From the NCBI GenBank assembly GCA_016787785.1, contig JAEUTO010000011.1, positions 372,001 through 436,000 of the forward strand: DNA of 64,000 nucleotides. Reading direction: 5' to 3'. A program made the translations under genes and the position numbers. Position 1 is the first letter of the stretch. Each line of letters opens with the position of its first letter. Source of the DNA: Bacteroidia bacterium. GTDB lineage: Bacteria > Bacteroidota > Bacteroidia > B-17B0 > Aurantibacillaceae. Below are positions 1 through 64,000 of this stretch, one piece after another. The notes under the pieces are model-generated. The model ran no database searches and was not told the origin of the DNA. It was given only the letters and a program-made list of their open reading frames with translations.

Positions 1-313
1 CCACTTCGTCTAAAGCAATTACATCATTATACTCGTAACTTACTTCGGGTCCACCCAATAAAATTTTTGTGTTGGGGTTAAAGGACTTTATTTTTTTTAT
101 TACCTCTAACGTTTGTGTAATGTTCCATATATAACAACTAAAAGCTACTATATCAAACTCAGCACATTCTTTGGCAACTTCGTCTTTAGGTTCTTTAATG
201 GTAAACTCTTTCCATTCTAGTCCTTCATACGCATGGTTTAACTCATACAATAATCTTATTGCAAGATTTGTATGAATGTATTTGGCGTTAAGCGTGGTAA
301 GTAATATGCGCAT
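1..313 (-). CDS. B12-binding radical SAM protein, N-terminal part (cut by window edge)
   Basis: The reverse strand reads an open frame from ATG at 313 to the window edge (104 codons), beginning MRILLTTLNAKYIHTNLAIR and containing LGGPEVSYEY. This is the N-terminal Rossmann-like cobalamin-binding domain that precedes the radical SAM core in the DUF4080-type family; the phrases TLNAKYIHTNLA and GGPEVSYE are typical of it. The CxxxCxxC iron-sulfur motif would lie outside the window, so the radical SAM assignment is inferred from the N-terminal domain. These enzymes usually modify small molecules or macromolecules, and the substrate cannot be inferred here. The gene is transcribed away from the window, downstream of the phosphatase genes on the same strand. 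Confidence 0.7.
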   Translation of the reverse strand, partial: MRILLTTLNAKYIHTNLAIRLLYELNHAYEGLEWKEFTIKEPKDEVAKECAEFDIVAFSCYIWNITQTLEVIKKIKSFNPNTKILLGGPEVSYEYNDVIALDEV

Positions 314-332
314 TAAGCGCAAAGGTAAGCAA

Positions 333-428
333 TTATATTTTTACACCTATGATGCAAACATTCCTTCGGCAGGCTCAGGATAAACTGACTCGTTTGCGTT
401 TATATTTTTACACCTATGATGCAAACAT
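333..428. repeat. 29-bp direct repeat flanking a REP-like motif
   Basis: The same 29 bases occur at 333-361 and 400-428, separated by 38 bases. The right copy is the last codons and stop of the adjacent phosphatase gene, so the 3' end of that gene has been duplicated. The spacer contains CCTTCGGCAGGCTCAGGATA (364-383), which resembles the short CTTCGRCAGGCTCAGGA-type interspersed motif I recall from many bacterial genomes. The arrangement looks like insertion of a small repeat with duplication of its target, or slippage. Confidence 0.6.
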
Positions 429-1110
429 CGTCAACCTGCTCTAATTGACCTCTCCAGTTCTCAAAAGCATCTTGTAGTTTTTGCTTTTGTTTGTCCATAG
501 GATCATCAACGTTAGCAAGTAAAAATTCACCTAGTTGTTTGTATTTGAATTTTTTTCCTTTTGCACCACCAAACTGATCGGCAAAACCGTCTGTAAAGGT
601 GTAAACGATATCTCCTTTTTGAAGATCGATCTTTTGTAAAGTAAACGGTTTCGTTTCGTCGTGGTATTTGCCTACCGGCATTTTGTCTGGCTTGTATTCA
701 ATAATTTTTTTGTCGCGCACTAACCAAAGCGGGTTGTTTGCTGCCGAAAACTCAAGAACCATATTTTTAAAATCGTATGCACAAAGTACACAGTCCATAC
801 CATCTTTGCTCTCTTCTTCACTACCCTCCGGGTTTAGCGAGGCAATAATGCCTTTACGCATATTATCTAATATCTCGTTTGGATGGATAAGGTTTTTTTC
901 AATAATGGACTCGTTGAGGCGGGAAATGCCCACCATGCTCATTAAAGCACCCGGAACACCGTGCCCGGTACAATCTGCTGTACACAGATAAAAAATCTCG
1001 TTTTGGCTTCCTGCGGGTTTATGCGATTGTGCATAGTAAAAATCTCCGCTAACAATATCCTTTGGTTTATACAGGATAAAAAAGTTTTTTGTTTCAGTTG
1101 CTGTTTCCAT
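400..1110 (-). CDS. SpoIIE-type PP2C Ser/Thr phosphatase domain (3' part of a split sensor-phosphatase gene)
   Basis: The 236-residue product is a bare SpoIIE/PP2C phosphatase domain. It keeps the metal-binding motifs: DIVSGDFYYA near the N-terminus, then ADCTGHGVPGA, DGMD, TFTDGFADQFGG and QVDDVC at the C-terminus. Such domains dephosphorylate Ser/Thr-phosphorylated anti-sigma-antagonist or SiaC-like proteins. In the intact paralogue at 21302-23314 the same domain follows a TPR region, a transmembrane helix and a coiled coil in one chain. Here the upstream gene ends only 9 bases before this ATG and in the same frame, so a single TAA at 1120-1122 separates the two halves. It may be a two-cistron form that makes soluble phosphatase, or a decaying gene. 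All catalytic motifs remain. Confidence 0.8.
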   Translation of the reverse strand: METATETKNFFILYKPKDIVSGDFYYAQSHKPAGSQNEIFYLCTADCTGHGVPGALMSMVGISRLNESIIEKNLIHPNEILDNMRKGIIASLNPEGSEEESKDGMDCVLCAYDFKNMVLEFSAANNPLWLVRDKKIIEYKPDKMPVGKYHDETKPFTLQKIDLQKGDIVYTFTDGFADQFGGAKGKKFKYKQLGEFLLANVDDPMDKQKQKLQDAFENWRGQLEQVDDVCIIGVKI

Positions 1111-1119
1111 GATTCTAAA

Positions 1120-2445
1120 TTAAGGTTTTTTATTTAAATGTTGCAAGTTTCTGGCAATATATTTTTCAGATGGTAATAAGGATTGCTGTATGCGTTTGGC
1201 GTATTTAATGCTATCAATTACCTCTTTTTGCTTTTGCTCCACCAACTCTTTCTGTGTTTCTATAACTTCTTTTTGTTTGCGGGTAATACGTAGTCGGTTA
1301 AAAACAAAGAGTGCAAAAAGCAATACCAACATCAGGCCGGCAAAAACGGAATAGGTGACCACTTTTTGCTTTTGCTCCTGCTCTTCGGCCACGGCTAATA
1401 ATTTTTCCTGTTCTTTTTGATCTAATGCTTTTTGTTTTTCATAGTTGTATTGCATTTCCTGCTCAAGTAAACGGCCCTGGTTTTTTTCATTTTGAATACT
1501 GTCGCGCATGCTAATATAATATTCGTGCATTGCGAGCGCATCAGCTGTTTTACCTTGTTTCTTATATACCAGATAAAGGTATTGGCTTGCTTCTCGGGCC
1601 GTTATTGCAAGGCCCCCTTTTTTTGAAATATCCAATGCGTTTTTTAGTATTGCAACTCCTTTTTCTGATTGATTTGATTTTACATATGCCGACCCCATAA
1701 TAGCCATTGCGCCGGCCATTGAGTTAAAATCATTCATTTCATTATAAAGTTCTATTGCTTTACTTTCATATTCAATCGTTTTTTCCAGTTCACCAATATC
1801 AGAGTAGTTTACACCTAGTGCGTGAATGGCGTTTGCATAGGTTTCTTTGTTTTTAATTTCTTCAGCGATTTTTAGGCAGCGCGTTTGCATTTCTATTGCC
1901 TTTTTATTTTGCCCAAGGCTCTGGTACACCGATCCTAAATTTCCGAGCGCTAAAGCTATGCCACTTTTTTTGTTAAGCTTTTCGCTAAGGGCAAGGCTGC
2001 GTGAATAATACTCTATAGCTTTTCCGTTTTGCCCCTGCTCATAATAAATTACGCCAATATTGTTAAGTGCGCTCGAAACATTTTTAAAGTCGTTGTGCTC
2101 CTCGGCCATTTTTAAACTACGTGTAAAATACTCAATGCTTCTTGCATGATCGGCTCTTATTGAGCAGGACGAACCCATTACCTGCAAAGCAAAAGCGGCG
2201 TAAGAATAGAGTTTCTTTTTTATAGCAAATTCATACAGCTCGTTAGCAAGTATAAACGCTGTGTCGGGTTTTGAATAAAGGTATCCTTTTGCGCAAATGC
2301 GCTGCATGGCCTGTAGCCTTATGGTGTCGGGCCTGGATTGGTCGTTCCAAACCTTAAAAAGGCTATCCGTTTTTAGTTGCGGAAGCGCAAAAAAAGGCGC
2401 CGCTAAAAACATTAACAATAAAAATTTTATATAATAGTTGCGCAT
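1120..2445 (-). CDS. TPR-repeat membrane sensor with coiled coil (5' part of a split SpoIIE sensor gene)
   Basis: The 441-residue product starts with a signal peptide (about residues 1-22), followed by about six tetratricopeptide repeats (about 60-310; for example ALNNIGVIYYEQGQNGKAIEYY). A coiled coil, one transmembrane helix near 365-385 (VFAGLMLVLLFALFVFNRL) and a second coiled coil end in DSIKYAKRIQQSLLPSEKYI. That last motif is the usual linker directly before a SpoIIE phosphatase domain in Bacteroidota. Translation stops at TAA 1120-1122, and reading on in the same frame gives the phosphatase at 400-1110. A joined product would be about 680 residues, close to the 670-residue paralogue. 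The predicted role is a periplasmic or outer-face TPR sensor that controls a cytoplasmic phosphatase. Confidence 0.75.
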   Translation of the reverse strand: MRNYYIKFLLLMFLAAPFFALPQLKTDSLFKVWNDQSRPDTIRLQAMQRICAKGYLYSKPDTAFILANELYEFAIKKKLYSYAAFALQVMGSSCSIRADHARSIEYFTRSLKMAEEHNDFKNVSSALNNIGVIYYEQGQNGKAIEYYSRSLALSEKLNKKSGIALALGNLGSVYQSLGQNKKAIEMQTRCLKIAEEIKNKETYANAIHALGVNYSDIGELEKTIEYESKAIELYNEMNDFNSMAGAMAIMGSAYVKSNQSEKGVAILKNALDISKKGGLAITAREASQYLYLVYKKQGKTADALAMHEYYISMRDSIQNEKNQGRLLEQEMQYNYEKQKALDQKEQEKLLAVAEEQEQKQKVVTYSVFAGLMLVLLFALFVFNRLRITRKQKEVIETQKELVEQKQKEVIDSIKYAKRIQQSLLPSEKYIARNLQHLNKKP

Positions 2446-2500
2446 GGGGCAGCCCTTTGCTGTAGGCCAAATATAAACGAAATTACTTGCAACAACAATT

Positions 2501-2541
2501 GATTTGTAGTGATAAACGCCTCACCCACAATACTACAAATC
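2501..2541. promoter_or_regulatory. Inverted repeat upstream of dinB (candidate operator)
   Basis: GATTTGTAGT (2501-2510) and its exact complement ACTACAAATC (2532-2541) are separated by 21 bases, 40 bases before the GTG of dinB. A TACTTTG (2557-2563), one base short of the TAnnTTTG -7 element, follows. The position suits a repressor site for a damage-inducible polymerase cassette, but no repressor gene is in view and I know of no matching published box. Confidence 0.35.
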
Positions 2542-2580
2542 ATAGCAATCAACAGCTACTTTGTATAGTAATTTTACGTT

Positions 2581-3789
2581 GTGAATAATAGGCAAAGGCA
2601 AATAGCACATCTAGATCTGGATAGTTTTTTTGTATCTGTAGAGCGCCTGCGAAACAGCGCTTATATTGGCAAGCCTCTTATTATTGGTGGCGGGAGTAAC
2701 CGCGGTGTTATTTCGTCCTGCAGTTATGAAGCACGCAAGTATGGTCTGCGATCGGCCATGCCAATTAAACAGGCAAAAATGCTCTGTCCTGAGGGTGTAG
2801 GAATATATATTAGCCCAGACATGGACGCCTACTCAAAATACTCAAAAGACGTAACTGAAATAATAGAAAATAAATCGCCTCTATATGAAAAATCAAGCAT
2901 CGACGAACACTACATCGACCTTACAGGAATGGACAAGTTTTTTAACTGTCTTAAATGGGTCAAAGAACTCCGACAAACCATTATTAGAGAAAGTGGACTC
3001 CCCATCTCGTTTGGTTTATCAGTTAACAAAACAGTTTCAAAAATAGCTACCGACCAAAGCAAGCCCAACGGCGAATTGTATGTGCCCCAGGAAAACGTTA
3101 TTCCTTTTTTATCGCCCCTGGCTGTTGGAAAAATTCCTATGGTGGGTCCAAAAACAGATGAACAGTTAAAACAATTAGGCATTACTACCATACAGGGCTT
3201 GCGACAAGTTCCAATAGAGTTATTGCAAAAGGTATTTGGTAAAAGCGGCATTTCGCTTTGGGAAAAAGCGCACGGCATTGACACTTCGCCGGTGGAACCT
3301 TATAGTGAAAGAAAATCCATTAGCAGTGAAATGACCTTTAATAAAGATACCATTGATATTAAGATGCTGGAGGAGGTTATTGCCGGTATGGTAGAAGAGG
3401 TTTGTTTTCAATTGCGCAAAGAAGGAAAAGTAGCCGGTTGTGTAGTTATAAAATTGCGTTATTCTAATTTTGATACACACACCATTCAGCAAAAGATCTC
3501 TTTAACGGCTTTTGATCATCAAATTGTTTCCATTGCAAAACAGCTGTTTAAAAAGCTATATGAAAAGCGCATGCTTATACGTTTAATTGGTGTAAAGCTA
3601 ACCGAGCTCTGCCAGGGTAATCAGCAAATAAATTTGTTCGATAATACAACCAGCCAAATAAGTTTATACCAAACGTTGGACAAAATCAAAAAACGTTTTG
3701 GCGACAATTCTGTTATGCATTGCCCTGGTTTATTATTGCATCAAAAAGAAAATCCGAAAAAGCCAACATCTAACAATTTAGTTCGTTAA
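2581..3789 (+). CDS. dinB: DNA polymerase IV (Y-family translesion polymerase)
   Basis: The 402-residue product is a Y-family polymerase. HLDLDSFFVSVE (about 10-21) carries the first metal Asp and the steric-gate aromatic residue, and SSIDEHYID carries catalytic Asp108-Glu109. The palm, fingers, thumb (VPMVGPKT-type helix-hairpin-helix around 180-200) and little-finger domains are all present. QQINLF near 355 looks like a beta-clamp-binding peptide. It should copy damaged templates without proofreading. The start is GTG at 2581; the residues from it match the usual beginning of the family. dnaE follows after 8 bases, so the two polymerases are probably made together as an error-prone replication cassette. 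No imuA or lexA-like gene accompanies them. Confidence 0.93.
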   Translation: MNNRQRQIAHLDLDSFFVSVERLRNSAYIGKPLIIGGGSNRGVISSCSYEARKYGLRSAMPIKQAKMLCPEGVGIYISPDMDAYSKYSKDVTEIIENKSPLYEKSSIDEHYIDLTGMDKFFNCLKWVKELRQTIIRESGLPISFGLSVNKTVSKIATDQSKPNGELYVPQENVIPFLSPLAVGKIPMVGPKTDEQLKQLGITTIQGLRQVPIELLQKVFGKSGISLWEKAHGIDTSPVEPYSERKSISSEMTFNKDTIDIKMLEEVIAGMVEEVCFQLRKEGKVAGCVVIKLRYSNFDTHTIQQKISLTAFDHQIVSIAKQLFKKLYEKRMLIRLIGVKLTELCQGNQQINLFDNTTSQISLYQTLDKIKKRFGDNSVMHCPGLLLHQKENPKKPTSNNLVR

Positions 3790-3797
3790 CCTATGCC

Positions 3798-6700
3798 ATG
3801 TGGCTTAACTGTCATACTTTCTACAGCCTTAAATACGGCACACTATCTGTTGAGCAATTGCTTCAGCTGGCAGCACAACATGGTGCTGGAACTGTTGTCG
3901 TTACAGATATAAACAATTCAACCGGCGTTTTAGAATGCCTTCATTATTGTAAGGAAAACAAGCTGGATCTTAAGGTCCTGGCGGGTATTGAGTTTCGTTG
4001 TAAAGAAGCGTTTAATTATCTATACACCGGTATTGCAAAGAACCATCATGGTTTTTCTTTCTTAAATGAGTTTTTAACCGAGCATAATTTATCGGGCAAA
4101 CCCCTTCCCGCCCGGCCGCCGCAAAGCGAGCATGTTTACTGGATCTATCGCTTAAAAAGTTTTCCTGCCAACCTAAAAGAGAAGGAGTTTGTGGGCGCCA
4201 GCTTAAATGATATTCTTCGCTTATATAAATACAAGGGTCTGGAAGAAAAATTACTCTTCTTTCACCCCGTTTCTTTTGAAAAGGCAGAACATTTTGAGGT
4301 GCATAAACATTTACGTGCCATTTCGTTTAATACACTTATCTCTAAACTCAGCCCGGAACAGCATGCTTTTAAGAACGAGTTTTTTATTGATAAGAGCGCT
4401 TTAGAAAAGCGTTTGGAGGGTTATGAATTTCTGTTACAGAACGCCGAGGCTTTAATTTCTGATTGCAGTTTTGACTTTGAATTTAAGGGAAACAAGAATA
4501 AAAAACTGTTTACTAAATCTGCAGAAGCAGATACCTGGTTATTGAAACGCCTGGCCTACTCCGGACTTGAAAAACGATACGGAACAAACGTTCCAAATGC
4601 CAAGACGCGGATCGATCATGAGCTAAAAATTATAAATGATATGGGTTTTGCCTCTTACTTTTTAATTACCTGGGATATTGTGCGCTTTAGTATGAGCCAA
4701 AATATTTACCATGTTGGAAGGGGTTCTGGTGCAAATAGTGTGGTGGCTTACTGTTTAAAAATAACAGATGTAGACCCTATTGAATTGGATCTTTATTTTG
4801 AACGCTTCTTAAATCCCGAGCGCTCTGTTCCCCCCGATTTTGATATTGATTATTGTTGGAAAGACCGCGACACGGTGTTGGATTATGTATTTAAAAAGTA
4901 TGGTAAAAAACATACAGCCCTACTTGGCACCGTTACCAATTTTAAAGATAGAAGTGTAATACGCGAGCTGGGAAAAGTATTTGGTTTACCAAAACAACAA
5001 ATAGAAGTTCTGGTAAATTTGCCGGAAGAAAAAATCAAGACAATTTTAAATAGAGAGAAGGATCGCGAGAGGAACCATAACAAAACAGAAGAAGAAAAAG
5101 AATTACAGATCTCAACGATGATCTTTAAGATCGCAGAAAGTATTCAGCGTACTCCAAATTACAGGTCCATCCATGCCGGCGGAATTCTGATTTCCGAATT
5201 ACCCCTCTCCTACTACACTGCTTTAGACCTTCCTCCAAAGGGATATCCAACCGTGCAATGGGATATGCATACTGCAGAAGAAATTGGTTTCGAGAAACTG
5301 GATATTTTATCGCAGCGTGGAATTGGACATATTAACGACGCCACAAAACTCATTCAAAAAAATCAGGGAATTGCTCTAGACATTCACGACATAAAAAGGT
5401 TTAAAGAAGATCTAAAAGTAAAAGCGCATTTAAAGAACGGAGATACGATAGGGTGTTTTTATGTAGAAAGTCCTGCAATGAGAGGTTTGCTCCGCAAGCT
5501 AAAGTGCGACACTTATATTATGCTTACCGCTGCAAGTTCAATCATCCGACCCGGAGTTGCAAGTAGCGGCATGATGAAAGAATTTATCCGTCGTTTTCAC
5601 GATCAGGAAAACATTCAATATGCACATCCAATTATGGAAGAACAGTTAAAAGAAACTTTTGGTGTGATGATCTACCAGGAAGATGTTCTAAAAATTGGCC
5701 ACCATTACGGAGGACTAAATTTAGCTGAGGCTGATATGTTGAGAAGATTAATGAGCGGTAAGAAAAGAGGAGTACAACACCTTATCACTATCAAAAAGAA
5801 ATTCTTTGAGAATTGCAAAGCCAAAGGCTATGATGAAACAGTAAGCGAAACCATTTGGTACCAGATGGAAAGCTTTGCGGGCTTTAGTTTTAGTAAAGCA
5901 CACTCGGCCAGTTATGCCGTAGAAAGCTATCAAAGTTTGTATTTAAAAGCGCATTATCCGTTGGAGTTTATAGTAGCCGTTATAAACAATTTTGGAGGCT
6001 TCTATCGCACCTGGGTATATATTTATGAGGCAAAAAAATTGGGTGGTATTGTACATTTACCTTGTGTTAACAACTCCGAAAATTTAACCACGCTTTATGG
6101 TAAGGAGATTTATCTAGGTTTTATTCATGTAAAAAGTCTGGAGAAAAACACTGTAGAAAGAATAATAAAGGAAAGACAGGAGGGGGGAATTTATAAAGAC
6201 TTTTCGGATCTGGTTTCCAGAACACAAATCAAATTAGAGCAATTATTACTATTAATAAAATCTGGCTCATGTCGCATTTTCAATAATAACAAGAAAACAT
6301 TGTATTGGAATTCGTATTATATTCTGGGCAAAGAAACAGGCAAGCCAGAAAGTACTTTAAAAATGTTCTCTGAACCAGCCAAACAATTTTTCCTCCCTAA
6401 ATTAGCCGGTTCGTTTGTAGAAGATCTATTTGATGAATTAGCTTTATTTGGTTTTCCAATTACAAACAACTTCTATAGTTTAATTAAAACCCCTTTTAGA
6501 GGTGATCTATTAACAAAGGCCCTGATAGACCATATTGGAAAAACAGTGCGCTTAATGGGCAATTTTGTTAACGAGCGAGTGGTTTATACAAAGAAAGGGG
6601 AGCGCATGGCCTTTGGTACTTTTATAGATGCTGTGGGGGATCTTTTCGATACGGTACATTTCCCGGATGTATATTCTAAATTCCGCTTCGAAGGAATTGG

Positions 6701-6869
6701 GATCTATTTAATTGAAGGGGTTGTTATAGAAGAATTTGGTTTTCCTATGCTGGAAGTAAAACGAATGGGAAAGGTAAAGATCATGAACCAGGATGATGCA
6801 GTAGGTCTATTAGCACAATCTCCTAATAAAACATTTTTGGGCCCATATGTTCCGGCTTATAATACCTAA
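3798..6869 (+). CDS. dnaE: DNA polymerase III alpha subunit, short DnaE2/ImuC-like form
   Basis: The 1023-residue product is a C-family polymerase: PHP domain (about 1-230), palm with GRGSGANSVVAYCL and the catalytic PPDFDIDY (Asp347/Asp349), a third Asp in KLDILSQRG (Asp502), fingers and helix-hairpin-helix, and a C-terminal OB fold (about 900-1000). It is shorter than replicative DnaE (about 1150 or more) and has no extended tau-binding tail. The PHP entry motif reads NCHTFYSL where an active PHP has HxH, so the first metal ligand is Asn and proofreading by this domain is unlikely. Length and coupling to dinB fit an error-prone DnaE2/ImuC-type polymerase, which is an inference. The first parS-like site begins directly after its stop codon. 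Confidence 0.88.
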   Translation: MWLNCHTFYSLKYGTLSVEQLLQLAAQHGAGTVVVTDINNSTGVLECLHYCKENKLDLKVLAGIEFRCKEAFNYLYTGIAKNHHGFSFLNEFLTEHNLSGKPLPARPPQSEHVYWIYRLKSFPANLKEKEFVGASLNDILRLYKYKGLEEKLLFFHPVSFEKAEHFEVHKHLRAISFNTLISKLSPEQHAFKNEFFIDKSALEKRLEGYEFLLQNAEALISDCSFDFEFKGNKNKKLFTKSAEADTWLLKRLAYSGLEKRYGTNVPNAKTRIDHELKIINDMGFASYFLITWDIVRFSMSQNIYHVGRGSGANSVVAYCLKITDVDPIELDLYFERFLNPERSVPPDFDIDYCWKDRDTVLDYVFKKYGKKHTALLGTVTNFKDRSVIRELGKVFGLPKQQIEVLVNLPEEKIKTILNREKDRERNHNKTEEEKELQISTMIFKIAESIQRTPNYRSIHAGGILISELPLSYYTALDLPPKGYPTVQWDMHTAEEIGFEKLDILSQRGIGHINDATKLIQKNQGIALDIHDIKRFKEDLKVKAHLKNGDTIGCFYVESPAMRGLLRKLKCDTYIMLTAASSIIRPGVASSGMMKEFIRRFHDQENIQYAHPIMEEQLKETFGVMIYQEDVLKIGHHYGGLNLAEADMLRRLMSGKKRGVQHLITIKKKFFENCKAKGYDETVSETIWYQMESFAGFSFSKAHSASYAVESYQSLYLKAHYPLEFIVAVINNFGGFYRTWVYIYEAKKLGGIVHLPCVNNSENLTTLYGKEIYLGFIHVKSLEKNTVERIIKERQEGGIYKDFSDLVSRTQIKLEQLLLLIKSGSCRIFNNNKKTLYWNSYYILGKETGKPESTLKMFSEPAKQFFLPKLAGSFVEDLFDELALFGFPITNNFYSLIKTPFRGDLLTKALIDHIGKTVRLMGNFVNERVVYTKKGERMAFGTFIDAVGDLFDTVHFPDVYSKFRFEGIGIYLIEGVVIEEFGFPMLEVKRMGKVKIMNQDDAVGLLAQSPNKTFLGPYVPAYNT

Positions 6870-6885
6870 TGTTTCACGTGGAACA
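6870..6885 (+). promoter_or_regulatory. parS-like ParB-binding site 1
   Basis: TGTTTCACGTGGAACA differs from the consensus parS TGTTTCACGTGAAACA at one position. It starts on the base after the dnaE stop codon. It is the exact reverse complement of site 2 at 6943-6958. Confidence 0.85.
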
Positions 6886-6913
6886 TCACGCCATAACTAA
6901 TTTCTTTTAAAAC

Positions 6914-6943
6914 AAAAAGCGCCCTTATGAGGTCGCTTTTTTT
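6914..6943. terminator. Bidirectional intrinsic terminator
   Basis: AAAAAGCG (6914-6921) pairs with CGCTTTTT (6934-6941), with two further inner C-G pairs and a small loop; the A- and T-runs allow it to work on both strands. It lies between the convergent dnaE and methyltransferase genes and is framed symmetrically by two inverted parS-like sites. Confidence 0.75.
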
Positions 6944-6958
6944 GTTCCACGTGAAACA
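6943..6958 (-). promoter_or_regulatory. parS-like ParB-binding site 2
   Basis: TGTTCCACGTGAAACA matches consensus parS with one substitution and is the reverse complement of site 1. The same 16-mer recurs exactly at 7639-7654. Confidence 0.85.
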
Positions 6959-7050
6959 ATAGTCCCTTAAATCAATTTTCGACAAGCTTGATGGTCAAAA
7001 GAAAAATGGAACATTGGGCCGGTGGAAACGTTATCCAGAACAACCAATAA

Positions 7051-7938
7051 TTACTTCTTTTTGAAAACATAAATAACGCTGGAGTAATTCTCTGGCGTTT
7101 TTGCTTTAAGGTTAGATTTCAATCCGTTTACAAAAGCGGCAGAGTATTTGATAGACCCGGTCATATATTTTTCGCTTAACATACTCACGTAAAAACTGTC
7201 AAACTTCATGGGCTTGGTCTCAACCAAATTAAAGTCAAAACGATTTAAAAGCTTCTCTATGGTTTCTCTGTGAAAGTGATAAAGGTGACGGGGTACATCA
7301 TAAGCCGCCCAAAACTCTCTGTAATGATCAGCATCAAAACTTGTGTGGTTTGGCACCGCAATTATTAGAACGCCTTTATGGTTTAGCTTTGCTTTAAAGA
7401 AGCTTAAAGTATCATCCAGATCTGTTACGTGTTCTAAAACGTGCCATAAAGTAATTACATCAAACATAAGATCATCTGAAGTAGTTGTATTTAAACTAAC
7501 CTTATCCGGGTAAACCTTTAAGCCCATTTCAGATGCAATTTTAGCCGCACCCGCATCTGGTTCCATTCCAAAAGACTTCCATCCGCCATCCTGACAAACC
7601 TTTAAAAACATTCCTGTGCCACAACCATAATCCAATATTGTTCCACGTGAAACATGTTTAGAAACGAGCTGAATCTTCTTCTTTAGCGTATAATTTCTAA
7701 CCGCATGATATAGCTGCGAGATAAGTCCCTTTTTGGTATTAGAGTGGGAGATGTAATCTTCAGATTTGTAGTAGTTGCCTAAAACCGCATTTGCTGGTCT
7801 GGGGTTTGTAAATTTAAACTTACAGCTTTGGCAAACCACAATAGTAAAATCTTCCTTACTGACTGTATAGTCTTTACAGGTTAAAACGGGTGTAAAGGAA
7901 GTTGCGTTACAAACAGGACAATTATTAAGCGTAGTCAT
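7051..7938 (-). CDS. Class I SAM-dependent methyltransferase with N-terminal zinc ribbon
   Basis: The 295-residue product opens with a zinc-ribbon-like segment (CPVCNATSF ... CQSCKFKFTNPRP, Cys pairs near residues 8/11 and 36/39). A Rossmann methyltransferase (Methyltransf_23 type) follows, with motif I ILDYGCGTGMFL and the later ITLWHVLEHVTDLD. Proteins of this architecture often act on lipid-linked or cell-surface sugars, but the substrate here is unknown. It has its own parS-like 16-mer inside the reading frame (7639-7654), which encodes HVSRGT just before motif I. It lies 32 bases downstream of mnmG on the same strand and is probably co-transcribed with it. Confidence 0.8.
   Translation of the reverse strand: MTTLNNCPVCNATSFTPVLTCKDYTVSKEDFTIVVCQSCKFKFTNPRPANAVLGNYYKSEDYISHSNTKKGLISQLYHAVRNYTLKKKIQLVSKHVSRGTILDYGCGTGMFLKVCQDGGWKSFGMEPDAGAAKIASEMGLKVYPDKVSLNTTTSDDLMFDVITLWHVLEHVTDLDDTLSFFKAKLNHKGVLIIAVPNHTSFDADHYREFWAAYDVPRHLYHFHRETIEKLLNRFDFNLVETKPMKFDSFYVSMLSEKYMTGSIKYSAAFVNGLKSNLKAKTPENYSSVIYVFKKK
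7639..7654 (-). promoter_or_regulatory. parS-like ParB-binding site 3, inside a coding region
   Basis: TGTTCCACGTGAAACA, identical to site 2, lies inside the methyltransferase gene. Keeping a 16-base near-palindrome within codons argues against chance. Confidence 0.85.
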
Positions 7939-7948
7939 ATATTAAAAA

Positions 7949-7964
7949 CGTTTCATGTGAAACA
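7949..7964 (-). promoter_or_regulatory. parS-like ParB-binding site 4 (weaker match)
   Basis: CGTTTCATGTGAAACA differs from consensus parS at two positions (first base and centre). It sits in the 32-base gap between mnmG and the methyltransferase gene. The palindromic core GTTTCAtGTGAAAC is otherwise kept. Confidence 0.65.
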
Positions 7965-7970
7965 TTAAGT

Positions 7971-9857
7971 TTATCTTCCCAAATGAACTAAGAGCACCGA
8001 GATATCCGCAGGATTAATTCCCGAAATACGGCTAGCCTGACCGATAGTGTGTGGCTTAAATTTCTTGAACTTTTCTATAGCCTCGGCCCCTAAACTTTTA
8101 ATAGAATCGTAATTAAAGGACTCGTTAATTACATAATCCTCCAAGCGTTTTTGTTTGTCGGCATTCTCTTTTTCGCGCTCAATATAGCCTTCGTATTTCA
8201 TTAAGATCTCGGCTTGTTCTATCGTTTCTGCATCATACTCTGCAAGGGCGTTTGCCAAAGAAGCATCGTATCGCGCAAGATCAGGTGCCGAAATATTTGG
8301 TCTTGATAACACGTTAAATAGACGCGTTTTTTGAGAGAGTGGGGCAGAACCTATAGATTCTAAGAAAGGATTAAGAACATTTGGTTCGCCGCTGGTGTTC
8401 TTAAAGTGATCTATGATCTTGTTATAACCTGCCATTTTCTTACTTACACGTTCCATACGCTCATTTGCGGCAAGCCCCAAAGCGTTAGATAGTGGTGTTA
8501 AACGCACGTCAGCATTGTCCTGGCGCAATAGTAAACGATATTCTGCACGTGAAGTAAACATGCGGTAAGGCTCATCAGTACCCTTGGTAACTAGGTCGTC
8601 TATCAAAACGCCGATATAGGCTTCGTAACGGTTCAGGATCAACGGATCCTTTTGGTTTACTTTTAAATGTGCGTTGATCCCCGCCATCATGCCCTGGCAA
8701 GCAGCTTCCTCATAACCTGTGGTACCATTTATCTGGCCGGCAAAATATAAATTGTCAACCAACTTCGTTTCAAGCGTTAGCTTTAGTTGTGTTGGCGGAA
8801 AGTAATCGTATTCTATTGCATAACCAGGACGGAACATCCTTGCCTTTTCAAAACCGGGAATTAACGCTAAGGCCTTTTGCTGCACATCAATTGGTAAAGA
8901 GGTAGAAAAACCATTTACATAGATTTCCACCGTATTCCAACCCTCTGGTTCCACGAATAACTGATGGCGCTCCCTTTCGCTAAAGCGCGTGATCTTATCT
9001 TCAATGCTTGGACAATAGCGCGGCCCAAGGCCTTGTATCCGGCCCTGAAACATTGGCGATTTCTCAAAGCCTGTTTTTAATATTTCGTGAACGTCCTGGT
9101 TTGTGTAAGTAACATGACAGGGAACCTGCTTTATTTTTTTAGGTCCAATAAAAGGCGAAGTATTGTTCAGATAAGAGAATTTATCTGCTACCTCATCGCC
9201 ACCCTGAACTTCCATCTTCGAATAATCCAAAGATCTTCCGTCAATACGTGGTGGCGTTCCGGTTTTCATGCGACCACTCTCAAATCCTATTTGGACCAAT
9301 TGTTCCGTTATTCCGTAGCTGGCAGATTCTCCCGTGCGCCCGCCGCCCAACTGCTTCTCGCCAATATGTATAATACCGTTTAAGAACGTACCGTTTGTTA
9401 AAACAACGGCCTTTGCTTTAAACTCAATGCCCATACCCGTTACAACGCCTTCAACGCGTTTTCCGTCTTTAGAAATGATAAGCGATCTTACCATATCCTG
9501 CCAGAAATCAACATTTGGGCTTTGTTCCAGCATTTCGCGCCACAACGTTGCAAATAGCATGCGGTCGTTTTGTGTACGCGGACTCCACATAGCGGGGCCC
9601 TTACTGCGATTAAGCATACGAAATTGTATGGCAGACTTATCTGAAACAATACCGCTGTAACCGCCCATTGCATCTATCTCGCGCACAACTTGCCCTTTGG
9701 CAATGCCGCCCATAGCAGGATTACAGCTCATTTGCGCAATGGTCTGCATGTTCATGGTAACCAACAGAACTTTGGAACCCATATTAGCCGCAGCAGCAGC
9801 GGCCTCACAGCCTGCGTGCCCTGCACCAACAACAATTATATCGTAACTGTTTTGCAA
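7971..9857 (-). CDS. mnmG: tRNA uridine-5-carboxymethylaminomethyl(34) synthesis enzyme MnmG (GidA)
   Basis: The 628-residue product has the family's usual full length. [14 protein letters not shown] at the N-terminus is the FAD dinucleotide-binding motif, followed by [14 protein letters not shown] and [11 protein letters not shown]. The C-terminal helical domain ends in [10 protein letters not shown] and contains the [14 protein letters not shown] motif that contacts MnmE and tRNA. With MnmE it installs the carboxymethylaminomethyl group on U34 of certain tRNAs, using FAD and methylenetetrahydrofolate. gidA is an origin-proximal gene in many bacteria and often sits near parAB; here parS-like sites lie just downstream although parAB are not in the window. 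Confidence 0.97.
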
Positions 9858-9864
9858 TAGAGTG

Positions 9865-9872
9865 CAAAGATA
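9865..9872 (-). promoter_or_regulatory. Possible -7 element of mnmG
   Basis: On the reverse strand TATCTTTG matches the Bacteroidetes -7 consensus TAnnTTTG, 7 bases upstream of the mnmG ATG. I see no clear -33 TTTG at the right spacing, so this is tentative. Confidence 0.3.
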
Positions 9873-9950
9873 GGGAATTATTTTTGCTAGTTCTTTGGGC
9901 TCACTAATAGAATTAACAGTATTTTAGCCTGAACCAAAAAAAATCTCACC

Positions 9951-11345
9951 ATGAAAACTCTTTACACAATTACAGCATTTATTCTATTGTCTTTCGGCGG
10001 CCTTCGCGCTACTATCTGGCATGTTGGTGCATCTCAAACTTACACCATGCCAAGCCAGGTTTCTACACTGGTAAATCATGGCGATACTGTAGATATTGAT
10101 GCGGGTATTTATAATTCAAACGTTTGTGCCTGGAACAAAAACAATTTGCTGTTGCGTTGTACAAACGGCATGGCACATTTAAAATCAAACGGTTTAAGTT
10201 ATGGTGATAAAGCTATTTGGGTGATCCAGGGAAACAATACGCGTGTTGAGCATATTGAGTTCTCTTTGTGTACTTCCACTTCTGCTAACGGTGCTGGTAT
10301 TAGGCAAGAAGGGCAAAATCTTATTGTGCGCTATTGTTATTTTCACGACAACGAAAATGGAATTTTAGCAGGGGCAATTACGCCTTGCAAAATAACGGTT
10401 GAATTCACCGAATTTAATTTGAATGGCGCCGGCGACGGTTTCTCTCACAACCTATATATAGGACATATTGATACATTATTGTTTCGTTACAATTATTCGC
10501 ACCATTGCAAAATTGGACATGAGTTAAAAAGCCGCGCCAATATTAATTATATTTTATATAACCGTTTTGGCAACGAAGCGTCTGGCACGGCAAGCCGCGA
10601 AATAGATCTTCCAAATGGCGGCTTATCTGTAGTTATGGGTAACCAAATTCAGCAAGGCGTTAATGGCACAAACTCCGGTATAATTGGTTTTGGCTTAGAG
10701 GGCTTATCAAATACAGCTCCACATAATTTTTACCTGATAAACAATACTATTGTTAACGAAAAAACAGCCGGTACATTTGTGGCCATACAAAACGGAACGG
10801 CGCTTTATAAAGGTTACAATAATATCTTTGCAGGAACCGGAACATTATTAACGGGAACAACAACCGTTTTAGATACAACTTCAAATAAAAAATATACAAT
10901 TGCAGGCGCTGGATTTGTAAATAGCGCCGGATACGATTACCATTTATTACCAACCTGCTCTGCTATTAATTCTGCTACGGCCGCAGGAACAGCAAGTAAC
11001 GGTTATGTACTAACGCCCACAAAAGAATACGCGCATCCGGCAAATCAAATAAATAAAACTGTTCAAGGTGTATTAGACATTGGCGCTTATGAATATGTGT
11101 CGCCCACATTTATGCAAGAACAGAAAGCAAACGACGCTCTTTTATTTATTGCAAACGAAACGCTTATTATAAAAAGCTCCGAAACAATTTCTTGTGTAAA
11201 GCTTTACGATATTAGCGGGAAATTAATTTTAACTGAAAAAGCAAAGCAAGAAATTAACGTTTCAACTTTTGTAAAGGGCGTTTATGTTGTTTCTATAATT
11301 ACGGAAGGCGGAAATACCATAAACAAAAAGATAGCAATTTATTAA
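9951..11345 (+). CDS. Secreted right-handed beta-helix protein with T9SS type A sorting domain
   Basis: The 464-residue product has a signal peptide (about 1-20) and then repeated short strands with N/G turns (for example NNTRVEHIEF, NLIVRYCYFHDNENGI, IDTLLFRYNYSHHC), typical of a parallel beta-helix as in pectate-lyase-like folds. The last 75 residues (KLYDISGKLILTEKAKQEI ... FVKGVYVVSI) are a type A T9SS sorting domain, so it should be exported by the type IX system and anchored at or released from the cell surface. It may bind or cleave polysaccharide, but I recognise no catalytic residues. It stands alone between mnmG (divergent) and a shared terminator with the redoxin-like gene. Confidence 0.82.
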   Translation: MKTLYTITAFILLSFGGLRATIWHVGASQTYTMPSQVSTLVNHGDTVDIDAGIYNSNVCAWNKNNLLLRCTNGMAHLKSNGLSYGDKAIWVIQGNNTRVEHIEFSLCTSTSANGAGIRQEGQNLIVRYCYFHDNENGILAGAITPCKITVEFTEFNLNGAGDGFSHNLYIGHIDTLLFRYNYSHHCKIGHELKSRANINYILYNRFGNEASGTASREIDLPNGGLSVVMGNQIQQGVNGTNSGIIGFGLEGLSNTAPHNFYLINNTIVNEKTAGTFVAIQNGTALYKGYNNIFAGTGTLLTGTTTVLDTTSNKKYTIAGAGFVNSAGYDYHLLPTCSAINSATAAGTASNGYVLTPTKEYAHPANQINKTVQGVLDIGAYEYVSPTFMQEQKANDALLFIANETLIIKSSETISCVKLYDISGKLILTEKAKQEINVSTFVKGVYVVSIITEGGNTINKKIAIY

Positions 11346-11395
11346 ACCTTTGTTTTATCACTCAAATTACTAAACGTATAAAACAGTAAATAAAA

Positions 11396-11419
11396 AAGCG
11401 CAGAAGAAATTCTGCGCTT
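11396..11419. terminator. Bidirectional intrinsic terminator
   Basis: AAGCGCAGAA (11396-11405) pairs perfectly with TTCTGCGCTT (11410-11419) around a GAAA loop, preceded by an A-run and followed by a short pyrimidine tract. It separates the convergent beta-helix and redoxin-like genes and can serve both. Confidence 0.85.
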
Positions 11420-11441
11420 CTTATATCATTATTTAAAAAAA

Positions 11442-11966
11442 TTATTCCATAGCTTCTTCCATGGCGTCTATCTTTGCTTCGCTGTATTCGCCGGTTTGCA
11501 CATCAATTACTTTGCCATCTTTATCCAAAACAAAGATGCAGGGAATTTTACGATCTGTAACCCCAAGGCTTGTTGCGGCAGCTTTCATGTCTGATTTTTT
11601 TGTGTCTAACACAACCGGCCAAAAAGCTTTATCAGTGCTTGCTTTAAACTCATCGGCTATCATTTTAATACCAGCAATCATTGGTACAAAAACAAAATTA
11701 ACGTCATATGAAGTTGACATATCTAATGTTTTTGCTTTTGATTTTACCATAAAGGTATTGTATAAAGGGTTCAACCATTTTTTTAATTCATCTTCTGCTC
11801 CACGATGAAAAGCAACAGCCATAATTGTCATCTTTCCGTTCTTAAAAGGAATAACCTTATCTTTATCATCTAAAGTAGCTCCTACAACGTCGGGAAATGT
11901 TTTTCCCTTTTGTGCCACACCTGTTAATGCTGCAGCAACTAATAATAATGTAAATAGTTTTTTCAT
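11442..11966 (-). CDS. Exported redoxin/thioredoxin-fold protein without CxxC
   Basis: The 174-residue product has a signal peptide (about 1-18) and a thioredoxin-like core: TFPDVVGATLDDKDKVIPF near the start, then the conserved cis-Pro strand RKIPCIFVLDKDGKVID. The usual CxxC active site is absent from the loop after the first strand, where AFHRGAEDELKKW stands instead; the only Cys of the mature part is in KIPCIF. It therefore cannot be a standard thiol reductase and may bind a partner or act as a peroxiredoxin-like or ATP10-like chaperone. It follows rpiB by 11 bases in the same operon. Confidence 0.6.
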   Translation of the reverse strand: MKKLFTLLLVAAALTGVAQKGKTFPDVVGATLDDKDKVIPFKNGKMTIMAVAFHRGAEDELKKWLNPLYNTFMVKSKAKTLDMSTSYDVNFVFVPMIAGIKMIADEFKASTDKAFWPVVLDTKKSDMKAAATSLGVTDRKIPCIFVLDKDGKVIDVQTGEYSEAKIDAMEEAME

Positions 11967-11977
11967 ATGTATTGGTT

Positions 11978-12418
11978 TTAGTTTTTAATATCTATTTTTT
12001 CAACGCGGTCCTGATGACGGCCTCCTTCAAATTTTTCTGTTAAGAATACATCTATGCATTTATATGCCTCTTCAACCGACATGTATCTTGCAGGAAGAAC
12101 TAAAATGTTTGCGTCGTTATGTTGACGTGCTAGAGCAGCAATTTCAGAGTTCCAGCATAAAGCGGCGCGAATACCTTTGTGTTTATTGGCAGTAATATTT
12201 ATTCCGTTTCCACTTCCACACATTAATATACCAAATTTAGCTTCGTTATTAAGAACTGCCATCGCAACGGCGTGACCGTAGTCTGGGTAATCTGCCCGCT
12301 CGGCGCTATAGCAACCTTTATCAATTACTGTATTGCTTTTTGTTTTTAAATAGGCAATTAATTTCTCTTTTAACTCAAACCCGGCATGATCAGACCCTAT
12401 AGCTATTTTTATACTCAT
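11978..12418 (-). CDS. rpiB: Ribose-5-phosphate isomerase B
   Basis: The 146-residue product matches the usual RpiB length. It begins IKIAIGSDHAGFELKEKL and carries the active-site loop GILMCGSGNGINITANKHKGIRAALCW, with the catalytic Cys in LMCGSG and the phosphate-binding residues HxxRV near the C-terminus (GGRHQDRVEKI). It interconverts ribose 5-phosphate and ribulose 5-phosphate in the pentose phosphate pathway. It is the first gene of a two-gene unit with the redoxin-like gene and is divergent from nadA across a long AT-rich gap. Confidence 0.95.
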   Translation of the reverse strand: MSIKIAIGSDHAGFELKEKLIAYLKTKSNTVIDKGCYSAERADYPDYGHAVAMAVLNNEAKFGILMCGSGNGINITANKHKGIRAALCWNSEIAALARQHNDANILVLPARYMSVEEAYKCIDVFLTEKFEGGRHQDRVEKIDIKN

Positions 12419-12901
12419 AATTATTTGATATCACATTATAAAACCTAATAATACTCAAAAATACTAATCAACGTTAATTAACACTAATAAATTAACTAAC
12501 TGATAATGAACTCTTCAAAAACAAACAAATAAACAATGTTTATGTTAACTACTCTATATGAGCGTTAATAAGTCTCAACAACAAAACAGAACAATATTAA
12601 AATTAAATATCCGTTGTAATTTTTTCTTCCAAATCCTAGCATAGTTATAATTTTAAGTGAGAATTTATAAGAATGATTTTAGGGTTACTAACAGTTTTAA
12701 AAGAGCTAAAGTTATTAAGACTAATAAGTACTAACTATTGTTAATAGTAGTTACTATATTTGATGTTCAACGTTTTAAAGTATTAACTTTGTTAATTACG
12801 TGTTAACTAGTATTAATAAGGTAAAAAAACGACTAAATAATTTAATTTAATAAACAGTATTAACACCCTATATATACAATACATATTTTAAAATTTTAAA
12901 A
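12419..12901. other. 483-bp AT-rich intergenic region, candidate replication-origin-like or regulatory region
   Basis: This gap between the diverging rpiB and nadA genes is about 21% G+C by hand count, far below the flanking genes. It holds about ten GTTAA/TTAAC motifs and the palindrome ACTATTGTTAATAGT (12735-12749). A TATATTTG (12755-12762) fits the -7 consensus and could serve nadA. I find no reading frame of note and no TTATCCACA DnaA box. The four parS-like sites lie 4.5-5.5 kb to the left. Origin function is only a hypothesis. Confidence 0.35.
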
Positions 12902-13888
12902 ATGAAAAATATATTATTAGATAAGGGCTGGTTAAATTTAAAAGTTGACCCGGCACTTGACTTGATCAAAGAAATAAATTATCTTAAGAAGAAAAAGAAC
13001 GCGGTAATCCTCGCTCACTACTATCAAAATGCTGATATACAGGATATTGCAGACTATATTGGTGACTCTTTAGGTCTTGCCCAGGAGGCTCAAAAAACGC
13101 AATCTGACATCATTTTGTTTGCCGGGGTACATTTTATGGCCGAAACAGCTAAAATCCTCAATCCTTCAAAAAAAGTTCTTATACCCGATCTAAAAGCAGG
13201 TTGCTCGCTTGCAGATTCGTGTCCTCCTAACGAATTTGCGGCTTTTAAGGCAAAGCATCCAGATCATATTGTAATCACTTACATTAACTGTACTGCAGAT
13301 ATAAAAGCTTTATCTGATATAATCTGCACGAGCTCAAATGCTGTTCAAATTGTACAAAGTTTACCAAAAGATCAAAAAATAATTTTTGCACCTGATAAAA
13401 ATTTAGGAGCGTATATCAATAAAAAAACCGGGCGTGATATGGTTTTGTGGGACGGCGCTTGCATGGTACATGAAATATTTAGTTTAGAAAAATTAATAAA
13501 ACTTAAGATCCAACATCCAAAGGCTTTGGTATTAGCGCATCCGGAATGTGAAGCACCAATTTTAGAGCAAGCAGATTTTATAGGTAGTACAACTGCAATA
13601 CTTAATTATTCTAAAAAATCAGAGCATAAAGAATTTATTGTTGTTACAGAAACAGGCATCTTGCATCAAATGCAAAAGAATAGTCCAGATAAAACGTTTA
13701 TTCCTGCTCCACCAAATAATAATTGTGCTTGTAATGATTGCCCTTACATGAAATTAAATACTTTAGAAAAAATATATATTGCTTTATTACACGAACAACC
13801 CGAATTATTAATGAGTAATGAAATGATAGAAAAAGCAAAAAAACCGATCTTAAAAATGCTAGAATTATCGGCAGGTTTTGGATTATAA
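12902..13888 (+). CDS. nadA: Quinolinate synthase A
   Basis: The 328-residue product condenses iminoaspartate with dihydroxyacetone phosphate to form quinolinate in de novo NAD synthesis. The three 4Fe-4S cysteines can be placed: Cys101 in [11 protein letters not shown], one in WDGACMVHE, and one in the C-terminal [15 protein letters not shown] cluster. [20 protein letters not shown] is the conserved substrate-binding N-terminal segment. The partner gene nadB is not adjacent, which is unremarkable. It starts after the AT-rich gap and is followed 25 bases later by the MORN-repeat gene. Confidence 0.96.
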
Positions 13889-13913
13889 TTGCTATATTTA
13901 ATGTGCTTCAATA

Positions 13914-15611
13914 ATGAATAAAATAGTTTTTAAAATATTTATTTTACCGGTTCTGTTCTTACTGAATTCATTTTCTTTACTATCTCAGTCAACCCCAACT
14001 AATAATCCAAATGGTTATAATAAATTTTATTATGATAATGGTGCTATTAGTAGTGAAGGTTTTATGAAAGATGGAAAACCCGAAGGTTACTGGAAAAACT
14101 ATCATAAAAATGGAAAATTAAAAATAGAAGGAAATCGTAAGAACTTTCAATTAGATAGTGTTTGGAAATTCTATGATGAAAAAGGAAGAATTACAAAATC
14201 GATAAATTATAAAGTTGGAAAAAAGAATGGTGTATCGGCCAACTACGATACTTTACAAAAAGTAGTTAATTCCGAAACTTATGTAAATGATATTAAACAA
14301 GGATTTTTACGAACTTTTTATAGATCTGGAAAAACAAAAAGTATAATGCCTTACGATAAAGGTAAACCGGATGGAACCGCTTATGAGTATAGCGAAGATT
14401 CGTTAATTACATCAGTAAGTGTTTATAAAGGTGGAATTTTACAAAGTTTCGAAAAGATAAATCAACGCGACACAGAAAATAAAAAACAAGGTATTTGGAA
14501 AGAATTTTATGAGAACCTGGAAGTAAAAAAAGAAATGAAATTTAATGATGACTCATTAGACGGTTATGTAAAAGAATACGACAAAAAAGGAAATCTACTT
14601 TCAACAAAAAAATTCAATAATGGTAAACCGGTTTTAAATGCGCCCGAAATTGCTAATGTAGAAGTATACACCGAACTTTTTAAGGATGGTACTTTAAAAT
14701 ACGAAGGTGTTTATAGTGATGGTGTTGCAATTGGAACCCATTTTAAATACAAACAAAAATACCAATGTGATAGTAGCTTAATTTTAAAAGACGATACCTC
14801 CAACACATCACTTTCAAACCCCGTTTACATTAATAAACTTGTTTGCAGAAACGTACCCATACCCGATAGTGCTATTGAGTATTTTGACGGAACAGTTATT
14901 GCAAGAGGCGCCGTTGATAGTGTAAGAAACAGAATTGGCGTTTGGTCTGAGTTTCATAACACCGGCGAATTTAAAGGTAAAGGTGTTTATAAAGAAGGCA
15001 ACAGAACAGGCGACTGGGAATTTTATTACGCATCGGGTAAACTCGAGCAAAAAGGCAAGTACGATAAAAAAGGCAGAGCACAGGGTGTTTGGAAATGGTA
15101 TTACGAAAGCGGACAATTATGGCGCGAAGAACTTTATATTAATGGAAAGCGTGAGGGAGAAATAAAAGATTATGACCCCCAGGGAAAATTAATTTTGCAA
15201 GGGCTCTATGTTGAGAATAGAAAAGAAGGCAAGTGGATATACGAAACCCCCGATTATAAAGAAATTGGAATTTACGCTAACGATGAACCTGATAGTGTTT
15301 GGGTAAGCTATTACATGCCCACAAAATTTAAACGTTTTGAGGGGCGTTTTAGCGCAGGAGATCCTATCGGAATTCACACACAATATTATCCAAATGGTAA
15401 AAAAATGTATTATGGTAACTATATTAGCGGCATGAAAGAAGGCGACTGGTTTTTTTATGACGAACTTGGAAATAAGTACTTAACTATTACCTATAAAAAT
15501 GATATTGAGATAAAATGGCAGGGCGATAAAATTAGGCCTACTTACGAAGAAGGTTTGCGAACCTATAACATAAAAATTGACGAAAATAAAACACAAACGA
15601 TTAGAAAATAA
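13914..15611 (+). CDS. Exported MORN-repeat (YwqK-like) protein
   Basis: The 565-residue product has a signal peptide (about 1-25) and is built almost entirely of MORN_2-type repeats of 22-24 residues, recognisable as G.WK.YY..GKL...G.Y..GK..G. Clear copies run from residue 40 to the C-terminus (for example GYWKNYHKNGKLKIEGN, GDWEFYYASGKLEQKGKY, GVWKWYYESGQLW). Such repeats form an extended beta-sheet and are often found in exported or lipid-facing proteins of Bacteroidota; no catalytic function is known to me. Only 3 bases separate it from the histidine kinase gene, so it may be a sensory partner or output of the two-component pair. Confidence 0.75.
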   Translation: MNKIVFKIFILPVLFLLNSFSLLSQSTPTNNPNGYNKFYYDNGAISSEGFMKDGKPEGYWKNYHKNGKLKIEGNRKNFQLDSVWKFYDEKGRITKSINYKVGKKNGVSANYDTLQKVVNSETYVNDIKQGFLRTFYRSGKTKSIMPYDKGKPDGTAYEYSEDSLITSVSVYKGGILQSFEKINQRDTENKKQGIWKEFYENLEVKKEMKFNDDSLDGYVKEYDKKGNLLSTKKFNNGKPVLNAPEIANVEVYTELFKDGTLKYEGVYSDGVAIGTHFKYKQKYQCDSSLILKDDTSNTSLSNPVYINKLVCRNVPIPDSAIEYFDGTVIARGAVDSVRNRIGVWSEFHNTGEFKGKGVYKEGNRTGDWEFYYASGKLEQKGKYDKKGRAQGVWKWYYESGQLWREELYINGKREGEIKDYDPQGKLILQGLYVENRKEGKWIYETPDYKEIGIYANDEPDSVWVSYYMPTKFKRFEGRFSAGDPIGIHTQYYPNGKKMYYGNYISGMKEGDWFFYDELGNKYLTITYKNDIEIKWQGDKIRPTYEEGLRTYNIKIDENKTQTIRK

Positions 15612-15614
15612 TTT

Positions 15615-18600
15615 ATGCAACCCAAAAAAGGTCAATCTCATCAGGTTGATACAAATACTTTAGATCTTTTACCTATTGCAGTTGCTATTTTTGACAATAA
15701 AAAGATATATTTTGTAAACAAAAAAGCTATTGAACTTTTCAGTATTTCAAAAGAGCAATTAAAAAAAATAAATTCATTTTCTGTATTTCATTTTCTCGAT
15801 AAAAAATATCATACCCGCATTAAACAAAATAACCTTAAAATAATTAAGGGAGAAGAATTTCCGCCGGTTGATCTCGAATTCCAAACCTTCAAAAATAAAC
15901 GAATTTTTATCGAAGCAAAATCCAATCGTGTTTTATTCGAAAATAAATATGCCGTTCAATCCTCGTTTATTGATATAACGTTATTAAAACAACAACAACA
16001 AGAGCTAATAAACTCTGATTTTCTTCTTCAAAAAATAAGTCAGAATAGTTTTGATGTTATTTTCAAATTTTCTTTCGAGCCCGATAAATTAATTTTTATT
16101 AGTGAGTCTTCTAAAAAAGTATTAGGCTACTCCGCCGAAGAGATCTACAAAGCAAAAGATCTTTTATTAAAGGCAACCCATCCGGATGACAGACAATCTT
16201 TTATTTTTAATAACCGACAACACGTAAAATCAAAACAAAGAAATAAAGAAGAAAAAGTAACCATTCGCTTCACGCATAAAAAAGGCTATCTTATTTATCT
16301 TGAAACAGCTATTACACCTATTTATGATGATAATAGTAAAATAACAGGCGTAATAGGAAGCATAAGAGATATTACAGAAAGAATTAACGCAGAAATATTA
16401 TTAAACGAAACAAAAGAAAAATTTGATCTAATAACAAAAAGCAGTAACGATATAATTGCTTTTTTTACATATCTACCCCACGAAAAATATACTTACGTAA
16501 GCCCGAATATAAAAAAGATACTTGGATACGAACCAAATGAGCTATTAAACGATAACAAATTTTTTAATAAAAGGTTGGTGGGAGACAAAACCGCTTTTTT
16601 AAAACAAGATAAGCTAGCAAAAGGAGACCAAAGAAAGAACTTTAAAAGAAATTATTATTACACCTATAAAGCTTTAAAAAAGAACAAAGAAGAGATCTGG
16701 CTTGAAAATAATTTAACACCAATAACAGATTCTAAGGGAAAAATAGCATTCTTTTTAAATATTATTCGTGATATAACTGTACAAAAAGAAAAAGAAATTG
16801 AGCTGCAGTTTCAACATTTAAATTATAGAAATCTGCTAGATAGTTCGCCAATTGCATACATTATTCACAAACAAGGCGTAACGGTTTTTTGTAACAAAGC
16901 AACTCTAAAACTATTACAATTAAAAAACGAAAAGCAAATTCTTGGCAAATTTGTTCTGGATTATCTGGCACCCGAAGACCGGAGGCGCGCTATGGACCGT
17001 ATTAAAGAAATTTACGGGGGTGTTGACGCAGAAAAAGCAAACAATTATACGGTTGTTGATTCTAAAGGAAATGCAATAGAAACAGAAATGAAATCTATTG
17101 TAATTAAATTTAATAACGCTAACTGTATATTAACCCTTATAAATAACGTTAGCGACCAGCGAAAGTTCGAAAAAGAACGACTGAAGGCCGAAATGATAAA
17201 AGTAAATAACGAATTTTTATTATTAGAGATCAAAGAGCGCCAGGAAGCAGAAAAAAAATTACTTGAAAAAACCGCACACCTTTCATCAATTTTCGAAAGC
17301 TCAAACCACCTTATATGGACGGTTAACGATAAGTTTGAAATAACTTCTTTCAACAAAAACTTCTATAACGTTATCTTACAAAAACATAAAGTAAAAATAC
17401 AAATCGGTCAGCGCATTGCCGATTATTTAAAACAAGGCAAAGAAGAATACGAAAATTATTGGTATCCAAAATATACCGAAGCCCTGGCCGGCAAAAAAAT
17501 GGAATTTGAAAAAGAGGATTATACCACCGAAAAAATTTATCGTAAGATATATTTAAATCCCATTTTTAATGCGCTTAAAGACGTTACAGAAATTAATTGT
17601 ATTGCTCACGACATCACCGGATCAAAAGTATATGAGCAAAAATTATTAAACCAAACCAGTAAGCTACAGGCAATTTTTGAAAGCGGTACACAGCTTATCT
17701 GGACAATTAACAGGGACCGAGAATTAACGTCTTACAATCAAAATTATTTTAAACTTTTAAGCAACAAGTGCCGAGAAAAAAAACAGATCTTTCTGGAGGA
17801 TACAATTCTTAATAAAGACCTTTTAGAATTTTGGAATCAGAAATTTAATCTCGTTTTTAAAGGGCAACAACAAATTTTTATTCATAAAAGTATTATCAAT
17901 GGTCAAGAACTCTATCGCGAGGTATTTCTTCATCCAATTTATTCCGACGGCCAAATTGTTGAAGTGTCTGCAATCGCTCAGGATATAACAGAAAGGATTG
18001 ACAACGAAAATAAGATCATTAAACAATCTGCAAAATTAAATTCCATCTTCGAAAGCAGTCATCATTATATTTGGACCATAAACGATAAAAAAGAGTTAAC
18101 CTCGTTTAACAAAAACTATTTTAATCTTATTGCCTCCATTTATAACACCAAGCCATTTATTGGTTTTAAGCTCGACCGCGGTGTTCTTTCAAATAACCAG
18201 GAGTACGCAGGAGTTTTAGATTACCATTACGATAAAGCATTTAAAGGTGTTGCTACCAATTTTGAAATAGAAACGCTCGATAAAGATCATAAAAAAGTTT
18301 ACCTGGATATTTTTTTAAACCCAATAGTAGAGAATGAAAAAATTGTGGAGGTAAGCGGAATTGCACACAATATAACCGATAAAAAAATTGATCACCAAAG
18401 AGTTGAGCAGTCGTTAAAAGAAAAAGATGTGCTCTTAAAAGAGGTACACCACAGGGTAAAAAATAATATGCAAATTATAAGCAGTATTTTAAATTTGCAG
18501 TCTTCTTATGTAACAGATAAGTATACGTTAGCGCTTTTAAAAGAAAGCCAAAACCGTATAAAAACAATGGCCTATATTCATGAAAGTTTGTATCAGAATA

Positions 18601-19025
18601 AATCGTTCACATCGGTTAATTTTTCCGAATACATCCAAACACTTTCAAAAAACATTATTCAGTCTTACGTACTTTCATCTGAGAAAATAGAACTTATTTT
18701 AAACCTCGAAAAGATAAATTTAAATTTAGATGTATCAATTCCTGCCGGTTTAATTGTAAACGAATTAATAACTAACGCCATTAAACACGCTTTTCCGGGC
18801 ACAAAAAAGGGCAGTATTTATTTAAATTTGAAATCAGAGAACAATTATATAAATTTGGAAGTGAAAGATAACGGCGTTGGAATCCCTCCGGGCATAGATC
18901 ACAATAACACTAATACACTTGGTTTACAATTAGTTAACACTTTAATGGACCAATTAGACGGCGAAATAAAATTTAAATCGGAAAAAGACGAGGGTACCGA
19001 AGTTTTAATTAAATTTAAGATGTAA
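15615..19025 (+). CDS. Multi-PAS sensor histidine kinase (HisKA_2 type), seven PAS domains
   Basis: The 1136-residue product has no signal peptide or membrane segment, so it should be cytosolic. I count seven PAS domains beginning near residues 16, 135, 260, 395, 555, 683 and 807. Several have clear PAC ends such as GSIRDITERINAE and IAQDITERIDNE. The last three are near-copies of each other, each starting L.(S/A)IFES...(L/Y)IWT(V/I)N. The kinase core is HisKA_2: LLKEVHHRVKNNMQIISS (phospho-acceptor His945 or His946), then an HATPase_c with NELITNAIKHAF, DNGVGIPPG and LGLQLV. It should sense a small ligand or redox state and phosphorylate the response regulator that starts 4 bases downstream. 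Confidence 0.9.
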   Translation: MQPKKGQSHQVDTNTLDLLPIAVAIFDNKKIYFVNKKAIELFSISKEQLKKINSFSVFHFLDKKYHTRIKQNNLKIIKGEEFPPVDLEFQTFKNKRIFIEAKSNRVLFENKYAVQSSFIDITLLKQQQQELINSDFLLQKISQNSFDVIFKFSFEPDKLIFISESSKKVLGYSAEEIYKAKDLLLKATHPDDRQSFIFNNRQHVKSKQRNKEEKVTIRFTHKKGYLIYLETAITPIYDDNSKITGVIGSIRDITERINAEILLNETKEKFDLITKSSNDIIAFFTYLPHEKYTYVSPNIKKILGYEPNELLNDNKFFNKRLVGDKTAFLKQDKLAKGDQRKNFKRNYYYTYKALKKNKEEIWLENNLTPITDSKGKIAFFLNIIRDITVQKEKEIELQFQHLNYRNLLDSSPIAYIIHKQGVTVFCNKATLKLLQLKNEKQILGKFVLDYLAPEDRRRAMDRIKEIYGGVDAEKANNYTVVDSKGNAIETEMKSIVIKFNNANCILTLINNVSDQRKFEKERLKAEMIKVNNEFLLLEIKERQEAEKKLLEKTAHLSSIFESSNHLIWTVNDKFEITSFNKNFYNVILQKHKVKIQIGQRIADYLKQGKEEYENYWYPKYTEALAGKKMEFEKEDYTTEKIYRKIYLNPIFNALKDVTEINCIAHDITGSKVYEQKLLNQTSKLQAIFESGTQLIWTINRDRELTSYNQNYFKLLSNKCREKKQIFLEDTILNKDLLEFWNQKFNLVFKGQQQIFIHKSIINGQELYREVFLHPIYSDGQIVEVSAIAQDITERIDNENKIIKQSAKLNSIFESSHHYIWTINDKKELTSFNKNYFNLIASIYNTKPFIGFKLDRGVLSNNQEYAGVLDYHYDKAFKGVATNFEIETLDKDHKKVYLDIFLNPIVENEKIVEVSGIAHNITDKKIDHQRVEQSLKEKDVLLKEVHHRVKNNMQIISSILNLQSSYVTDKYTLALLKESQNRIKTMAYIHESLYQNKSFTSVNFSEYIQTLSKNIIQSYVLSSEKIELILNLEKINLNLDVSIPAGLIVNELITNAIKHAFPGTKKGSIYLNLKSENNYINLEVKDNGVGIPPGIDHNNTNTLGLQLVNTLMDQLDGEIKFKSEKDEGTEVLIKFKM

Positions 19026-19029
19026 TAAA

Positions 19030-19788
19030 ATGGAAAAATTAAGAATATATATTGTCGAAGACGAAAGCATCGTTGCAAAAGACATTCAAAATAGTTTAGT
19101 AAAATTAGGATACGAAGTGGTTGGCATTTCCAATAACGGTAAAGAGGCGATTGAAAAAATTATTGAAACAATGCCCGATCTTATTTTGATGGACATTATG
19201 ATAAAGGGCGACCTTACAGGTATTGATGTAAGCGATAAGATCAAAGAAAAAACAAAAATTCCTGTTATATTTTTAACAGCTTATGCCGATGAAGGAACAC
19301 TTTCAAAAGCAAAAGTTACAGAACCTTATGGTTATATCTTAAAGCCCTTTAAAGAGATCGATCTGCACTCTACAATAGAAATGGCGGTTTACAAGCATCA
19401 GAAAGATGCCGAACTGCAAAAAGAACGCGACTTTTTATATTCGTTAGTAGAGAATAAAGACGATACCAGCAAAGATATTTTATTTGTAAAAGCAAATAGC
19501 CGGCTTGTAAAAGTGCTTTTAAAAGATATTTTTTATGTTGAAGCGTTAAAAGATTATGTGATCATAAACACACAATACGCACGTTACACGGTGCACAGCA
19601 CCATGAAAGATATTGAGAAAAAATTAGGCACAACAGATTTTGCCCGTGTTCACCGTTCGTTCATTGCGCGCTTAGATAAGATCCAAAGTATCGACTCTCA
19701 AAATGTGATTTTAGAGAATGAGAAAAAAGTGATCCCCGTTGGTGGGTCTTTCCGCGAAGAGTTAATGCAGAAACTAAATACACTTTAG
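19030..19788 (+). CDS. LytTR-family response regulator
   Basis: The 252-residue product has an N-terminal receiver domain with acidic pocket VEDES (Asp11/Glu12), phospho-acceptor Asp55 in LILMDIMIKG, Thr in FLTAYAD and Lys in YILKPF. A linker helix leads to a C-terminal LytTR DNA-binding domain (about 148-250; LVKVLLKDIFYVEALKDYVII, FARVHRSFIARLDKI). It is the cognate partner of the seven-PAS kinase just upstream. LytTR regulators bind paired direct repeats; no target site is evident in this operon. A weak hairpin follows the gene. Confidence 0.92.
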   Translation: MEKLRIYIVEDESIVAKDIQNSLVKLGYEVVGISNNGKEAIEKIIETMPDLILMDIMIKGDLTGIDVSDKIKEKTKIPVIFLTAYADEGTLSKAKVTEPYGYILKPFKEIDLHSTIEMAVYKHQKDAELQKERDFLYSLVENKDDTSKDILFVKANSRLVKVLLKDIFYVEALKDYVIINTQYARYTVHSTMKDIEKKLGTTDFARVHRSFIARLDKIQSIDSQNVILENEKKVIPVGGSFREELMQKLNTL

Positions 19789-19799
19789 GCGAGAAGCGT

Positions 19800-19817
19800 C
19801 CTCCTTTGGAGGTTTTG
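19800..19817 (+). terminator. Weak intrinsic terminator after the response regulator gene
   Basis: CCTCC (19800-19804) and GGAGG (19808-19812) form a 5-bp stem with loop TTT, followed by TTTTG. A second small palindrome TTTTGCTAAGCAAAA (19813-19827) overlaps it. The stem is short, so this is tentative. Confidence 0.4.
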
Positions 19818-19909
19818 CTAAGCAAAATAAAGTTCGGAAAACAGCGGAGTAGGTTTCCCTTTAATTTCAGTTACTACAATTAATAGCAAGCTATTGCGTT
19901 ATTTCGCAG

Positions 19910-19917
19910 TAATTTTG
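19910..19917 (+). promoter_or_regulatory. Possible -7 element of radA
   Basis: TAATTTTG fits the Bacteroidetes consensus TAnnTTTG and ends 8 bases before the radA ATG. No TTTG stands at the expected -33 distance. Confidence 0.3.
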
Positions 19918-19925
19918 TTATTGAA

Positions 19926-21305
19926 ATGTCAAAAACCAAAGTCACATTCTTTTGCCAAAATTGCGGCGCTCCCTCTGCTAAGTGGATAGGCAAATGCCCC
20001 AGCTGCAATGAATGGAATACTTACGTAGAAGAAGTGGTTCACAAAGAAAGCAAGAACGATCGCCTGCAATTATTTTCGGGAAACAAAAACCCAAAGCAAT
20101 CAAATAAATCTATTTTATTACAGGATGTAGGCCTACAAGATTTTCCGCGCATTGCAGTTCCGGGAAAAGAATTAACACGCGTGTTAGGCGGAGGAATTGT
20201 ACCCGGAAGCCTCGTATTATTTGGTGGCGAGCCAGGCATTGGCAAATCAACGTTGATGTTACAATTAGCATTGCGCTTAAAAAATTTAAAAATACTTTAC
20301 GTTAGCGGCGAAGAAAGCGAACAGCAAATAAAAATGCGCGCCGAACGTATTGGCGTTACAACCGATAACTGTTTTATTTTACAAGAGACAAATACGCAAA
20401 ATATTTTCCAGCAAATTGTTGAAATAGAACCACAACTGGTAATTATAGATTCTATTCAAACCTTACACACAAGTTATATTGATAGCAGCCCGGGAAGCGT
20501 GAGCCAGGTGCGCGAATGCGCTGCAGAATTTTTGCGTTTTGCTAAAGAGACCAACACGCCTGTTTTTATGATAGGCCATATAACCAAAGAGGGCAGTATA
20601 GCAGGGCCAAAAGTATTAGAGCACATGGTTGACACTGTTTTGCAATTTGAAGGCGACAGAAACCACATATACCGTTTATTGCGCGCAACCAAAAACCGTT
20701 TTGGCAGCACCAACGAAATGGGAATCTATGAAATGAATGGAGACGGCTTGCGCGAAGTCACCAACCCCTCTGAAATATTGATCACCGCCCGCGACGCGCC
20801 AACCAGCGGCGTTGCTATTTCTGCCACTATGGAAGGTAACAGGCCCATGTTAATAGAAACACAGGCTCTTGTTAGCAGCGCGGCATATGGCACCCCGCAA
20901 CGTTCGTCTACAGGATTTGATCTTAGGAGACTGTCAATGCTTTTAGCGGTCTTAGAAAAACGTTGCGGCTTTAGATTAGGCGTAAAAGATGTATTTATAA
21001 ATATTGCCGGAGGAATTAGAGTAGAGGATCCGGGAATTGACCTGGCTTTAGTGTGCGCAATTTTAAGTAGTAACGAGGACATGCCCATTCCGCAGGATAT
21101 TTGTTTTGCGGGAGAAGTAGGCTTAACCGGAGAAATTCGTCCCGTAAATAGAATAGAACAACGCATCAGCGAAGCAGAAAAATTGGGCTTCAAAAAAATA
21201 ATATTAAGTAGTTACAACCTAAAAGGAATAAACGTAAATTCATATAAAATTAAAATACTCTCAGCCGCAAAAATGGAAGAGGTTTTTAGTTTAATATTTG
21301 GATGA
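19926..21305 (+). CDS. radA: DNA repair protein RadA
   Basis: The 459-residue product has the full RadA layout: a four-Cys zinc finger (Cys10, Cys13, Cys24, Cys27), a RecA-like ATPase with Walker A GGEPGIGKST (100-109) and the RadA-specific KNRFGSTNE motif, and a C-terminal Lon-protease-like domain (DVFINIAGGIRVEDPGIDLAL, CFAGEVGLTGEIRPV). It is a hexameric helicase that promotes branch migration during homologous recombination. Its stop codon overlaps the ATG of the following phosphatase gene by 4 bases (ATGA), so the two are translationally coupled, though no functional tie is obvious. Confidence 0.97.
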   Translation: MSKTKVTFFCQNCGAPSAKWIGKCPSCNEWNTYVEEVVHKESKNDRLQLFSGNKNPKQSNKSILLQDVGLQDFPRIAVPGKELTRVLGGGIVPGSLVLFGGEPGIGKSTLMLQLALRLKNLKILYVSGEESEQQIKMRAERIGVTTDNCFILQETNTQNIFQQIVEIEPQLVIIDSIQTLHTSYIDSSPGSVSQVRECAAEFLRFAKETNTPVFMIGHITKEGSIAGPKVLEHMVDTVLQFEGDRNHIYRLLRATKNRFGSTNEMGIYEMNGDGLREVTNPSEILITARDAPTSGVAISATMEGNRPMLIETQALVSSAAYGTPQRSSTGFDLRRLSMLLAVLEKRCGFRLGVKDVFINIAGGIRVEDPGIDLALVCAILSSNEDMPIPQDICFAGEVGLTGEIRPVNRIEQRISEAEKLGFKKIILSSYNLKGINVNSYKIKILSAAKMEEVFSLIFG

Positions 21306-23314
21306 CGAAAAAGATCAAAATAATATTATCCTTCATTTTATTAAGTGTTGCTTGCAATGATCTTCTTGCTCAAAATAACGAGATCAGCGAATTACGAAGC
21401 CGTGCAGCCAAAGCAGATAAAGATTCTGCGGCAAAATGTTATGCGCGCATTGCATATCTGAGCACACAAATGAGTCCGGATACAGTAGTTTTTTACGCTC
21501 AAAAAGCGATTGCCATCTCTTCAAACACAAATATTGCAAAGGGCGACGCTATTTTACAAATAGGAAATAGTTTTTCTATGCGTCAAGAAAACGACTCTGC
21601 TTTTGCTTACTATGAAAAAGCGCTAAACTTTTACAAGTCAATTAATTTTGAAAAAGGTATTGCCAAAGCAGAGCAAAGCTTTGCTATTGTTTATAGAAAC
21701 ATCGAGGACATCGATAAATCTATCCTTAGAGCAAAAGGAGCCCTGGTTATATATAAAAAACTAAAATGGCAACTTGGAATAATTAATGTTTATAATTTGC
21801 TTGCCAATAATTTTGTTTTTAAAAAGCAATACGACTCGGCTATTTATTATTTAAGAAACACGCTGGCCTTATCAAAAGCAGAAAAAGACAGTGTTAAATA
21901 TTTTCTAACATTAAAATCTTATGCCGATGTGTTATTAGAGGTAAACAAAGCAGACTCTTCTGTTTTTCTTTTAAATAAGTGCTCAGAATATATGACAAGA
22001 AACAACGGACTTACTGAATTAATAGGAATAGAGCAAACCCTTGGATATATCAATTTCAAATACCTCTCAAATTATACAAACGCAAATAAGCACTTTTATA
22101 AAGCATACGCCCTCATTAAGCAGACAGGAGTTAAAAACAACTACAAACTTGTGCTTGACGGAATTTACACAACATATATTTATGAAAACAGGAACAGAGA
22201 CAGTATAATGAAGTACTTAACCCTCCAGCAAATGTGGATGGACACATTAAATAGTGACGGACACATGAAGTTCATAAAAGAACTTCAAACTAAATACGAG
22301 ACAGAAAAAAAAGATCTGGAGATAAAGCAAGCTAATTCTGAACTTAATTTGGAAGAAGAAAAAAACAAGCGAAAAACAATTATTATTTGGCTTGGCACAG
22401 CAGCTTTTGTGGGAACATTATTTTTCCTAATCATTGCTTTTATAAATTATAAGAAAGCAAAAAAAGCAAACCTTATCATTCAAAACCAAAACCTGGTTTT
22501 AGAATTACAAAAGAAAGAAGTAGAAGATCAAAAACATATTATCGAAGAAAAACAAAACGAGATCATTTCAAGTATTAACTACGCGCAGCGCATTCAAAGC
22601 GCTGTTTTAACAGGCGATGAGGTATGGAAAAAGATCTCGAAACATTATTTTATTCTTTTTCAACCACGTGATATTGTGAGTGGTGATTTTTATTGGGCGC
22701 ACGTTCTATCAAACGGCCGGGCAGTGTTTGCACTGGCAGATTGCACAGGCCACGGCGTGCCGGGAGGTTTTATGAGCATGCTGGGCAATAGTTTTTTAAA
22801 CGAACTTGTGGTTGAAAATAAATTATTTAAGGCCGACGAAATATTAAATCGTTTGCGTGATAAAGTTATTGCCGCACTCTTCCAAAAAGGGCAAACCGAG
22901 CAAAAAGACGGAATGGACATGATACTTTGTGTGTGGAATAAAATGGACAATACATTAGAATTTGCCGGCGCCAACAACGCTTTATATATTGTACGAGATA
23001 AGCAAATAACCGAATATAAAGGCGATAAAATGCCAATAGGAAGTTATTTGGAAGAGAATAAAAAGTTTACTTCGCAAAAAATTACTTTGCAAACAAACGA
23101 TGTAATTTATTTAAGTACAGATGGCTTTTCTGATCAGTTTGGAGGAGAAAAAGGAAAAAAATTCAGATCCAAGCAGCTTGAAGAACTATTGGTGGAAGTT
23201 TCTAATTTAACCGCAGAAGAGCAAAAACAAAAACTTGCAAACTCATTTGCGCAATGGCGGAAAAATTTCGAACAAACAGACGATGTAAGTATAATAGGCA
23301 TTAAAGTAATTTAA
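21302..23314 (+). CDS. TPR sensor fused to SpoIIE-type PP2C phosphatase (intact)
   Basis: The 670-residue product shows the intact form of the gene split at 400-2445. It has a signal peptide with a possible lipobox (LLSVACNDL), TPR-like helices to about residue 330, one transmembrane helix (about 360-382, IIIWLGTAAFVGTLFFLII), a coiled coil ending SSINYAQRIQSAVL, and a SpoIIE domain with DIVSGDFYWA, ADCTGHGVPGG, KDGMDMILC, STDGFSDQFGG and QTDDVSIIG. It should convert an external or envelope signal into Ser/Thr dephosphorylation in the cytoplasm. A SiaC-type phosphoprotein gene, a plausible kind of substrate, lies 800 bases further on the opposite strand. Confidence 0.9.
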   Translation: MTKKIKIILSFILLSVACNDLLAQNNEISELRSRAAKADKDSAAKCYARIAYLSTQMSPDTVVFYAQKAIAISSNTNIAKGDAILQIGNSFSMRQENDSAFAYYEKALNFYKSINFEKGIAKAEQSFAIVYRNIEDIDKSILRAKGALVIYKKLKWQLGIINVYNLLANNFVFKKQYDSAIYYLRNTLALSKAEKDSVKYFLTLKSYADVLLEVNKADSSVFLLNKCSEYMTRNNGLTELIGIEQTLGYINFKYLSNYTNANKHFYKAYALIKQTGVKNNYKLVLDGIYTTYIYENRNRDSIMKYLTLQQMWMDTLNSDGHMKFIKELQTKYETEKKDLEIKQANSELNLEEEKNKRKTIIIWLGTAAFVGTLFFLIIAFINYKKAKKANLIIQNQNLVLELQKKEVEDQKHIIEEKQNEIISSINYAQRIQSAVLTGDEVWKKISKHYFILFQPRDIVSGDFYWAHVLSNGRAVFALADCTGHGVPGGFMSMLGNSFLNELVVENKLFKADEILNRLRDKVIAALFQKGQTEQKDGMDMILCVWNKMDNTLEFAGANNALYIVRDKQITEYKGDKMPIGSYLEENKKFTSQKITLQTNDVIYLSTDGFSDQFGGEKGKKFRSKQLEELLVEVSNLTAEEQKQKLANSFAQWRKNFEQTDDVSIIGIKVI

Positions 23315-23328
23315 ACAAGTTAAAAAAC

Positions 23329-24102
23329 ATGAAAAATAAAATAAGCACGGCAATTTTTACTTTAATTTTTATTTCGCAACAAATTTTTGCTCAGTTAAAA
23401 CCTGTGGCATATGCTGATGGAACACAGAAATTAAACGGGCTCTATTCAAACCCAAAAACCTCAAACAAAAAGCCGGCCGGCGTTTTAATTTTACCCGCAT
23501 GGATGGGCATTGACGAAAACTCAAAAGAAAAAGCAGAAAAACTTTCGGCGTTGGGTTACCATGTGTTTGTAGCTGATATTTATGGCGAAGGAAATTATCC
23601 TGCAGATTCAAAAAAAGCAGGAGAACTATCCGGTTTTTATAAAAAAAACATTACAGAATATCACAAACGCATTAAAGCCGCCTTAGATCAATTTATAAAA
23701 AGCGGAGCGCCAGCAGATAATATTGTTGTTATTGGATTCTGCTTTGGGGGCACAGGCGCTTTAGAAGCGGCAAGAGTAAACATGCCGCTTAAAGGTGTTG
23801 TTTCCTTTCACGGAGGGTTAGGAAGAGACACAATAAGAACCATAGAGCCCATCAATGCAAAAGTTTTAGTGTGCCATGGCGCAGATGATTTTTTTGTACC
23901 CGAAGCCCAAATAAAAACATTTCAGAGCGAAATGCGAAAAAGCAAAGCAGACTGGGAAATGATATATTATGCTAATGCCGTGCACGCATTCACAGATAAG
24001 TCTGCCGGTAACGATAATTCAAAAGGAACGGCTTATAATGAAAAGGCAGATAAGCGCTCGTGGATGCGCTTGTTGCAGTTTTTAATAGAAGTTTTGGGCT
24101 GA
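23329..24102 (+). CDS. Exported dienelactone hydrolase family protein
   Basis: The 257-residue product has a signal peptide (about 1-21) and an alpha/beta hydrolase core of the dienelactone hydrolase family. The nucleophile is Cys in VVIGFCFGGTGAL, the acid is Asp in CHGADDFFVP, and the base is His in NAVHAFTDK. Family members hydrolyse lactones and esters; the substrate here is unknown, and the signal peptide puts it in the periplasm. Its stop codon touches the stop codon of the oppositely oriented SiaC-type gene. It lies 14 bases after the phosphatase gene and is probably on the same transcript as radA. Confidence 0.85.
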   Translation: MKNKISTAIFTLIFISQQIFAQLKPVAYADGTQKLNGLYSNPKTSNKKPAGVLILPAWMGIDENSKEKAEKLSALGYHVFVADIYGEGNYPADSKKAGELSGFYKKNITEYHKRIKAALDQFIKSGAPADNIVVIGFCFGGTGALEAARVNMPLKGVVSFHGGLGRDTIRTIEPINAKVLVCHGADDFFVPEAQIKTFQSEMRKSKADWEMIYYANAVHAFTDKSAGNDNSKGTAYNEKADKRSWMRLLQFLIEVLG

Positions 24103-24498
24103 TCAATTTAACGCAACAAACTCAAAATTTACTTTAAGCAGCAAAGCTAATTCTTTTCCAGTTTCTAAAAGATCTTCGTCAAACTTATTATACTTCCAGG
24201 TTACTTTAAATTCAGCGCCAGTAGTAATTGTTTCCGTCTTTATTTTTGCTATTAGCTCATATATCGCTTTACCTGTTGTCGAATTAAAATAGTCGAAATG
24301 TATTTCAAGGTTAATATTTCTTTGTTCAGCCGAATCATTATTATTATTAAAATAGTTATTAAACCAATTAAATACAGGCACATAAAATTGCGTTACGTTT
24401 TCTGGTCTAGACTCGCCGGAAATAACGAACTTTTTAGTCAAGTCGTTAAGTTCAATATACGGGGTAGCTTCCGTTTTTTCTATATATAGTGGCTCCAT
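24103..24498 (-). CDS. SiaC-family regulatory phosphoprotein (DUF1987)
   Basis: The 131-residue product has the full length and hallmarks of the DUF1987/SiaC family: MEPLYIEKTEATPYIELND at the N-terminus, the stretch SGESRPENVTQFYVPVFNWF, and FDYFNSTTGKAIYEL in the middle. In Pseudomonas aeruginosa, SiaC is phosphorylated on a Thr in the equivalent YFN(S/T) loop by SiaB and dephosphorylated by the PP2C enzyme SiaA, which controls a diguanylate cyclase. Here Ser/Thr residues stand in that loop. No SiaB-like kinase is in the window, but SpoIIE phosphatases are nearby. It follows the 478-residue gene by 9 bases and is probably co-transcribed. Confidence 0.85.
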   Translation of the reverse strand: MEPLYIEKTEATPYIELNDLTKKFVISGESRPENVTQFYVPVFNWFNNYFNNNNDSAEQRNINLEIHFDYFNSTTGKAIYELIAKIKTETITTGAEFKVTWKYNKFDEDLLETGKELALLLKVNFEFVALN

Positions 24499-24507
24499 TA
24501 AGCTTGT

Positions 24508-25944
24508 TTATTTCTGCTTAACGAAAATATGGAAATTAATGCAATGGTCATAATTTAATCGGTAGTCAGGCATTTTTAGATATTCATTCAGCGAAGCAAT
24601 AAATAAATGTTTTGAAGAATTTAATGGCGAGGCGACCTTATCCTTTTTTATTAATAATTTAAGATCTGTAATTATGCTTTGAGCAAAAGAAGAGTTAATA
24701 TTCTGTTTGTTTAAATAATTAGCGGTCGACCTGATCTCATTTTTTAAGGACCCATAATCTTTCGTTAAAAATATGATGATAAGGTTTAACAATCTTAACG
24801 ACACGTGTACCTCTGGTTTATAATCCTGGGGATAATCAGTATAGAAAAAATTTATTAAACGCACTAGCCCATTATGTTTATAAAGTTGGGTTAGAGTTTT
24901 AATTACCTGGTAATCTATCTCAAAGCGATATTTTAAATTAAACGTTTTGGTCTTTAAATAAGACAAGCGTTCAATTTCTTTTTCTATTAATTTAGTTTCA
25001 TTTTTTGCCTGCAGTAGACCGATTCTGGCTATTGAAAATATGATATCGTTTTCCTCCCTGGATAAATTTATTTTTTCGAGTTTTCGCTGAGTTTCGCTTA
25101 TCCAGGTATTTAGCAATTTATATTTTGCATTCTCAAGATGCGTATGACAAATTAGTTCAAGAAGCTCATAAAACTCCTCTTTATGAATGGTAATAAGATC
25201 GGCACTCATTAAATATAGCAAGCAGGCTTTTTGAAAGGCCGATAAAGCTTTTTTAATATCGTTGATCCCTAAAAAGTAAAAACCGAGATTATAATTAAAA
25301 AGTATTTTGCCGTAATTGGAAAGAATTTCAGATTCGTTTTGTTTTAAAATATACGCGTTTAATATTTTGTGAGAAGTGTTATCCAGTTTTAATTTGAAAA
25401 AGCCGGAGTTTAGTTTGTTTTGAAGATAGATCTTGGTTAAAGCATAGTTTTGATTTAAAATACGGAGTTGTAATAAGTTTATTTTATTGAAGGTAGAAAT
25501 AACGTTTTCCTGAGCCTGCCCTTGATTTTTAGCAATAATTAGTTTAGCCTCTTGTTTTGAAATGTTCAAGATATCTTCATTAAGATCGTTTTTTACGCAT
25601 ATTTTTTTTGCGGCTTTCAAAACTCTTAAAGCGTGTTGCGTTAAACCTTTTTCGTTTAAAACCTGTATTTGCGATAATAAATTATTTTTTAGAATTATTG
25701 GGTTATTTTCTGAATGAAAAAGCTGCAAACCCTTCAAGATCTTCCAATAAAGCTGCGTTTTAATAATTGGCTTTATCGATAGGCTTTCATTTTTTGTCGA
25801 TTTAGAAACTAAATTAAAAGCATTAAAATAAATGTTCTTTCCAACCTTAAATTGTTTCAAATATATGCTAATATACCTTTTTTCCTTGGGTTTTAATGAC
25901 CCGACCAATTCCAATAGACTATCTTTTTCTTGAATAGTGTTCAT
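24508..25944 (-). CDS. Uncharacterised alpha-helical (TPR-like solenoid) protein
   Basis: I do not recognise a named family for this 478-residue protein. It has no signal peptide or membrane segment. It is rich in Leu, Ile, Lys and Asn and predicted mostly helical, with spaced helix pairs that resemble a degenerate TPR solenoid (for example GKILFNYNLGFYFLGINDIKKALSAFQKA near 235-265). The first residues (EKDSLLELVGSLKPKEKRYISIYLKQ) form an amphipathic segment. It is the first gene of a probable two-gene unit with the SiaC-type gene, so a scaffold or regulatory role in that phospho-switch is a reasonable guess. The gene looks more AT-rich than its neighbours. Confidence 0.65.
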   Translation of the reverse strand: MNTIQEKDSLLELVGSLKPKEKRYISIYLKQFKVGKNIYFNAFNLVSKSTKNESLSIKPIIKTQLYWKILKGLQLFHSENNPIILKNNLLSQIQVLNEKGLTQHALRVLKAAKKICVKNDLNEDILNISKQEAKLIIAKNQGQAQENVISTFNKINLLQLRILNQNYALTKIYLQNKLNSGFFKLKLDNTSHKILNAYILKQNESEILSNYGKILFNYNLGFYFLGINDIKKALSAFQKACLLYLMSADLITIHKEEFYELLELICHTHLENAKYKLLNTWISETQRKLEKINLSREENDIIFSIARIGLLQAKNETKLIEKEIERLSYLKTKTFNLKYRFEIDYQVIKTLTQLYKHNGLVRLINFFYTDYPQDYKPEVHVSLRLLNLIIIFLTKDYGSLKNEIRSTANYLNKQNINSSFAQSIITDLKLLIKKDKVASPLNSSKHLFIASLNEYLKMPDYRLNYDHCINFHIFVKQK

Positions 25945-26030
25945 TTAGAAACTATATTTTATATAAATATAAATAAAAAAAAGAAAACTAAAGAATATTT
26001 TTACTCAGAAATAAACCAAAAAAAAGAAAC

Positions 26031-28331
26031 ATGAAAAAGACAATTTCAATATTTATAAGTGTGCTTTTAAGCAATTTTGTGTTTACTCAAAGCATCAATT
26101 TAAATCCGGCTAATACAAAAGCAATTAATTCGGAACAACACGGCCTATCGTATGTAAATTTTTATAATACATGCACGGACGGCGTTTGTATTGATAACAT
26201 TGTAAATCTGAAACCGCGAATTATTCGTTTTCCTTCGGCAGGAGACGCGGATAATTATAGTATGAACCTAGATACCATGGGTTATGGGATAAATTTTTCA
26301 GGCGTAGCGAAACACTTGGCCGACAGGTATAATAGTTTGCAGAACCCACTAACAACACCACCGTTTACTACTTATACAGCTCCAACAATTTTTGACCCAT
26401 TTAGTGTGGCATTAAACTATAACCCAACTGTTTTTAGTAATACTACTGCGGCAGCCTCTTATTCAAATGAATTAATTACCTGGTACAACAATTATAGGAA
26501 ACAACAAACACAAATCACATCCAGCTATTTGTTAAACTTTAAACAACACATAAAACAGATCGAGGACAGTTTGCAAACCGGCGAAAAAGTAAACGTTATC
26601 TATGTGGCAAATATTTTTTCCGGAACACCAACCGACCTCCTCAGAACAATAAAACAATTGGTATCCAATACAATTACTCCCGTTAAGGTTGTTGGTCTTG
26701 AAATGTCGAATGAATCATGGGGAAAAAAGAACGCCGATATGTTTCCCGACGGCGATGCGTTTTATTATTATGTTACGGGCTCGCCATTATATACAGGTTG
26801 CTTAAATTTAAAAGGCAACTATATAGATTCTGTTAAAGCGCACTTCCCAAACATAAAGATCGGTTTGCCAACCGCGCCATTGGGGGTAAGCGATTATTAT
26901 GGATGCGATATGACAAGTAGCAATACGGCTTCTTTCACTACATGGAACACGCAGCTTGGAGCTCGCTCAAACAACACAATAAGCGTTATCGTTAATAACA
27001 ACCCTCAAACGTTTAAGGCTTTTGATGCTTTTGTTATTCATAAATATTTTGACGACAAATTTTGGGGTAATGCTCAGGAAGGAATAGGAACCTGCAACAA
27101 CTGCCTTTACAACGCCACCGGACCAAATCAATTTAAAAATTATTTAAGGGCACACACAACCACAACTGTAAACCCTTTTAATCATCCTTATGCATATTTT
27201 CCTTCGCCGGATGATGATACATTAAAATCTTCTTTTGATTGTCAGCTAAAAGAAACCTTTACTTATGTTGACTCTGGCTTCGTAAATAAATTTGTGGGAG
27301 GGTACATGACTCAGCTGGGAATTACGAACAGCAATAACAAAAAATTATGGATGACGGAATGGAATATTTTGGAAGATAATAATGATGATACCACTTACCT
27401 TTTTCACAATACTTTTAACCAGGCGGTTTTAACTATGGGTTGGAAAATGGGAATGTACAGATCTAATTGGAAATTTCCGTCGGCAACCGATCTTTTTCAA
27501 TACAGTACTTTTTTTAATGGCGTATCAGAGCAACAAAATGGTTGTGTAAGTAAACGCACTAACACTGGTAATAATGGCGATGGAGTGACAGTTGACGCTA
27601 CCTCTTCTGATATAAAGAGAATGGCTTATTGGCCAACATATATGATGCGTCATATTTCGCTTGACTCATTAAAATGGGTAGATAATTCAACCACAAACAT
27701 GGCAGCATATCCTAATATGAGGTTTTATTCTTTTGTTAACCCTTCAAACAACAAACTTTACATTTATTATATAAACGCAAATAATTCCGACATGATATTA
27801 AAAACAGACAGTATTCATGCAACCGGTTATGTATTAGATACAAACGGCATCTATCGGGAAGGGTTTGCCGTTAAAAATAATTATTCGAGCGCCGGTTTCG
27901 CTGAGCAGTTCGAACTAAATAAATACTATAAAACCGGAAACAATTGGTTGAAGCCATTAAATAACGAGCCTTACTACAATTACGGAAACACAAATGTTTC
28001 AACTCATAACCTTGTTTTGCAAAGAAAATCAATGGGCCTAATTAAATTGAAATACAATTTAATTACCGGAATTAATAAAACTAATCTCCCGAGCCACAAT
28101 TTTGTTGTTTATCCAAATCCCACTAATGGAACTTTGATAATTAATTCTTTGCATGATGAATTAAACACGCTTATAACAGTCTCAGATATATTGGGCCATG
28201 AAATTAAAAGAGATAAATTAAATGGCCATTCATTGAATATGGATCTATCTGGTCTTTCAAACGGGGTTTATTTAGTAAACTTGATCTCTGACAACAAAAC
28301 AGCAACTTATAAAGTCATTCTTTTAAAATAA
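26031..28331 (+). CDS. Secreted clan GH-A-like glycosidase with T9SS type A sorting domain
   Basis: The 766-residue product has a signal peptide (about 1-19) and a C-terminal type A T9SS domain (VVYPNPTNGTLIINS ... GLSNGVYLVNLIS). The middle looks like a TIM-barrel glycoside hydrolase. IRFPSAGDADNY resembles the RFPGG-type first strand of GH51/GH79-like enzymes. Glu228 in LEMSNESWG fits the acid/base of the N-E motif, and Glu443 in WMTEWNI fits the nucleophile. These two glutamates at the ends of strands 4 and 7 define clan GH-A. The glycosidase class and substrate are inference; sequence alone does not fix the family. It stands alone with about 90 bases of upstream AT-rich DNA. Confidence 0.6.
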   Translation: MKKTISIFISVLLSNFVFTQSINLNPANTKAINSEQHGLSYVNFYNTCTDGVCIDNIVNLKPRIIRFPSAGDADNYSMNLDTMGYGINFSGVAKHLADRYNSLQNPLTTPPFTTYTAPTIFDPFSVALNYNPTVFSNTTAAASYSNELITWYNNYRKQQTQITSSYLLNFKQHIKQIEDSLQTGEKVNVIYVANIFSGTPTDLLRTIKQLVSNTITPVKVVGLEMSNESWGKKNADMFPDGDAFYYYVTGSPLYTGCLNLKGNYIDSVKAHFPNIKIGLPTAPLGVSDYYGCDMTSSNTASFTTWNTQLGARSNNTISVIVNNNPQTFKAFDAFVIHKYFDDKFWGNAQEGIGTCNNCLYNATGPNQFKNYLRAHTTTTVNPFNHPYAYFPSPDDDTLKSSFDCQLKETFTYVDSGFVNKFVGGYMTQLGITNSNNKKLWMTEWNILEDNNDDTTYLFHNTFNQAVLTMGWKMGMYRSNWKFPSATDLFQYSTFFNGVSEQQNGCVSKRTNTGNNGDGVTVDATSSDIKRMAYWPTYMMRHISLDSLKWVDNSTTNMAAYPNMRFYSFVNPSNNKLYIYYINANNSDMILKTDSIHATGYVLDTNGIYREGFAVKNNYSSAGFAEQFELNKYYKTGNNWLKPLNNEPYYNYGNTNVSTHNLVLQRKSMGLIKLKYNLITGINKTNLPSHNFVVYPNPTNGTLIINSLHDELNTLITVSDILGHEIKRDKLNGHSLNMDLSGLSNGVYLVNLISDNKTATYKVILLK

Positions 28332-28522
28332 TATCTGATAAATCTAAGGCATGGAAAAAAGTTCTGTAAAAACATAAACTAATAATTTCTAAATGGTCGC
28401 GTAAGAAGCGTTACAAACGATAAATGGGTTTTAATAAATTTATTGCAAATGCTGACGCGGGCTTAAATGCAAATTAAAAGGAATTTTTAAATAATTCCCG
28501 TTTGATTTTGTATTTTTAGAAG

Positions 28523-31500
28523 ATGAAACTTTTTACAACGAGACTAATTGTACTTTTGATTTTTACGTCTTTTAGGTTTCATTTACTTTCTCAAAATTTT
28601 CGTAATCTTAGTTTACTTCAGGGAATGCCCTCGGCAAAGGTTTCAGACGTTTTCCTGGATGACAATTCTATGCTATGGATAGCCACATACGGCGGCGGAC
28701 TGGTTAAATATGACGGAATTAATTTCGAACCTGTTTATGATAAAAAGGACTATTCTACTTTATTTACGCGGATTATATACAAAGAGAATGACTCCAGTCT
28801 ATTAGTCGGCAACTCATTAGGCTTGTATAGATATACCAATGGTAATTATACCAATGTTCAATTATTGGATACACAAATAATCGATCCCTTTGGCGCAAAA
28901 ATGACTTTCCAGGTTAGTGGTATAATAAAAAAAGCAACTACATATTTCGTGTCCACTTCACGCGGCGTGATAGAACTTACGGCAACTAAAAAACACATTT
29001 ATGGATTTAAAATGCCCTATGCTTTTAATAACGATATAATTGAATTTGAAAAAAACATTTACGTGTTCTCAGATAATGGTATAAACATTTTAAATACAAA
29101 GGAAAAAAAGATACTTTCGGTTCCCACAACATTTAAAAACCTGAAATGTAGAAAAGCAATAATTTATAATGATACATTATTGGTTGCAAGTAACCAGGGG
29201 CTACTATTTATTAAAAATAAAACTGTGGTAAAGGTTATTAGTTCACAATCTTTAAAAGGGTTTCCCGATGATCTAACCACCATAACGGCTTCGTCACAGA
29301 CAAAATCTCTGTGGGTGGGTTTTTCTTCTGGGCTAATGAACTACCTACCTAACAGAGGTTTCACTATAATAAATGAAAAAAACGGTTTAGATAATTCTCC
29401 CATCACAAGCATACTGGAGGGAAATGACGGCACGCTAATTGCAGCAAGTAGTGTAAGTGGTTTATATATATCAAAAGGAAATGTTTTTAATAATTATGAC
29501 AATCTAGAAGACCTTAAAACAATAAGCACGTTTAATTTTAATGACAGCATTTTATATTTCCTAACACCAAGACATCTTTATAATATAAACATAAATACGA
29601 ATCAAATTGTCGAAGAGAAAGATATACTTTCGGGTAAAGACGAAAAATTTAAAGATTTTATTATTTCAAAAAAAAACAAGTTATATTATTATACAACAGA
29701 TAACGTTTTAAATATTGTTGATCTGAAAAACAAAAAGAATCGCAGGATAATAAAAAGCATAGATGGCACCAATTTAAATGTAATGTACCTGGATAAGGAT
29801 CAGAAATTATACTTGGCACTTTCAAGCGGCGCTTATTATCTAAATCCTTCAGAAACTCAGATCATAAAAGAAGAGATATTTGACATAAAGGCTAATGTGT
29901 TCGAAATTTATGAAGCCGGAGCGTACAAGTATTTTTTAACCGGGCGCCGCCTTTTTAGAGAAAAAAACGGCGTATACACATCTCTAAATATAAAAACCCA
30001 ATATTATTTTAAGAATATAGTCGAAGACCATAAAAATAATTTATGGATATTGGCACAAGAAGATCTGCTTCTTTATGATGGTAGATACTTTTATTCTGTA
30101 AAAGACAAATTGGATTTTTCTTATACAAATATAAAATTGTTGCAGGTATCCGGAAATAAGCTAATAATTACTGCAGATAATGGGGTTTATGTTATAAACC
30201 TTGATGAATATTACACAACCAAAGAACTTAAATATAAGAAGTTTAACGAAAGAGACGGCGCCGCATCCTGCATTAATATTTCATCTCGAAATGCAATTGA
30301 TAGTAAAGGTAATTTATGGTATGGTACCAATTTGGGCTTAGTAAAATTTAATATAAAGTCCATTCACGATAGTGTTACGCCGCCAAAAATAATTCTAAAA
30401 AACATTAAATTATTTCATGAAACGGTTAATTGGCGAGAATTAGGAGTTGTGGTAAAAAACAACCTTCCTCAAAATTTGGTTTTAGACTATAACAAAAATA
30501 ATTTAACATTCAGCTTTGTTGGCATAAATATTTTAAACCCATCAAAAGTCTTGTACAGCGTAAAGCTTGAAGGCGCTGACAACTTTTTTTCAAAAGAAAC
30601 AGCAATAAATGAAATTAATTATTCCGGGTTACAGCCGGGAACCTATAAACTTTTGATAAAAGCAAAAATAGAAGGGAACGATTGGGGAGAAGAAACAATT
30701 AATTTTGTTTTTAGAATTAAACCTCCTTTTTATCGAACACTCCCTTTCTTATTAATAAGTGCTGTTTTTTTTATAGCATTGATCTTTTTGATCTTTAAAT
30801 TAAGGTTGAAAAGGATAAATGACCGGAACATATATTTAGAGCGTATAGTAAAGAAAAGAACAACTGAACTTGATCAGAAAAACAACTTATTAAACGAAGT
30901 CAATATAAGGCTAGATCAAAAGAACAAACTGATCATTAACAGCCTAGAATACGCACAAAACTTACAAAGAAATATTTTACGATTAGATACCGATTTTATC
31001 AATGATATATCGTTAATAGGAAAATGCTCCATTTTTTATAGACCAAAGGACATTGTAAGCGGCGATTTTTATGCTTCGTTCAATGTAGAGGGAAATATTT
31101 ACCTGGTTATTGCTGACTGCACCGGGCACGGGGTGCCCGGTGCTCTAATGACAATTTTTAGCTATTCAATTTTAAAAAAAGTTATTGTAGAAGAAAAGGT
31201 TCGAAAACTTAGTGAAATTCTGGAGAGGGTGAATGAATTGTTTTTAGAAAATTTAAAAGCGGAGAAAGGCCAGATATTCGTAAATGACGGCATGGCGGTT
31301 TCAATAATGGTTTTCGACACTTTAAGGGGAGAGGCGCAGTTGGCATCGGTACAGCAAAGTATCTTTGCTGTAACTGACAACGAAATTAGGGAATATAGAT
31401 TTAATTCAACACCAATAAATTCGTTCTCAGAAAAATATAATTATGAAACGGTTAGATTTTCACCAAAAAAAGGAGATCGTTTAATATTTTATACAGATGG

Positions 31501-31675
31501 GATTATTGATCAAAAAGGAGAAATAAATAAAAGAAGATTAATGAAAGCGGGGTTTAAAGAATGGGTGCTCATGGGCAATTTGGAAGGGGCCGAGCGTTAT
31601 TCAAAACCTTTTACCAATTGGCTTGGCTCACTGGAACAAATTGATGATGTGTTGGTGCTAGAACTGGAGTTTTAA
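28523..31675 (+). CDS. Two-component-type beta-propeller sensor fused to SpoIIE PP2C phosphatase
   Basis: The 1050-residue product has a signal peptide (about 1-24), a periplasmic region of Reg_prop propeller repeats (DNSMLWIATYGGGLVKYDG, KNNLWILAQEDLLLYDG, KGNLWYGTNLGLVKF), and a Y_Y_Y domain (about 650-735, ending IKPPFYRT). A transmembrane helix near 740-760 and a coiled coil follow, then a SpoIIE phosphatase domain with DIVSGDFY, ADCTGHGVPGA, YTDGIIDQKG and QIDDVLVL. This resembles the sensor half of hybrid two-component proteins but with phosphatase output instead of kinase. The position that is DGMD in the two other phosphatases reads DGMA here. It ends 2 bases from the convergent amidase gene. 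Confidence 0.88.
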   Translation: MKLFTTRLIVLLIFTSFRFHLLSQNFRNLSLLQGMPSAKVSDVFLDDNSMLWIATYGGGLVKYDGINFEPVYDKKDYSTLFTRIIYKENDSSLLVGNSLGLYRYTNGNYTNVQLLDTQIIDPFGAKMTFQVSGIIKKATTYFVSTSRGVIELTATKKHIYGFKMPYAFNNDIIEFEKNIYVFSDNGINILNTKEKKILSVPTTFKNLKCRKAIIYNDTLLVASNQGLLFIKNKTVVKVISSQSLKGFPDDLTTITASSQTKSLWVGFSSGLMNYLPNRGFTIINEKNGLDNSPITSILEGNDGTLIAASSVSGLYISKGNVFNNYDNLEDLKTISTFNFNDSILYFLTPRHLYNININTNQIVEEKDILSGKDEKFKDFIISKKNKLYYYTTDNVLNIVDLKNKKNRRIIKSIDGTNLNVMYLDKDQKLYLALSSGAYYLNPSETQIIKEEIFDIKANVFEIYEAGAYKYFLTGRRLFREKNGVYTSLNIKTQYYFKNIVEDHKNNLWILAQEDLLLYDGRYFYSVKDKLDFSYTNIKLLQVSGNKLIITADNGVYVINLDEYYTTKELKYKKFNERDGAASCINISSRNAIDSKGNLWYGTNLGLVKFNIKSIHDSVTPPKIILKNIKLFHETVNWRELGVVVKNNLPQNLVLDYNKNNLTFSFVGINILNPSKVLYSVKLEGADNFFSKETAINEINYSGLQPGTYKLLIKAKIEGNDWGEETINFVFRIKPPFYRTLPFLLISAVFFIALIFLIFKLRLKRINDRNIYLERIVKKRTTELDQKNNLLNEVNIRLDQKNKLIINSLEYAQNLQRNILRLDTDFINDISLIGKCSIFYRPKDIVSGDFYASFNVEGNIYLVIADCTGHGVPGALMTIFSYSILKKVIVEEKVRKLSEILERVNELFLENLKAEKGQIFVNDGMAVSIMVFDTLRGEAQLASVQQSIFAVTDNEIREYRFNSTPINSFSEKYNYETVRFSPKKGDRLIFYTDGIIDQKGEINKRRLMKAGFKEWVLMGNLEGAERYSKPFTNWLGSLEQIDDVLVLELEF

Positions 31676-31677
31676 TG

Positions 31678-33222
31678 TTATTGTGAAAGTTGTTTTCTGG
31701 CTTCGTTAATATCCATACGCTCGCCGTTTTTTAGAGCAATAACAAAACAATCTTTAAACCCCTTTTCGCGCAGGCGATTTTGATGGGCGATCGCATCTTT
31801 TATTTGCGTAAAATTGCCGGAAGTATATTTTAAGATGTTTTTTACCTTATAATAATTTCCATCAACAATAGCGTCAAATTTATTTTGTTTTAAATTTAAT
31901 TCTGTTTCACTGCTGGCAAACTGCACTTTAAAAACTATTTCCGTTTTATCTGCGTTTACAGAATTAGCCTTCTCCTTTTCCTCTTTTTCTTTTTTTGCTT
32001 TCTCTTCTTTGGCTTTTTCTTCTTTTGCCTTGTCTTCTTTTATTTTTTCCGCTTTCGCCTTCTCTTCTTTTTCCCGCTGCTCTTTTTTAAATTTCTCAGC
32101 TATTTCTTTTGCAATAATACTCGAATCTGTTTTAGTATCTTTTGTTTTTACACTATCTTTTAATTCAACGGTCACAAATTTACCATCGTCCACTTTTTCT
32201 TTTTCATCTTTTTTTACTTCAACTTTTGTTTCTTCTTCTTCGTCCTCTTCTTCGGCCTTCTTCTGTCCCGGAATGTTACCGGCTTTTATATTTTCATTTT
32301 CTAATGGCACCTGGTTCTCTATATCATCATTGTATTCTTTTTTAGTTCCTTCCACATCGTCTTTATATTTTCTTAAACCTCTAAAAATAGACTTTGCTAA
32401 ATAATCTTGTCCGTTAGGGCTTCCTAAAAAACTTTCCTCAAGAGGGTTGGTCAAATATCCTATTTCCGTTAAAATGCTCGGCATGGCCGTTCTCCATAAT
32501 ACCCAAATACTTTGGCGGTGCACACCTTTATCAACACGTCCGGCTTTTTTAATGTACTCATCCTGTATCTTCATGGCCAAAGTAGCGCTTTGTATTACAT
32601 AAGCCGTGGTATAATTGCTCATGATAATATAACTCTCTTCGCTTTCGGGATCGAAGCCGGCATATTTTTTTTCGTAATCATCCTCTAATAAAATGGCAGA
32701 GTTTTCGCGGGTTGCTACTTTCATTTTACCCTCTTCGTTCTTTAAACCCATCACATACGTCTCTGTTCCAAAAGGCACGGGGTTTGGTTTTTCAACCACA
32801 ACATATTTTCCCTTTTTATTCTTATAAACTTTTGCGCGTTTTTTTCCTGTTTTCGGATCTTTGATCATTACCGCTTTACCGGCCGCGTTGCAGTGTATGG
32901 ATATAAAAAGATCAGCTTTTGCTTTATTAGCTATTTGCGCGCGATCTTCCAGCTCAACAAAAACATCTGTTGTGCGGGTATAAATTACTTTAACATCTTT
33001 TAAGTTTTCTTCAATTAACTTGCCCAGTTTTAGCGCCACAGCAAGGGATACGTCCTTTTCCTTATGGGTAACACCACTGCAACCCGGGTCTTTACCGCCA
33101 TGCCCGGGGTCAATTACTATTACCTTTACACCATTACTTTTGTCTTTCTTAAAGTGTGTAAACGCCGTAAACAGGCCAATTACAGCAATAAACAAGGCAA
33201 AATATTTTAATTTTTTAACCAT
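31678..33222 (-). CDS. N-acetylmuramoyl-L-alanine amidase (Amidase_3) with Lys/Glu-rich linker
   Basis: From the ATG at 33222 the product is 514 residues; an earlier TTG at 33246 would add eight residues before the hydrophobic N-terminal segment and is less likely. After that signal/anchor (about 5-22), Amidase_3 zinc motifs follow: VIDPGHGGKDPG, SIHCNAAG and ILTEIGYLTNP. A long Lys/Glu-rich linker (about 300-425) leads to a C-terminal domain of about 80 residues (VQFASSETELNLKQNKF ... IALKNGERMDINEARKQL) that resembles a SPOR domain. It should cleave the amide bond between MurNAc and the stem peptide during cell separation. It is divergent from lptD. Confidence 0.87.
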   Translation of the reverse strand: MVKKLKYFALFIAVIGLFTAFTHFKKDKSNGVKVIVIDPGHGGKDPGCSGVTHKEKDVSLAVALKLGKLIEENLKDVKVIYTRTTDVFVELEDRAQIANKAKADLFISIHCNAAGKAVMIKDPKTGKKRAKVYKNKKGKYVVVEKPNPVPFGTETYVMGLKNEEGKMKVATRENSAILLEDDYEKKYAGFDPESEESYIIMSNYTTAYVIQSATLAMKIQDEYIKKAGRVDKGVHRQSIWVLWRTAMPSILTEIGYLTNPLEESFLGSPNGQDYLAKSIFRGLRKYKDDVEGTKKEYNDDIENQVPLENENIKAGNIPGQKKAEEEDEEEETKVEVKKDEKEKVDDGKFVTVELKDSVKTKDTKTDSSIIAKEIAEKFKKEQREKEEKAKAEKIKEDKAKEEKAKEEKAKKEKEEKEKANSVNADKTEIVFKVQFASSETELNLKQNKFDAIVDGNYYKVKNILKYTSGNFTQIKDAIAHQNRLREKGFKDCFVIALKNGERMDINEARKQLSQ

Positions 33223-33261
33223 ATCAAATAATAAATCCTTATGCAATACCGTAAAGTATTG

Positions 33262-33269
33262 TAGCTTTG
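33262..33269 (+). promoter_or_regulatory. Possible -7 element for lptD
   Basis: TAGCTTTG fits TAnnTTTG and lies 14 bases before the likely TTG start of lptD, in the 61-base gap between the divergent amidase and lptD genes. Confidence 0.35.
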
Positions 33270-33283
33270 TAAACCTACAATGG

Positions 33284-35920
33284 TTGAATAAATTTATCCC
33301 ATTCGGCTTGATAAAACCCCAACATAAAAAAGTATTTCTCTTCTTTGGCTTGTTAATATCTTTGAGTATTAGCTCTATAAAAGGGCAAATAACCCAAAAA
33401 GATACGTTAATTAATGTTAGCGCCGATACTCTGAAGCCCGCTGAGGAAGGTGAAGACCTGCTGGAAAGCCCCGTTATTTATACCGCAAAGGACAGCGCTG
33501 TTTTTTTAAGCGCCATTAGACAGGTTTTATTGTATGGCAAGGCTCATGTTGAGTTTGGCGAAATGAATCTGGAGGCCGAATTTATTGAAATTGATTATTC
33601 AAAGAACATTGTTACCGCTTATGGTAAAAAGGATAGCTTGGGAAAACCAATTGGGAACCCCATTTTTAAAGACGGACAACAGGAAATGAAGGCCGATAAG
33701 ATCATTTACAATCTTAAATCAAAAAGAGGAAAGATCTTTAACGCCCTTACCAAACAAGGCGAGTTGCTGGTTATTGGTAACGAGATAAAAAAAGACAGCA
33801 CCAATATTATTTACATGAAGGATATGAAATGTATCCCCTGTAAGGACGAAGACGCACGAACGATCTTTAGGGCAACAAGGGCAAAAATAATTCCCGACGA
33901 TAAGATCGTTACAGGACCAATGTATCTGGAAATTGGCGGCGTGCCCACTCCTTTAGGGCTTCCATTTGGTTATTTCCCTAACTCAAAACGACAACATAAC
34001 GGCATTTTAATTCCAACATTTGGTAACTCGGCCACACAAGGTTTTAATTTGCGCAACGGCGGCTTTTATTGGGGCATAAACGATAAAACCGACATGACAA
34101 TTCGTGGTGATATTTATGGAAACGGAAGCTGGGCCTTAAACAGCACCAATAACTATAATGTGCTGTACAAAGCAAACGGTTATACATATATCGGTTACAG
34201 CCAATTTAATATTGGCGATAAGGATATACCAAAAGATTATAGCAAACAAAAAGCATACGAAGTTCGCTGGACGCATAATCAGGATAATAAAAGCGATCCA
34301 ACCATTCGTTTTAGCGCCAATGTAAATTATGTAAAGAACCAATCGTATAATCGTATCAACGCTGTTAACTCGGGGCAATTCCTTCAAAACTCATTTCAGT
34401 CTAACGTAAATTTTACAAAGTCGTTTAAACTAAGTTCTTTAAGTTTAAACGCAACGCATAGTCAAAACTCAATTTCAAAATTAGTAGAGATAACTTTTCC
34501 ATCACTGACCTTTAATATAAATCGTTTTTATCCTTTTAGAAGAGAGGGCGCTGTAAAACAAACTGTATTTGATAAAATAGGAATTAACTACCTGGTCGAA
34601 GCGCGAAACACACTAACAGGAAAAGACTCAAGTATTTTTCAAGGAAGCCCTTTAGATAGTTTGAGATATGGCGTTAAACATTCATTACCCATTTCAACCA
34701 ACTTCAACGTTTTAAAATATATTACGGTAACTCCGGCAATTAATTTATCGTCGGTTATGTATACCAAAAGCTTTAGCAGAGAATATTCGACCGTGGCAAC
34801 AACGCAAACATATACCATAAAATCAAAACTTACAGGACTAGATTCTACGATAGGCTACAGAACATATAATTTACCACTGGTAACAAATTATACCAACCGT
34901 AATTTTGTTGCCGGTTACGATGCCAATTTTTCTACAGCCTTAAACACAAAAGTGTTTTTTGATTATATGTTCACCAAAGGAAAAATTAAACAGATCCGTC
35001 ATTTATTAATTCCAACCCTATCTTATTTATATCGCCCTGATTTTGGTAAAGAACAATTTGGTATTTGGAAGACGGTGCAGGTTGATACGCTGGGCAACAA
35101 ACAAAACTATTCTATTTTTCAAAACTCTATTTTTGGCGGACCCGCGCAGGGCGAACAAAACACCATGTCAATTAATTTAAGTAATAACATAGAGGCAAAA
35201 CTAAAACAACGAACGGATACCGGAGTTACGTATTCTAAAAGAACCCTTATGCAAAACATTAGCGCCGGCGCATCCTATAATTTTGCGGCAGATAGTTTTA
35301 ATATGAGTTTAATAAATGTAACCGCACGTACAAAATTGTTTAAATATTTTGATGTAGTGGGTAGTTCAAACTTTGACCCTTATGCTTACGATAAAACAAC
35401 CCAACGACGCGTAAAAGAATTTAATTATACTTATTCCGATAATATTGCACGTTTTACAAATGCTAATTTTGCCGTGAACACTTCTTTTGGAAGCAACATG
35501 ATAGAAGCTGCCAGGAAAACACGACAAGCGCCAAACATGACCAACGGCGCAGAAAAAGATGCCAAGGATGATCTTGACGAAACAGAAAAATTACCTTGGA
35601 ATTTAAATATTTATTACAACCTTGCTTTAAATAACCCTAACGACCATAGACTTCAACCAACACAAAGCTTAAACTTTAGCGGCGATCTAATGCCAACAAA
35701 ATATTGGAAAATAGGAATAACAAGCGGTTACGATTTTACAAATAAACAACTAAGTTACACCAGTTTTAATATTTACCGCGATCTTAAATGCTGGGAGGCT
35801 CGTATAGACTGGGTACCGTTTGGTTTAAGAAAAAGCTACAACCTTACTATTAATTTAAAAGCATCAATGTTAAGCGATTTCAAGATCCCTAAACGTAGTC
35901 CGCCAATCGATAATTTTTAA
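33284..35920 (+). CDS. lptD: LPS-assembly protein LptD-like outer-membrane protein
   Basis: The reading frame is open far upstream, but the first 88 codons lie antisense to the amidase gene and do not look like protein. The signal sequence (KKVFLFFGLLISLSISSIKGQ) begins shortly after TTG codons at 33284 and 33308, so translation most likely starts at one of these; the first gives 878 residues. An N-terminal OstA/LptA-like beta domain (about 45-180; VLLYGKAHVEFGEMNLEAEFI, MKADKIIYNLKSKRGKIFNA) precedes a long beta-barrel rich in aromatic strands. Two Cys in KCIPCKDED are seen. It would insert lipopolysaccharide into the outer leaflet with LptE. It ends 1 base from the convergent DUF1653 gene. 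Confidence 0.82.
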   Translation: MNKFIPFGLIKPQHKKVFLFFGLLISLSISSIKGQITQKDTLINVSADTLKPAEEGEDLLESPVIYTAKDSAVFLSAIRQVLLYGKAHVEFGEMNLEAEFIEIDYSKNIVTAYGKKDSLGKPIGNPIFKDGQQEMKADKIIYNLKSKRGKIFNALTKQGELLVIGNEIKKDSTNIIYMKDMKCIPCKDEDARTIFRATRAKIIPDDKIVTGPMYLEIGGVPTPLGLPFGYFPNSKRQHNGILIPTFGNSATQGFNLRNGGFYWGINDKTDMTIRGDIYGNGSWALNSTNNYNVLYKANGYTYIGYSQFNIGDKDIPKDYSKQKAYEVRWTHNQDNKSDPTIRFSANVNYVKNQSYNRINAVNSGQFLQNSFQSNVNFTKSFKLSSLSLNATHSQNSISKLVEITFPSLTFNINRFYPFRREGAVKQTVFDKIGINYLVEARNTLTGKDSSIFQGSPLDSLRYGVKHSLPISTNFNVLKYITVTPAINLSSVMYTKSFSREYSTVATTQTYTIKSKLTGLDSTIGYRTYNLPLVTNYTNRNFVAGYDANFSTALNTKVFFDYMFTKGKIKQIRHLLIPTLSYLYRPDFGKEQFGIWKTVQVDTLGNKQNYSIFQNSIFGGPAQGEQNTMSINLSNNIEAKLKQRTDTGVTYSKRTLMQNISAGASYNFAADSFNMSLINVTARTKLFKYFDVVGSSNFDPYAYDKTTQRRVKEFNYTYSDNIARFTNANFAVNTSFGSNMIEAARKTRQAPNMTNGAEKDAKDDLDETEKLPWNLNIYYNLALNNPNDHRLQPTQSLNFSGDLMPTKYWKIGITSGYDFTNKQLSYTSFNIYRDLKCWEARIDWVPFGLRKSYNLTINLKASMLSDFKIPKRSPPIDNF

Positions 35921-35921
35921 T

Positions 35922-36149
35922 TTAAATTTTGGCAAAACGCTTTACGTTTTTTCCGTCAACAACAATCGTTTCAATAAACATTTTTAAAGGCCGCACCCAT
36001 AAATTTTCGCCTTCGTTTTGGTAGGTGGCTTTATAAACAACCATTTCTTCTAACGTTTCGCTGTGTTTGGCAACACCAATTACTTCGTAGATATTACCTT
36101 TATAATGTTTATATAGACCTAATTCTAAATTCAGAATTTTAAACCACAT
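35922..36149 (-). CDS. DUF1653 family small protein
   Basis: The 75-residue product matches DUF1653: GLYKHYKGNIYEVIGVAKHSETLEEMVVYKATY, then LWVRPLKMFIETIVVDGKNVKRF. The function of the family is not known to me; it is a small cytosolic beta-rich domain. The ATG at 36149 lies inside the left arm of the MITE-like repeat, so the first few residues (MWFKILNLE) may derive from the repeat; the conserved domain starts at about residue 10. Confidence 0.85.
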   Translation of the reverse strand: MWFKILNLELGLYKHYKGNIYEVIGVAKHSETLEEMVVYKATYQNEGENLWVRPLKMFIETIVVDGKNVKRFAKI

Positions 36150-36284
36150 AGATACATAGAATAAGATAGAAAATAAAATTTATGGATAAAGTTGCACATA
36201 GTGTTGAAGCGAAGCTTCAATTATGTTTGTCTCTTTGTGCATTAAGGTGGAGAAAGAAAAACTATGTGCCTATGTGGTTAAAAA
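36137..36284. repeat. MITE-like element with about 24-bp inverted ends
   Basis: TTTTAAACCACATAGATACA (36137-36156, continuing TAGAA to 36161) is nearly the reverse complement of AACTATGTGCCTATGTGGTT (36260-36279, continuing AAAAA to 36284), with about three differences plus one extra base. The 150-base unit contains an internal hairpin built on TTGAAGC-GAA-GCTTCAA (about 36204-36220). It has no gene of its own. Size and inverted ends suit a miniature inverted-repeat element; its left arm supplies the start codon of the DUF1653 gene. Confidence 0.6.
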
Positions 36285-36286
36285 AA

Positions 36287-36715
36287 TTAGCTGGTATGAT
36301 CAGCCACTATAACCCATTTATTATCTATCTTTTTCCAAAGCAAAGTAAAATGTCCGCCAACAGGCTTTTCTTTTTCAAGATCCCATTTGCCAATAACATA
36401 GATGCTTGTTTTAGATAATTGCTCAGAAGCGATAATGGTAAATTTTAAAATACCCATTGCGGCTTTATCCGGGTAATTTTTAATATAGTTGTCTAATGTT
36501 TTTTGCCAACCATAAGTAATACCCTTGCTGCCAATAAATTTAAGGCTGTCGCTTTTCCAGTAATAGTCCATAAAACCCCTTACATCGCCATTGTTCCACG
36601 CCAACACCTGTGCTGACATAATGTTTGAAACCGTTTTCAGGTCGCCCTTAACGTCTTTTTGAGCAAAAGAACAAAGACAACATATTGTAAAAAGGAAGAA
36701 GACCGCTTTTCTCAT
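36287..36715 (-). CDS. Exported SnoaL/DUF4440-like (NTF2-fold) protein
   Basis: The 142-residue product has a signal peptide (about 1-18) and an NTF2-like domain of the DUF4440 type: IMSAQVLAWNNGDVRGFMDYYWKSDSLKFIGSKG in the first helix-strand part and GHFTLLWKKIDNKWVIVADHTS at the end. Such domains bind small ligands or act in small enzyme roles; no specific activity can be named. It is divergent from metH, and its start lies just beside the -33 element of the metH promoter. Confidence 0.8.
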   Translation of the reverse strand: MRKAVFFLFTICCLCSFAQKDVKGDLKTVSNIMSAQVLAWNNGDVRGFMDYYWKSDSLKFIGSKGITYGWQKTLDNYIKNYPDKAAMGILKFTIIASEQLSKTSIYVIGKWDLEKEKPVGGHFTLLWKKIDNKWVIVADHTS

Positions 36716-36716
36716 A

Positions 36717-36748
36717 TTTGTAAAATTACATAAAATGTATTATCTTTG
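36717..36748 (+). promoter_or_regulatory. Bacteroidetes-type promoter of metH
   Basis: TTTG (36717-36720), 20 bases, then TATCTTTG (36741-36748) matches the TTTG-N19-21-TAnnTTTG consensus of the housekeeping sigma factor of Bacteroidetes. Transcription would begin just before the SAM riboswitch. Confidence 0.65.
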
Positions 36749-36766
36749 ACCTCAGTTCTTTAAAAC

Positions 36767-36932
36767 ACTTATTAAGAAAAGCAGAGGGAAACGCCCTGTG
36801 AAGCTTTACCAACCCTTACGGAAGTAAGATGTAAGAAATAAGAAGTCAGATTTAAATCTAACTTATAAAATCTAAGATCTTAAATCCTAAAGAAGGTGGG
36901 AATTCGTCTCGGAAAAACCGGGAAAAATAAGT
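36767..36932 (+). promoter_or_regulatory. SAM-I (S-box) riboswitch upstream of metH
   Basis: The P1 stem is formed by ACTTATT (36767-36773) and AATAAGT (36926-36932). Between them run the S-box signatures AAGAAAAGCAGAGGGAAACG, CCCTGTGAAGCTTTACCAAC and AAGGTGGGAATTCGTCTCGG in the right order. An extended variable arm lies between the second and third signatures. It should bind S-adenosylmethionine and shut down methionine synthase through the attenuator that follows. Confidence 0.85.
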
Positions 36933-36976
36933 CGGAAACATTAGTTAAAACATTTTACAAAACAATTATAAAAACT

Positions 36977-37016
36977 AATCCCTTCCGGCGCAAGCCAGAG
37001 GGGATTTTTATTTTTA
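36977..37016 (+). terminator. Riboswitch-controlled attenuator of metH
   Basis: AATCCCTTCCGGC (36977-36989) pairs with GCCAGAGGGGATT (36994-37006) around a GCAA loop with one C/A mismatch, followed by TTTATTTTTAG. It lies 45 bases after the SAM aptamer and 12 bases before the metH ATG, the expected place for a transcription-off switch. Confidence 0.8.
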
Positions 37017-37027
37017 GTATAATTTAT

Positions 37028-40000
37028 ATGAGTACAATTGAACAGGAACTAGAAAAACGCGTATTAGTAATTGATGGCGCAATGGGAAGTATGATCCAAC
37101 AGTATAAACTGGAGGAGAAAGATTTTCGTGGCAAACGCTTTGCAGATTGGCACAAAGATCTGCAAGGCAACAATGACCTATTGTCAATTACGCAACCGCA
37201 GATCATTAAAACTATTCATAAAGAATATTTAAAAGCCGGTGCCGATATTATTGAAACCAATACGTTTAGCGCTACTACAGTGGCTATGGCCGATTATGAA
37301 ATGCAAAGCCTGGCGTACGAATTAAATTATGAGTCAGCAAAAATTGCAAAAGAAGCTATTGCAGAATTCAAGAAAGAATTCCCTGAATTTGCCTCTGTGC
37401 CAAAATTTGTTGCTGGCGCGCTTGGGCCAACCAACAGAACACTATCACTTTCACCAAACGTAAACGATCCCGGTTTTAGGGCCATTACTTTTGACGAATT
37501 GGTAATTGCATACACCGAGCAGGTAAAAGGTTTAATTGAAGGGGGCGCAGATCTTTTGTTGGTAGAAACTATTTTTGATACGCTCAACGCAAAAGCGGCT
37601 TTGTTTGCTATTCAAAATTATTGCGAAAGCATTGATCGTAAAATGCCCGTTATGGTATCGGGTACAATTACCGATGCAAGCGGCCGTACTTTGTCGGGTC
37701 AAACCACCGAAGCATTTTTAAATTCCGTTTCACACGTCAACCTGCTAAGCGTTGGTTTAAATTGTGCGCTTGGCGCAAAAGACATGAGGCCCTATTTAGA
37801 AGAGCTTTCAGATAAAGCGCCGTTTTATGTAAGTGCTTATCCAAACGCTGGTTTGCCAAATCAGTTTGGCGAATACGATCAGGATGCGCACGAAATGGGT
37901 CACCAGATAGAAGATTTTTTAAAAGCAGGTTTTATAAATATTGTAGGCGGTTGTTGCGGCACAACGCCCGCACACATTAAACGTATTGCCGAATTAGCTA
38001 AACAATCTAAGCCGCGTAAAAAACCGGCGGCCGATTCTTTAATGCATTTAAGCGGACTAGAACCACTAACACTTCGTCCGGAAAGCAACTTTTTAAATGT
38101 AGGCGAAAGAACAAACGTTACCGGTTCAAAAAAATTCCTTCGGTTAATTAAAGAAGGAAATTATGAAGAAGCATTATCTATTGCTAAAGAACAGGTAGAC
38201 GGTGGCGCACAGGTAATTGATGTAAACATGGATGAAGGCATGTTGGACAGCGAACAAGCTATGACAACGTTCTTAAATTTAATTGCATCGGAACCGGACA
38301 TTTCGCGTGTACCAATTATGATCGATTCTTCTAAATGGACAGTTATTGAAGCGGGATTAAAATGTGTGCAGGGGAAGGCCATAGTAAATTCCATTTCATT
38401 AAAAGAAGGGGAAGAAAAGTTTATTGAACAGGCACACAAAATAAAACAATACGGCGCTGCCGTCATCGTGATGGCTTTTGATGAGGTTGGGCAGGCAGAT
38501 ACGCTGCAGCGCAGAAAAGATATTTGTAAACGCGCGTATGATGTTTTAGTCAACAAAGTAAATTTCTCAGCACAGGATATTATTTTTGATCCGAATATTT
38601 TTCCGGTTGCTACCGGCATGGAAGAGCACCGTTTAAACGCGCTTGACTTTTTTAATGCCACAAAATGGATAAAAGAGAATTTGCCACACGCAAAAGTAAG
38701 CGGCGGTGTAAGTAACGTTTCTTTTTCTTTTAGAGGAAATGATCATGTGCGTGAAGCTATTCACTCAGCATTTTTATTCCATGCCGTAAAAGCAGGAATG
38801 GATATGGGAATTGTTAACCCGGCGCAATTGGTAATTTACGATGATATTGATAAGACGTTGTTAGAATTAGTTGAAGATGTTTTGTTGAATAGAAGGGATG
38901 ATGCAACAGAGCGTTTGGTGGATCATGCCGAATCGTTGAAGGGCATAACAAAAGAAAAAACAGAGAAAGATGAAGCCTGGCGCAAGGGCACCGTTGAAGA
39001 GCGTTTGAGTTATGCTTTAGTAAAAGGTTTGGTAGAACATATTGATGCAGACACAGAAGAAGCAAGGTTAAAACTGGGAAGACCATTACATGTTATTGAA
39101 GGCCCGTTGATGGATGGTATGAATGTGGTGGGAGATCTTTTTGGAAGCGGAAAAATGTTCTTGCCACAGGTTGTAAAAAGTGCACGTGTAATGAAAAAAG
39201 CGGTAGCGTATTTAGAACCGTTTTTACAGGCAGAGAAAGAAACAAATCGCCTGGCAGGTATTGTCGGCGACGGGAGACAAAACGCCGGAAAAATTTTAAT
39301 GGCCACTGTAAAGGGAGATGTACACGATATTGGAAAGAATATTGTGGGCGTTGTGTTGGCTTGTAACAATTATGAGATCATTGATCTTGGTGTAATGGTT
39401 AGCTGCGATAAAATTTTAGAAGAAGCAAAAAAACAAAACGTAGATGTGATTGGGTTAAGTGGATTGATCACGCCTTCACTTGACGAAATGGTACACGTTG
39501 CAAAAGAGATGGAGCGTTTAGGTTTTAAAACACCACTGCTAATCGGCGGCGCAACAACATCTAAAGTTCACACAGCTGTTAAGATCGCCCAAAATTATTC
39601 GGGCCCGGTTGTGCACGTTAACGACGCAAGTAAATCGGTACCGGTTGCAAGCAGTTTAATTTCGAACGAGTTGCGCGATGCTTTTATGATTGAAGTAAAT
39701 AAAGACTACGCCCGCGTGCGCGAGCAAAATAAAAACGCTCAGGGCCAAAATAAATTTTTATCCTTAAAAGAGGCACGAGAAAATAAATTTCCAATAGACT
39801 GGAGTAAAAAAGAAATTAATAAACCAACTTTTATTGGAAATAAAGTATTTACAAACTACGATCTTAAAGAAATTTCCGAATATATCGATTGGACCCCTTT
39901 CTTTCACAGTTGGGAAATGAAAGGATCTTATCCAAAAATTTTAAAAGACCCTTCGCGTGGTACGGAAGCAACAAAGTTATTTAACGATGCGCAGGCCATG

Positions 40001-40720
40001 TTAAAAAAGATCATTGACGAAAAATGGTTACACGCAAATGCGGTAATAGGTATTTATCCTGCAAACACTGTAAACGACGATGATACAGAAGTATATGACG
40101 AAAAAGGAAATAAGATCGCAACATTTTATTCTATTCGTCAGCAAACAAAAAAACCAGCCGGTCAGTACAATATCGCATTAGCAGATTTTGTGGCGCCTAA
40201 AGGGCAAGAAGACTATATAGCTTCTTTTGCTTTAAGCACTGGTTTTGGAATTGACGAGCATGTAAAACGTTTTGAAGCCGATCACGATGATTACAGCGCC
40301 ATTATGGTTAAAGCAATAGCCGACAGATTAGCGGAAGCCTTTGCGGAGCTGATGCACAAAAAAGTGCGAAAGGAATTTTGGGGTTATGCAAAAAACGAAA
40401 GCTTAAGTACTGAAGATCTTATTAAAGAAGAATACGCGGGAATTCGTCCAGCGCCAGGCTATCCCGCTCAACCCGATCATACAGAAAAATTAACCATTTG
40501 GAAATTGCTGGATGTAGAAAAAAATACAGGCATAACCTTAACAGAAAGTTTAGCTATGGTACCAACAGCGGCTGTAAGCGGACTATATTTCTCGCATCCG
40601 CAATCGCATTATTTTGGGATCGGAAAAATTAATAAAGAGCAGGTAGAAGATTATGCCAAGCGCAAAACGTTAAGTGTTGAGACCATTGAAAAATGGTTAG
40701 GCCCTAATTTGAGTTATTAA
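37028..40720 (+). CDS. metH: Cobalamin-dependent methionine synthase
   Basis: From the ATG at 37028 the product is 1230 residues. The frame is open further upstream, but that stretch is riboswitch and attenuator. Domains in order: homocysteine-binding (about 1-330; [11 protein letters not shown], zinc-site [11 protein letters not shown]), pterin-binding (about 345-630; [12 protein letters not shown]), B12 cap and Rossmann (about 650-890; [14 protein letters not shown] with His766 as the cobalt ligand, [13 protein letters not shown]), and AdoMet-binding reactivation domain (about 900-1230; [15 protein letters not shown]). It transfers the methyl of 5-methyltetrahydrofolate to homocysteine. Synthesis should fall when SAM is plentiful. 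Confidence 0.97.
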
Positions 40721-40760
40721 TTTTAAAACAAAATAGAGTTTTTTCTTTACTTTTATATAA

Positions 40761-41147
40761 ATGAAAACCTTTGAAACAACTGCTTATAACATGGTAGTTA
40801 ACGACGACCTGTTAATTGAATTTAAAGTAAAAAAGAACGTAAAACTTCAGGCAGCAGACATTTGGGAGTCCAGAGATCAATCGGTTAACTATATGCCGGG
40901 CAAAAAATTCTTTGTACTTTTTGAGGTAGACGAGAACTTTGATGTTTCGTTAGATGCACGAAGGGCTGGCGCCTCAGAAGAATACTCAAAGCACGTGGCC
41001 GCAGTGGCGTTATGCAGCAACCGCCTTCACGAAAAAATAATTGGCAACCTTTTCTTAAAAGTAAACAACCCTATTGTACCAACTCGTTTTTTTGACGATA
41101 GAGCAAAAGCCATAGAATGGCTCAGGGAAAAACAAAACGGGAAATAA
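40761..41147 (+). CDS. STAS/SpoIIAA-like small protein (DUF7793 type)
   Basis: The 128-residue product has no signal peptide. Its pattern of short strands and helices (LLIEFKVKKNVKLQAADIWE, KKFFVLFEVDENFDVS, HVAAVALCSNRLHEKIIGNLFLK, and a C-terminal FFDDRAKAIEWLREK) resembles the SpoIIAA-like proteins that PGAP calls STAS/SEC14 or DUF7793. A second member lies at 48999-49412 and shares the IGN/INF.(L/I).(L/K) helix and the ending (N/D)(K/R)(E/A)KAIEWL. Such proteins are candidate partners in phospho-switch networks. Family assignment is by resemblance only. Confidence 0.55.
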   Translation: MKTFETTAYNMVVNDDLLIEFKVKKNVKLQAADIWESRDQSVNYMPGKKFFVLFEVDENFDVSLDARRAGASEEYSKHVAAVALCSNRLHEKIIGNLFLKVNNPIVPTRFFDDRAKAIEWLREKQNGK

Positions 41148-41194
41148 GCTTTTCAACCTTTTTAAACAATCCTCAAGTTTTTCAATTCTTAACT

Positions 41195-41202
41195 TATCTT
41201 TG
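41195..41202 (+). promoter_or_regulatory. Possible -7 element of purH
   Basis: TATCTTTG matches TAnnTTTG exactly, 17 bases before the purH ATG, in the 72-base gap after the STAS-like gene. No TTTG is seen at the -33 position. Confidence 0.4.
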
Positions 41203-41219
41203 CTCTTTATTTTTTAAAA

Positions 41220-42746
41220 ATGAGCAATTCAAAAACTATTAAAAGCGCACTTATTTCGGTTTATTATAAAGATAATTTAGAACCGATCATTAAAAAACTG
41301 CATAGTCTAAAAGTTAAATTATATAGTACTGGCGGCACCCTGTCGTTTATCGAGAAATTAAATATTCCTGTAACTGCGGTTGACTCTGTTACAACATATC
41401 CTGAAATTTTTGGTGGCCGCGTAAAAACATTACACCCTGCAATTTTTGGCGGCATACTTAATAGAAGAGATAACGAGTCTGATAAAAAAGAAAAAGCACA
41501 ACACAACATTCCCGATATTGATCTGGTTATTGTTGATCTTTATCCTTTTGAGGAAACCGTAGCAGCAAAAGCTTCAGAAGAAGAGACAATTGAGAAAATT
41601 GATATCGGAGGCATTTCTTTAATTCGCGCAGCAGCTAAAAATTTTAATGATGTGGTAATTGTTTCTTCACGAAATGATTATTCCGAGTTATTAAATTTAC
41701 TCGAAACAAAGAACGGAGCTTCTGATCTAACAGATAGAAAACGTTTTGCTGCAAAAGCGTTTGCAACTTCATCGCATTACGACACGGCCATCTTTAATTA
41801 CTTTAACCAAAGTGAGAAGATAACCCAATTCAAACAAAGTATTCAAAAAGGTCAAACCTTACGTTATGGCGAGAACCCTCATCAGCAAGGCGTTTTTTAT
41901 GGCGACCTGGATGCCATGTTCACAAAACTGAACGGGAAAGAATTATCGTACAATAACCTTTTGGATGTTGACGCAGCAGTAAATTTAATAGCAGATTTTA
42001 CTGAACCAACCTTTGCTATTTTAAAACACAACAACGCTTGCGGTGTCGCTTCTCGCAACACGATTCACCAGGCTTATATAGACGCCTTAGCCGGAGATCC
42101 TGTTTCTGCTTTTGGTGGAATACTAATTGCTAATCGTCCAATTGATATGGCAACCGCAACCGAAGTAAATAAATTATTTTGCGAGGTTGTTATTGCGCCG
42201 GCATACAACGATGATGCGTTAGCGCTTTTAAAATCTAAAGCCAACCGCATTATTTTAATTCAAAATAAAGTTGAATTGGGAAAAACATCTTTCCGTAATT
42301 TATTAAATGGAATTATTGAGCAGGACAAAGATCTTAAAACCGAAACAGAAGCAGATCTTAAAGTTGTAACAAATACTTCACCAACAGCAAGCGAAATAAA
42401 AGACCTTTTATTTGCGAATAAATTAGTGAAGCACACAAAATCAAATACCATTGTATTTGCAAAGAATGGTCAGCTATTGGCAAGCGGTACCGGACAGACC
42501 TCACGCGTTGACGCCTTAAAACAAGCTATTGTTAAAGCAGAAAATTTTGGTTTTGATCTTAAAGGAGCTGTAATGGCAAGCGATGCGTTTTTCCCTTTTC
42601 CCGATTGCGTTGAGATAGCTCACAAAGTTGGCATAACCGCAGTGATACAACCCGGAGGTTCAATAAAAGACAAAGAAAGTATTGATTATTGCAATGCAAA
42701 CGGCGTAAGCATGGTAACTACCGGCGTACGCCACTTTAAACACTAA
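41220..42746 (+). CDS. purH: Bifunctional AICAR transformylase / IMP cyclohydrolase
   Basis: The 508-residue product covers both halves of PurH. The N-terminal IMP cyclohydrolase (about 1-195) shows SVYYKDNLEPIIKKL, LYSTGGTLSFIEK, GGRVKTLHPAIFGGIL and DLYPFEETVA. The C-terminal AICAR formyltransferase (about 200-508) shows RYGENPHQQGVFY, AILKHNNACGVAS, GDPVSAFGGILIANRPID, VMASDAFFPFPDCVE and IQPGGSIKDKESI. It carries out the last two steps of purine synthesis to IMP. It ends 5 bases from the convergent kup gene. purT, another purine gene, is at 60.2-61.4 kb. Confidence 0.97.
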   Translation: MSNSKTIKSALISVYYKDNLEPIIKKLHSLKVKLYSTGGTLSFIEKLNIPVTAVDSVTTYPEIFGGRVKTLHPAIFGGILNRRDNESDKKEKAQHNIPDIDLVIVDLYPFEETVAAKASEEETIEKIDIGGISLIRAAAKNFNDVVIVSSRNDYSELLNLLETKNGASDLTDRKRFAAKAFATSSHYDTAIFNYFNQSEKITQFKQSIQKGQTLRYGENPHQQGVFYGDLDAMFTKLNGKELSYNNLLDVDAAVNLIADFTEPTFAILKHNNACGVASRNTIHQAYIDALAGDPVSAFGGILIANRPIDMATATEVNKLFCEVVIAPAYNDDALALLKSKANRIILIQNKVELGKTSFRNLLNGIIEQDKDLKTETEADLKVVTNTSPTASEIKDLLFANKLVKHTKSNTIVFAKNGQLLASGTGQTSRVDALKQAIVKAENFGFDLKGAVMASDAFFPFPDCVEIAHKVGITAVIQPGGSIKDKESIDYCNANGVSMVTTGVRHFKH

Positions 42747-42751
42747 GAAAA

Positions 42752-44704
42752 TTACTCGATACGTTTTAAATTCAACTCTTTTGGCGGACTAATTACCATA
42801 GGGAATTTTTCGATCTTAACCGAGCTGCTATCTAAACCAAAAGCTTTAGCTTCGCTTAAGCTCATGCGTTTTAAAATAAAGTAAGTATTTAAAATTAGTT
42901 TCTCGAAGAATGGAAGGTCGTTCTCGTACGATAGGAATTTTTCGAGCACAACAAATTTAAAATCACCAATTACATTATTTTTATTTAATGATTCGTAACG
43001 ACTGGTAATATCCACTTCTTTATTCTTCACCATATCCGCCACAACTTTTCTGAACATTAAATTAATACGTGGTGCAATTCTAAAACCTATTCTAAAATCA
43101 ACCCTGATAATATCTTCGTTGGCAATTTGTGTTACCTTATACTCCATGCGATAAGGCTCATCCATTACATCCACGTGCACAAACCAATAAATATCGGCTT
43201 TCTTGGGGCGTTTTTGTAAGATCGAATAAATTACTTTTGATTCGATCATAGAAGGATTATTAGCGCTGGTCATGTAAACCAAATGCGTTGCGTATTTTTG
43301 AATAGAATTATCTGTGCTAAGATCAACCAGCATTTGCTTGTAGTTATCTAAAGGCACAAGATCAACATAACGTTGCCTGATAAGTTTGGCAATATACCAG
43401 GAGGCCATAATGCACGCTAAGAACAAAGCAATAATAAGTGTGATGTAACCACCTTTCGGGAATTTTTCAAGGTTGGCAATTAAGAAAGCACCCTCAATAA
43501 TAATATAGGTAATAGCAAAAATGGCCAGGAACCAATGTGGATATTTTTTTAAGCGCATAAAAAACGCTAGCAAGCGCGACGACATGATCATACCTAAAAT
43601 AATGGTTAAACCATATGCAGCCTCCATGTTCTTGGACTCTTTAAAGAACAATACAATGCCTATGCAACCAAAATAAAGCATCCAGTTAATAGAGGGAATA
43701 TACATTTGCCCCTTAAGATCGGTAGGGTATTTAATTTTTGCTTTAGGCCAGAAATTTAAGCGCATGGCCTCGTTTATTAACGTGAATGAGCCGCTTATTA
43801 AAGCCTGCGACGCAACAACTGTGGCTATTGTAGCAATGCCAATTCCTAACGGTAAAAACCAGGCCGGCATAATCGAATAAAAAGGATTAGCACCATTAAG
43901 TGTTTTTCCATCCATAGAAACCAACCAGGCTGTTTGCCCCATGTAGTTTAAAACCAACATACTCTTAACGAATATCCAGCTTATGCGTATGTTCCTTCTT
44001 CCACAATGCCCCATATCAGAATATAATGCTTCCGCTCCGGTAGTACAAAGAAATACGGCGCCCAATAACCAAAACGCGCCAGGGTGATTGATCAGTAAAT
44101 TAATTCCGTAATAAGGATTTAAAGATTTTAAAACTGTAAAATCATTTGAAAGACCTATAAGGCCCATTGTTCCTAATGTTATAAACCAAACCAACATTAC
44201 AGGTCCGAAGAACTTGCCAATAAATTTTGTACCAAATTGTTGTATAAAAAATAAACCGGTAATAATTGCAATTACAATAGGTATAGTGGGAATATCGCTA
44301 AAGCGCGGAATTAGCTGTAACCCCTCAATTGCGGACGCAACCGAAATTGGTGGCGTTATGATCCCTTCTCCTAAAATACAGCATCCGCCAATGATGGCAG
44401 GGAAAATTAACCACTTGCGTTTTGCTTTTTTAATAAGTGCGAATAAAGAAAAGATCCCGCCCTCGCCTTTATTATCGGCTTTTAGGGTAAAGATCACATA
44501 TTTGATGGTGGTTTGTAGAGTAAGCGTCCAGAACACGAGCGACATGCCACCAATAATAACATCAGCATTAATGGGCTTATCGCCAACAATTGCTTTCATC
44601 ACATAAAGCGGGGAGGTTCCAATATCACCGTAAATGATACCAAGAGTTAAAAGTAAGCCGGCAATAGTTATTTTGCTAGAGTGGCCATTCTGATGATTTC
44701 CCAT
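42752..44704 (-). CDS. kup: Low-affinity potassium uptake protein Kup
   Basis: The 650-residue product is an integral membrane K+/H+ symporter of the KUP family. IIYGDIGTSPLYVMKAI in the first membrane span is the family signature; about 12 membrane helices fill residues 15-450 (for example CCILGEGIITPPISV, SQALISGSFTLINEAM), followed by a cytosolic C-terminal domain of about 190 residues. It imports potassium across the inner membrane. On its strand, TAATTTTG at 44727-44734 fits a -7 element 22 bases upstream of its start. Confidence 0.95.
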   Translation of the reverse strand: MGNHQNGHSSKITIAGLLLTLGIIYGDIGTSPLYVMKAIVGDKPINADVIIGGMSLVFWTLTLQTTIKYVIFTLKADNKGEGGIFSLFALIKKAKRKWLIFPAIIGGCCILGEGIITPPISVASAIEGLQLIPRFSDIPTIPIVIAIITGLFFIQQFGTKFIGKFFGPVMLVWFITLGTMGLIGLSNDFTVLKSLNPYYGINLLINHPGAFWLLGAVFLCTTGAEALYSDMGHCGRRNIRISWIFVKSMLVLNYMGQTAWLVSMDGKTLNGANPFYSIMPAWFLPLGIGIATIATVVASQALISGSFTLINEAMRLNFWPKAKIKYPTDLKGQMYIPSINWMLYFGCIGIVLFFKESKNMEAAYGLTIILGMIMSSRLLAFFMRLKKYPHWFLAIFAITYIIIEGAFLIANLEKFPKGGYITLIIALFLACIMASWYIAKLIRQRYVDLVPLDNYKQMLVDLSTDNSIQKYATHLVYMTSANNPSMIESKVIYSILQKRPKKADIYWFVHVDVMDEPYRMEYKVTQIANEDIIRVDFRIGFRIAPRINLMFRKVVADMVKNKEVDITSRYESLNKNNVIGDFKFVVLEKFLSYENDLPFFEKLILNTYFILKRMSLSEAKAFGLDSSSVKIEKFPMVISPPKELNLKRIE

Positions 44705-44886
44705 GTGGGTGTTTAGATAAAGAGATCAAAATTAATACAAAAAGAAGTATCAAAACCATAATTGCGACTAATTATTTATTTAACCACACGGTTTAAAAAA
44801 ATACACGCACAAACAATAAAAAACAAAAGATTAACGTTAGATTATCTGAAATAACAATTTTTGTCAAAAAACCATAAACTTAAGCC

Positions 44887-44901
44887 AAAACACCGTGTTT
44901 T
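44887..44901. other. Short palindrome in the kup / T9SS-B intergenic gap
   Basis: AAAACAC-C-GTGTTTT is a perfect 7-bp-arm palindrome near the middle of the 260-base gap between divergent genes. It could be an operator or only chance in AT-rich DNA; the rest of the gap shows nothing else I can name. Confidence 0.25.
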
Positions 44902-44964
44902 TAACGATTAAGCGTTGTGGGTTTGAATTAAAAGGTTTAAATTTATATAATAGATTTTTGAAAC

Positions 44965-47715
44965 GTGAAAAGGCTTTTAGTACTCTTGTTGATATGTTTA
45001 TCTGTTTATGGCTTTGCTACGCACAACCGTGCTGGCGAGATCCTTTATAAACGCATTGCACCATTTACACAGGTTGTTGGCAACATTACAGTGCAGGTTT
45101 ACACCTACTCAATTACACTCATTAAATACACCGACCACGGCAATGGAGTTGCAGATAGATGCGTGGATACTATTTATTTTGGCGACGGACAAAGAGGGAT
45201 AGCGCCAAGAATAAACAGCCATTCATCAGTTACAGGCTGTGATTGTGCCGATTGCGGGGAACTGATCATAAATAATCCGGGGTATGTGGTAAAAAAAAAC
45301 ATCTATACCATCATTCATACCTATTCTGGCGCGGGTAGTTATTTAATTCATTCGTTTGATCCAAACAGAAACGGGGGCGTAATAAACATTCCCAATTCTA
45401 TTAACCAACCCTTTTACCTCGAATCACTTCTGATCATTAATAATTTTTCCGGAGCAAACTCATCACCTGAATTTAAATACCCGCCAATAGATAGGGCTTG
45501 TTTTGATAAGTGTTTTTATCATAATCCCGGCGCGTACGATTCTGACGGAGATAGTTTAAGTTACGACATCTCTACTTCGAGAGGCGAAAACGGGCAGACG
45601 GTTCCTGGTTATTCTTATCCCGATGCGGGGCCCGGAGGCGTTTATGGCATCAACCCAATTACAGGTTTATTAACCTGGTGCAAACCTCAAGGACAGGGCG
45701 AGTACAATCTTGCCTTTGTGGTAAAAGAGTGGCGCAAGAATACGAGCGGTATTTATCAGCTAATAGGTTTTGTGTTGCGTGATATGCAGGTGGTGGTTGG
45801 TGCTTGTCCAATTAACGACCCGCCTTTTGTGAATGTGCCTATTGATACCTGTGTGGAAGCAGGCGCATTTATTACCAAAGATATTGTTTACGGCGACCCA
45901 AACATTTGTACGGTAACGCTACAAGGTAACGGGGGCGCGTTTTCCGGGCCGTCGCCTATAGCCACATTAAATAATACTCTTTTTACAATTACCTCGGTTG
46001 CAAATAATAGCACGGCAGCTTCTTTTGCATGGCAAACAAACTGCAGTCATATTCGTTTACAACCCTACCAAACCGTTTTTAAAGTAGAAGATGACGGACA
46101 ACCTTATACTGTTAATCCCATTAAGCTCGTCAATTTTGCAACCTACAACATTCGCGTCATACCGCCCTCTGTAAAAAATGTTACAGCAACACCGCAGGGC
46201 TCTTCAATGAATATTACCTGGTCGCTCTCGGCCTGCAGCCCTGCAAATAACCCAATCATTGCATACAAAGTATACAGGAAGAACGATTGTTCGCCTTTCA
46301 CGTATGATCCATGCGAAACCGGCGTATCGCCCAGCACAGGCTTTGCTTACATTGGTCAAACATCTCCAACCGTAAGTGTATTTCTTGATAACAACGGTGG
46401 AAATGGCTTGGTTGTTGGACAGGATTATAGTTATTTGGTGGTAGCTGTTTACAAGGACGGCTCTCAAAGTTATGGTAGCTCTCTAGTGTGCGCAAAATTA
46501 AAACGCGACATACCCGTACTTTTAAATGTTGATATTATGTCAACTTCGGTTTCTTCCGGGTCTGTTTTTGTGCGCTGGGAAAGACCACTTACAAACGCTA
46601 CAAGCCTTGACACCATTGCTTTTCCAGGCCCGTATCAATTTAATCTAAAATACCGCGCAGGCGCAACCGGCACCTATACAACAGTTTTTAATTCTACAAG
46701 CCCATTCTTTTTAAACCTTGCAACAACTTTTGTGCATACTGGCGTTAATACTGACGCTACCGATCAGGAGTATATAGTTGAGTTCGTTGCGAATACAACA
46801 ACCGTTGGAACATCACAACGTGCAACATCTATCTTTTTAACCACTACACCTGGCGATAGGCGCATTGATCTGAAGTGGTCTTCTTCTACTCCGTGGAATA
46901 ATTACAAATACTCTATTTTTCGCAAAGACCCTTCATCGTCTACTTTCTCGTTTGTAACTACCACTACGCTAACCACCTATTCTGATACAAATAACATTGT
47001 AAATAGCAATAGTGCGCGAAGTTATGTGTATTGTTATAAAGTTATGGGTGAAGGAAAATATTCGGATCCGTCAATCACCAAACCGTTATTTAATAATTCG
47101 CAGGAAAAATGTGCTACCGCCAGCGACCTTACGCCGCCATGCACGCCAACCCTTTCCATTGTTGCCGATTGCCCAACGGGTATGGTTCAAATAAGTTGGA
47201 CCAACGTGAAACCAATTTGTAGCGATGATGTGGTACAATATAATTTATTTTACAAACCTACTATTGACGAACCATACAATCAGGTTGCAACTTTAAATGG
47301 TGCAGCCTCAACCTTTTTTAACTATGATGGATTAGAATTGATCTCGGGTTGTTATGCTGTTCAGTCGGTTGATTCAAGCAACAACGTGAGTCCTTTAAGC
47401 GAAGATTTTTGTATTGACAATTGCCCGATCTTTGAATTGCCAAACATTGTAACATTAAATGAAGATGGCGTTAATGACTTTTTTAAAGCGATACGCGTGC
47501 GTCAAATAAAAGAGATAGATCTTGTAATTTTTGACCGTTGGGGTAATTTAGTTTACAAGACCACAGACCCATATTTTAAATGGGATGGTACTAGTATTCA
47601 AAGCAAACAAGTTGTTAGCGAAGGCACTTTCTTTTATATCTGCGATGTGTTTGAACCCCGTCTTAAAGGCATCGTCAAACGTAACCTGAAGGGTTATATG
47701 CAAGTGGTTAAGTAA
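44965..47715 (+). CDS. Large secreted protein with T9SS type B (CHU_C) C-terminal domain
   Basis: The 916-residue product has a signal peptide (about 1-18, ending YGFATHNRAGEI). A cadherin/Ig-like N-terminal region follows (about 20-400, with AYDSDGDSLSYDI). Several fibronectin III-like modules come next (about 400-800, for example ITWSLSACSPANNPIIAYKVYRKND). The gliding-motility CHU_C domain ends the chain (about 825-916; LPNIVTLNEDGVNDFFKAI, IFDRWGNLVYKT, GTFFYICDVF). The last is the type B signal for type IX secretion. Proteins of this layout are large surface adhesins or matrix components; no enzyme motif is seen. It is the longest type IX substrate in the window. Confidence 0.85.
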   Translation: MKRLLVLLLICLSVYGFATHNRAGEILYKRIAPFTQVVGNITVQVYTYSITLIKYTDHGNGVADRCVDTIYFGDGQRGIAPRINSHSSVTGCDCADCGELIINNPGYVVKKNIYTIIHTYSGAGSYLIHSFDPNRNGGVINIPNSINQPFYLESLLIINNFSGANSSPEFKYPPIDRACFDKCFYHNPGAYDSDGDSLSYDISTSRGENGQTVPGYSYPDAGPGGVYGINPITGLLTWCKPQGQGEYNLAFVVKEWRKNTSGIYQLIGFVLRDMQVVVGACPINDPPFVNVPIDTCVEAGAFITKDIVYGDPNICTVTLQGNGGAFSGPSPIATLNNTLFTITSVANNSTAASFAWQTNCSHIRLQPYQTVFKVEDDGQPYTVNPIKLVNFATYNIRVIPPSVKNVTATPQGSSMNITWSLSACSPANNPIIAYKVYRKNDCSPFTYDPCETGVSPSTGFAYIGQTSPTVSVFLDNNGGNGLVVGQDYSYLVVAVYKDGSQSYGSSLVCAKLKRDIPVLLNVDIMSTSVSSGSVFVRWERPLTNATSLDTIAFPGPYQFNLKYRAGATGTYTTVFNSTSPFFLNLATTFVHTGVNTDATDQEYIVEFVANTTTVGTSQRATSIFLTTTPGDRRIDLKWSSSTPWNNYKYSIFRKDPSSSTFSFVTTTTLTTYSDTNNIVNSNSARSYVYCYKVMGEGKYSDPSITKPLFNNSQEKCATASDLTPPCTPTLSIVADCPTGMVQISWTNVKPICSDDVVQYNLFYKPTIDEPYNQVATLNGAASTFFNYDGLELISGCYAVQSVDSSNNVSPLSEDFCIDNCPIFELPNIVTLNEDGVNDFFKAIRVRQIKEIDLVIFDRWGNLVYKTTDPYFKWDGTSIQSKQVVSEGTFFYICDVFEPRLKGIVKRNLKGYMQVVK

Positions 47716-47745
47716 TTCTGATTACATTTGCCTTTCTTTTAAATT

Positions 47746-48936
47746 ATGAAACTCTATAAGAACCTTGTTAATTCTGTTGCCGAAACGCTGCAGGAAATTT
47801 TTGTAAAGAACCGGTACGCCGACAAGGCCATCGAAAAAGTTTTCAAAGCGAATCCACAATGGGGTAGTAGAGACAGGCGTTTTGTTGCAGAAGCGGTTTA
47901 CGATATTGTAAGAAATTTTCGTTTGTATTCTGAGCTCGCGCAATCGCAAAAGAATTTCTGGTTCATTACCGCCGTTTGGTTAGTTATAAAAGAGATAGAA
48001 TTTCCAGATTGGCAAGAGTTCAAAGACCTTGACAGAGAAGCGATCAAAGCGCATAACGAAATCTTAAAAAGCAATTTACCGGTTTACGAATCTTACCCCG
48101 ATTGGTTGTGGGAGTTAGGAGTAAAAGAATTAGGAGAAGAGGTTTGGAGAAAAGAAGCGCTTGCTATGAACCAACAAGCCGCCGTTGTATTGCGTGTTAA
48201 TACGTTAAAAACAAACACAAAAAAATTAGTTGAAGAGCTTACAAAAACAAATATTGTTTTAAAAGAAGTAGATGGAATTGACAATGCAGTACAATTAGTA
48301 AAAAGAGAAAACGTTTTTCAGAATAATTTTTTTAAGTTGGGTTGGTTTGAAGTGCAGGATGCGGGCTCACAAATAATAAGCACTTTTCTAGATCCAAAAC
48401 CAAACCAGTTTGTTATAGATGCATGCGCCGGAGCTGGCGGAAAAAGCCTTCACATTGCAGCGTTAATGAACAACAAAGGCAAACTAATTAGTTTGGATGT
48501 TGAAGGGTTTAAGTTGGAAGAATTAAAAAAGAGAGCAAAACGTGCCGGAGTTTTTAATGTAGAGACAAGAGTAATTGAAGATTCGAAAACAATAAAACGA
48601 TTAGAGGGTAAAGCAGATAAATTATTATTGGATGTGCCGTGTAGTGGTTTGGGTGTTATAAAAAGAAATCCTGATGCTAAATGGAAATTAAGTAGCGAGG
48701 TAATTGAACGCACAAAAAAATTACAGGAAAAGATCTTAAACGAGTATTCGCAAATGGTAAAGGTTGGCGGCGAATTAGTATATAGCACTTGCAGTATTTT
48801 ACCCAGCGAGAACAGAGAACAAGTAGATGCTTTTTTATTAAACAATGTTAATTTCGAATTTGTAAAAGAGCGCGCGATCTTTCCCAGCGAGGGCTTTGAT
48901 GGCTTTTACATGGCCTTGTTAAAAAGAGTGTCCTAA
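47746..48936 (+). CDS. RsmB/NOP2-family rRNA (cytosine-5-)-methyltransferase
   Basis: The 396-residue product has a short N-terminal NusB-like helical part (about 1-130) and a C-terminal m5C methyltransferase. SAM motif I is VIDACAGAGGKSLHIAAL; the two conserved cysteines are in LLLDVPCSGLGVIKRNPDAK and VYSTCSILPSENREQV. The second Cys attacks C6 of cytosine and the first helps to release the product. It resembles RsmB, which modifies 16S rRNA, but which nucleotide this enzyme targets is not certain. TACATTTG at 47723-47730 is a possible -7 element 15 bases before the ATG. Confidence 0.88.
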   Translation: MKLYKNLVNSVAETLQEIFVKNRYADKAIEKVFKANPQWGSRDRRFVAEAVYDIVRNFRLYSELAQSQKNFWFITAVWLVIKEIEFPDWQEFKDLDREAIKAHNEILKSNLPVYESYPDWLWELGVKELGEEVWRKEALAMNQQAAVVLRVNTLKTNTKKLVEELTKTNIVLKEVDGIDNAVQLVKRENVFQNNFFKLGWFEVQDAGSQIISTFLDPKPNQFVIDACAGAGGKSLHIAALMNNKGKLISLDVEGFKLEELKKRAKRAGVFNVETRVIEDSKTIKRLEGKADKLLLDVPCSGLGVIKRNPDAKWKLSSEVIERTKKLQEKILNEYSQMVKVGGELVYSTCSILPSENREQVDAFLLNNVNFEFVKERAIFPSEGFDGFYMALLKRVS

Positions 48937-48980
48937 ACGTATTCATTAAAATCTTGTGTTAAGTCGTTTAATATTATTGT

Positions 48981-48988
48981 TACCTTTG
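48981..48988 (+). promoter_or_regulatory. Possible promoter of the second STAS-like gene
   Basis: TACCTTTG fits TAnnTTTG. A TTG at 48954-48956 lies 24 bases upstream, slightly wide for a -33 element. It stands 10 bases before the likely TTG start. Confidence 0.35.
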
Positions 48989-48998
48989 ATGTACAATA

Positions 48999-49412
48999 TT
49001 GATTCTGGTAAGAAAATATTCAATACTCGAAACTCATCGCGGCAGGGCGTCTACAACTGAATTTTGGGATAACGGCATCATTTTTATTAAACTGGATGAT
49101 AGTTCTGAGGTAACACTTGAAGACTCCAAAAGCCACCATGCTTTTTTAAAATCCAAATTTGACGGAAAGAATAAAATGCGCGTTTTAACAGAATCTGGTC
49201 GTTATACGAGTATTACAAAGGAGGCGCGTGAGTTTTCAACCCTTCCTGATACAAACAATATGACCCTTGCAAGTGCTGTGGTCATAAAATCACTGGCTCA
49301 CCGCATCGTAATAAATTTTGTAATAAGTCTTACAAAGCAACAAAACATGCATATGCGCATGTTTGAGAACAAAGAAAAAGCAATAGAATGGCTATTATCC
49401 TTAAAACAATAA
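48999..49412 (+). CDS. STAS/SpoIIAA-like small protein (DUF7793 type), second copy
   Basis: The 137-residue product begins at a TTG codon at 48999; an in-frame stop lies four codons upstream and the only nearby ATG is out of frame. Its plan matches the 40761-41147 protein: NGIIFIKLDDSSEVTLEDSK, KMRVLTESGRY, VVIKSLAHRIVINFVISL and the C-terminal MFENKEKAIEWLLSL. No signal peptide. These may be partner-switch proteins like anti-sigma-factor antagonists, which is inferred. The rhodanese gene follows after 7 bases. Confidence 0.55.
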   Translation: MILVRKYSILETHRGRASTTEFWDNGIIFIKLDDSSEVTLEDSKSHHAFLKSKFDGKNKMRVLTESGRYTSITKEAREFSTLPDTNNMTLASAVVIKSLAHRIVINFVISLTKQQNMHMRMFENKEKAIEWLLSLKQ

Positions 49413-49419
49413 TTACGTT

Positions 49420-49797
49420 ATGAAAACTTTTTTTACACTTCTTGCACTTGTATTTTCGTTTGCAGGTATCGCGCAAATAAAAAATGTTGATGCTACTGTA
49501 TTTAAAAAATTAATAGAAGAAAAAAAGTATGTTTTAATTGATCTGCGCACCAACGAAGAAATTAAAAGCAAAGGCATGATCAAAGGCGCCACGCAAATCG
49601 ATTTTTTAGATAAGAACGCAGAAGCTACCATTGAAAAATTAGACAAGAATAAAAGCTACTTGATCTATTGTGCAGGCGGTGGCAGAAGTGCTGATTGTGC
49701 GGAGCTAATGCAAAAGCAGGGCTTCAAAGATGTAGTTAATCTGGAAAAAGGTTTTAGTGATTGGAAAAATAAAGGCTTCGAAATAGAAACAAAGTAA
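49420..49797 (+). CDS. Exported rhodanese-like protein
   Basis: The 125-residue product has a signal peptide (about 1-18, ending AGIAQ) and a single rhodanese domain with VLIDLRTNEEIKSKGMIKGA and the active-site loop YCAGGGRSADCAELM, whose Cys is the sulfur acceptor. The six-residue loop CAGGGR has the length expected of sulfurtransferases. The signal peptide places it in the periplasm, where single-domain rhodaneses may relay sulfane sulfur. cysQ follows 17 bases later, a loose sulfur-metabolism theme. Confidence 0.85.
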   Translation: MKTFFTLLALVFSFAGIAQIKNVDATVFKKLIEEKKYVLIDLRTNEEIKSKGMIKGATQIDFLDKNAEATIEKLDKNKSYLIYCAGGGRSADCAELMQKQGFKDVVNLEKGFSDWKNKGFEIETK

Positions 49798-49814
49798 TTT
49801 TTCGGTAAATACTA

Positions 49815-50621
49815 ATGGACTATAACTCGCTCTTAAAACTAGCCATTACTGCCGCCCTAAACGCTGGGCAAGAGATCTTAAAGATTTACGATACTGATTT
49901 TTTTGTAGAAACAAAAAGCGACAATACCCCTGTAACACTTGCCGATAAAGGCGCAAGTAATTCTATCATTAAAGATCTAGTGCAGACACGAATCCCTATC
50001 ATAAGCGAAGAAGAAGACGTTCTCGATCACGAAGTGCGAAAAAAATGGGAGCATGTTTGGTTGGTCGATCCGTTAGATGGAACAAAAGAATTTGTAAAAC
50101 GTAATGGAGAATTTACCGTTAACATTGCTTTGATCGAAAATCATCAACCTGTTATTGGTGTTATTTATTTACCGGTTCATAAAGAACTTTATTTTGCGTG
50201 TATTAATTACGGTAGTTTTAAAGTTACAAAACAACAATTCTCTAACTTAACTGAAATCGAAAATGTTTTAACCCAGGCAATCAAACTGCCAACACAAAAA
50301 CTACCAAAAAAATACACGGTTGTTGCAAGCCGCTCGCACCTTAGTAGAGAACTAAATCAACACATTGATAAATTAAAGAATGTTTATGGCGACGTGGATA
50401 TTACCAATGTTGGAAGCAGTATAAAACAATGTTGGGTGGCTGAAGGAAAAGCACATGAATACTTACGTTTAGGTACCACAATGGAGTGGGACACAGCTGC
50501 AGGACAATGCATAATTGAGCAGGCTGGTGGGCAGATAATAGATCTTGAAACGCAGAAGCCTATGCGTTACAATAAGGATAACATGAGAAACAATTTTTTT
50601 ATTGCAAAGCATAGGGCTTGA
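49815..50621 (+). CDS. cysQ: 3'(2'),5'-bisphosphate nucleotidase CysQ
   Basis: The 268-residue product belongs to the inositol monophosphatase superfamily. Metal-binding motifs are ISEEEDV (about 70), WLVDPLDGTKEFVKRNGEFTVNIALIE (about 90) and a C-terminal MEWDTAAGQCIIEQAGG. It hydrolyses 3'-phosphoadenosine 5'-phosphate, a product of sulfate activation, to AMP. The upstream rhodanese gene is in the same direction and close by. A tRNA-Arg gene on the other strand follows its 3' end. Confidence 0.93.
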   Translation: MDYNSLLKLAITAALNAGQEILKIYDTDFFVETKSDNTPVTLADKGASNSIIKDLVQTRIPIISEEEDVLDHEVRKKWEHVWLVDPLDGTKEFVKRNGEFTVNIALIENHQPVIGVIYLPVHKELYFACINYGSFKVTKQQFSNLTEIENVLTQAIKLPTQKLPKKYTVVASRSHLSRELNQHIDKLKNVYGDVDITNVGSSIKQCWVAEGKAHEYLRLGTTMEWDTAAGQCIIEQAGGQIIDLETQKPMRYNKDNMRNNFFIAKHRA

Positions 50622-50642
50622 GCTATAAAAAGGTATAAAAGC

Positions 50643-50666
50643 AAAAAGGCCACCATTTTGGCAGCC
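50643..50666 (-). terminator. Intrinsic terminator after tRNA-Arg
   Basis: On the reverse strand GGCTGCCA pairs with TGGTGGCC around an AAA loop, with a 2-base internal mismatch, then TTTTT. It starts 5 bases after the tRNA 3' end. Confidence 0.75.
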
Positions 50667-50671
50667 TCTTG

Positions 50672-50745
50672 TGATCCCGCTTGGAATCGAACCAAGGACC
50701 GCAAGTTTAGAAAACTTGTGCTCTATCCAGCTGAGCTACGGGACC
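50672..50745 (-). tRNA. tRNA-Arg (anticodon TCT)
   Basis: The acceptor stem GGTCCCG pairs with CGGGATC, with one G-T pair. The D arm (GTAGCTCAGCTGGATAGAGC), anticodon arm CAAGT-TTTCTAA-ACTTG with anticodon TCT, and TPsiC arm CTTGG-TTCGATT-CCAAG are all present. The CCA end is not encoded. It reads AGA (and probably AGG) arginine codons, which should be common in this AT-rich genome. Confidence 0.95.
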
Positions 50746-50853
50746 AATTCATTTGAAATAGCCGAATACAACTACTTTTTTGAGAATGCAAATGTAAAAA
50801 AAATAATTATTTAAACAATTATAATTATTTTAGTGGACTAGCGTTTATCCCAT

Positions 50854-52806
50854 CTGCAACTATCAGTAATCATAGTCAATTACAACGTAAAGCACTTTTT
50901 AGAACAGTGTCTTTTTTCGGTTTTTAAAGCATTAAAGAACATTAATGCTGAGGTAGTTGTTGTGGATAATAACTCCGTAGACGGCTCTATAGCGCTTATA
51001 AAGGACAAATTCCCTCAAGTAAGATTAATCGCCAACACAACCAACACGGGCTTCTCTGTGGCCAATAATCAGGGTATAAAGATCGCCAAAGGCAAATATG
51101 TGCTGTTACTTAACCCCGATACTGTTGTGCAGGAGGATACTTTTGAGAAAACCCTGGCTTTTATGGAAGAACACCCCGATGCGGGCGGACTAGGCATTAA
51201 AATGTTGGATGGTAAGGGTAATTTTTTACCTGAGAGTAAACGCGGACTTCCGACCCCGGCAGTGGCATTTTATAAGATATTTGGACTTGCAAAATTATTT
51301 CCCGGGTCTAAAAAATTTGGTCAGTATCATTTAACATTTTTAGACAAAAATAAAACGCACCAAATAGATATTTTAAGTGGCGCGTTCATGTTAATGCGTA
51401 AAGAAGCTTTAGATAAAGTTGGTTTGCTCGACGAAACTTTTTTTATGTATGGCGAGGATATCGACCTTTCTTATCGTATTACGCAGGGTGGCTATAAAAA
51501 TTATTATTTTGCCGATAGTAGCATTATTCATTACAAAGGCGAGAGCACAAAAAAAAGCTCTGTTAATTATGTGATTGTTTTTTATAAGGCAATGGCAATT
51601 TTTGCGCAAAAACATTTTACACAAAATCACGCGCGCACATTTCGCTTCTTAATTTACTTTGCAATTTATTTACGAGCAGCAGCAGCAATAACAGCGCGCT
51701 TTATTAAACAATGGTTTTTCCCGGCAATTGATTTCGCGCTTATATTATTTGGACTCTATCTATGTAAAAACATTTACGAAACACATTTTAAACTCACCCC
51801 CAATTTTTATTCGCAGGAAACGTTAAATTTTTTCTTTCCAATTTATACGCTGGTGTGGATGTTCTTCGTGTATCTTAGCGGTGGTTATGATGTGCCGCTG
51901 CGCCTTACCAAAGTGGTAAGAGGGGTTTTAGCAGGAACGGCATTTATCTTAATTGTATATTCACTTTTACCGGAATACTACCGTTTTTCGCGGGCGTTAA
52001 TTTTAATTGGTTCGGCTTACACATTAGCAATTTATATAATAACGCGTTTAATTTATCACGCGTTAAAAATTAAAAAATTTAAAATAGGTGGTTACAAAAC
52101 AAACGCACGTATTGCCATTATTGGAAGCGAATTGGAATTTAACCGCGTAAACGATATCCTTAAAAAAACAAACATTAAATCAGAATTCATAGGTTTTATT
52201 AGTAACGAGAACAACGGCATTAAGAACGAAGCCTATATTGGTCACTTCCATCAAATTAATGAAGCAATTGATGTGCACCAATTGAATGAAATTATTTTTT
52301 GTGCCCGCGATATTTCATCACAAGAAATTATTGATAAAATGATAACGCTGGTTACAAAAGGCGTTGAGTTTAAAATTGCGCCACCCGAAAGCCTTTCAAT
52401 TATTGGTAGTAACAGCATTGATACCGCCGGCGATCTGTATGTGATAGACGTGAATAATGTTGGAAGGCCTGAGAACAGACGTAAAAAGAGGTTGCTGGAT
52501 CTTATTGTGAGCGTAACAGCACTGTTGTTCTTTTGGATCTTTATCTGGTTTCAAAAGAATAAACTTAATTTTATTGCAAACGCGTTTAAAGTTTTGGTTG
52601 GAATTTATTCATGGGTGGGTTATGGTAAAAACCCGCGTAAAGATCTGCCCTCTATTCGCCCTTCAGTATTAACCCCCTCAGATATGCATAAAGAGTCTTT
52701 ATCTGAAGACCGTATCAACAAAGCGTTTTTAAACTATTCTAAAGATTATAAGATTGAGAACGACCTTAAGATCATTTTCTCTCAGATAAGTAATTTAGGC
52801 AGATAA
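50854..52806 (+). CDS. GT2 glycosyltransferase fused to a sugar-phosphotransferase remnant
   Basis: A GTG at 50962 is a possible start but would remove the first strand of the glycosyltransferase fold. The frame is open upstream to a stop at 50839, and QLSVIIVNYNVKHFLEQCL, a classic GT2 opening, is encoded just after CTG at 50854; I take this CTG as the start (650 residues). The GT2 domain (about 1-270) shows VVDNNSVDGS, LLLNPDTVV and FMYGEDIDLSYR. Membrane helices (about 285-400) and a Rossmann domain (about 415-540) follow, as in WbaP/PglC-like priming transferases. The ending RKKRLLDLIVSVTAL ... WVGYGKN lacks the KFRSM-type catalytic block. It probably adds a sugar in surface glycan synthesis. 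Confidence 0.75.
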   Translation: MQLSVIIVNYNVKHFLEQCLFSVFKALKNINAEVVVVDNNSVDGSIALIKDKFPQVRLIANTTNTGFSVANNQGIKIAKGKYVLLLNPDTVVQEDTFEKTLAFMEEHPDAGGLGIKMLDGKGNFLPESKRGLPTPAVAFYKIFGLAKLFPGSKKFGQYHLTFLDKNKTHQIDILSGAFMLMRKEALDKVGLLDETFFMYGEDIDLSYRITQGGYKNYYFADSSIIHYKGESTKKSSVNYVIVFYKAMAIFAQKHFTQNHARTFRFLIYFAIYLRAAAAITARFIKQWFFPAIDFALILFGLYLCKNIYETHFKLTPNFYSQETLNFFFPIYTLVWMFFVYLSGGYDVPLRLTKVVRGVLAGTAFILIVYSLLPEYYRFSRALILIGSAYTLAIYIITRLIYHALKIKKFKIGGYKTNARIAIIGSELEFNRVNDILKKTNIKSEFIGFISNENNGIKNEAYIGHFHQINEAIDVHQLNEIIFCARDISSQEIIDKMITLVTKGVEFKIAPPESLSIIGSNSIDTAGDLYVIDVNNVGRPENRRKKRLLDLIVSVTALLFFWIFIWFQKNKLNFIANAFKVLVGIYSWVGYGKNPRKDLPSIRPSVLTPSDMHKESLSEDRINKAFLNYSKDYKIENDLKIIFSQISNLGR

Positions 52807-52874
52807 TTGTTAAACTTTGTTTAAGTAATTGTATAAGTAGAAAAATAACTTCAACTTTAATTAAAACGCAGATC

Positions 52875-53321
52875 ATGAAAAAACTAATTATCTTTTCTCT
52901 CTTATTACTTTCTTTTTTAGCAATAAATGCGCAGCAACAAAACCCTATTACCTGGGTTGCCTCATACAAATCAATTTCTGCAACAGAGGGCGAAATAATT
53001 ATTACACCCAAAATTGAAAAAGGCTGGCACAGTTATTCTCAAAAGGTAACTGCAGATGGACCGGTTCCAACCTCTTTTAAATTTACAGACTCAAAACAAT
53101 ATACGTTGGTTGGTAAGGTGGAAGAAACAAATGTACACGAGGAGTTTGACAAAGCCTTTGATGCAAAGATCTTTGTAGTAACAGATAAATCACTTTTCAA
53201 ACAAAAGGTAAAATTTGCCAAAGGCGGCTTTAACATTGCATTTAAGTTGGAATTTATGTGCTGTAACGATCAAATGTGCCTGCCTCCAAAAACAACTGAC
53301 CTAACGGTTAAGGTGCAATAA
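52875..53321 (+). CDS. Exported DsbD N-terminal-domain-like protein
   Basis: The 148-residue product has a signal peptide (about 1-19) and one immunoglobulin-like domain of the DsbD alpha type: ITWVASYKSISATEGEIIITPKIEKGWHSYSQ, and a C-terminal EFMCCNDQMCLPPKTTDLTV with the Cys pair expected to exchange disulfides. It is a paralogue of the N-terminal domain of the DsbD encoded 48 bases downstream, where the same place reads GMACNETQCQKF. It probably accepts or delivers electrons for periplasmic thiol proteins. Confidence 0.78.
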   Translation: MKKLIIFSLLLLSFLAINAQQQNPITWVASYKSISATEGEIIITPKIEKGWHSYSQKVTADGPVPTSFKFTDSKQYTLVGKVEETNVHEEFDKAFDAKIFVVTDKSLFKQKVKFAKGGFNIAFKLEFMCCNDQMCLPPKTTDLTVKVQ

Positions 53322-53369
53322 AAAAATAATAGTATTTTTACCTTGTTATCCTACTTTAAATACTTTACT

Positions 53370-55496
53370 ATGAAAAGATTTTTAACGGTTTTATCTTTTG
53401 TTATTATTGCTTCGTGTTCCTACGGAGGAGATAAAAAAATTGATGATTCAAAACCTTTATCTCCGGTAAAAGCTGAAAACCTTTATCAGAATAAACAATA
53501 TGTTACCTGGACCTATTCTCAAAAAAAGATCAGCGCCGATGAGTTTGAATTGACCTTTAAAGCTAAAATAGAACCAACATGGCATTTATACTCTCAAATA
53601 GAAACGCCGGATGGGCCATTGCCTACTTATTTTGAGTTTGAAAAATCTAAAGACTATAAATTAATTGGTAAGGTTGTTGAACCTAAACCTATAGAACATG
53701 CAGAGCCGGTTTTTGATAACCAGGTAATGCGTTATTTTGAGAACAGCGCCACGTTTAAACAAAAGATAAAAGCGCTAACAAATAAACCATTTGTTGTAAA
53801 AGGATTTATTGACGGTATGGCTTGTAATGAAACGCAATGCCAAAAATTTTCTCCAACATTTGATTTTAGTTTTAAAATAGAAGGCGCTGAGGTTGCTGTA
53901 GCAGAAACAACGGTGGCCGCAACAGAAACCGTTACCGCAGATACCTCGCAACAAATTGCATTGGTTGAAAATACGGTTACTGTAAAGAGCAATACGAACG
54001 AAGCAAAAATTTCTGCGCCACCAACCGAAAAAACCGAAAAGAGAACGTATTGGGGATTATTTATTGCCGGATTTTTAGGCGGGTTAGCAGCATTGCTTAC
54101 ACCCTGCGTATTTCCGATGATACCAATGACGGTTAGTTTTTTTACCAAACAAAGTAAAACAAAAGCTGCAGGAATTCGCAATGCGTTTATTTATGCTATC
54201 TCAATTATTGCTATTTATATTGCACTTGGTTTAGGTGTAACATTGATCTTTGGCGCCGATGCCATGAACAACCTCGCAACAAATGTTTGGTTCAATCTGG
54301 CTTTCTTTATTCTATTAGTTGTGTTTGCAATTTCTTTTTTAGGAGCATTCGAAATCACATTGCCATCAGGTTTTGTAAATAAGATGGATGCAAAATCAGA
54401 TAAAGGCGGATTGATCGGGATCTTTTTTATGGCCTTTACCCTGGGCTTGGTTTCATTCTCCTGTACCGGACCAATTATTGGAACACTTCTTGTGCAAGCC
54501 GCATCAACCGGGGCATTAGCGGGACCATTTTTTGGCATGTTTGGTTTTTCTTTAGCGCTTGCGTTGCCATTTGGTTTATTTGCTGCATTCCCTGGCTGGT
54601 TAAATTCTTTACCAAAATCGGGCGGCTGGTTAAACTCTGTAAAAGTTGTTTTAGGATTTTTAGAATTAGCATTGGCAATGAAATTTTTATCTAATGCCGA
54701 TCTTGTTGTGCAAGCAGGAATTTTAACCAGAGAAATATTTTTAGTTATCTGGATCGTGATCTTCGCGTTATTAGGTGGTTATTTAATGGGCTGGTTCAAA
54801 CTATCGCACGATAGCGAAATGAAATATGTTTCGGTGCCGCGTTTAATGATGGCCATTTTGGTTTTCTCATTTACCGTTTATTTAATTCCCGGTTTGTGGG
54901 GCGCACCGTTAAAATTAATAAGTGGTTTTCCTCCTCCCGATTTTTATAGCGAATCGCCCGAAGGTTTTGGTGGAAGAAAAGCAGAGGTCGCTGCCGGCAA
55001 CGCAACGCACGAAGATCTGCCGGAACACGCACATCGCGGGCCAAACGGCATTCCTGCATTTGATGATTATGTTTTGGCATTGGCGCACGCCAAAAAAGTA
55101 AACAAACCTATACTGATAGATTTTACCGGTTGGGCCTGTGTAAACTGCCGTAAGATGGAAGGCCAGGTTTGGAGCGACTCTGACGTGAAAAGAAAATTAA
55201 GTGAAGATTTTGTTTTGGTTTCTCTTTACGTAGACGATAAAAAGAAATTGCCTGCCGAGCTACAAGTTGAAGTAACCTGGAACGGATCAAAACGCAAACT
55301 ATCTTCGGTTGGAGACCGCTGGAGTTATTTGCAGAATACAAAATACATGTCGAGTACACAACCACAGTACTGGATAATTGATGGCGATGAAAATCACTAC
55401 AGCGATTCAACCAGCTACGATCCTGATATCGCAAAATACATTCAATGGTTAGATAAAGGATTGGAAAAGTTTAAGGCGAAAAAAGTACTACACTAA
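53370..55496 (+). CDS. dsbD: Thiol:disulfide interchange protein DsbD
   Basis: From ATG 53370 the product is 708 residues; an earlier TTG at 53343 in the same frame is unlikely. The signal peptide has a lipobox-like VIIASCSYGG. It has three parts: an N-terminal DsbD alpha domain (about 45-175, Cys pair in MACNETQCQ); eight membrane helices of the CcdA type (about 225-530; ALLTPCVFPMIPMTVSFF and SFSCTGPIIGTLL carry the two membrane Cys); and a C-terminal thioredoxin-like domain (about 570-705) with FTGWACVNCRKME as CxxC. It passes reducing power from cytosolic thioredoxin to the periplasm. This is the complete three-domain arrangement. Confidence 0.93.
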   Translation: MKRFLTVLSFVIIASCSYGGDKKIDDSKPLSPVKAENLYQNKQYVTWTYSQKKISADEFELTFKAKIEPTWHLYSQIETPDGPLPTYFEFEKSKDYKLIGKVVEPKPIEHAEPVFDNQVMRYFENSATFKQKIKALTNKPFVVKGFIDGMACNETQCQKFSPTFDFSFKIEGAEVAVAETTVAATETVTADTSQQIALVENTVTVKSNTNEAKISAPPTEKTEKRTYWGLFIAGFLGGLAALLTPCVFPMIPMTVSFFTKQSKTKAAGIRNAFIYAISIIAIYIALGLGVTLIFGADAMNNLATNVWFNLAFFILLVVFAISFLGAFEITLPSGFVNKMDAKSDKGGLIGIFFMAFTLGLVSFSCTGPIIGTLLVQAASTGALAGPFFGMFGFSLALALPFGLFAAFPGWLNSLPKSGGWLNSVKVVLGFLELALAMKFLSNADLVVQAGILTREIFLVIWIVIFALLGGYLMGWFKLSHDSEMKYVSVPRLMMAILVFSFTVYLIPGLWGAPLKLISGFPPPDFYSESPEGFGGRKAEVAAGNATHEDLPEHAHRGPNGIPAFDDYVLALAHAKKVNKPILIDFTGWACVNCRKMEGQVWSDSDVKRKLSEDFVLVSLYVDDKKKLPAELQVEVTWNGSKRKLSSVGDRWSYLQNTKYMSSTQPQYWIIDGDENHYSDSTSYDPDIAKYIQWLDKGLEKFKAKKVLH

Positions 55497-55514
55497 TTTA
55501 ATTCACTTTGTCTT

Positions 55515-56090
55515 ATGAACTGGGAAACGTTGCTTTGTGTTGGAGATAGCATAACGATTGGTTCAAGATCATATTTTGGCTATCCTGAATATTGCGCTAA
55601 TTTTTTAGCAAAAAAAACAAACAAAAGCTGGAATGTTTTAAACCATGCGGTTGCTGGTTTTACAACAATTGATCTTGCGCGAAGTATTGATAAGAGTTTT
55701 GCAAATCTAAAAGATGCCAAGCCTGATATTGCTACAATTTTAATTGGAACTAATGATCTAAAATCAAACTTGTTACCGGAGATGTTTAAAATCGCATATG
55801 AACAATTGGTTGTAAAAGTTCAATTGATCGTCAGAACAAATAATATTATGTTAATTGAAATTCCAAAACTTACGGATGGAGTTATGTTGCCGTATAATAT
55901 TGAAATGAATAAAACAATAATCGAATACAATAAAATCGTACAAGAGATCGCGAACAAAAACAAATTGATATATGTTCAGATAAATTCAAACGTAAACCAT
56001 TTTTACGATGGGGTTCATTTAAATGAAACAGGAAGTGAATATTTTGGAAGCGAACTTGCAGATAGGATCCTGAAACTAAGAAATGCCTGA
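55515..56090 (+). CDS. SGNH/GDSL-family hydrolase
   Basis: The 191-residue product has the SGNH blocks: CVGDSITIGSRS with nucleophile Ser12, Gly in HAVAGFTTIDL, Asn in LIGTNDLKSN, and Asp/His in FYDGVHLNETGSEYF. No signal peptide is seen, so it should act in the cytosol. Family members are esterases or O-acetyl transferases/hydrolases of sugars, lipids and glycans. It is the first gene of a three-gene operon; its stop codon overlaps the ATG of the epimerase-oxidoreductase gene (8 bases shared), which points to coupled translation. Confidence 0.85.
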   Translation: MNWETLLCVGDSITIGSRSYFGYPEYCANFLAKKTNKSWNVLNHAVAGFTTIDLARSIDKSFANLKDAKPDIATILIGTNDLKSNLLPEMFKIAYEQLVVKVQLIVRTNNIMLIEIPKLTDGVMLPYNIEMNKTIIEYNKIVQEIANKNKLIYVQINSNVNHFYDGVHLNETGSEYFGSELADRILKLRNA

Positions 56091-58461
56091 AGAAAAAAAA
56101 ATACTTATAGTTTTTGGAACAAGGCCGGAAGTAATTAAGCTGGCACCTTTAATTCTGGACTTGAAAAACTCTTCATTAAAAGACAGATTTATTGTTGCTT
56201 CCACATCACAGCATGAAGAATTGCTTGAAGAGCAATTGAACTTCTGGAAAATTAAGCCCGACTATTTTCTTACCCCTAGTCCATTTAAAGGCGATCTAGT
56301 AAGAATGCTGTCCCACACACTATCCGGTCTTCAGGATATTATCGATCAGGTAGGTAAAGTAGAATTTATTGTTGTTCAAGGAGACACTAATACAGCACTT
56401 GCGTGTTCAAACCTTGCTTTTCTAAATAAAATAAAATTAATACATGTTGAAGCGGGCCTGCGCTCTTTTGATCTTGAACATCCGTTTCCAGAAGAGTTTA
56501 ACCGATCAGTAGCGTCAAAAGTGGCTTATTTTCATTTCGCACCAACAGAACTTTCAAAACAAAACCTTTTAAATGAAAAAGTAGATGAAAGTAAAATCAT
56601 GGTTATTGGCAACACGGTTATTGACGCCTTGAATTACGTAAAAAATAGTCAAGAAAAAATTATAAACGGTCAGCAAAAAACAATTTTAATTACAATTCAC
56701 CGAAGAGAAAACATCATCCAAAACTATCTAACGTTAGTCGATATTGTTGGTGAGTTAGCAGATGAACATCCTGACTTTAATTTTATATGGATCACACACC
56801 CTAATGGAATGAAAACTGTTAATGAAAAAAAGTTACCAGCTAAAAACATTAAGATCTATGATCACATGTCTTATAATGATTTTATTAATTTATACGAATC
56901 GGCAAGCTTAGTAATTACAGATTCGGGTGGTGTTTCAGAAGAAGCCATCCATTTAGGATTACCTCTAATCGTTTTCAGGTTAAAAACAGAAAGGGTAGAG
57001 GCCATTGATATTAATTACCCACTCCTAATCTCTATAAAAAAAGACGAGATAAGATCTTTTTTTAAAACTACCATTAGCACAAAAAACATTCTAAAATATT
57101 CTTACGGAGACGGAAGAGCGTCATTAAAAATAAAAAACTGGTTGATCAAAGAAATGGAAGAACGAAGTTATGAAGTAGTAATAGTTGGGGGCGGTCCGGC
57201 AGGAACGGGATTGCTGTTAAAATGTTTAAAGGACGGAATGAACAACAGCTTTATGAAAAAGAGCGTTGCTTTAATTGAAAGATCCGAATGTTTGATCAAG
57301 GGAAATATTACAAAATATAAAGTTAATAGCGATACTTTTTCGGATGTTTTTTTAGAATGTCTCGAAGGTGCAACACACGAGTTAATAAATACAGACGAAC
57401 TAAAAAATGAAATTGAATATATAAGGAATTTTAAGGGCCGATCAATCCCGCTGGAAGACCTCGATAGTTATTATAGTAAATTGGGGATCTTATTAAAAAA
57501 AGGGCTAGAAGCGAACAAACACTGTGATTTTTTTATGAAATCAACAGTTACAAAAATTATCCAACAGGATTCAGGAATTTTTAGGGTATTTATATCAGGG
57601 CACTCTCATCCAATTAAAACCAAGCAATTGATAATTGCTACGGGGGGTATTCCTTTTAATTTTAAAAACAAAGAAGTTTTATTTTCAGAAAAAATAGTGT
57701 TGAATAATTTTCTACATAAATCAATACATTCGGATGAACTGCTACGGAATGGAATGCCAGAAATGTTAAAAGCCGAGTTAACAAAAAAAACCAAAGTCGT
57801 AATTTTAGGAGGTAGTCATAGCGCCTTTTCAGCCGCACATTTATTGCTAAATTCCACAGAAAAAAATAAATATGATATCGGTGATATAAAAATTTGGAGT
57901 AAATCACTTCCAAAAATTTATTTTCCAACGCAAGAAGACGCAATAAAAAGCGGATATACAGATTTTACCGAACAGGATATTTGTCCGGTTACAAAAAAGT
58001 TATACCGACTTGCGGGTTTAAGAATGGATGGACGCGATCTTTACATTAAAATGCTTGGGTTAAACAACTCTGACAAGGAGCAACGTGTAGAATTAAAAAC
58101 GTTTTCGGACCAATACGCTCAAATAGAAAACGATCTAAAAGAAGCAACTCTAATAATTCTGGCATACGGTTATAAATTAAATATGTTCCCATTTTATGAT
58201 AGTGAAAACAAGATTATAAAATTTAAAGGTGAAGATACAAACCACTGGGTAAACAAAAACTGTGCGATGCTAGATGCGCATGGTAAAGTTATTCCTAATT
58301 TATTTGCAACGGGCTTAGCCACTGGTTTTATTCCTTCAGGAAAACTTGGCGGTGAACCAAGTTTTGAAGGACAAACAAACGGCATCTGGTATTATCAAAA
58401 TGCAATTGCAGAAGAGATCATAAGTAATTTACAAAATGAAAATCCTTCAAATATGTCATAA
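56083..58461 (+). CDS. Fusion of UDP-N-acetylglucosamine 2-epimerase and FAD/NAD(P)-type oxidoreductase
   Basis: The 792-residue product joins two complete enzymes. Residues 1-357 are a WecB-type 2-epimerase: IVFGTRPEVIKLAPLI, VQGDTNTALACS, HVEAGLRSFDLEHPFPEEFNR, ITIHRRENI, TDSGGVSEEA, ending in the usual YGDGRASLKI. Residue 358 is Met, and EVVIVGGGPAGTG at once begins an FAD Rossmann fold. A second nucleotide motif VVILGGSHSAFSAAHLLL lies near 575, and a C-terminal ATGLATGFIPSGKLGGEPSF closes the oxidoreductase. The reading frame is continuous with no linker at the junction. The oxidoreductase may modify the epimerised sugar or its product; the reaction is unknown. The GT4 gene overlaps by 26 bases. 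Confidence 0.8.
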   Translation: MPEEKKILIVFGTRPEVIKLAPLILDLKNSSLKDRFIVASTSQHEELLEEQLNFWKIKPDYFLTPSPFKGDLVRMLSHTLSGLQDIIDQVGKVEFIVVQGDTNTALACSNLAFLNKIKLIHVEAGLRSFDLEHPFPEEFNRSVASKVAYFHFAPTELSKQNLLNEKVDESKIMVIGNTVIDALNYVKNSQEKIINGQQKTILITIHRRENIIQNYLTLVDIVGELADEHPDFNFIWITHPNGMKTVNEKKLPAKNIKIYDHMSYNDFINLYESASLVITDSGGVSEEAIHLGLPLIVFRLKTERVEAIDINYPLLISIKKDEIRSFFKTTISTKNILKYSYGDGRASLKIKNWLIKEMEERSYEVVIVGGGPAGTGLLLKCLKDGMNNSFMKKSVALIERSECLIKGNITKYKVNSDTFSDVFLECLEGATHELINTDELKNEIEYIRNFKGRSIPLEDLDSYYSKLGILLKKGLEANKHCDFFMKSTVTKIIQQDSGIFRVFISGHSHPIKTKQLIIATGGIPFNFKNKEVLFSEKIVLNNFLHKSIHSDELLRNGMPEMLKAELTKKTKVVILGGSHSAFSAAHLLLNSTEKNKYDIGDIKIWSKSLPKIYFPTQEDAIKSGYTDFTEQDICPVTKKLYRLAGLRMDGRDLYIKMLGLNNSDKEQRVELKTFSDQYAQIENDLKEATLIILAYGYKLNMFPFYDSENKIIKFKGEDTNHWVNKNCAMLDAHGKVIPNLFATGLATGFIPSGKLGGEPSFEGQTNGIWYYQNAIAEEIISNLQNENPSNMS

Positions 58462-59641
58462 ACCAGCTTATCCGCCTATTGACGGCGCTTCAATTGCCAT
58501 GTATAATTTATACAACGGCTTAAGTAATAACGGGCACCAGGTACATGTTTTAGCAATTAATACTTACAAGCAATATTGTAATATAAAAACAGTACCCCTT
58601 AATTTTATCACTGAATCAAACTATACGCTGGTAGATGTCGATATCAGAGTTAGAGCGATCCCGGCGTTTTTAAACTTATTTACTGATAAGTCTTATAATA
58701 TTGTTCGGTTTGGTTCAGTCGCATTAAGAGACGCTATTGAAAAACTAATTGAAAACAACACCTATGATACAGTGATTCTAGAGTCACTTTATGCCACAGT
58801 GCATATTGATCTGTTGAGGCAAAAAACAAATGCAAAAATTGTTCTCCGCAGTCACAATGCCGAATTTAAGATATGGGAAAACTTATATAACAATGAGAAG
58901 AACACCCTTAAGAAGTGGTATTTAAACATACTTTCAAAAAGATTAAAAAAGTATGAAAAAGAAACTTTAAAAAAAGTAGATCTAATAGCAGCAATAAGCC
59001 GGGATGATAATGTCGTTTTTAAAAGCGAAGGATGTTTAACGCCAATGGAATACACTCCGTTTGGGATAAACTTTAATGACGAAGAATTTAAGGAATATGT
59101 TTCCCCGGAAAAAGAAGATCTGGTATTCTTTCATGTCGGGTCAATGGATTGGATTCCTCACCAGGAAGCTTTTAGGTGGTTTTTAGAAAAAGTGTGGACC
59201 CCACTAAATATAAAATATCCTCGGGCTAAACTACATTTAGCCGGATCAAAAATGCCAGAATGGATTACGCGCGGAAAATTTCCTAACGTAATTGTTACCA
59301 GCGGTTATGTTGAGGGTAAAACATTTATGAATAAAAAATGTATTATGGTTGTACCTTCTTTTTCTGGAAGCGGCATTCGAATAAAAATCGCCGAAGGAAT
59401 GGCAAAAGGCAAAGTTGTGGTTACTACAAAAAACGGAGCCATGGGAATTCCTTGCACTCATAACGAGAATATTTTTATTTCTGATAGCGCTGATGAATGG
59501 ATCTCTATTTTGAGCCGCTGTATGCAAGATCTGGAGTTGGTTAAACAAATTTCAAAAAACGCCAGAGCGTTTTCTAAAAGAGAGTTTGATTATAACTTAG
59601 CGGCAAATAAGTTAATAGAGGCTGTGAAAAACCTTTATTAA
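58436..59641 (+). CDS. GT4-family glycosyltransferase
   Basis: The 401-residue product is a GT-B fold glycosyltransferase: N-terminal domain starting MKILQICHKPAYPPIDGASI, a central DLVFFHVGSMDWIPHQEAFRW, and the nucleotide-sugar-binding C-terminal segment VVPSFSGSGIRIKIAEGMAKGKVVV with the E-x7-E pattern partly kept. It should transfer a sugar, plausibly the UDP-sugar made by the preceding epimerase, to an unknown acceptor. No membrane helices are seen. It starts inside the end of the fusion gene, so the three genes form one translationally coupled unit. It ends 7 bases from a convergent gene. Confidence 0.88.
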   Translation: MKILQICHKPAYPPIDGASIAMYNLYNGLSNNGHQVHVLAINTYKQYCNIKTVPLNFITESNYTLVDVDIRVRAIPAFLNLFTDKSYNIVRFGSVALRDAIEKLIENNTYDTVILESLYATVHIDLLRQKTNAKIVLRSHNAEFKIWENLYNNEKNTLKKWYLNILSKRLKKYEKETLKKVDLIAAISRDDNVVFKSEGCLTPMEYTPFGINFNDEEFKEYVSPEKEDLVFFHVGSMDWIPHQEAFRWFLEKVWTPLNIKYPRAKLHLAGSKMPEWITRGKFPNVIVTSGYVEGKTFMNKKCIMVVPSFSGSGIRIKIAEGMAKGKVVVTTKNGAMGIPCTHNENIFISDSADEWISILSRCMQDLELVKQISKNARAFSKREFDYNLAANKLIEAVKNLY

Positions 59642-59648
59642 AAAATCC

Positions 59649-60191
59649 CTACTTCCCCAGCAACTTCGAGAGGATATAATTGCCGTCAATTACCAATTGC
59701 TTAAAATCTTTTTTTGTTTTAATAATTAACTGGTTGGTATTGTATTTGGTAATAGCGTAATCGTACTCAATGGCATCTTTGCCTTTTTTCTCAAGTGCAA
59801 TAAGATATTTAAGATCCTTATCGCTTAAAACAAATGATCTTTCTTTTTTAAATTCCCAATAAGGCTTTTCTCTAATTTTTAAACCCGAGAATTTTCTGTT
59901 GGGGAAAACAGTTAACGAAGACGCATAATAATTTACAGAATAACTATCCACATTCTTTTTCACAACAAATTTTTCGGTAATGGTATAACGTTGCGGTTTG
60001 CCTGTAAGTGTTTGTCCCGAGGCCGTTGAAAGCTGTTGTACAGCTTCTTCAACATGGCATTGGTAATAAGTAATGGAGTCGCCAACGTTTAAATTTTTTA
60101 AAATACTGTTGTTGGGAATAACAATAGAATCATTCTGGGCCAAGAACAAGTAACCCGAAACAAGAAACATTATCAGGAGCAGCTTTCTCAT
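59649..60191 (-). CDS. Exported protein of unknown function
   Basis: I do not recognise this 180-residue product. It has a signal peptide (about 1-18), then a mostly beta-rich sequence ([65 protein letters not shown]). A single Cys is in the mature part. It follows purT with a 4-base ATGA overlap (60188-60191), so it is translated from the same message, although no link with purine synthesis is evident. Confidence 0.65.
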
Positions 60192-61357
60192 TTATGAATT
60201 ACCTCAATTTGTTTTGAAAGCGCAATTGCTTTTTCTTTTGTCTTCGTTACCTCAGAACTTATTGCGTCGTTACACAACACAACAGCCATTCTTCTGTACG
60301 GACGCGTTGTTGGTTTACCAAACACTTTCACATCTGTATTTGTGTTCTCTAATACCTTTTCTATGCCTTTAAAATCAGGACGAGCACCTTCTTTACTTGC
60401 TAAGACAACTGCCGAAGCACCGTTCTTTATCAATTCAATATTCGGAATTGGTAAACCTAAAATAGCGCGGGCGTGCAATTCAAACTCGTTATAATTTTGC
60501 GTGTTGGCTAAAGTAACCATGCCAGTATCGTGCGGACGAGGAGAAAGCTCAGAAAAATAAACACCTTTTTGCGTTAAGAAAAATTCAATGCCCCAAATGC
60601 CGTAACCGGTTAATGCCTTGGTAACTTTCTCTGCCATTTCCTGTGCTTCTCTTAAGTCTTTATCGCTAATGGCGCAAGGCTGCCAGCTTTCCTGGTAATC
60701 ACCTCGCTCTTGCCTGTGGCCAATTGGCGGACAAAACAATGTTGTTCCGTTCTTCTGTGTTACAGTTAATAATGTAATTTCTGAATCAAATTTTACAAAC
60801 TCTTCAATAATAGCTTCTTTATAATCACCTCTCGAACCATCCATAGCATAATGCCAGGCTTTCTCAACATCGGCCTCGGTTTTAATAACGCTTTGCCCTT
60901 TGCCGCTACTGCTCATTAAAGGTTTAACAACACACGGAATTCCAATTTTTGAAACCGCATCTTTAAACACGTCTAAAGTTGTAGCGTATAAATAGTTTGC
61001 CGTTCTTAAGCCTAATTCTTTTGCTGCAAGATCACGAATGGCTTTTCTGTTCATGGTGAAGTTTGCAGCTTTAGCGCTTGGCACAACTGTTATACCTTGT
61101 TTTTCGTAATCATAAAAACGCTCGGTTCTTATGGCTTCAATTTCAGGAACAATAAGATCGGGTTTGTGTTTAGCAACAATTTTATCCAGCGCATCGCCAT
61201 CTAACATATTAATTACTTCAAAGGTGTGCGCTAACTGCATGGCCGGCGCGTTCTCATAACTATCAACCGCAATTACAAATTGTCCTAAACGTTGTAAAGC
61301 AATAACAACTTCTTTACCTAATTCGCCGCTGCCAAGCAGCATCACTTTTTTTTGCAT
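60188..61357 (-). CDS. purT: Formate-dependent phosphoribosylglycinamide formyltransferase PurT
   Basis: The 389-residue product is an ATP-grasp enzyme: [20 protein letters not shown] at the N-terminus, [18 protein letters not shown] as the ATP-binding loop, [16 protein letters not shown], and [28 protein letters not shown] near the active site. It forms formyl-glycinamide ribonucleotide from formate and ATP, the folate-independent version of the third step of purine synthesis. It overlaps the unknown exported gene downstream by 4 bases and lies 5 bases after the metalloprotease gene, so the three form one transcript. Confidence 0.97.
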
Positions 61358-61362
61358 AAAAA

Positions 61363-63501
61363 TTAAGATCCTTGTTTAATGAATTTTGAATTATAAACAA
61401 CCGCAGCATTTTGTTTTAAGCGAATAAAATATACGCCGGGTTTTAATGATGAAGTATTAAATGTATTTGTATTCTCGCCTTCGTTAATAGTATTATTTGT
61501 TTGCGTTAAACACACTTTTCCTAAAACATCTGTTATCTCAAACTGAACCGCTGTTTTATTTTTTAAAGTATAATTAAGGTTTAAGGATTCGTTTGCCGGA
61601 TTTGGAAATAATTTAATTACACCGGTAAAAAAATTATCTTTAATACCAACTGTGCTAATGCCATTAAGATTTATCTCGTCAATAAAAATATTATTGCCGC
61701 CGCCACTGGTGAAAGTAAATTTAAATCGTGTTGAACTACCAAGGTAAGAGTCATCTATATTTACCTTTTCTTCGCGCCACTCTGTAGACGCGGGTATTGG
61801 AATGTAAGAGATAGTTTGCGGCGCGGGAACTGTTTTTAAACTACTACCGGTTTTGTTGTAAAGTGGAAACCAGGTTAAGCCACAATTATTTGAAATAAAA
61901 ACTTCTAACTTATCGCTATTTGTAGCACCCCTTAAAGCATAGTGTAACACAAAACTTAACGTATTGCTTACAGAGGCGCTAAGATCAATAGCCGGCGAAA
62001 TAAGATCATCTGTTGAGGGAGCAATTTGATTAAAGTTGGTGATGCTTGCACATTTAAATCCGGTATAATAAGTTGTATTATCGTTTTGCCAAATGGCAGC
62101 ATCGTTATTTTTGTTTACAGCAATCCAATCGGTATTAAAGGTTGCAGCGTTCTCAAAGCCTTCAAAAAAAGGCATTGGATAAGAGGCATTGGCGCTGTCT
62201 TTTAAGATATAAACCTTGTTTGTGAAGGTGCTTGTTTTGCTTGCCGATAAATAATTTTTGGTGAGCATAACAGTGTATACTCCCGGCGTGTTGTACTTCA
62301 CTTTTACAATGCTATCGGTTAAACTTGTTGCCGGATTTCCAGCAAAATTCCAAAGACGAGAAGTTGAATTGCCGCCGTAAGAGTAATCAGTAAATTTTAC
62401 AGAATCGCTTATGCAGGCTACAATTGTACCAAATGGCAATACATCTGGAACTGCAGTACAAGCTACGGGATAATTATAAGGATCGTTGGTGCCGGTTGCA
62501 TTTAAATTTGAGGTTGACCATAAATTATTCCTTCCTGATAATGGAGAATTAATTGCCGCTGTCATACGCGCAACCTGTCCTGCGGTGAACATATTTAAGC
62601 AAGGCCCATTGGTATAGTCCATATAATCGGTAAACATTTCGCCGTCGGGCCCGCCACCGCAAGAATTATTTGCACGCCGCGGGAAGGTCGGGCAACCGCT
62701 GTTATCATTAACATGTGGCGGTGTATCAGAAACCAGGTCATTACCACAATTTGCATCGCCCCAAATGTGGCGTAAGTTAAACCAATGCCCTAATTCGTGA
62801 ATTAAATAACGCCCTTTAAAATTTCCCCAACCCGAGTTAGAAGCAGCGGTACCAATATTGCTAATAAGATCGCCACGAATATTTATTCCGTCTAATGTTG
62901 GAGAGCCTCCGGGGAAAGTAGCATAACCGCCGCCGCCGCAACCACTTTGCCCGCTGTAATGCATGGATTGTACCAACCAGATATTTAAATATTTATTGCT
63001 TGGCCAGTAGGATAAAGACTTTACATCGTCTTCTTTAACCGAACAATTACTTATTGAATTATAAATGCGATTAATGCCATTTGTACAATTACCCGAAGGG
63101 TCGATGGTAGCTAAACGAAACTCAACATTAAAAGGCGCCGCAAAAGGTTTAAAGGCAGCAGGCGTTAAAACGGTATCGGCTTGTTGACGCGGAAATTCTT
63201 TATTTAAAATTTGTATCTGATCTATAATTTGCGCGTCAGAAATGTTGCCCGCAGCATTTGTATAAATAACATGAAACACAACAGGAATAATATAGGGAGC
63301 AGCAGTTGCCGATTTTGCGGCAGAATTATTTTTAATAAAATCTTGTGTAAAAACCTCTAAAGCTTCCTGGTTGTTTTTAAACTCAGGATCGGTTGCTAAT
63401 TGTTGTTTATAATATTCATCGCTAAAACAACCGTGTTGATTTTGTGCAACTGTTTTTAAAAGAAATAAAGTACAAACAAAAAGTAAAATTATTTTTTTCA
63501 T
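61363..63501 (-). CDS. Secreted M43-type metalloprotease with PKD-like domain and T9SS type A sorting domain
   Basis: The 712-residue product has a signal peptide (about 1-19), a short propeptide, and a zinc protease of the cytophagalysin/pappalysin type (M43). The zinc motif is [15 protein letters not shown] and the Met-turn [17 protein letters not shown]-like domain (about 355-430, [11 protein letters not shown]), a carbohydrate-binding-like beta domain (about 445-620), and a type A T9SS domain ([15 protein letters not shown] ... [11 protein letters not shown]) follow. It should digest protein outside the cell. It stands upstream of purT on the same strand, with 10 bases to the partial gene on its other side. 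Confidence 0.9.
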
Positions 63502-63511
63502 GTTTTTAATT

Positions 63512-64000
63512 TTATTTATTTAAGAATAATGCAAAGGCCCCGTAACCAATTCCCAAACCAATAGTTCCACCAATTACAGATTTTATTTTTCGTCGCTGCC
63601 GTGCCACGCGTTCATAACCTAAAATGTAAGCATCGCTTTCAACGTAGGTAGGATTGCTAATGGTGTTATGTCTTATTCTTACTTTTGGTATACCGCTCAA
63701 AGCCATAAAACCATAGGGTAAAACCGGTCCGTAAAAAGTTCCTGTCAATCCACCAGCCACACCTGCAAAAAAAGAACCGATCAAACAACCTCTGGCCTTA
63801 AAGCCCTTACGCGCATCATTTTCACCTTTCATATACATCCACATTTCATCGCGGGTAAACCAATTGCTTAAAAGAGAATCTTGTTTATAATAATAACGTT
63901 TATCGCCATTTGCATAACGCACCATAAAAAGCTGGTCCCACTCATAATGAATTTTTTTGTTAGGCTTTTTAGGATTTACAATTGTTACTGCACCTAAAAG
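63512..64000 (-). CDS. Hypothetical protein with glycine-rich membrane helices (cut by window edge)
   Basis: An ATG at 63925 is present, but the frame stays open to the window edge and reads GAVTIVNPKKPNKKIHYEW upstream of it, so the start is outside. Two glycine-rich hydrophobic helices (GCLIGSFFAGVAGGLTGTF and IGGTIGLGIGYGAFALFL) frame a short loop. ANGDKRYYYKQDSLLSNWF resembles a small domain often found near the N-terminus of Bacteroidota hypothetical proteins. I do not recognise a family. It precedes the metalloprotease gene on the same strand by 10 bases. Confidence 0.6.
   Translation of the reverse strand, partial: LLGAVTIVNPKKPNKKIHYEWDQLFMVRYANGDKRYYYKQDSLLSNWFTRDEMWMYMKGENDARKGFKARGCLIGSFFAGVAGGLTGTFYGPVLPYGFMALSGIPKVRIRHNTISNPTYVESDAYILGYERVARQRRKIKSVIGGTIGLGIGYGAFALFLNK

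What the first reader, a model, noticed from the sequence alone, without database searches (positions are those of the whole stretch)
56083..58461. Seamless in-frame fusion of UDP-HexNAc 2-epimerase to a two-Rossmann oxidoreductase
The epimerase ends at its normal C-terminus and the next residue, Met358, is where a free-standing flavoprotein would start. There is no linker, as if one stop codon had been lost between overlapping genes. The flavoprotein half has two dinucleotide motifs (GGGPAG and GGSHSA), like NAD(P)H-dependent monooxygenases and reductases. This pairing is new to me and suggests substrate channelling.
Basis: partly seen in the sequence, partly recalled or inferred. Interest (0 to 1): 0.72.

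Follow-up and report, generated by a model that had tools for sequence, protein, structure and literature searches.

The report
Sugar-nucleotide epimerase fused to flavin oxidoreductase
One bacterial gene encodes a sugar-nucleotide epimerase joined without a linker to an uncharacterised flavin enzyme; the same fusion occurs in other bacteria and the flavin enzyme is elsewhere fused to a different sugar enzyme, so it probably makes an unknown modified sugar for cell-surface glycans.

Summary
The fusion is real and recurrent. Window 56083-58461 is one 792-aa frame: a WecB-type UDP-GlcNAc 2-epimerase (aa 1-357) joined, without linker, to a two-dinucleotide flavoprotein (aa 358-792). Three other Bacteroidota genomes carry the same fusion, a fourth fits but is split between contigs, and in a fifth the two genes are separate and overlap. 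An SGNH hydrolase gene precedes the pair in all six; no orthologue was found in five genomes whose flavoprotein visibly lacks a linked epimerase. In Alphaproteobacteria and an acidobacterium the same flavoprotein family is fused to a DegT aminotransferase, in both domain orders (12 of 13 carriers among 298 Sphingomonadaceae genomes). A glycosyltransferase gene usually follows. So this is a fusion-prone flavoprotein family tied to nucleotide-sugar modification. Its predicted fold is nearest to flavin monooxygenases, N-hydroxylases and YpdA, but it passes none of their sequence tests. Best guess: NAD(P)H/O2-dependent oxygenation, perhaps N-hydroxylation, of a UDP-amino sugar, then glycosyl transfer; substrate and reaction are inferred. 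Met358 is not conserved in the other three fusions; channelling is untested. Three literature searches listed no description. Novelty: new subfamily and architecture within a known superfamily.

The parts
55515..56090 (+). SGNH/GDSL hydrolase, 191 aa; begins MNWETLLCVGDSITIG with no signal peptide apparent by eye; overlaps the fusion start by 8 nt
   Evidence: ORF; PF13472 81 bits; orthologue at E <= 1e-10 in 6 of 12 flavoprotein-bearing genomes, the six with a linked or probably linked epimerase; SGNH blocks conserved in 5 of 5 aligned
56083..57153 (+). Epimerase half of the fusion (aa 1-357), non-hydrolysing UDP-HexNAc 2-epimerase
   Evidence: PF02350 and TIGR00236 above cut-off; solved relatives
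57145..57165 (+). Junction: end of the epimerase C-terminal helix and start of the flavoprotein (IKEMEER), no linker
   Evidence: sequence; junction DNA of four fusions compared; predicted secondary structure
57154..58461 (+). Flavoprotein half (aa 358-792), two-dinucleotide-domain FAD/NAD(P)H oxidoreductase
   Evidence: PF07992; AlphaFold2 pLDDT 83, pTM 0.82; fold matches
57187..57204 (+). FAD-site motif GGGPAG (aa 369-374)
   Evidence: conserved in family alignments
57808..57825 (+). Second dinucleotide motif GGSHSA (aa 576-581)
   Evidence: similar G-[GA]-S-x-[ST]-A motif in the family
57976..57987 (+). Family motif D-[IF]-C-P (aa 632-635)
   Evidence: D275, C277, P278 (flavoprotein numbering) invariant in 10 of 10 aligned members; found in 11 of 12 sequences scanned, the 12th being a 72-aa fragment that lacks the region
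58436..59641 (+). GT4-type glycosyltransferase, 401 aa, start overlaps the fusion end by 26 nt
   Evidence: ORF; PF13692; glycosyltransferase in the same place after the flavoprotein in L033 and L037

Best explanation
The gene encodes a genuine bifunctional enzyme of a small nucleotide-sugar and glycosyltransfer operon (SGNH hydrolase, epimerase-flavoprotein, glycosyltransferase). Shown by sequence: an intact non-hydrolysing UDP-HexNAc 2-epimerase; a flavoprotein with two dinucleotide sites; recurrence of the fusion; and partnership of the same flavoprotein family with DegT aminotransferases elsewhere. Inferred: the epimerase turns UDP-GlcNAc (or a derivative) into the manno form; the flavoprotein, reduced by NAD(P)H, oxidises that same nucleotide sugar, most likely as an O2-dependent monooxygenase at an amino nitrogen (the SGNH enzyme would unmask or trim an acyl group); the neighbouring glycosyltransferase then uses the product. 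The confidence below is for 'the flavoprotein acts on the same nucleotide sugar as its fusion partner'; for N-oxygenation specifically it is about 0.3.
For: Single ORF with both full domains. Same fusion in G239 (803 aa), L029 (788 aa) and L033 (795 aa). Unfused overlapping pair in G066. The epimerases of the four fusions, of the probable fusion in G762 and of G066 form one clade, 97/96 support, apart from 24 other WecB-type proteins. An SGNH orthologue (E <= 1e-10) is in the 6 genomes with a linked or probably linked pair and in 0 of 5 genomes whose flavoprotein visibly lacks a linked epimerase; it is also absent from G757, whose flavoprotein is cut by a contig end. Flavoprotein fused to DegT in Novosphingobium x2, Sphingomonas and, in reverse order, Granulicella; adjacent in a Rhodospirillales MAG. 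Of 298 Sphingomonadaceae genomes 13 have the family (one is the query's own genome, G761): 11 whole fusions, one fused but cut by a contig end, one in two overlapping frames. GT2 gene within 60 nt of the flavoprotein match in 11 of 12 of those regions. Fold: the top Foldseek hits are N-hydroxylases, with YpdA sixth; the top VIA hits are bacterial FMOs and YpdA. A PLP enzyme is fused to or beside the flavoprotein in 8 of 8 non-Bacteroidota loci opened, five of which were found with a DegT-fused query. All 12 genomes examined carry COX1, so O2 use is possible.
Against: No sequence profile assigns the flavoprotein to the N-hydroxylases: PF13434 is not matched by the window protein at E <= 0.1. 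Relatives in G239 (26.5 bits) and L029 (24.3) pass its cut-off of 21.3 over about 100 residues only, and at E <= 0.01 the model rings in 13 of 14 control genomes, over the cut-off in 12. In a single-sequence profile comparison several proteins that look like dihydrolipoamide dehydrogenases or other flavoproteins scored higher (up to 71) than two true N-hydroxylases (49 and 48). Profile searches of solved sequences hit urocanate reductase, thioredoxin reductase and ferredoxin-NADP reductase over short stretches, not N-hydroxylases. Fold matches to N-hydroxylases have TM only about 0.5 and the listed VIA matches 11-18% identity. The Bacteroidota operons seen have no aminotransferase. Two Bacteroidota flavoproteins (L030, and L031 of genome G047) stand without a linked epimerase. 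The two DegT halves scanned score far below the curated cut-offs of the named sugar-aminotransferase models, so their substrates are unproven. The fusion model has only pTM 0.63, so domain packing is unknown.
Confidence: 0.5

Rival explanations
1. The flavoprotein acts on the nucleotide sugar but not as an oxygenase: it oxidises a hydroxyl to a ketone or reduces a double bond or ketone with NAD(P)H, and the ketone is what DegT partners would aminate.
For: DegT enzymes need keto sugars (recalled); fusion with DegT in both orders; weak profile hits to flavocytochrome c and urocanate reductase.
Against: The whole-fold matches are to NAD(P)H-dependent monooxygenases and YpdA; the urocanate reductase hit covers only about 40 residues.
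Confidence: 0.25
2. The two halves are tethered for dosage or localisation only; the flavoprotein acts on something else, such as a lipid carrier, a thiol or a glycosyl acceptor.
For: Flavoproteins without a linked epimerase sit next to GT4-type glycosyltransferases in L030 and L031; distant relatives lie in an NRPS/PKS cluster (Shinella) and in an unidentified biosynthetic cluster (Rahnella, Erwinia) with no epimerase or DegT annotated in the stretch shown; YpdA-like fold matches.
Against: On the simplest count three fusion events with two enzyme types of sugar-nucleotide biosynthesis, and conserved operon order.
Confidence: 0.17
3. The reading frame is fused but cells mainly make two proteins, the flavoprotein starting internally at or near Met358.
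For: Met358 lies at the domain boundary in the window; TTG codons, possible but weak starts, occur at the junctions of L029 and L033.
Against: No ATG stands at the junction of the other three fusions; in the model, helix runs nearly straight into strand.
Confidence: 0.05
4. Assembly or sequencing error that removed a stop codon.
For: None found.
Against: Three other genomes share the fusion at the same junction.
Confidence: 0.01

Closest known systems
Non-hydrolysing UDP-GlcNAc 2-epimerase (WecB/MnaA, TIGR00236, PF02350)
   Same: Full-length domain, score above curated cut-off, active-site blocks conserved
   Different: C-terminus runs straight into a flavoprotein; belongs to a separate clade with the other fused or paired epimerases
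Flavin N-hydroxylating monooxygenases (SidA/IucD/PvdA, DfoA, KtzI; PF13434)
   Same: Two-Rossmann FAD/NAD(P)H fold, best Foldseek matches; similar length; DICPVT aligns with DVSPFT of one N-hydroxylase, L060
   Different: Window protein has no PF13434 match; 11-18% identity in the listed fold alignments; partner enzymes are of sugar-nucleotide type; C-terminal GGExSFxGQTNGxW stretch is conserved in this family
Bacterial FMO-like proteins (4usr, 4a9w) and bacillithiol disulfide reductase YpdA (7a76)
   Same: Highest VIA Z-scores: 22.6 (rmsd 3.8, 319 aligned), 22.0 (3.4, 311) and 21.6 (3.5, 297)
   Different: 325-357 residues against 435; no sequence-level match to the YpdA model
DegT aminotransferase-flavoprotein fusions (two plasmid records, annotated only as DegT family aminotransferase)
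   Same: Same flavoprotein family as one half
   Different: Partner is a PLP aminotransferase, not an epimerase; both domain orders seen

Membership tests
Non-hydrolysing UDP-GlcNAc 2-epimerase | TIGR00236 score over curated cut-off across the domain | tested here: met
   281 bits against 210, aa 6-352
Non-hydrolysing UDP-GlcNAc 2-epimerase | Conserved active-site blocks (list recalled: GTRPExxK, GDT, EAGLR, PEE, HRRE, DSGGxxEE) | tested here: met
   present in 5 of 5 family epimerases aligned (window, L029, L033, G239, G066) and matched in the alignment to a solved epimerase
Non-hydrolysing UDP-GlcNAc 2-epimerase | Interconverts UDP-GlcNAc and UDP-ManNAc | not testable with these tools
   needs an assay
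SidA/IucD/PvdA N-hydroxylating monooxygenases | PF13434 match over cut-off | tested here: not met
   no match for the window protein at E <= 0.1; relatives in G239 and L029 pass it weakly and partially, while at E <= 0.01 it also rings in 13 of 14 control genomes
SidA/IucD/PvdA N-hydroxylating monooxygenases | Two-Rossmann FAD plus NADPH fold | tested here: met
   Foldseek E 2.3e-13 to putrescine N-hydroxylase, TM 0.50; VIA Z about 19; shared with FMO and YpdA, so not specific
SidA/IucD/PvdA N-hydroxylating monooxygenases | Hydroxylates an amine with NADPH and O2 | not testable with these tools
   12 of 12 genomes examined have COX1, which only permits O2 use
Thioredoxin-reductase-type disulfide reductases | CxxC redox motif | tested here: not met
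   no CxxC in the window flavoprotein nor in the 11 relatives scanned, two of them partial
Classical FMO/BVMO | Fingerprint beginning FxGxxxH (recalled) | tested here: not met
   absent from all 12 sequences scanned, two of them partial
YpdA | TIGR04018 over cut-off | tested here: not met
   12.9 bits against cut-off 339.9
SGNH/GDSL hydrolase (upstream gene) | Blocks GDS, G, GxND, DxxH | tested here: met
   PF13472 81 bits against 32.9; GDSIT, GTND, DGVH conserved in 5 of 5

The most novel reading that the evidence does not exclude
A previously undescribed family of two-Rossmann flavin N-oxygenases acts on nucleotide amino sugars. It has fused at least three separate times to the enzyme that makes its substrate (UDP-HexNAc 2-epimerase; DegT aminotransferase in both orders), so that compact gene cassettes equip bacterial surface glycans with N-oxidised sugars (hydroxylamino, oxime or nitro).
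Probability: 0.25. Interest if true: 0.85.

Novelty: new variant of a known kind. Interest (0 to 1): 0.6.

Why it matters
Repeated fusion to enzymes of nucleotide-sugar biosynthesis is strong evidence of a functional link for a flavoprotein family to which no curated model in the searches made here gave a specific name. If the inferred reaction holds, it adds a redox step, and perhaps a class of N-oxidised sugars, to bacterial polysaccharide chemistry, and a single 90-kDa protein makes this directly assayable.

Tried and rejected
Assembly error: rejected, since three other genomes carry the fusion at the same junction.

Internal start at Met358 as a conserved feature: rejected, residue not conserved; TTG codons at two other junctions leave a weak internal start possible.

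Filing the flavoprotein under N-hydroxylases by sequence: rejected. PF13434 is not matched by the window protein and is nonspecific at the level its relatives reach. A single-sequence hhalign control gave higher scores to several proteins that look like dihydrolipoamide dehydrogenases or other flavoproteins, so the hhalign result (probability 95% to two N-hydroxylases) shows superfamily kinship only. A PHROG hit named ribonucleotide reductase large subunit (26.9 bits) was set aside: it covers only the N-terminal nucleotide-binding half.

Other long frames holding an epimerase (G044, 609 and 606 aa): looked at. The extra N-terminal part reads by eye as high-GC read-through; no domain search was run on it. 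I do not count them as fusions.

Single origin of the epimerase fusion: not settled. The fused epimerases (with the probable one of G762) are one side of a branch with support 75/35 only, and in the flavoprotein tree two stand-alone proteins lie among the fused ones. L033 is a long branch in both trees.

The single-sequence scan of genome contigs found no relative; the alignment scan found nine loci, one of them the genome already seen as G047 and two of them partial. Pattern-based scans miss relatives, so this count is a floor. The phylum draw found only the window's own genome among 395.

In one search one query (L035) was the wrong strand and gave no family; one search repeated it on the right one. 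Only some neighbour genes were scanned against Pfam; other neighbour names are record annotations or by eye.

Literature: four searches of the held library. One search was only for the name DiatB (a fold match); the five papers it listed of 11 do not concern an enzyme. Searches listed nothing on this fusion or this flavoprotein; I saw listings with abstract starts (20 of 271, 1 of 1 and 12 of 9,456 papers), and the 12 listed do not contain the epimerase term at all. I opened no paper.

The viral fold library and the metagenome collection were not used.
Full report
WHAT IS THERE. Window 56083-58461 (+) is one open frame of 792 aa. Its first 357 residues are a non-hydrolysing UDP-GlcNAc 2-epimerase (TIGR00236, 281 bits against a cut-off of 210; PF02350) and aa 358-792 are a two-dinucleotide flavoprotein that Pfam recognises only loosely (PF07992, 40 bits). 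The epimerase part aligns to residue 371 of 375 of a solved epimerase.

NEIGHBOURS. Upstream, overlapping by 8 nt, is a 191-aa SGNH hydrolase with no signal peptide apparent by eye (PF13472). Downstream, overlapping by 26 nt, is a GT4-type glycosyltransferase. The other genes nearby (a DsbD-like protein, an inositol-phosphatase-like protein, a GT2 protein; the first two named by eye) add nothing clear to the pathway.

THE FUSION RECURS. The window's genome shares its class with G047, whose contig has the same length as a record titled Flavobacteriales, so I take the window to be Bacteroidota. In G239 (same class, another family) the ORF is 803 aa, with Epimerase_2 and Pyr_redox_2 in one frame and the SGNH gene just upstream. 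The MAG loci L029 (Flavobacteriales, 788 aa) and L033 (Bacteroidia, 795 aa) have it too, each with the SGNH gene upstream, and L033 also has a downstream GT. In G762/L037 the SGNH gene and much of the epimerase end at one contig edge and the flavoprotein's end starts another contig, followed by two GTs and a FkbM methyltransferase: compatible with a fusion, not shown. In G066 the same three genes are separate: SGNH, epimerase (395 aa), flavoprotein (444 aa), the last two overlapping by 26 nt in different frames. Two flavoproteins, L030 and L031 (the latter the genome also seen as G047/L004), stand next to GT4-type glycosyltransferases with no linked epimerase. L032 is cut by a contig end, so its linkage is unknown.

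HOW RARE. 4 of 395 genomes drawn from the class carry the flavoprotein, the window's own included, and 1 of 395 drawn from the phylum, the window's own. None of the 36 same-genus genomes has a listed match to the flavoprotein half. The pattern scan of genome contigs found nine loci. So it is an accessory trait.

CO-OCCURRENCE. Among the 12 flavoprotein-bearing genomes examined, an SGNH orthologue (E <= 1e-10) is found in the six with a linked or probably linked epimerase (G000, G066, G239, G755, G758, G762). It is found in none of the five whose flavoprotein visibly has no linked epimerase (G047, G756, G759, G760, G761), nor in G757, where the contig ends inside the flavoprotein. The epimerases of the four fusions, of G762 and of G066 form one clade (97/96) apart from 24 other WecB-type proteins. 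Without G066 the support is weak (75/35). The flavoprotein tree places the two stand-alone proteins among the fused ones, so loss of the epimerase half, or more than one fusion, is needed; the data do not decide.

A SECOND PARTNER. The same flavoprotein family is fused to a DegT/DnrJ/EryC1 aminotransferase in two Novosphingobium genomes (DegT first), in a Sphingomonas plasmid (DegT first) and in a Granulicella plasmid (flavoprotein first, beside Wzz-like, export and sugar-transferase genes). In a Rhodospirillales MAG the flavoprotein and DegT genes are separate neighbours beside a flippase and an acyltransferase. Of 298 genomes of the Novosphingobium family searched, 13 have the flavoprotein, one being the Novosphingobium genome G761 itself: 11 whole DegT-flavoprotein frames, one fused but cut by a contig end, and one with the two parts in overlapping frames. 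A GT2 gene lies within 60 nt of the flavoprotein match in 11 of 12 of these regions. More distant relatives on plasmids lie next to PLP enzymes: Shinella (annotated SidA/IucD/PvdA family monooxygenase, in an NRPS/PKS cluster), Rahnella and Erwinia (unidentified biosynthetic cluster) (two further records, H4 and H7, were not opened). Two domain orders with DegT plus the epimerase fusion mean, on the simplest count, at least three fusion events. The two DegT halves scanned score far below the cut-offs of the named sugar-aminotransferase models, so their exact substrates are open.

WHAT THE FLAVOPROTEIN IS. The model of the flavoprotein (nine sequences) has pLDDT 83 and pTM 0.82. Foldseek ranks putrescine N-hydroxylase, SidA, DfoA, KtzI and YpdA highest, with TM about 0.5. 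VIA ranks bacterial FMO-like proteins (4usr Z 22.6, rmsd 3.8, 319 aligned; 4a9w Z 22.0) and YpdA (7a76 Z 21.6), with N-hydroxylases near 19. By sequence it belongs to none of them: no PF13434 match in the window protein, no CxxC and no FMO fingerprint in the 12 family sequences scanned, TIGR04018 far below cut-off. Profile searches of solved sequences found only short matches, to urocanate reductase, thioredoxin and ferredoxin-NADP reductases and others. A control showed that sequence profiles cannot tell N-hydroxylases from other two-dinucleotide flavoproteins here. The family has its own conserved features, including D-[IF]-C-P and a C-terminal GGExSFxGQTNGxW-like stretch.

HOW IT MOST LIKELY WORKS. 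The recurring partners (UDP-HexNAc 2-epimerase, DegT aminotransferase) are families that act on activated sugars (family knowledge), and a glycosyltransferase gene usually follows. The simplest reading is that the flavoprotein oxidises the nucleotide sugar that its partner produces or uses, and the glycosyltransferase consumes the product. Oxygenation by NAD(P)H and O2 fits the fold and the oxidase gene found in 12 of 12 genomes. N-hydroxylation fits the PLP neighbours (8 of 8 non-Bacteroidota loci opened) and would need a free amine, which the SGNH hydrolase might supply in Bacteroidota. These last steps are inference. The dehydrogenase/reductase rival remains open.

LITERATURE. Searches of the held open-access library listed no description of either fusion; I saw listings and abstract starts only.

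Searches were added to confirm motif absences and four domain assignments that had rested on inspection or annotation.

Noticed in passing
L077:8830-11532; L076:7678-10170; L081-L092: DegT aminotransferase-flavoprotein fusions; the two plasmid-borne ones are annotated only as 'DegT/DnrJ/EryC1/StrS family aminotransferase', and the domain order is reversed in Granulicella.
   Followed up: yes
L079:8587-11713 and L080:8383-11509: In Rahnella and Erwinia plasmids a distant flavoprotein relative sits before a nucleotidyltransferase-aminotransferase (NTP_transf + Aminotran_1_2) and a CDP-alcohol phosphatidyltransferase, in a biosynthetic cluster that I did not identify.
   Followed up: partly
window 50962-52806: GT2 glycosyltransferase frame that continues for some 400 residues beyond the main GT2 match (membrane-like segments, then a possible nucleotide-binding region, by eye); the Pfam matches seen were all to glycosyltransferase families.
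   Followed up: no
L107:1203-2807, L108:1179-2999 (G044): Epimerase frames of about 600 aa whose N-terminal extension looks like high-GC read-through; a caution that a long open frame alone is not a fusion.
   Followed up: partly
L035:2559-4634, L036:1700-3718: A similar FAD protein with a Tat-like N-terminus (by eye) lies next to the DegT-flavoprotein gene in both Novosphingobium loci.
   Followed up: no
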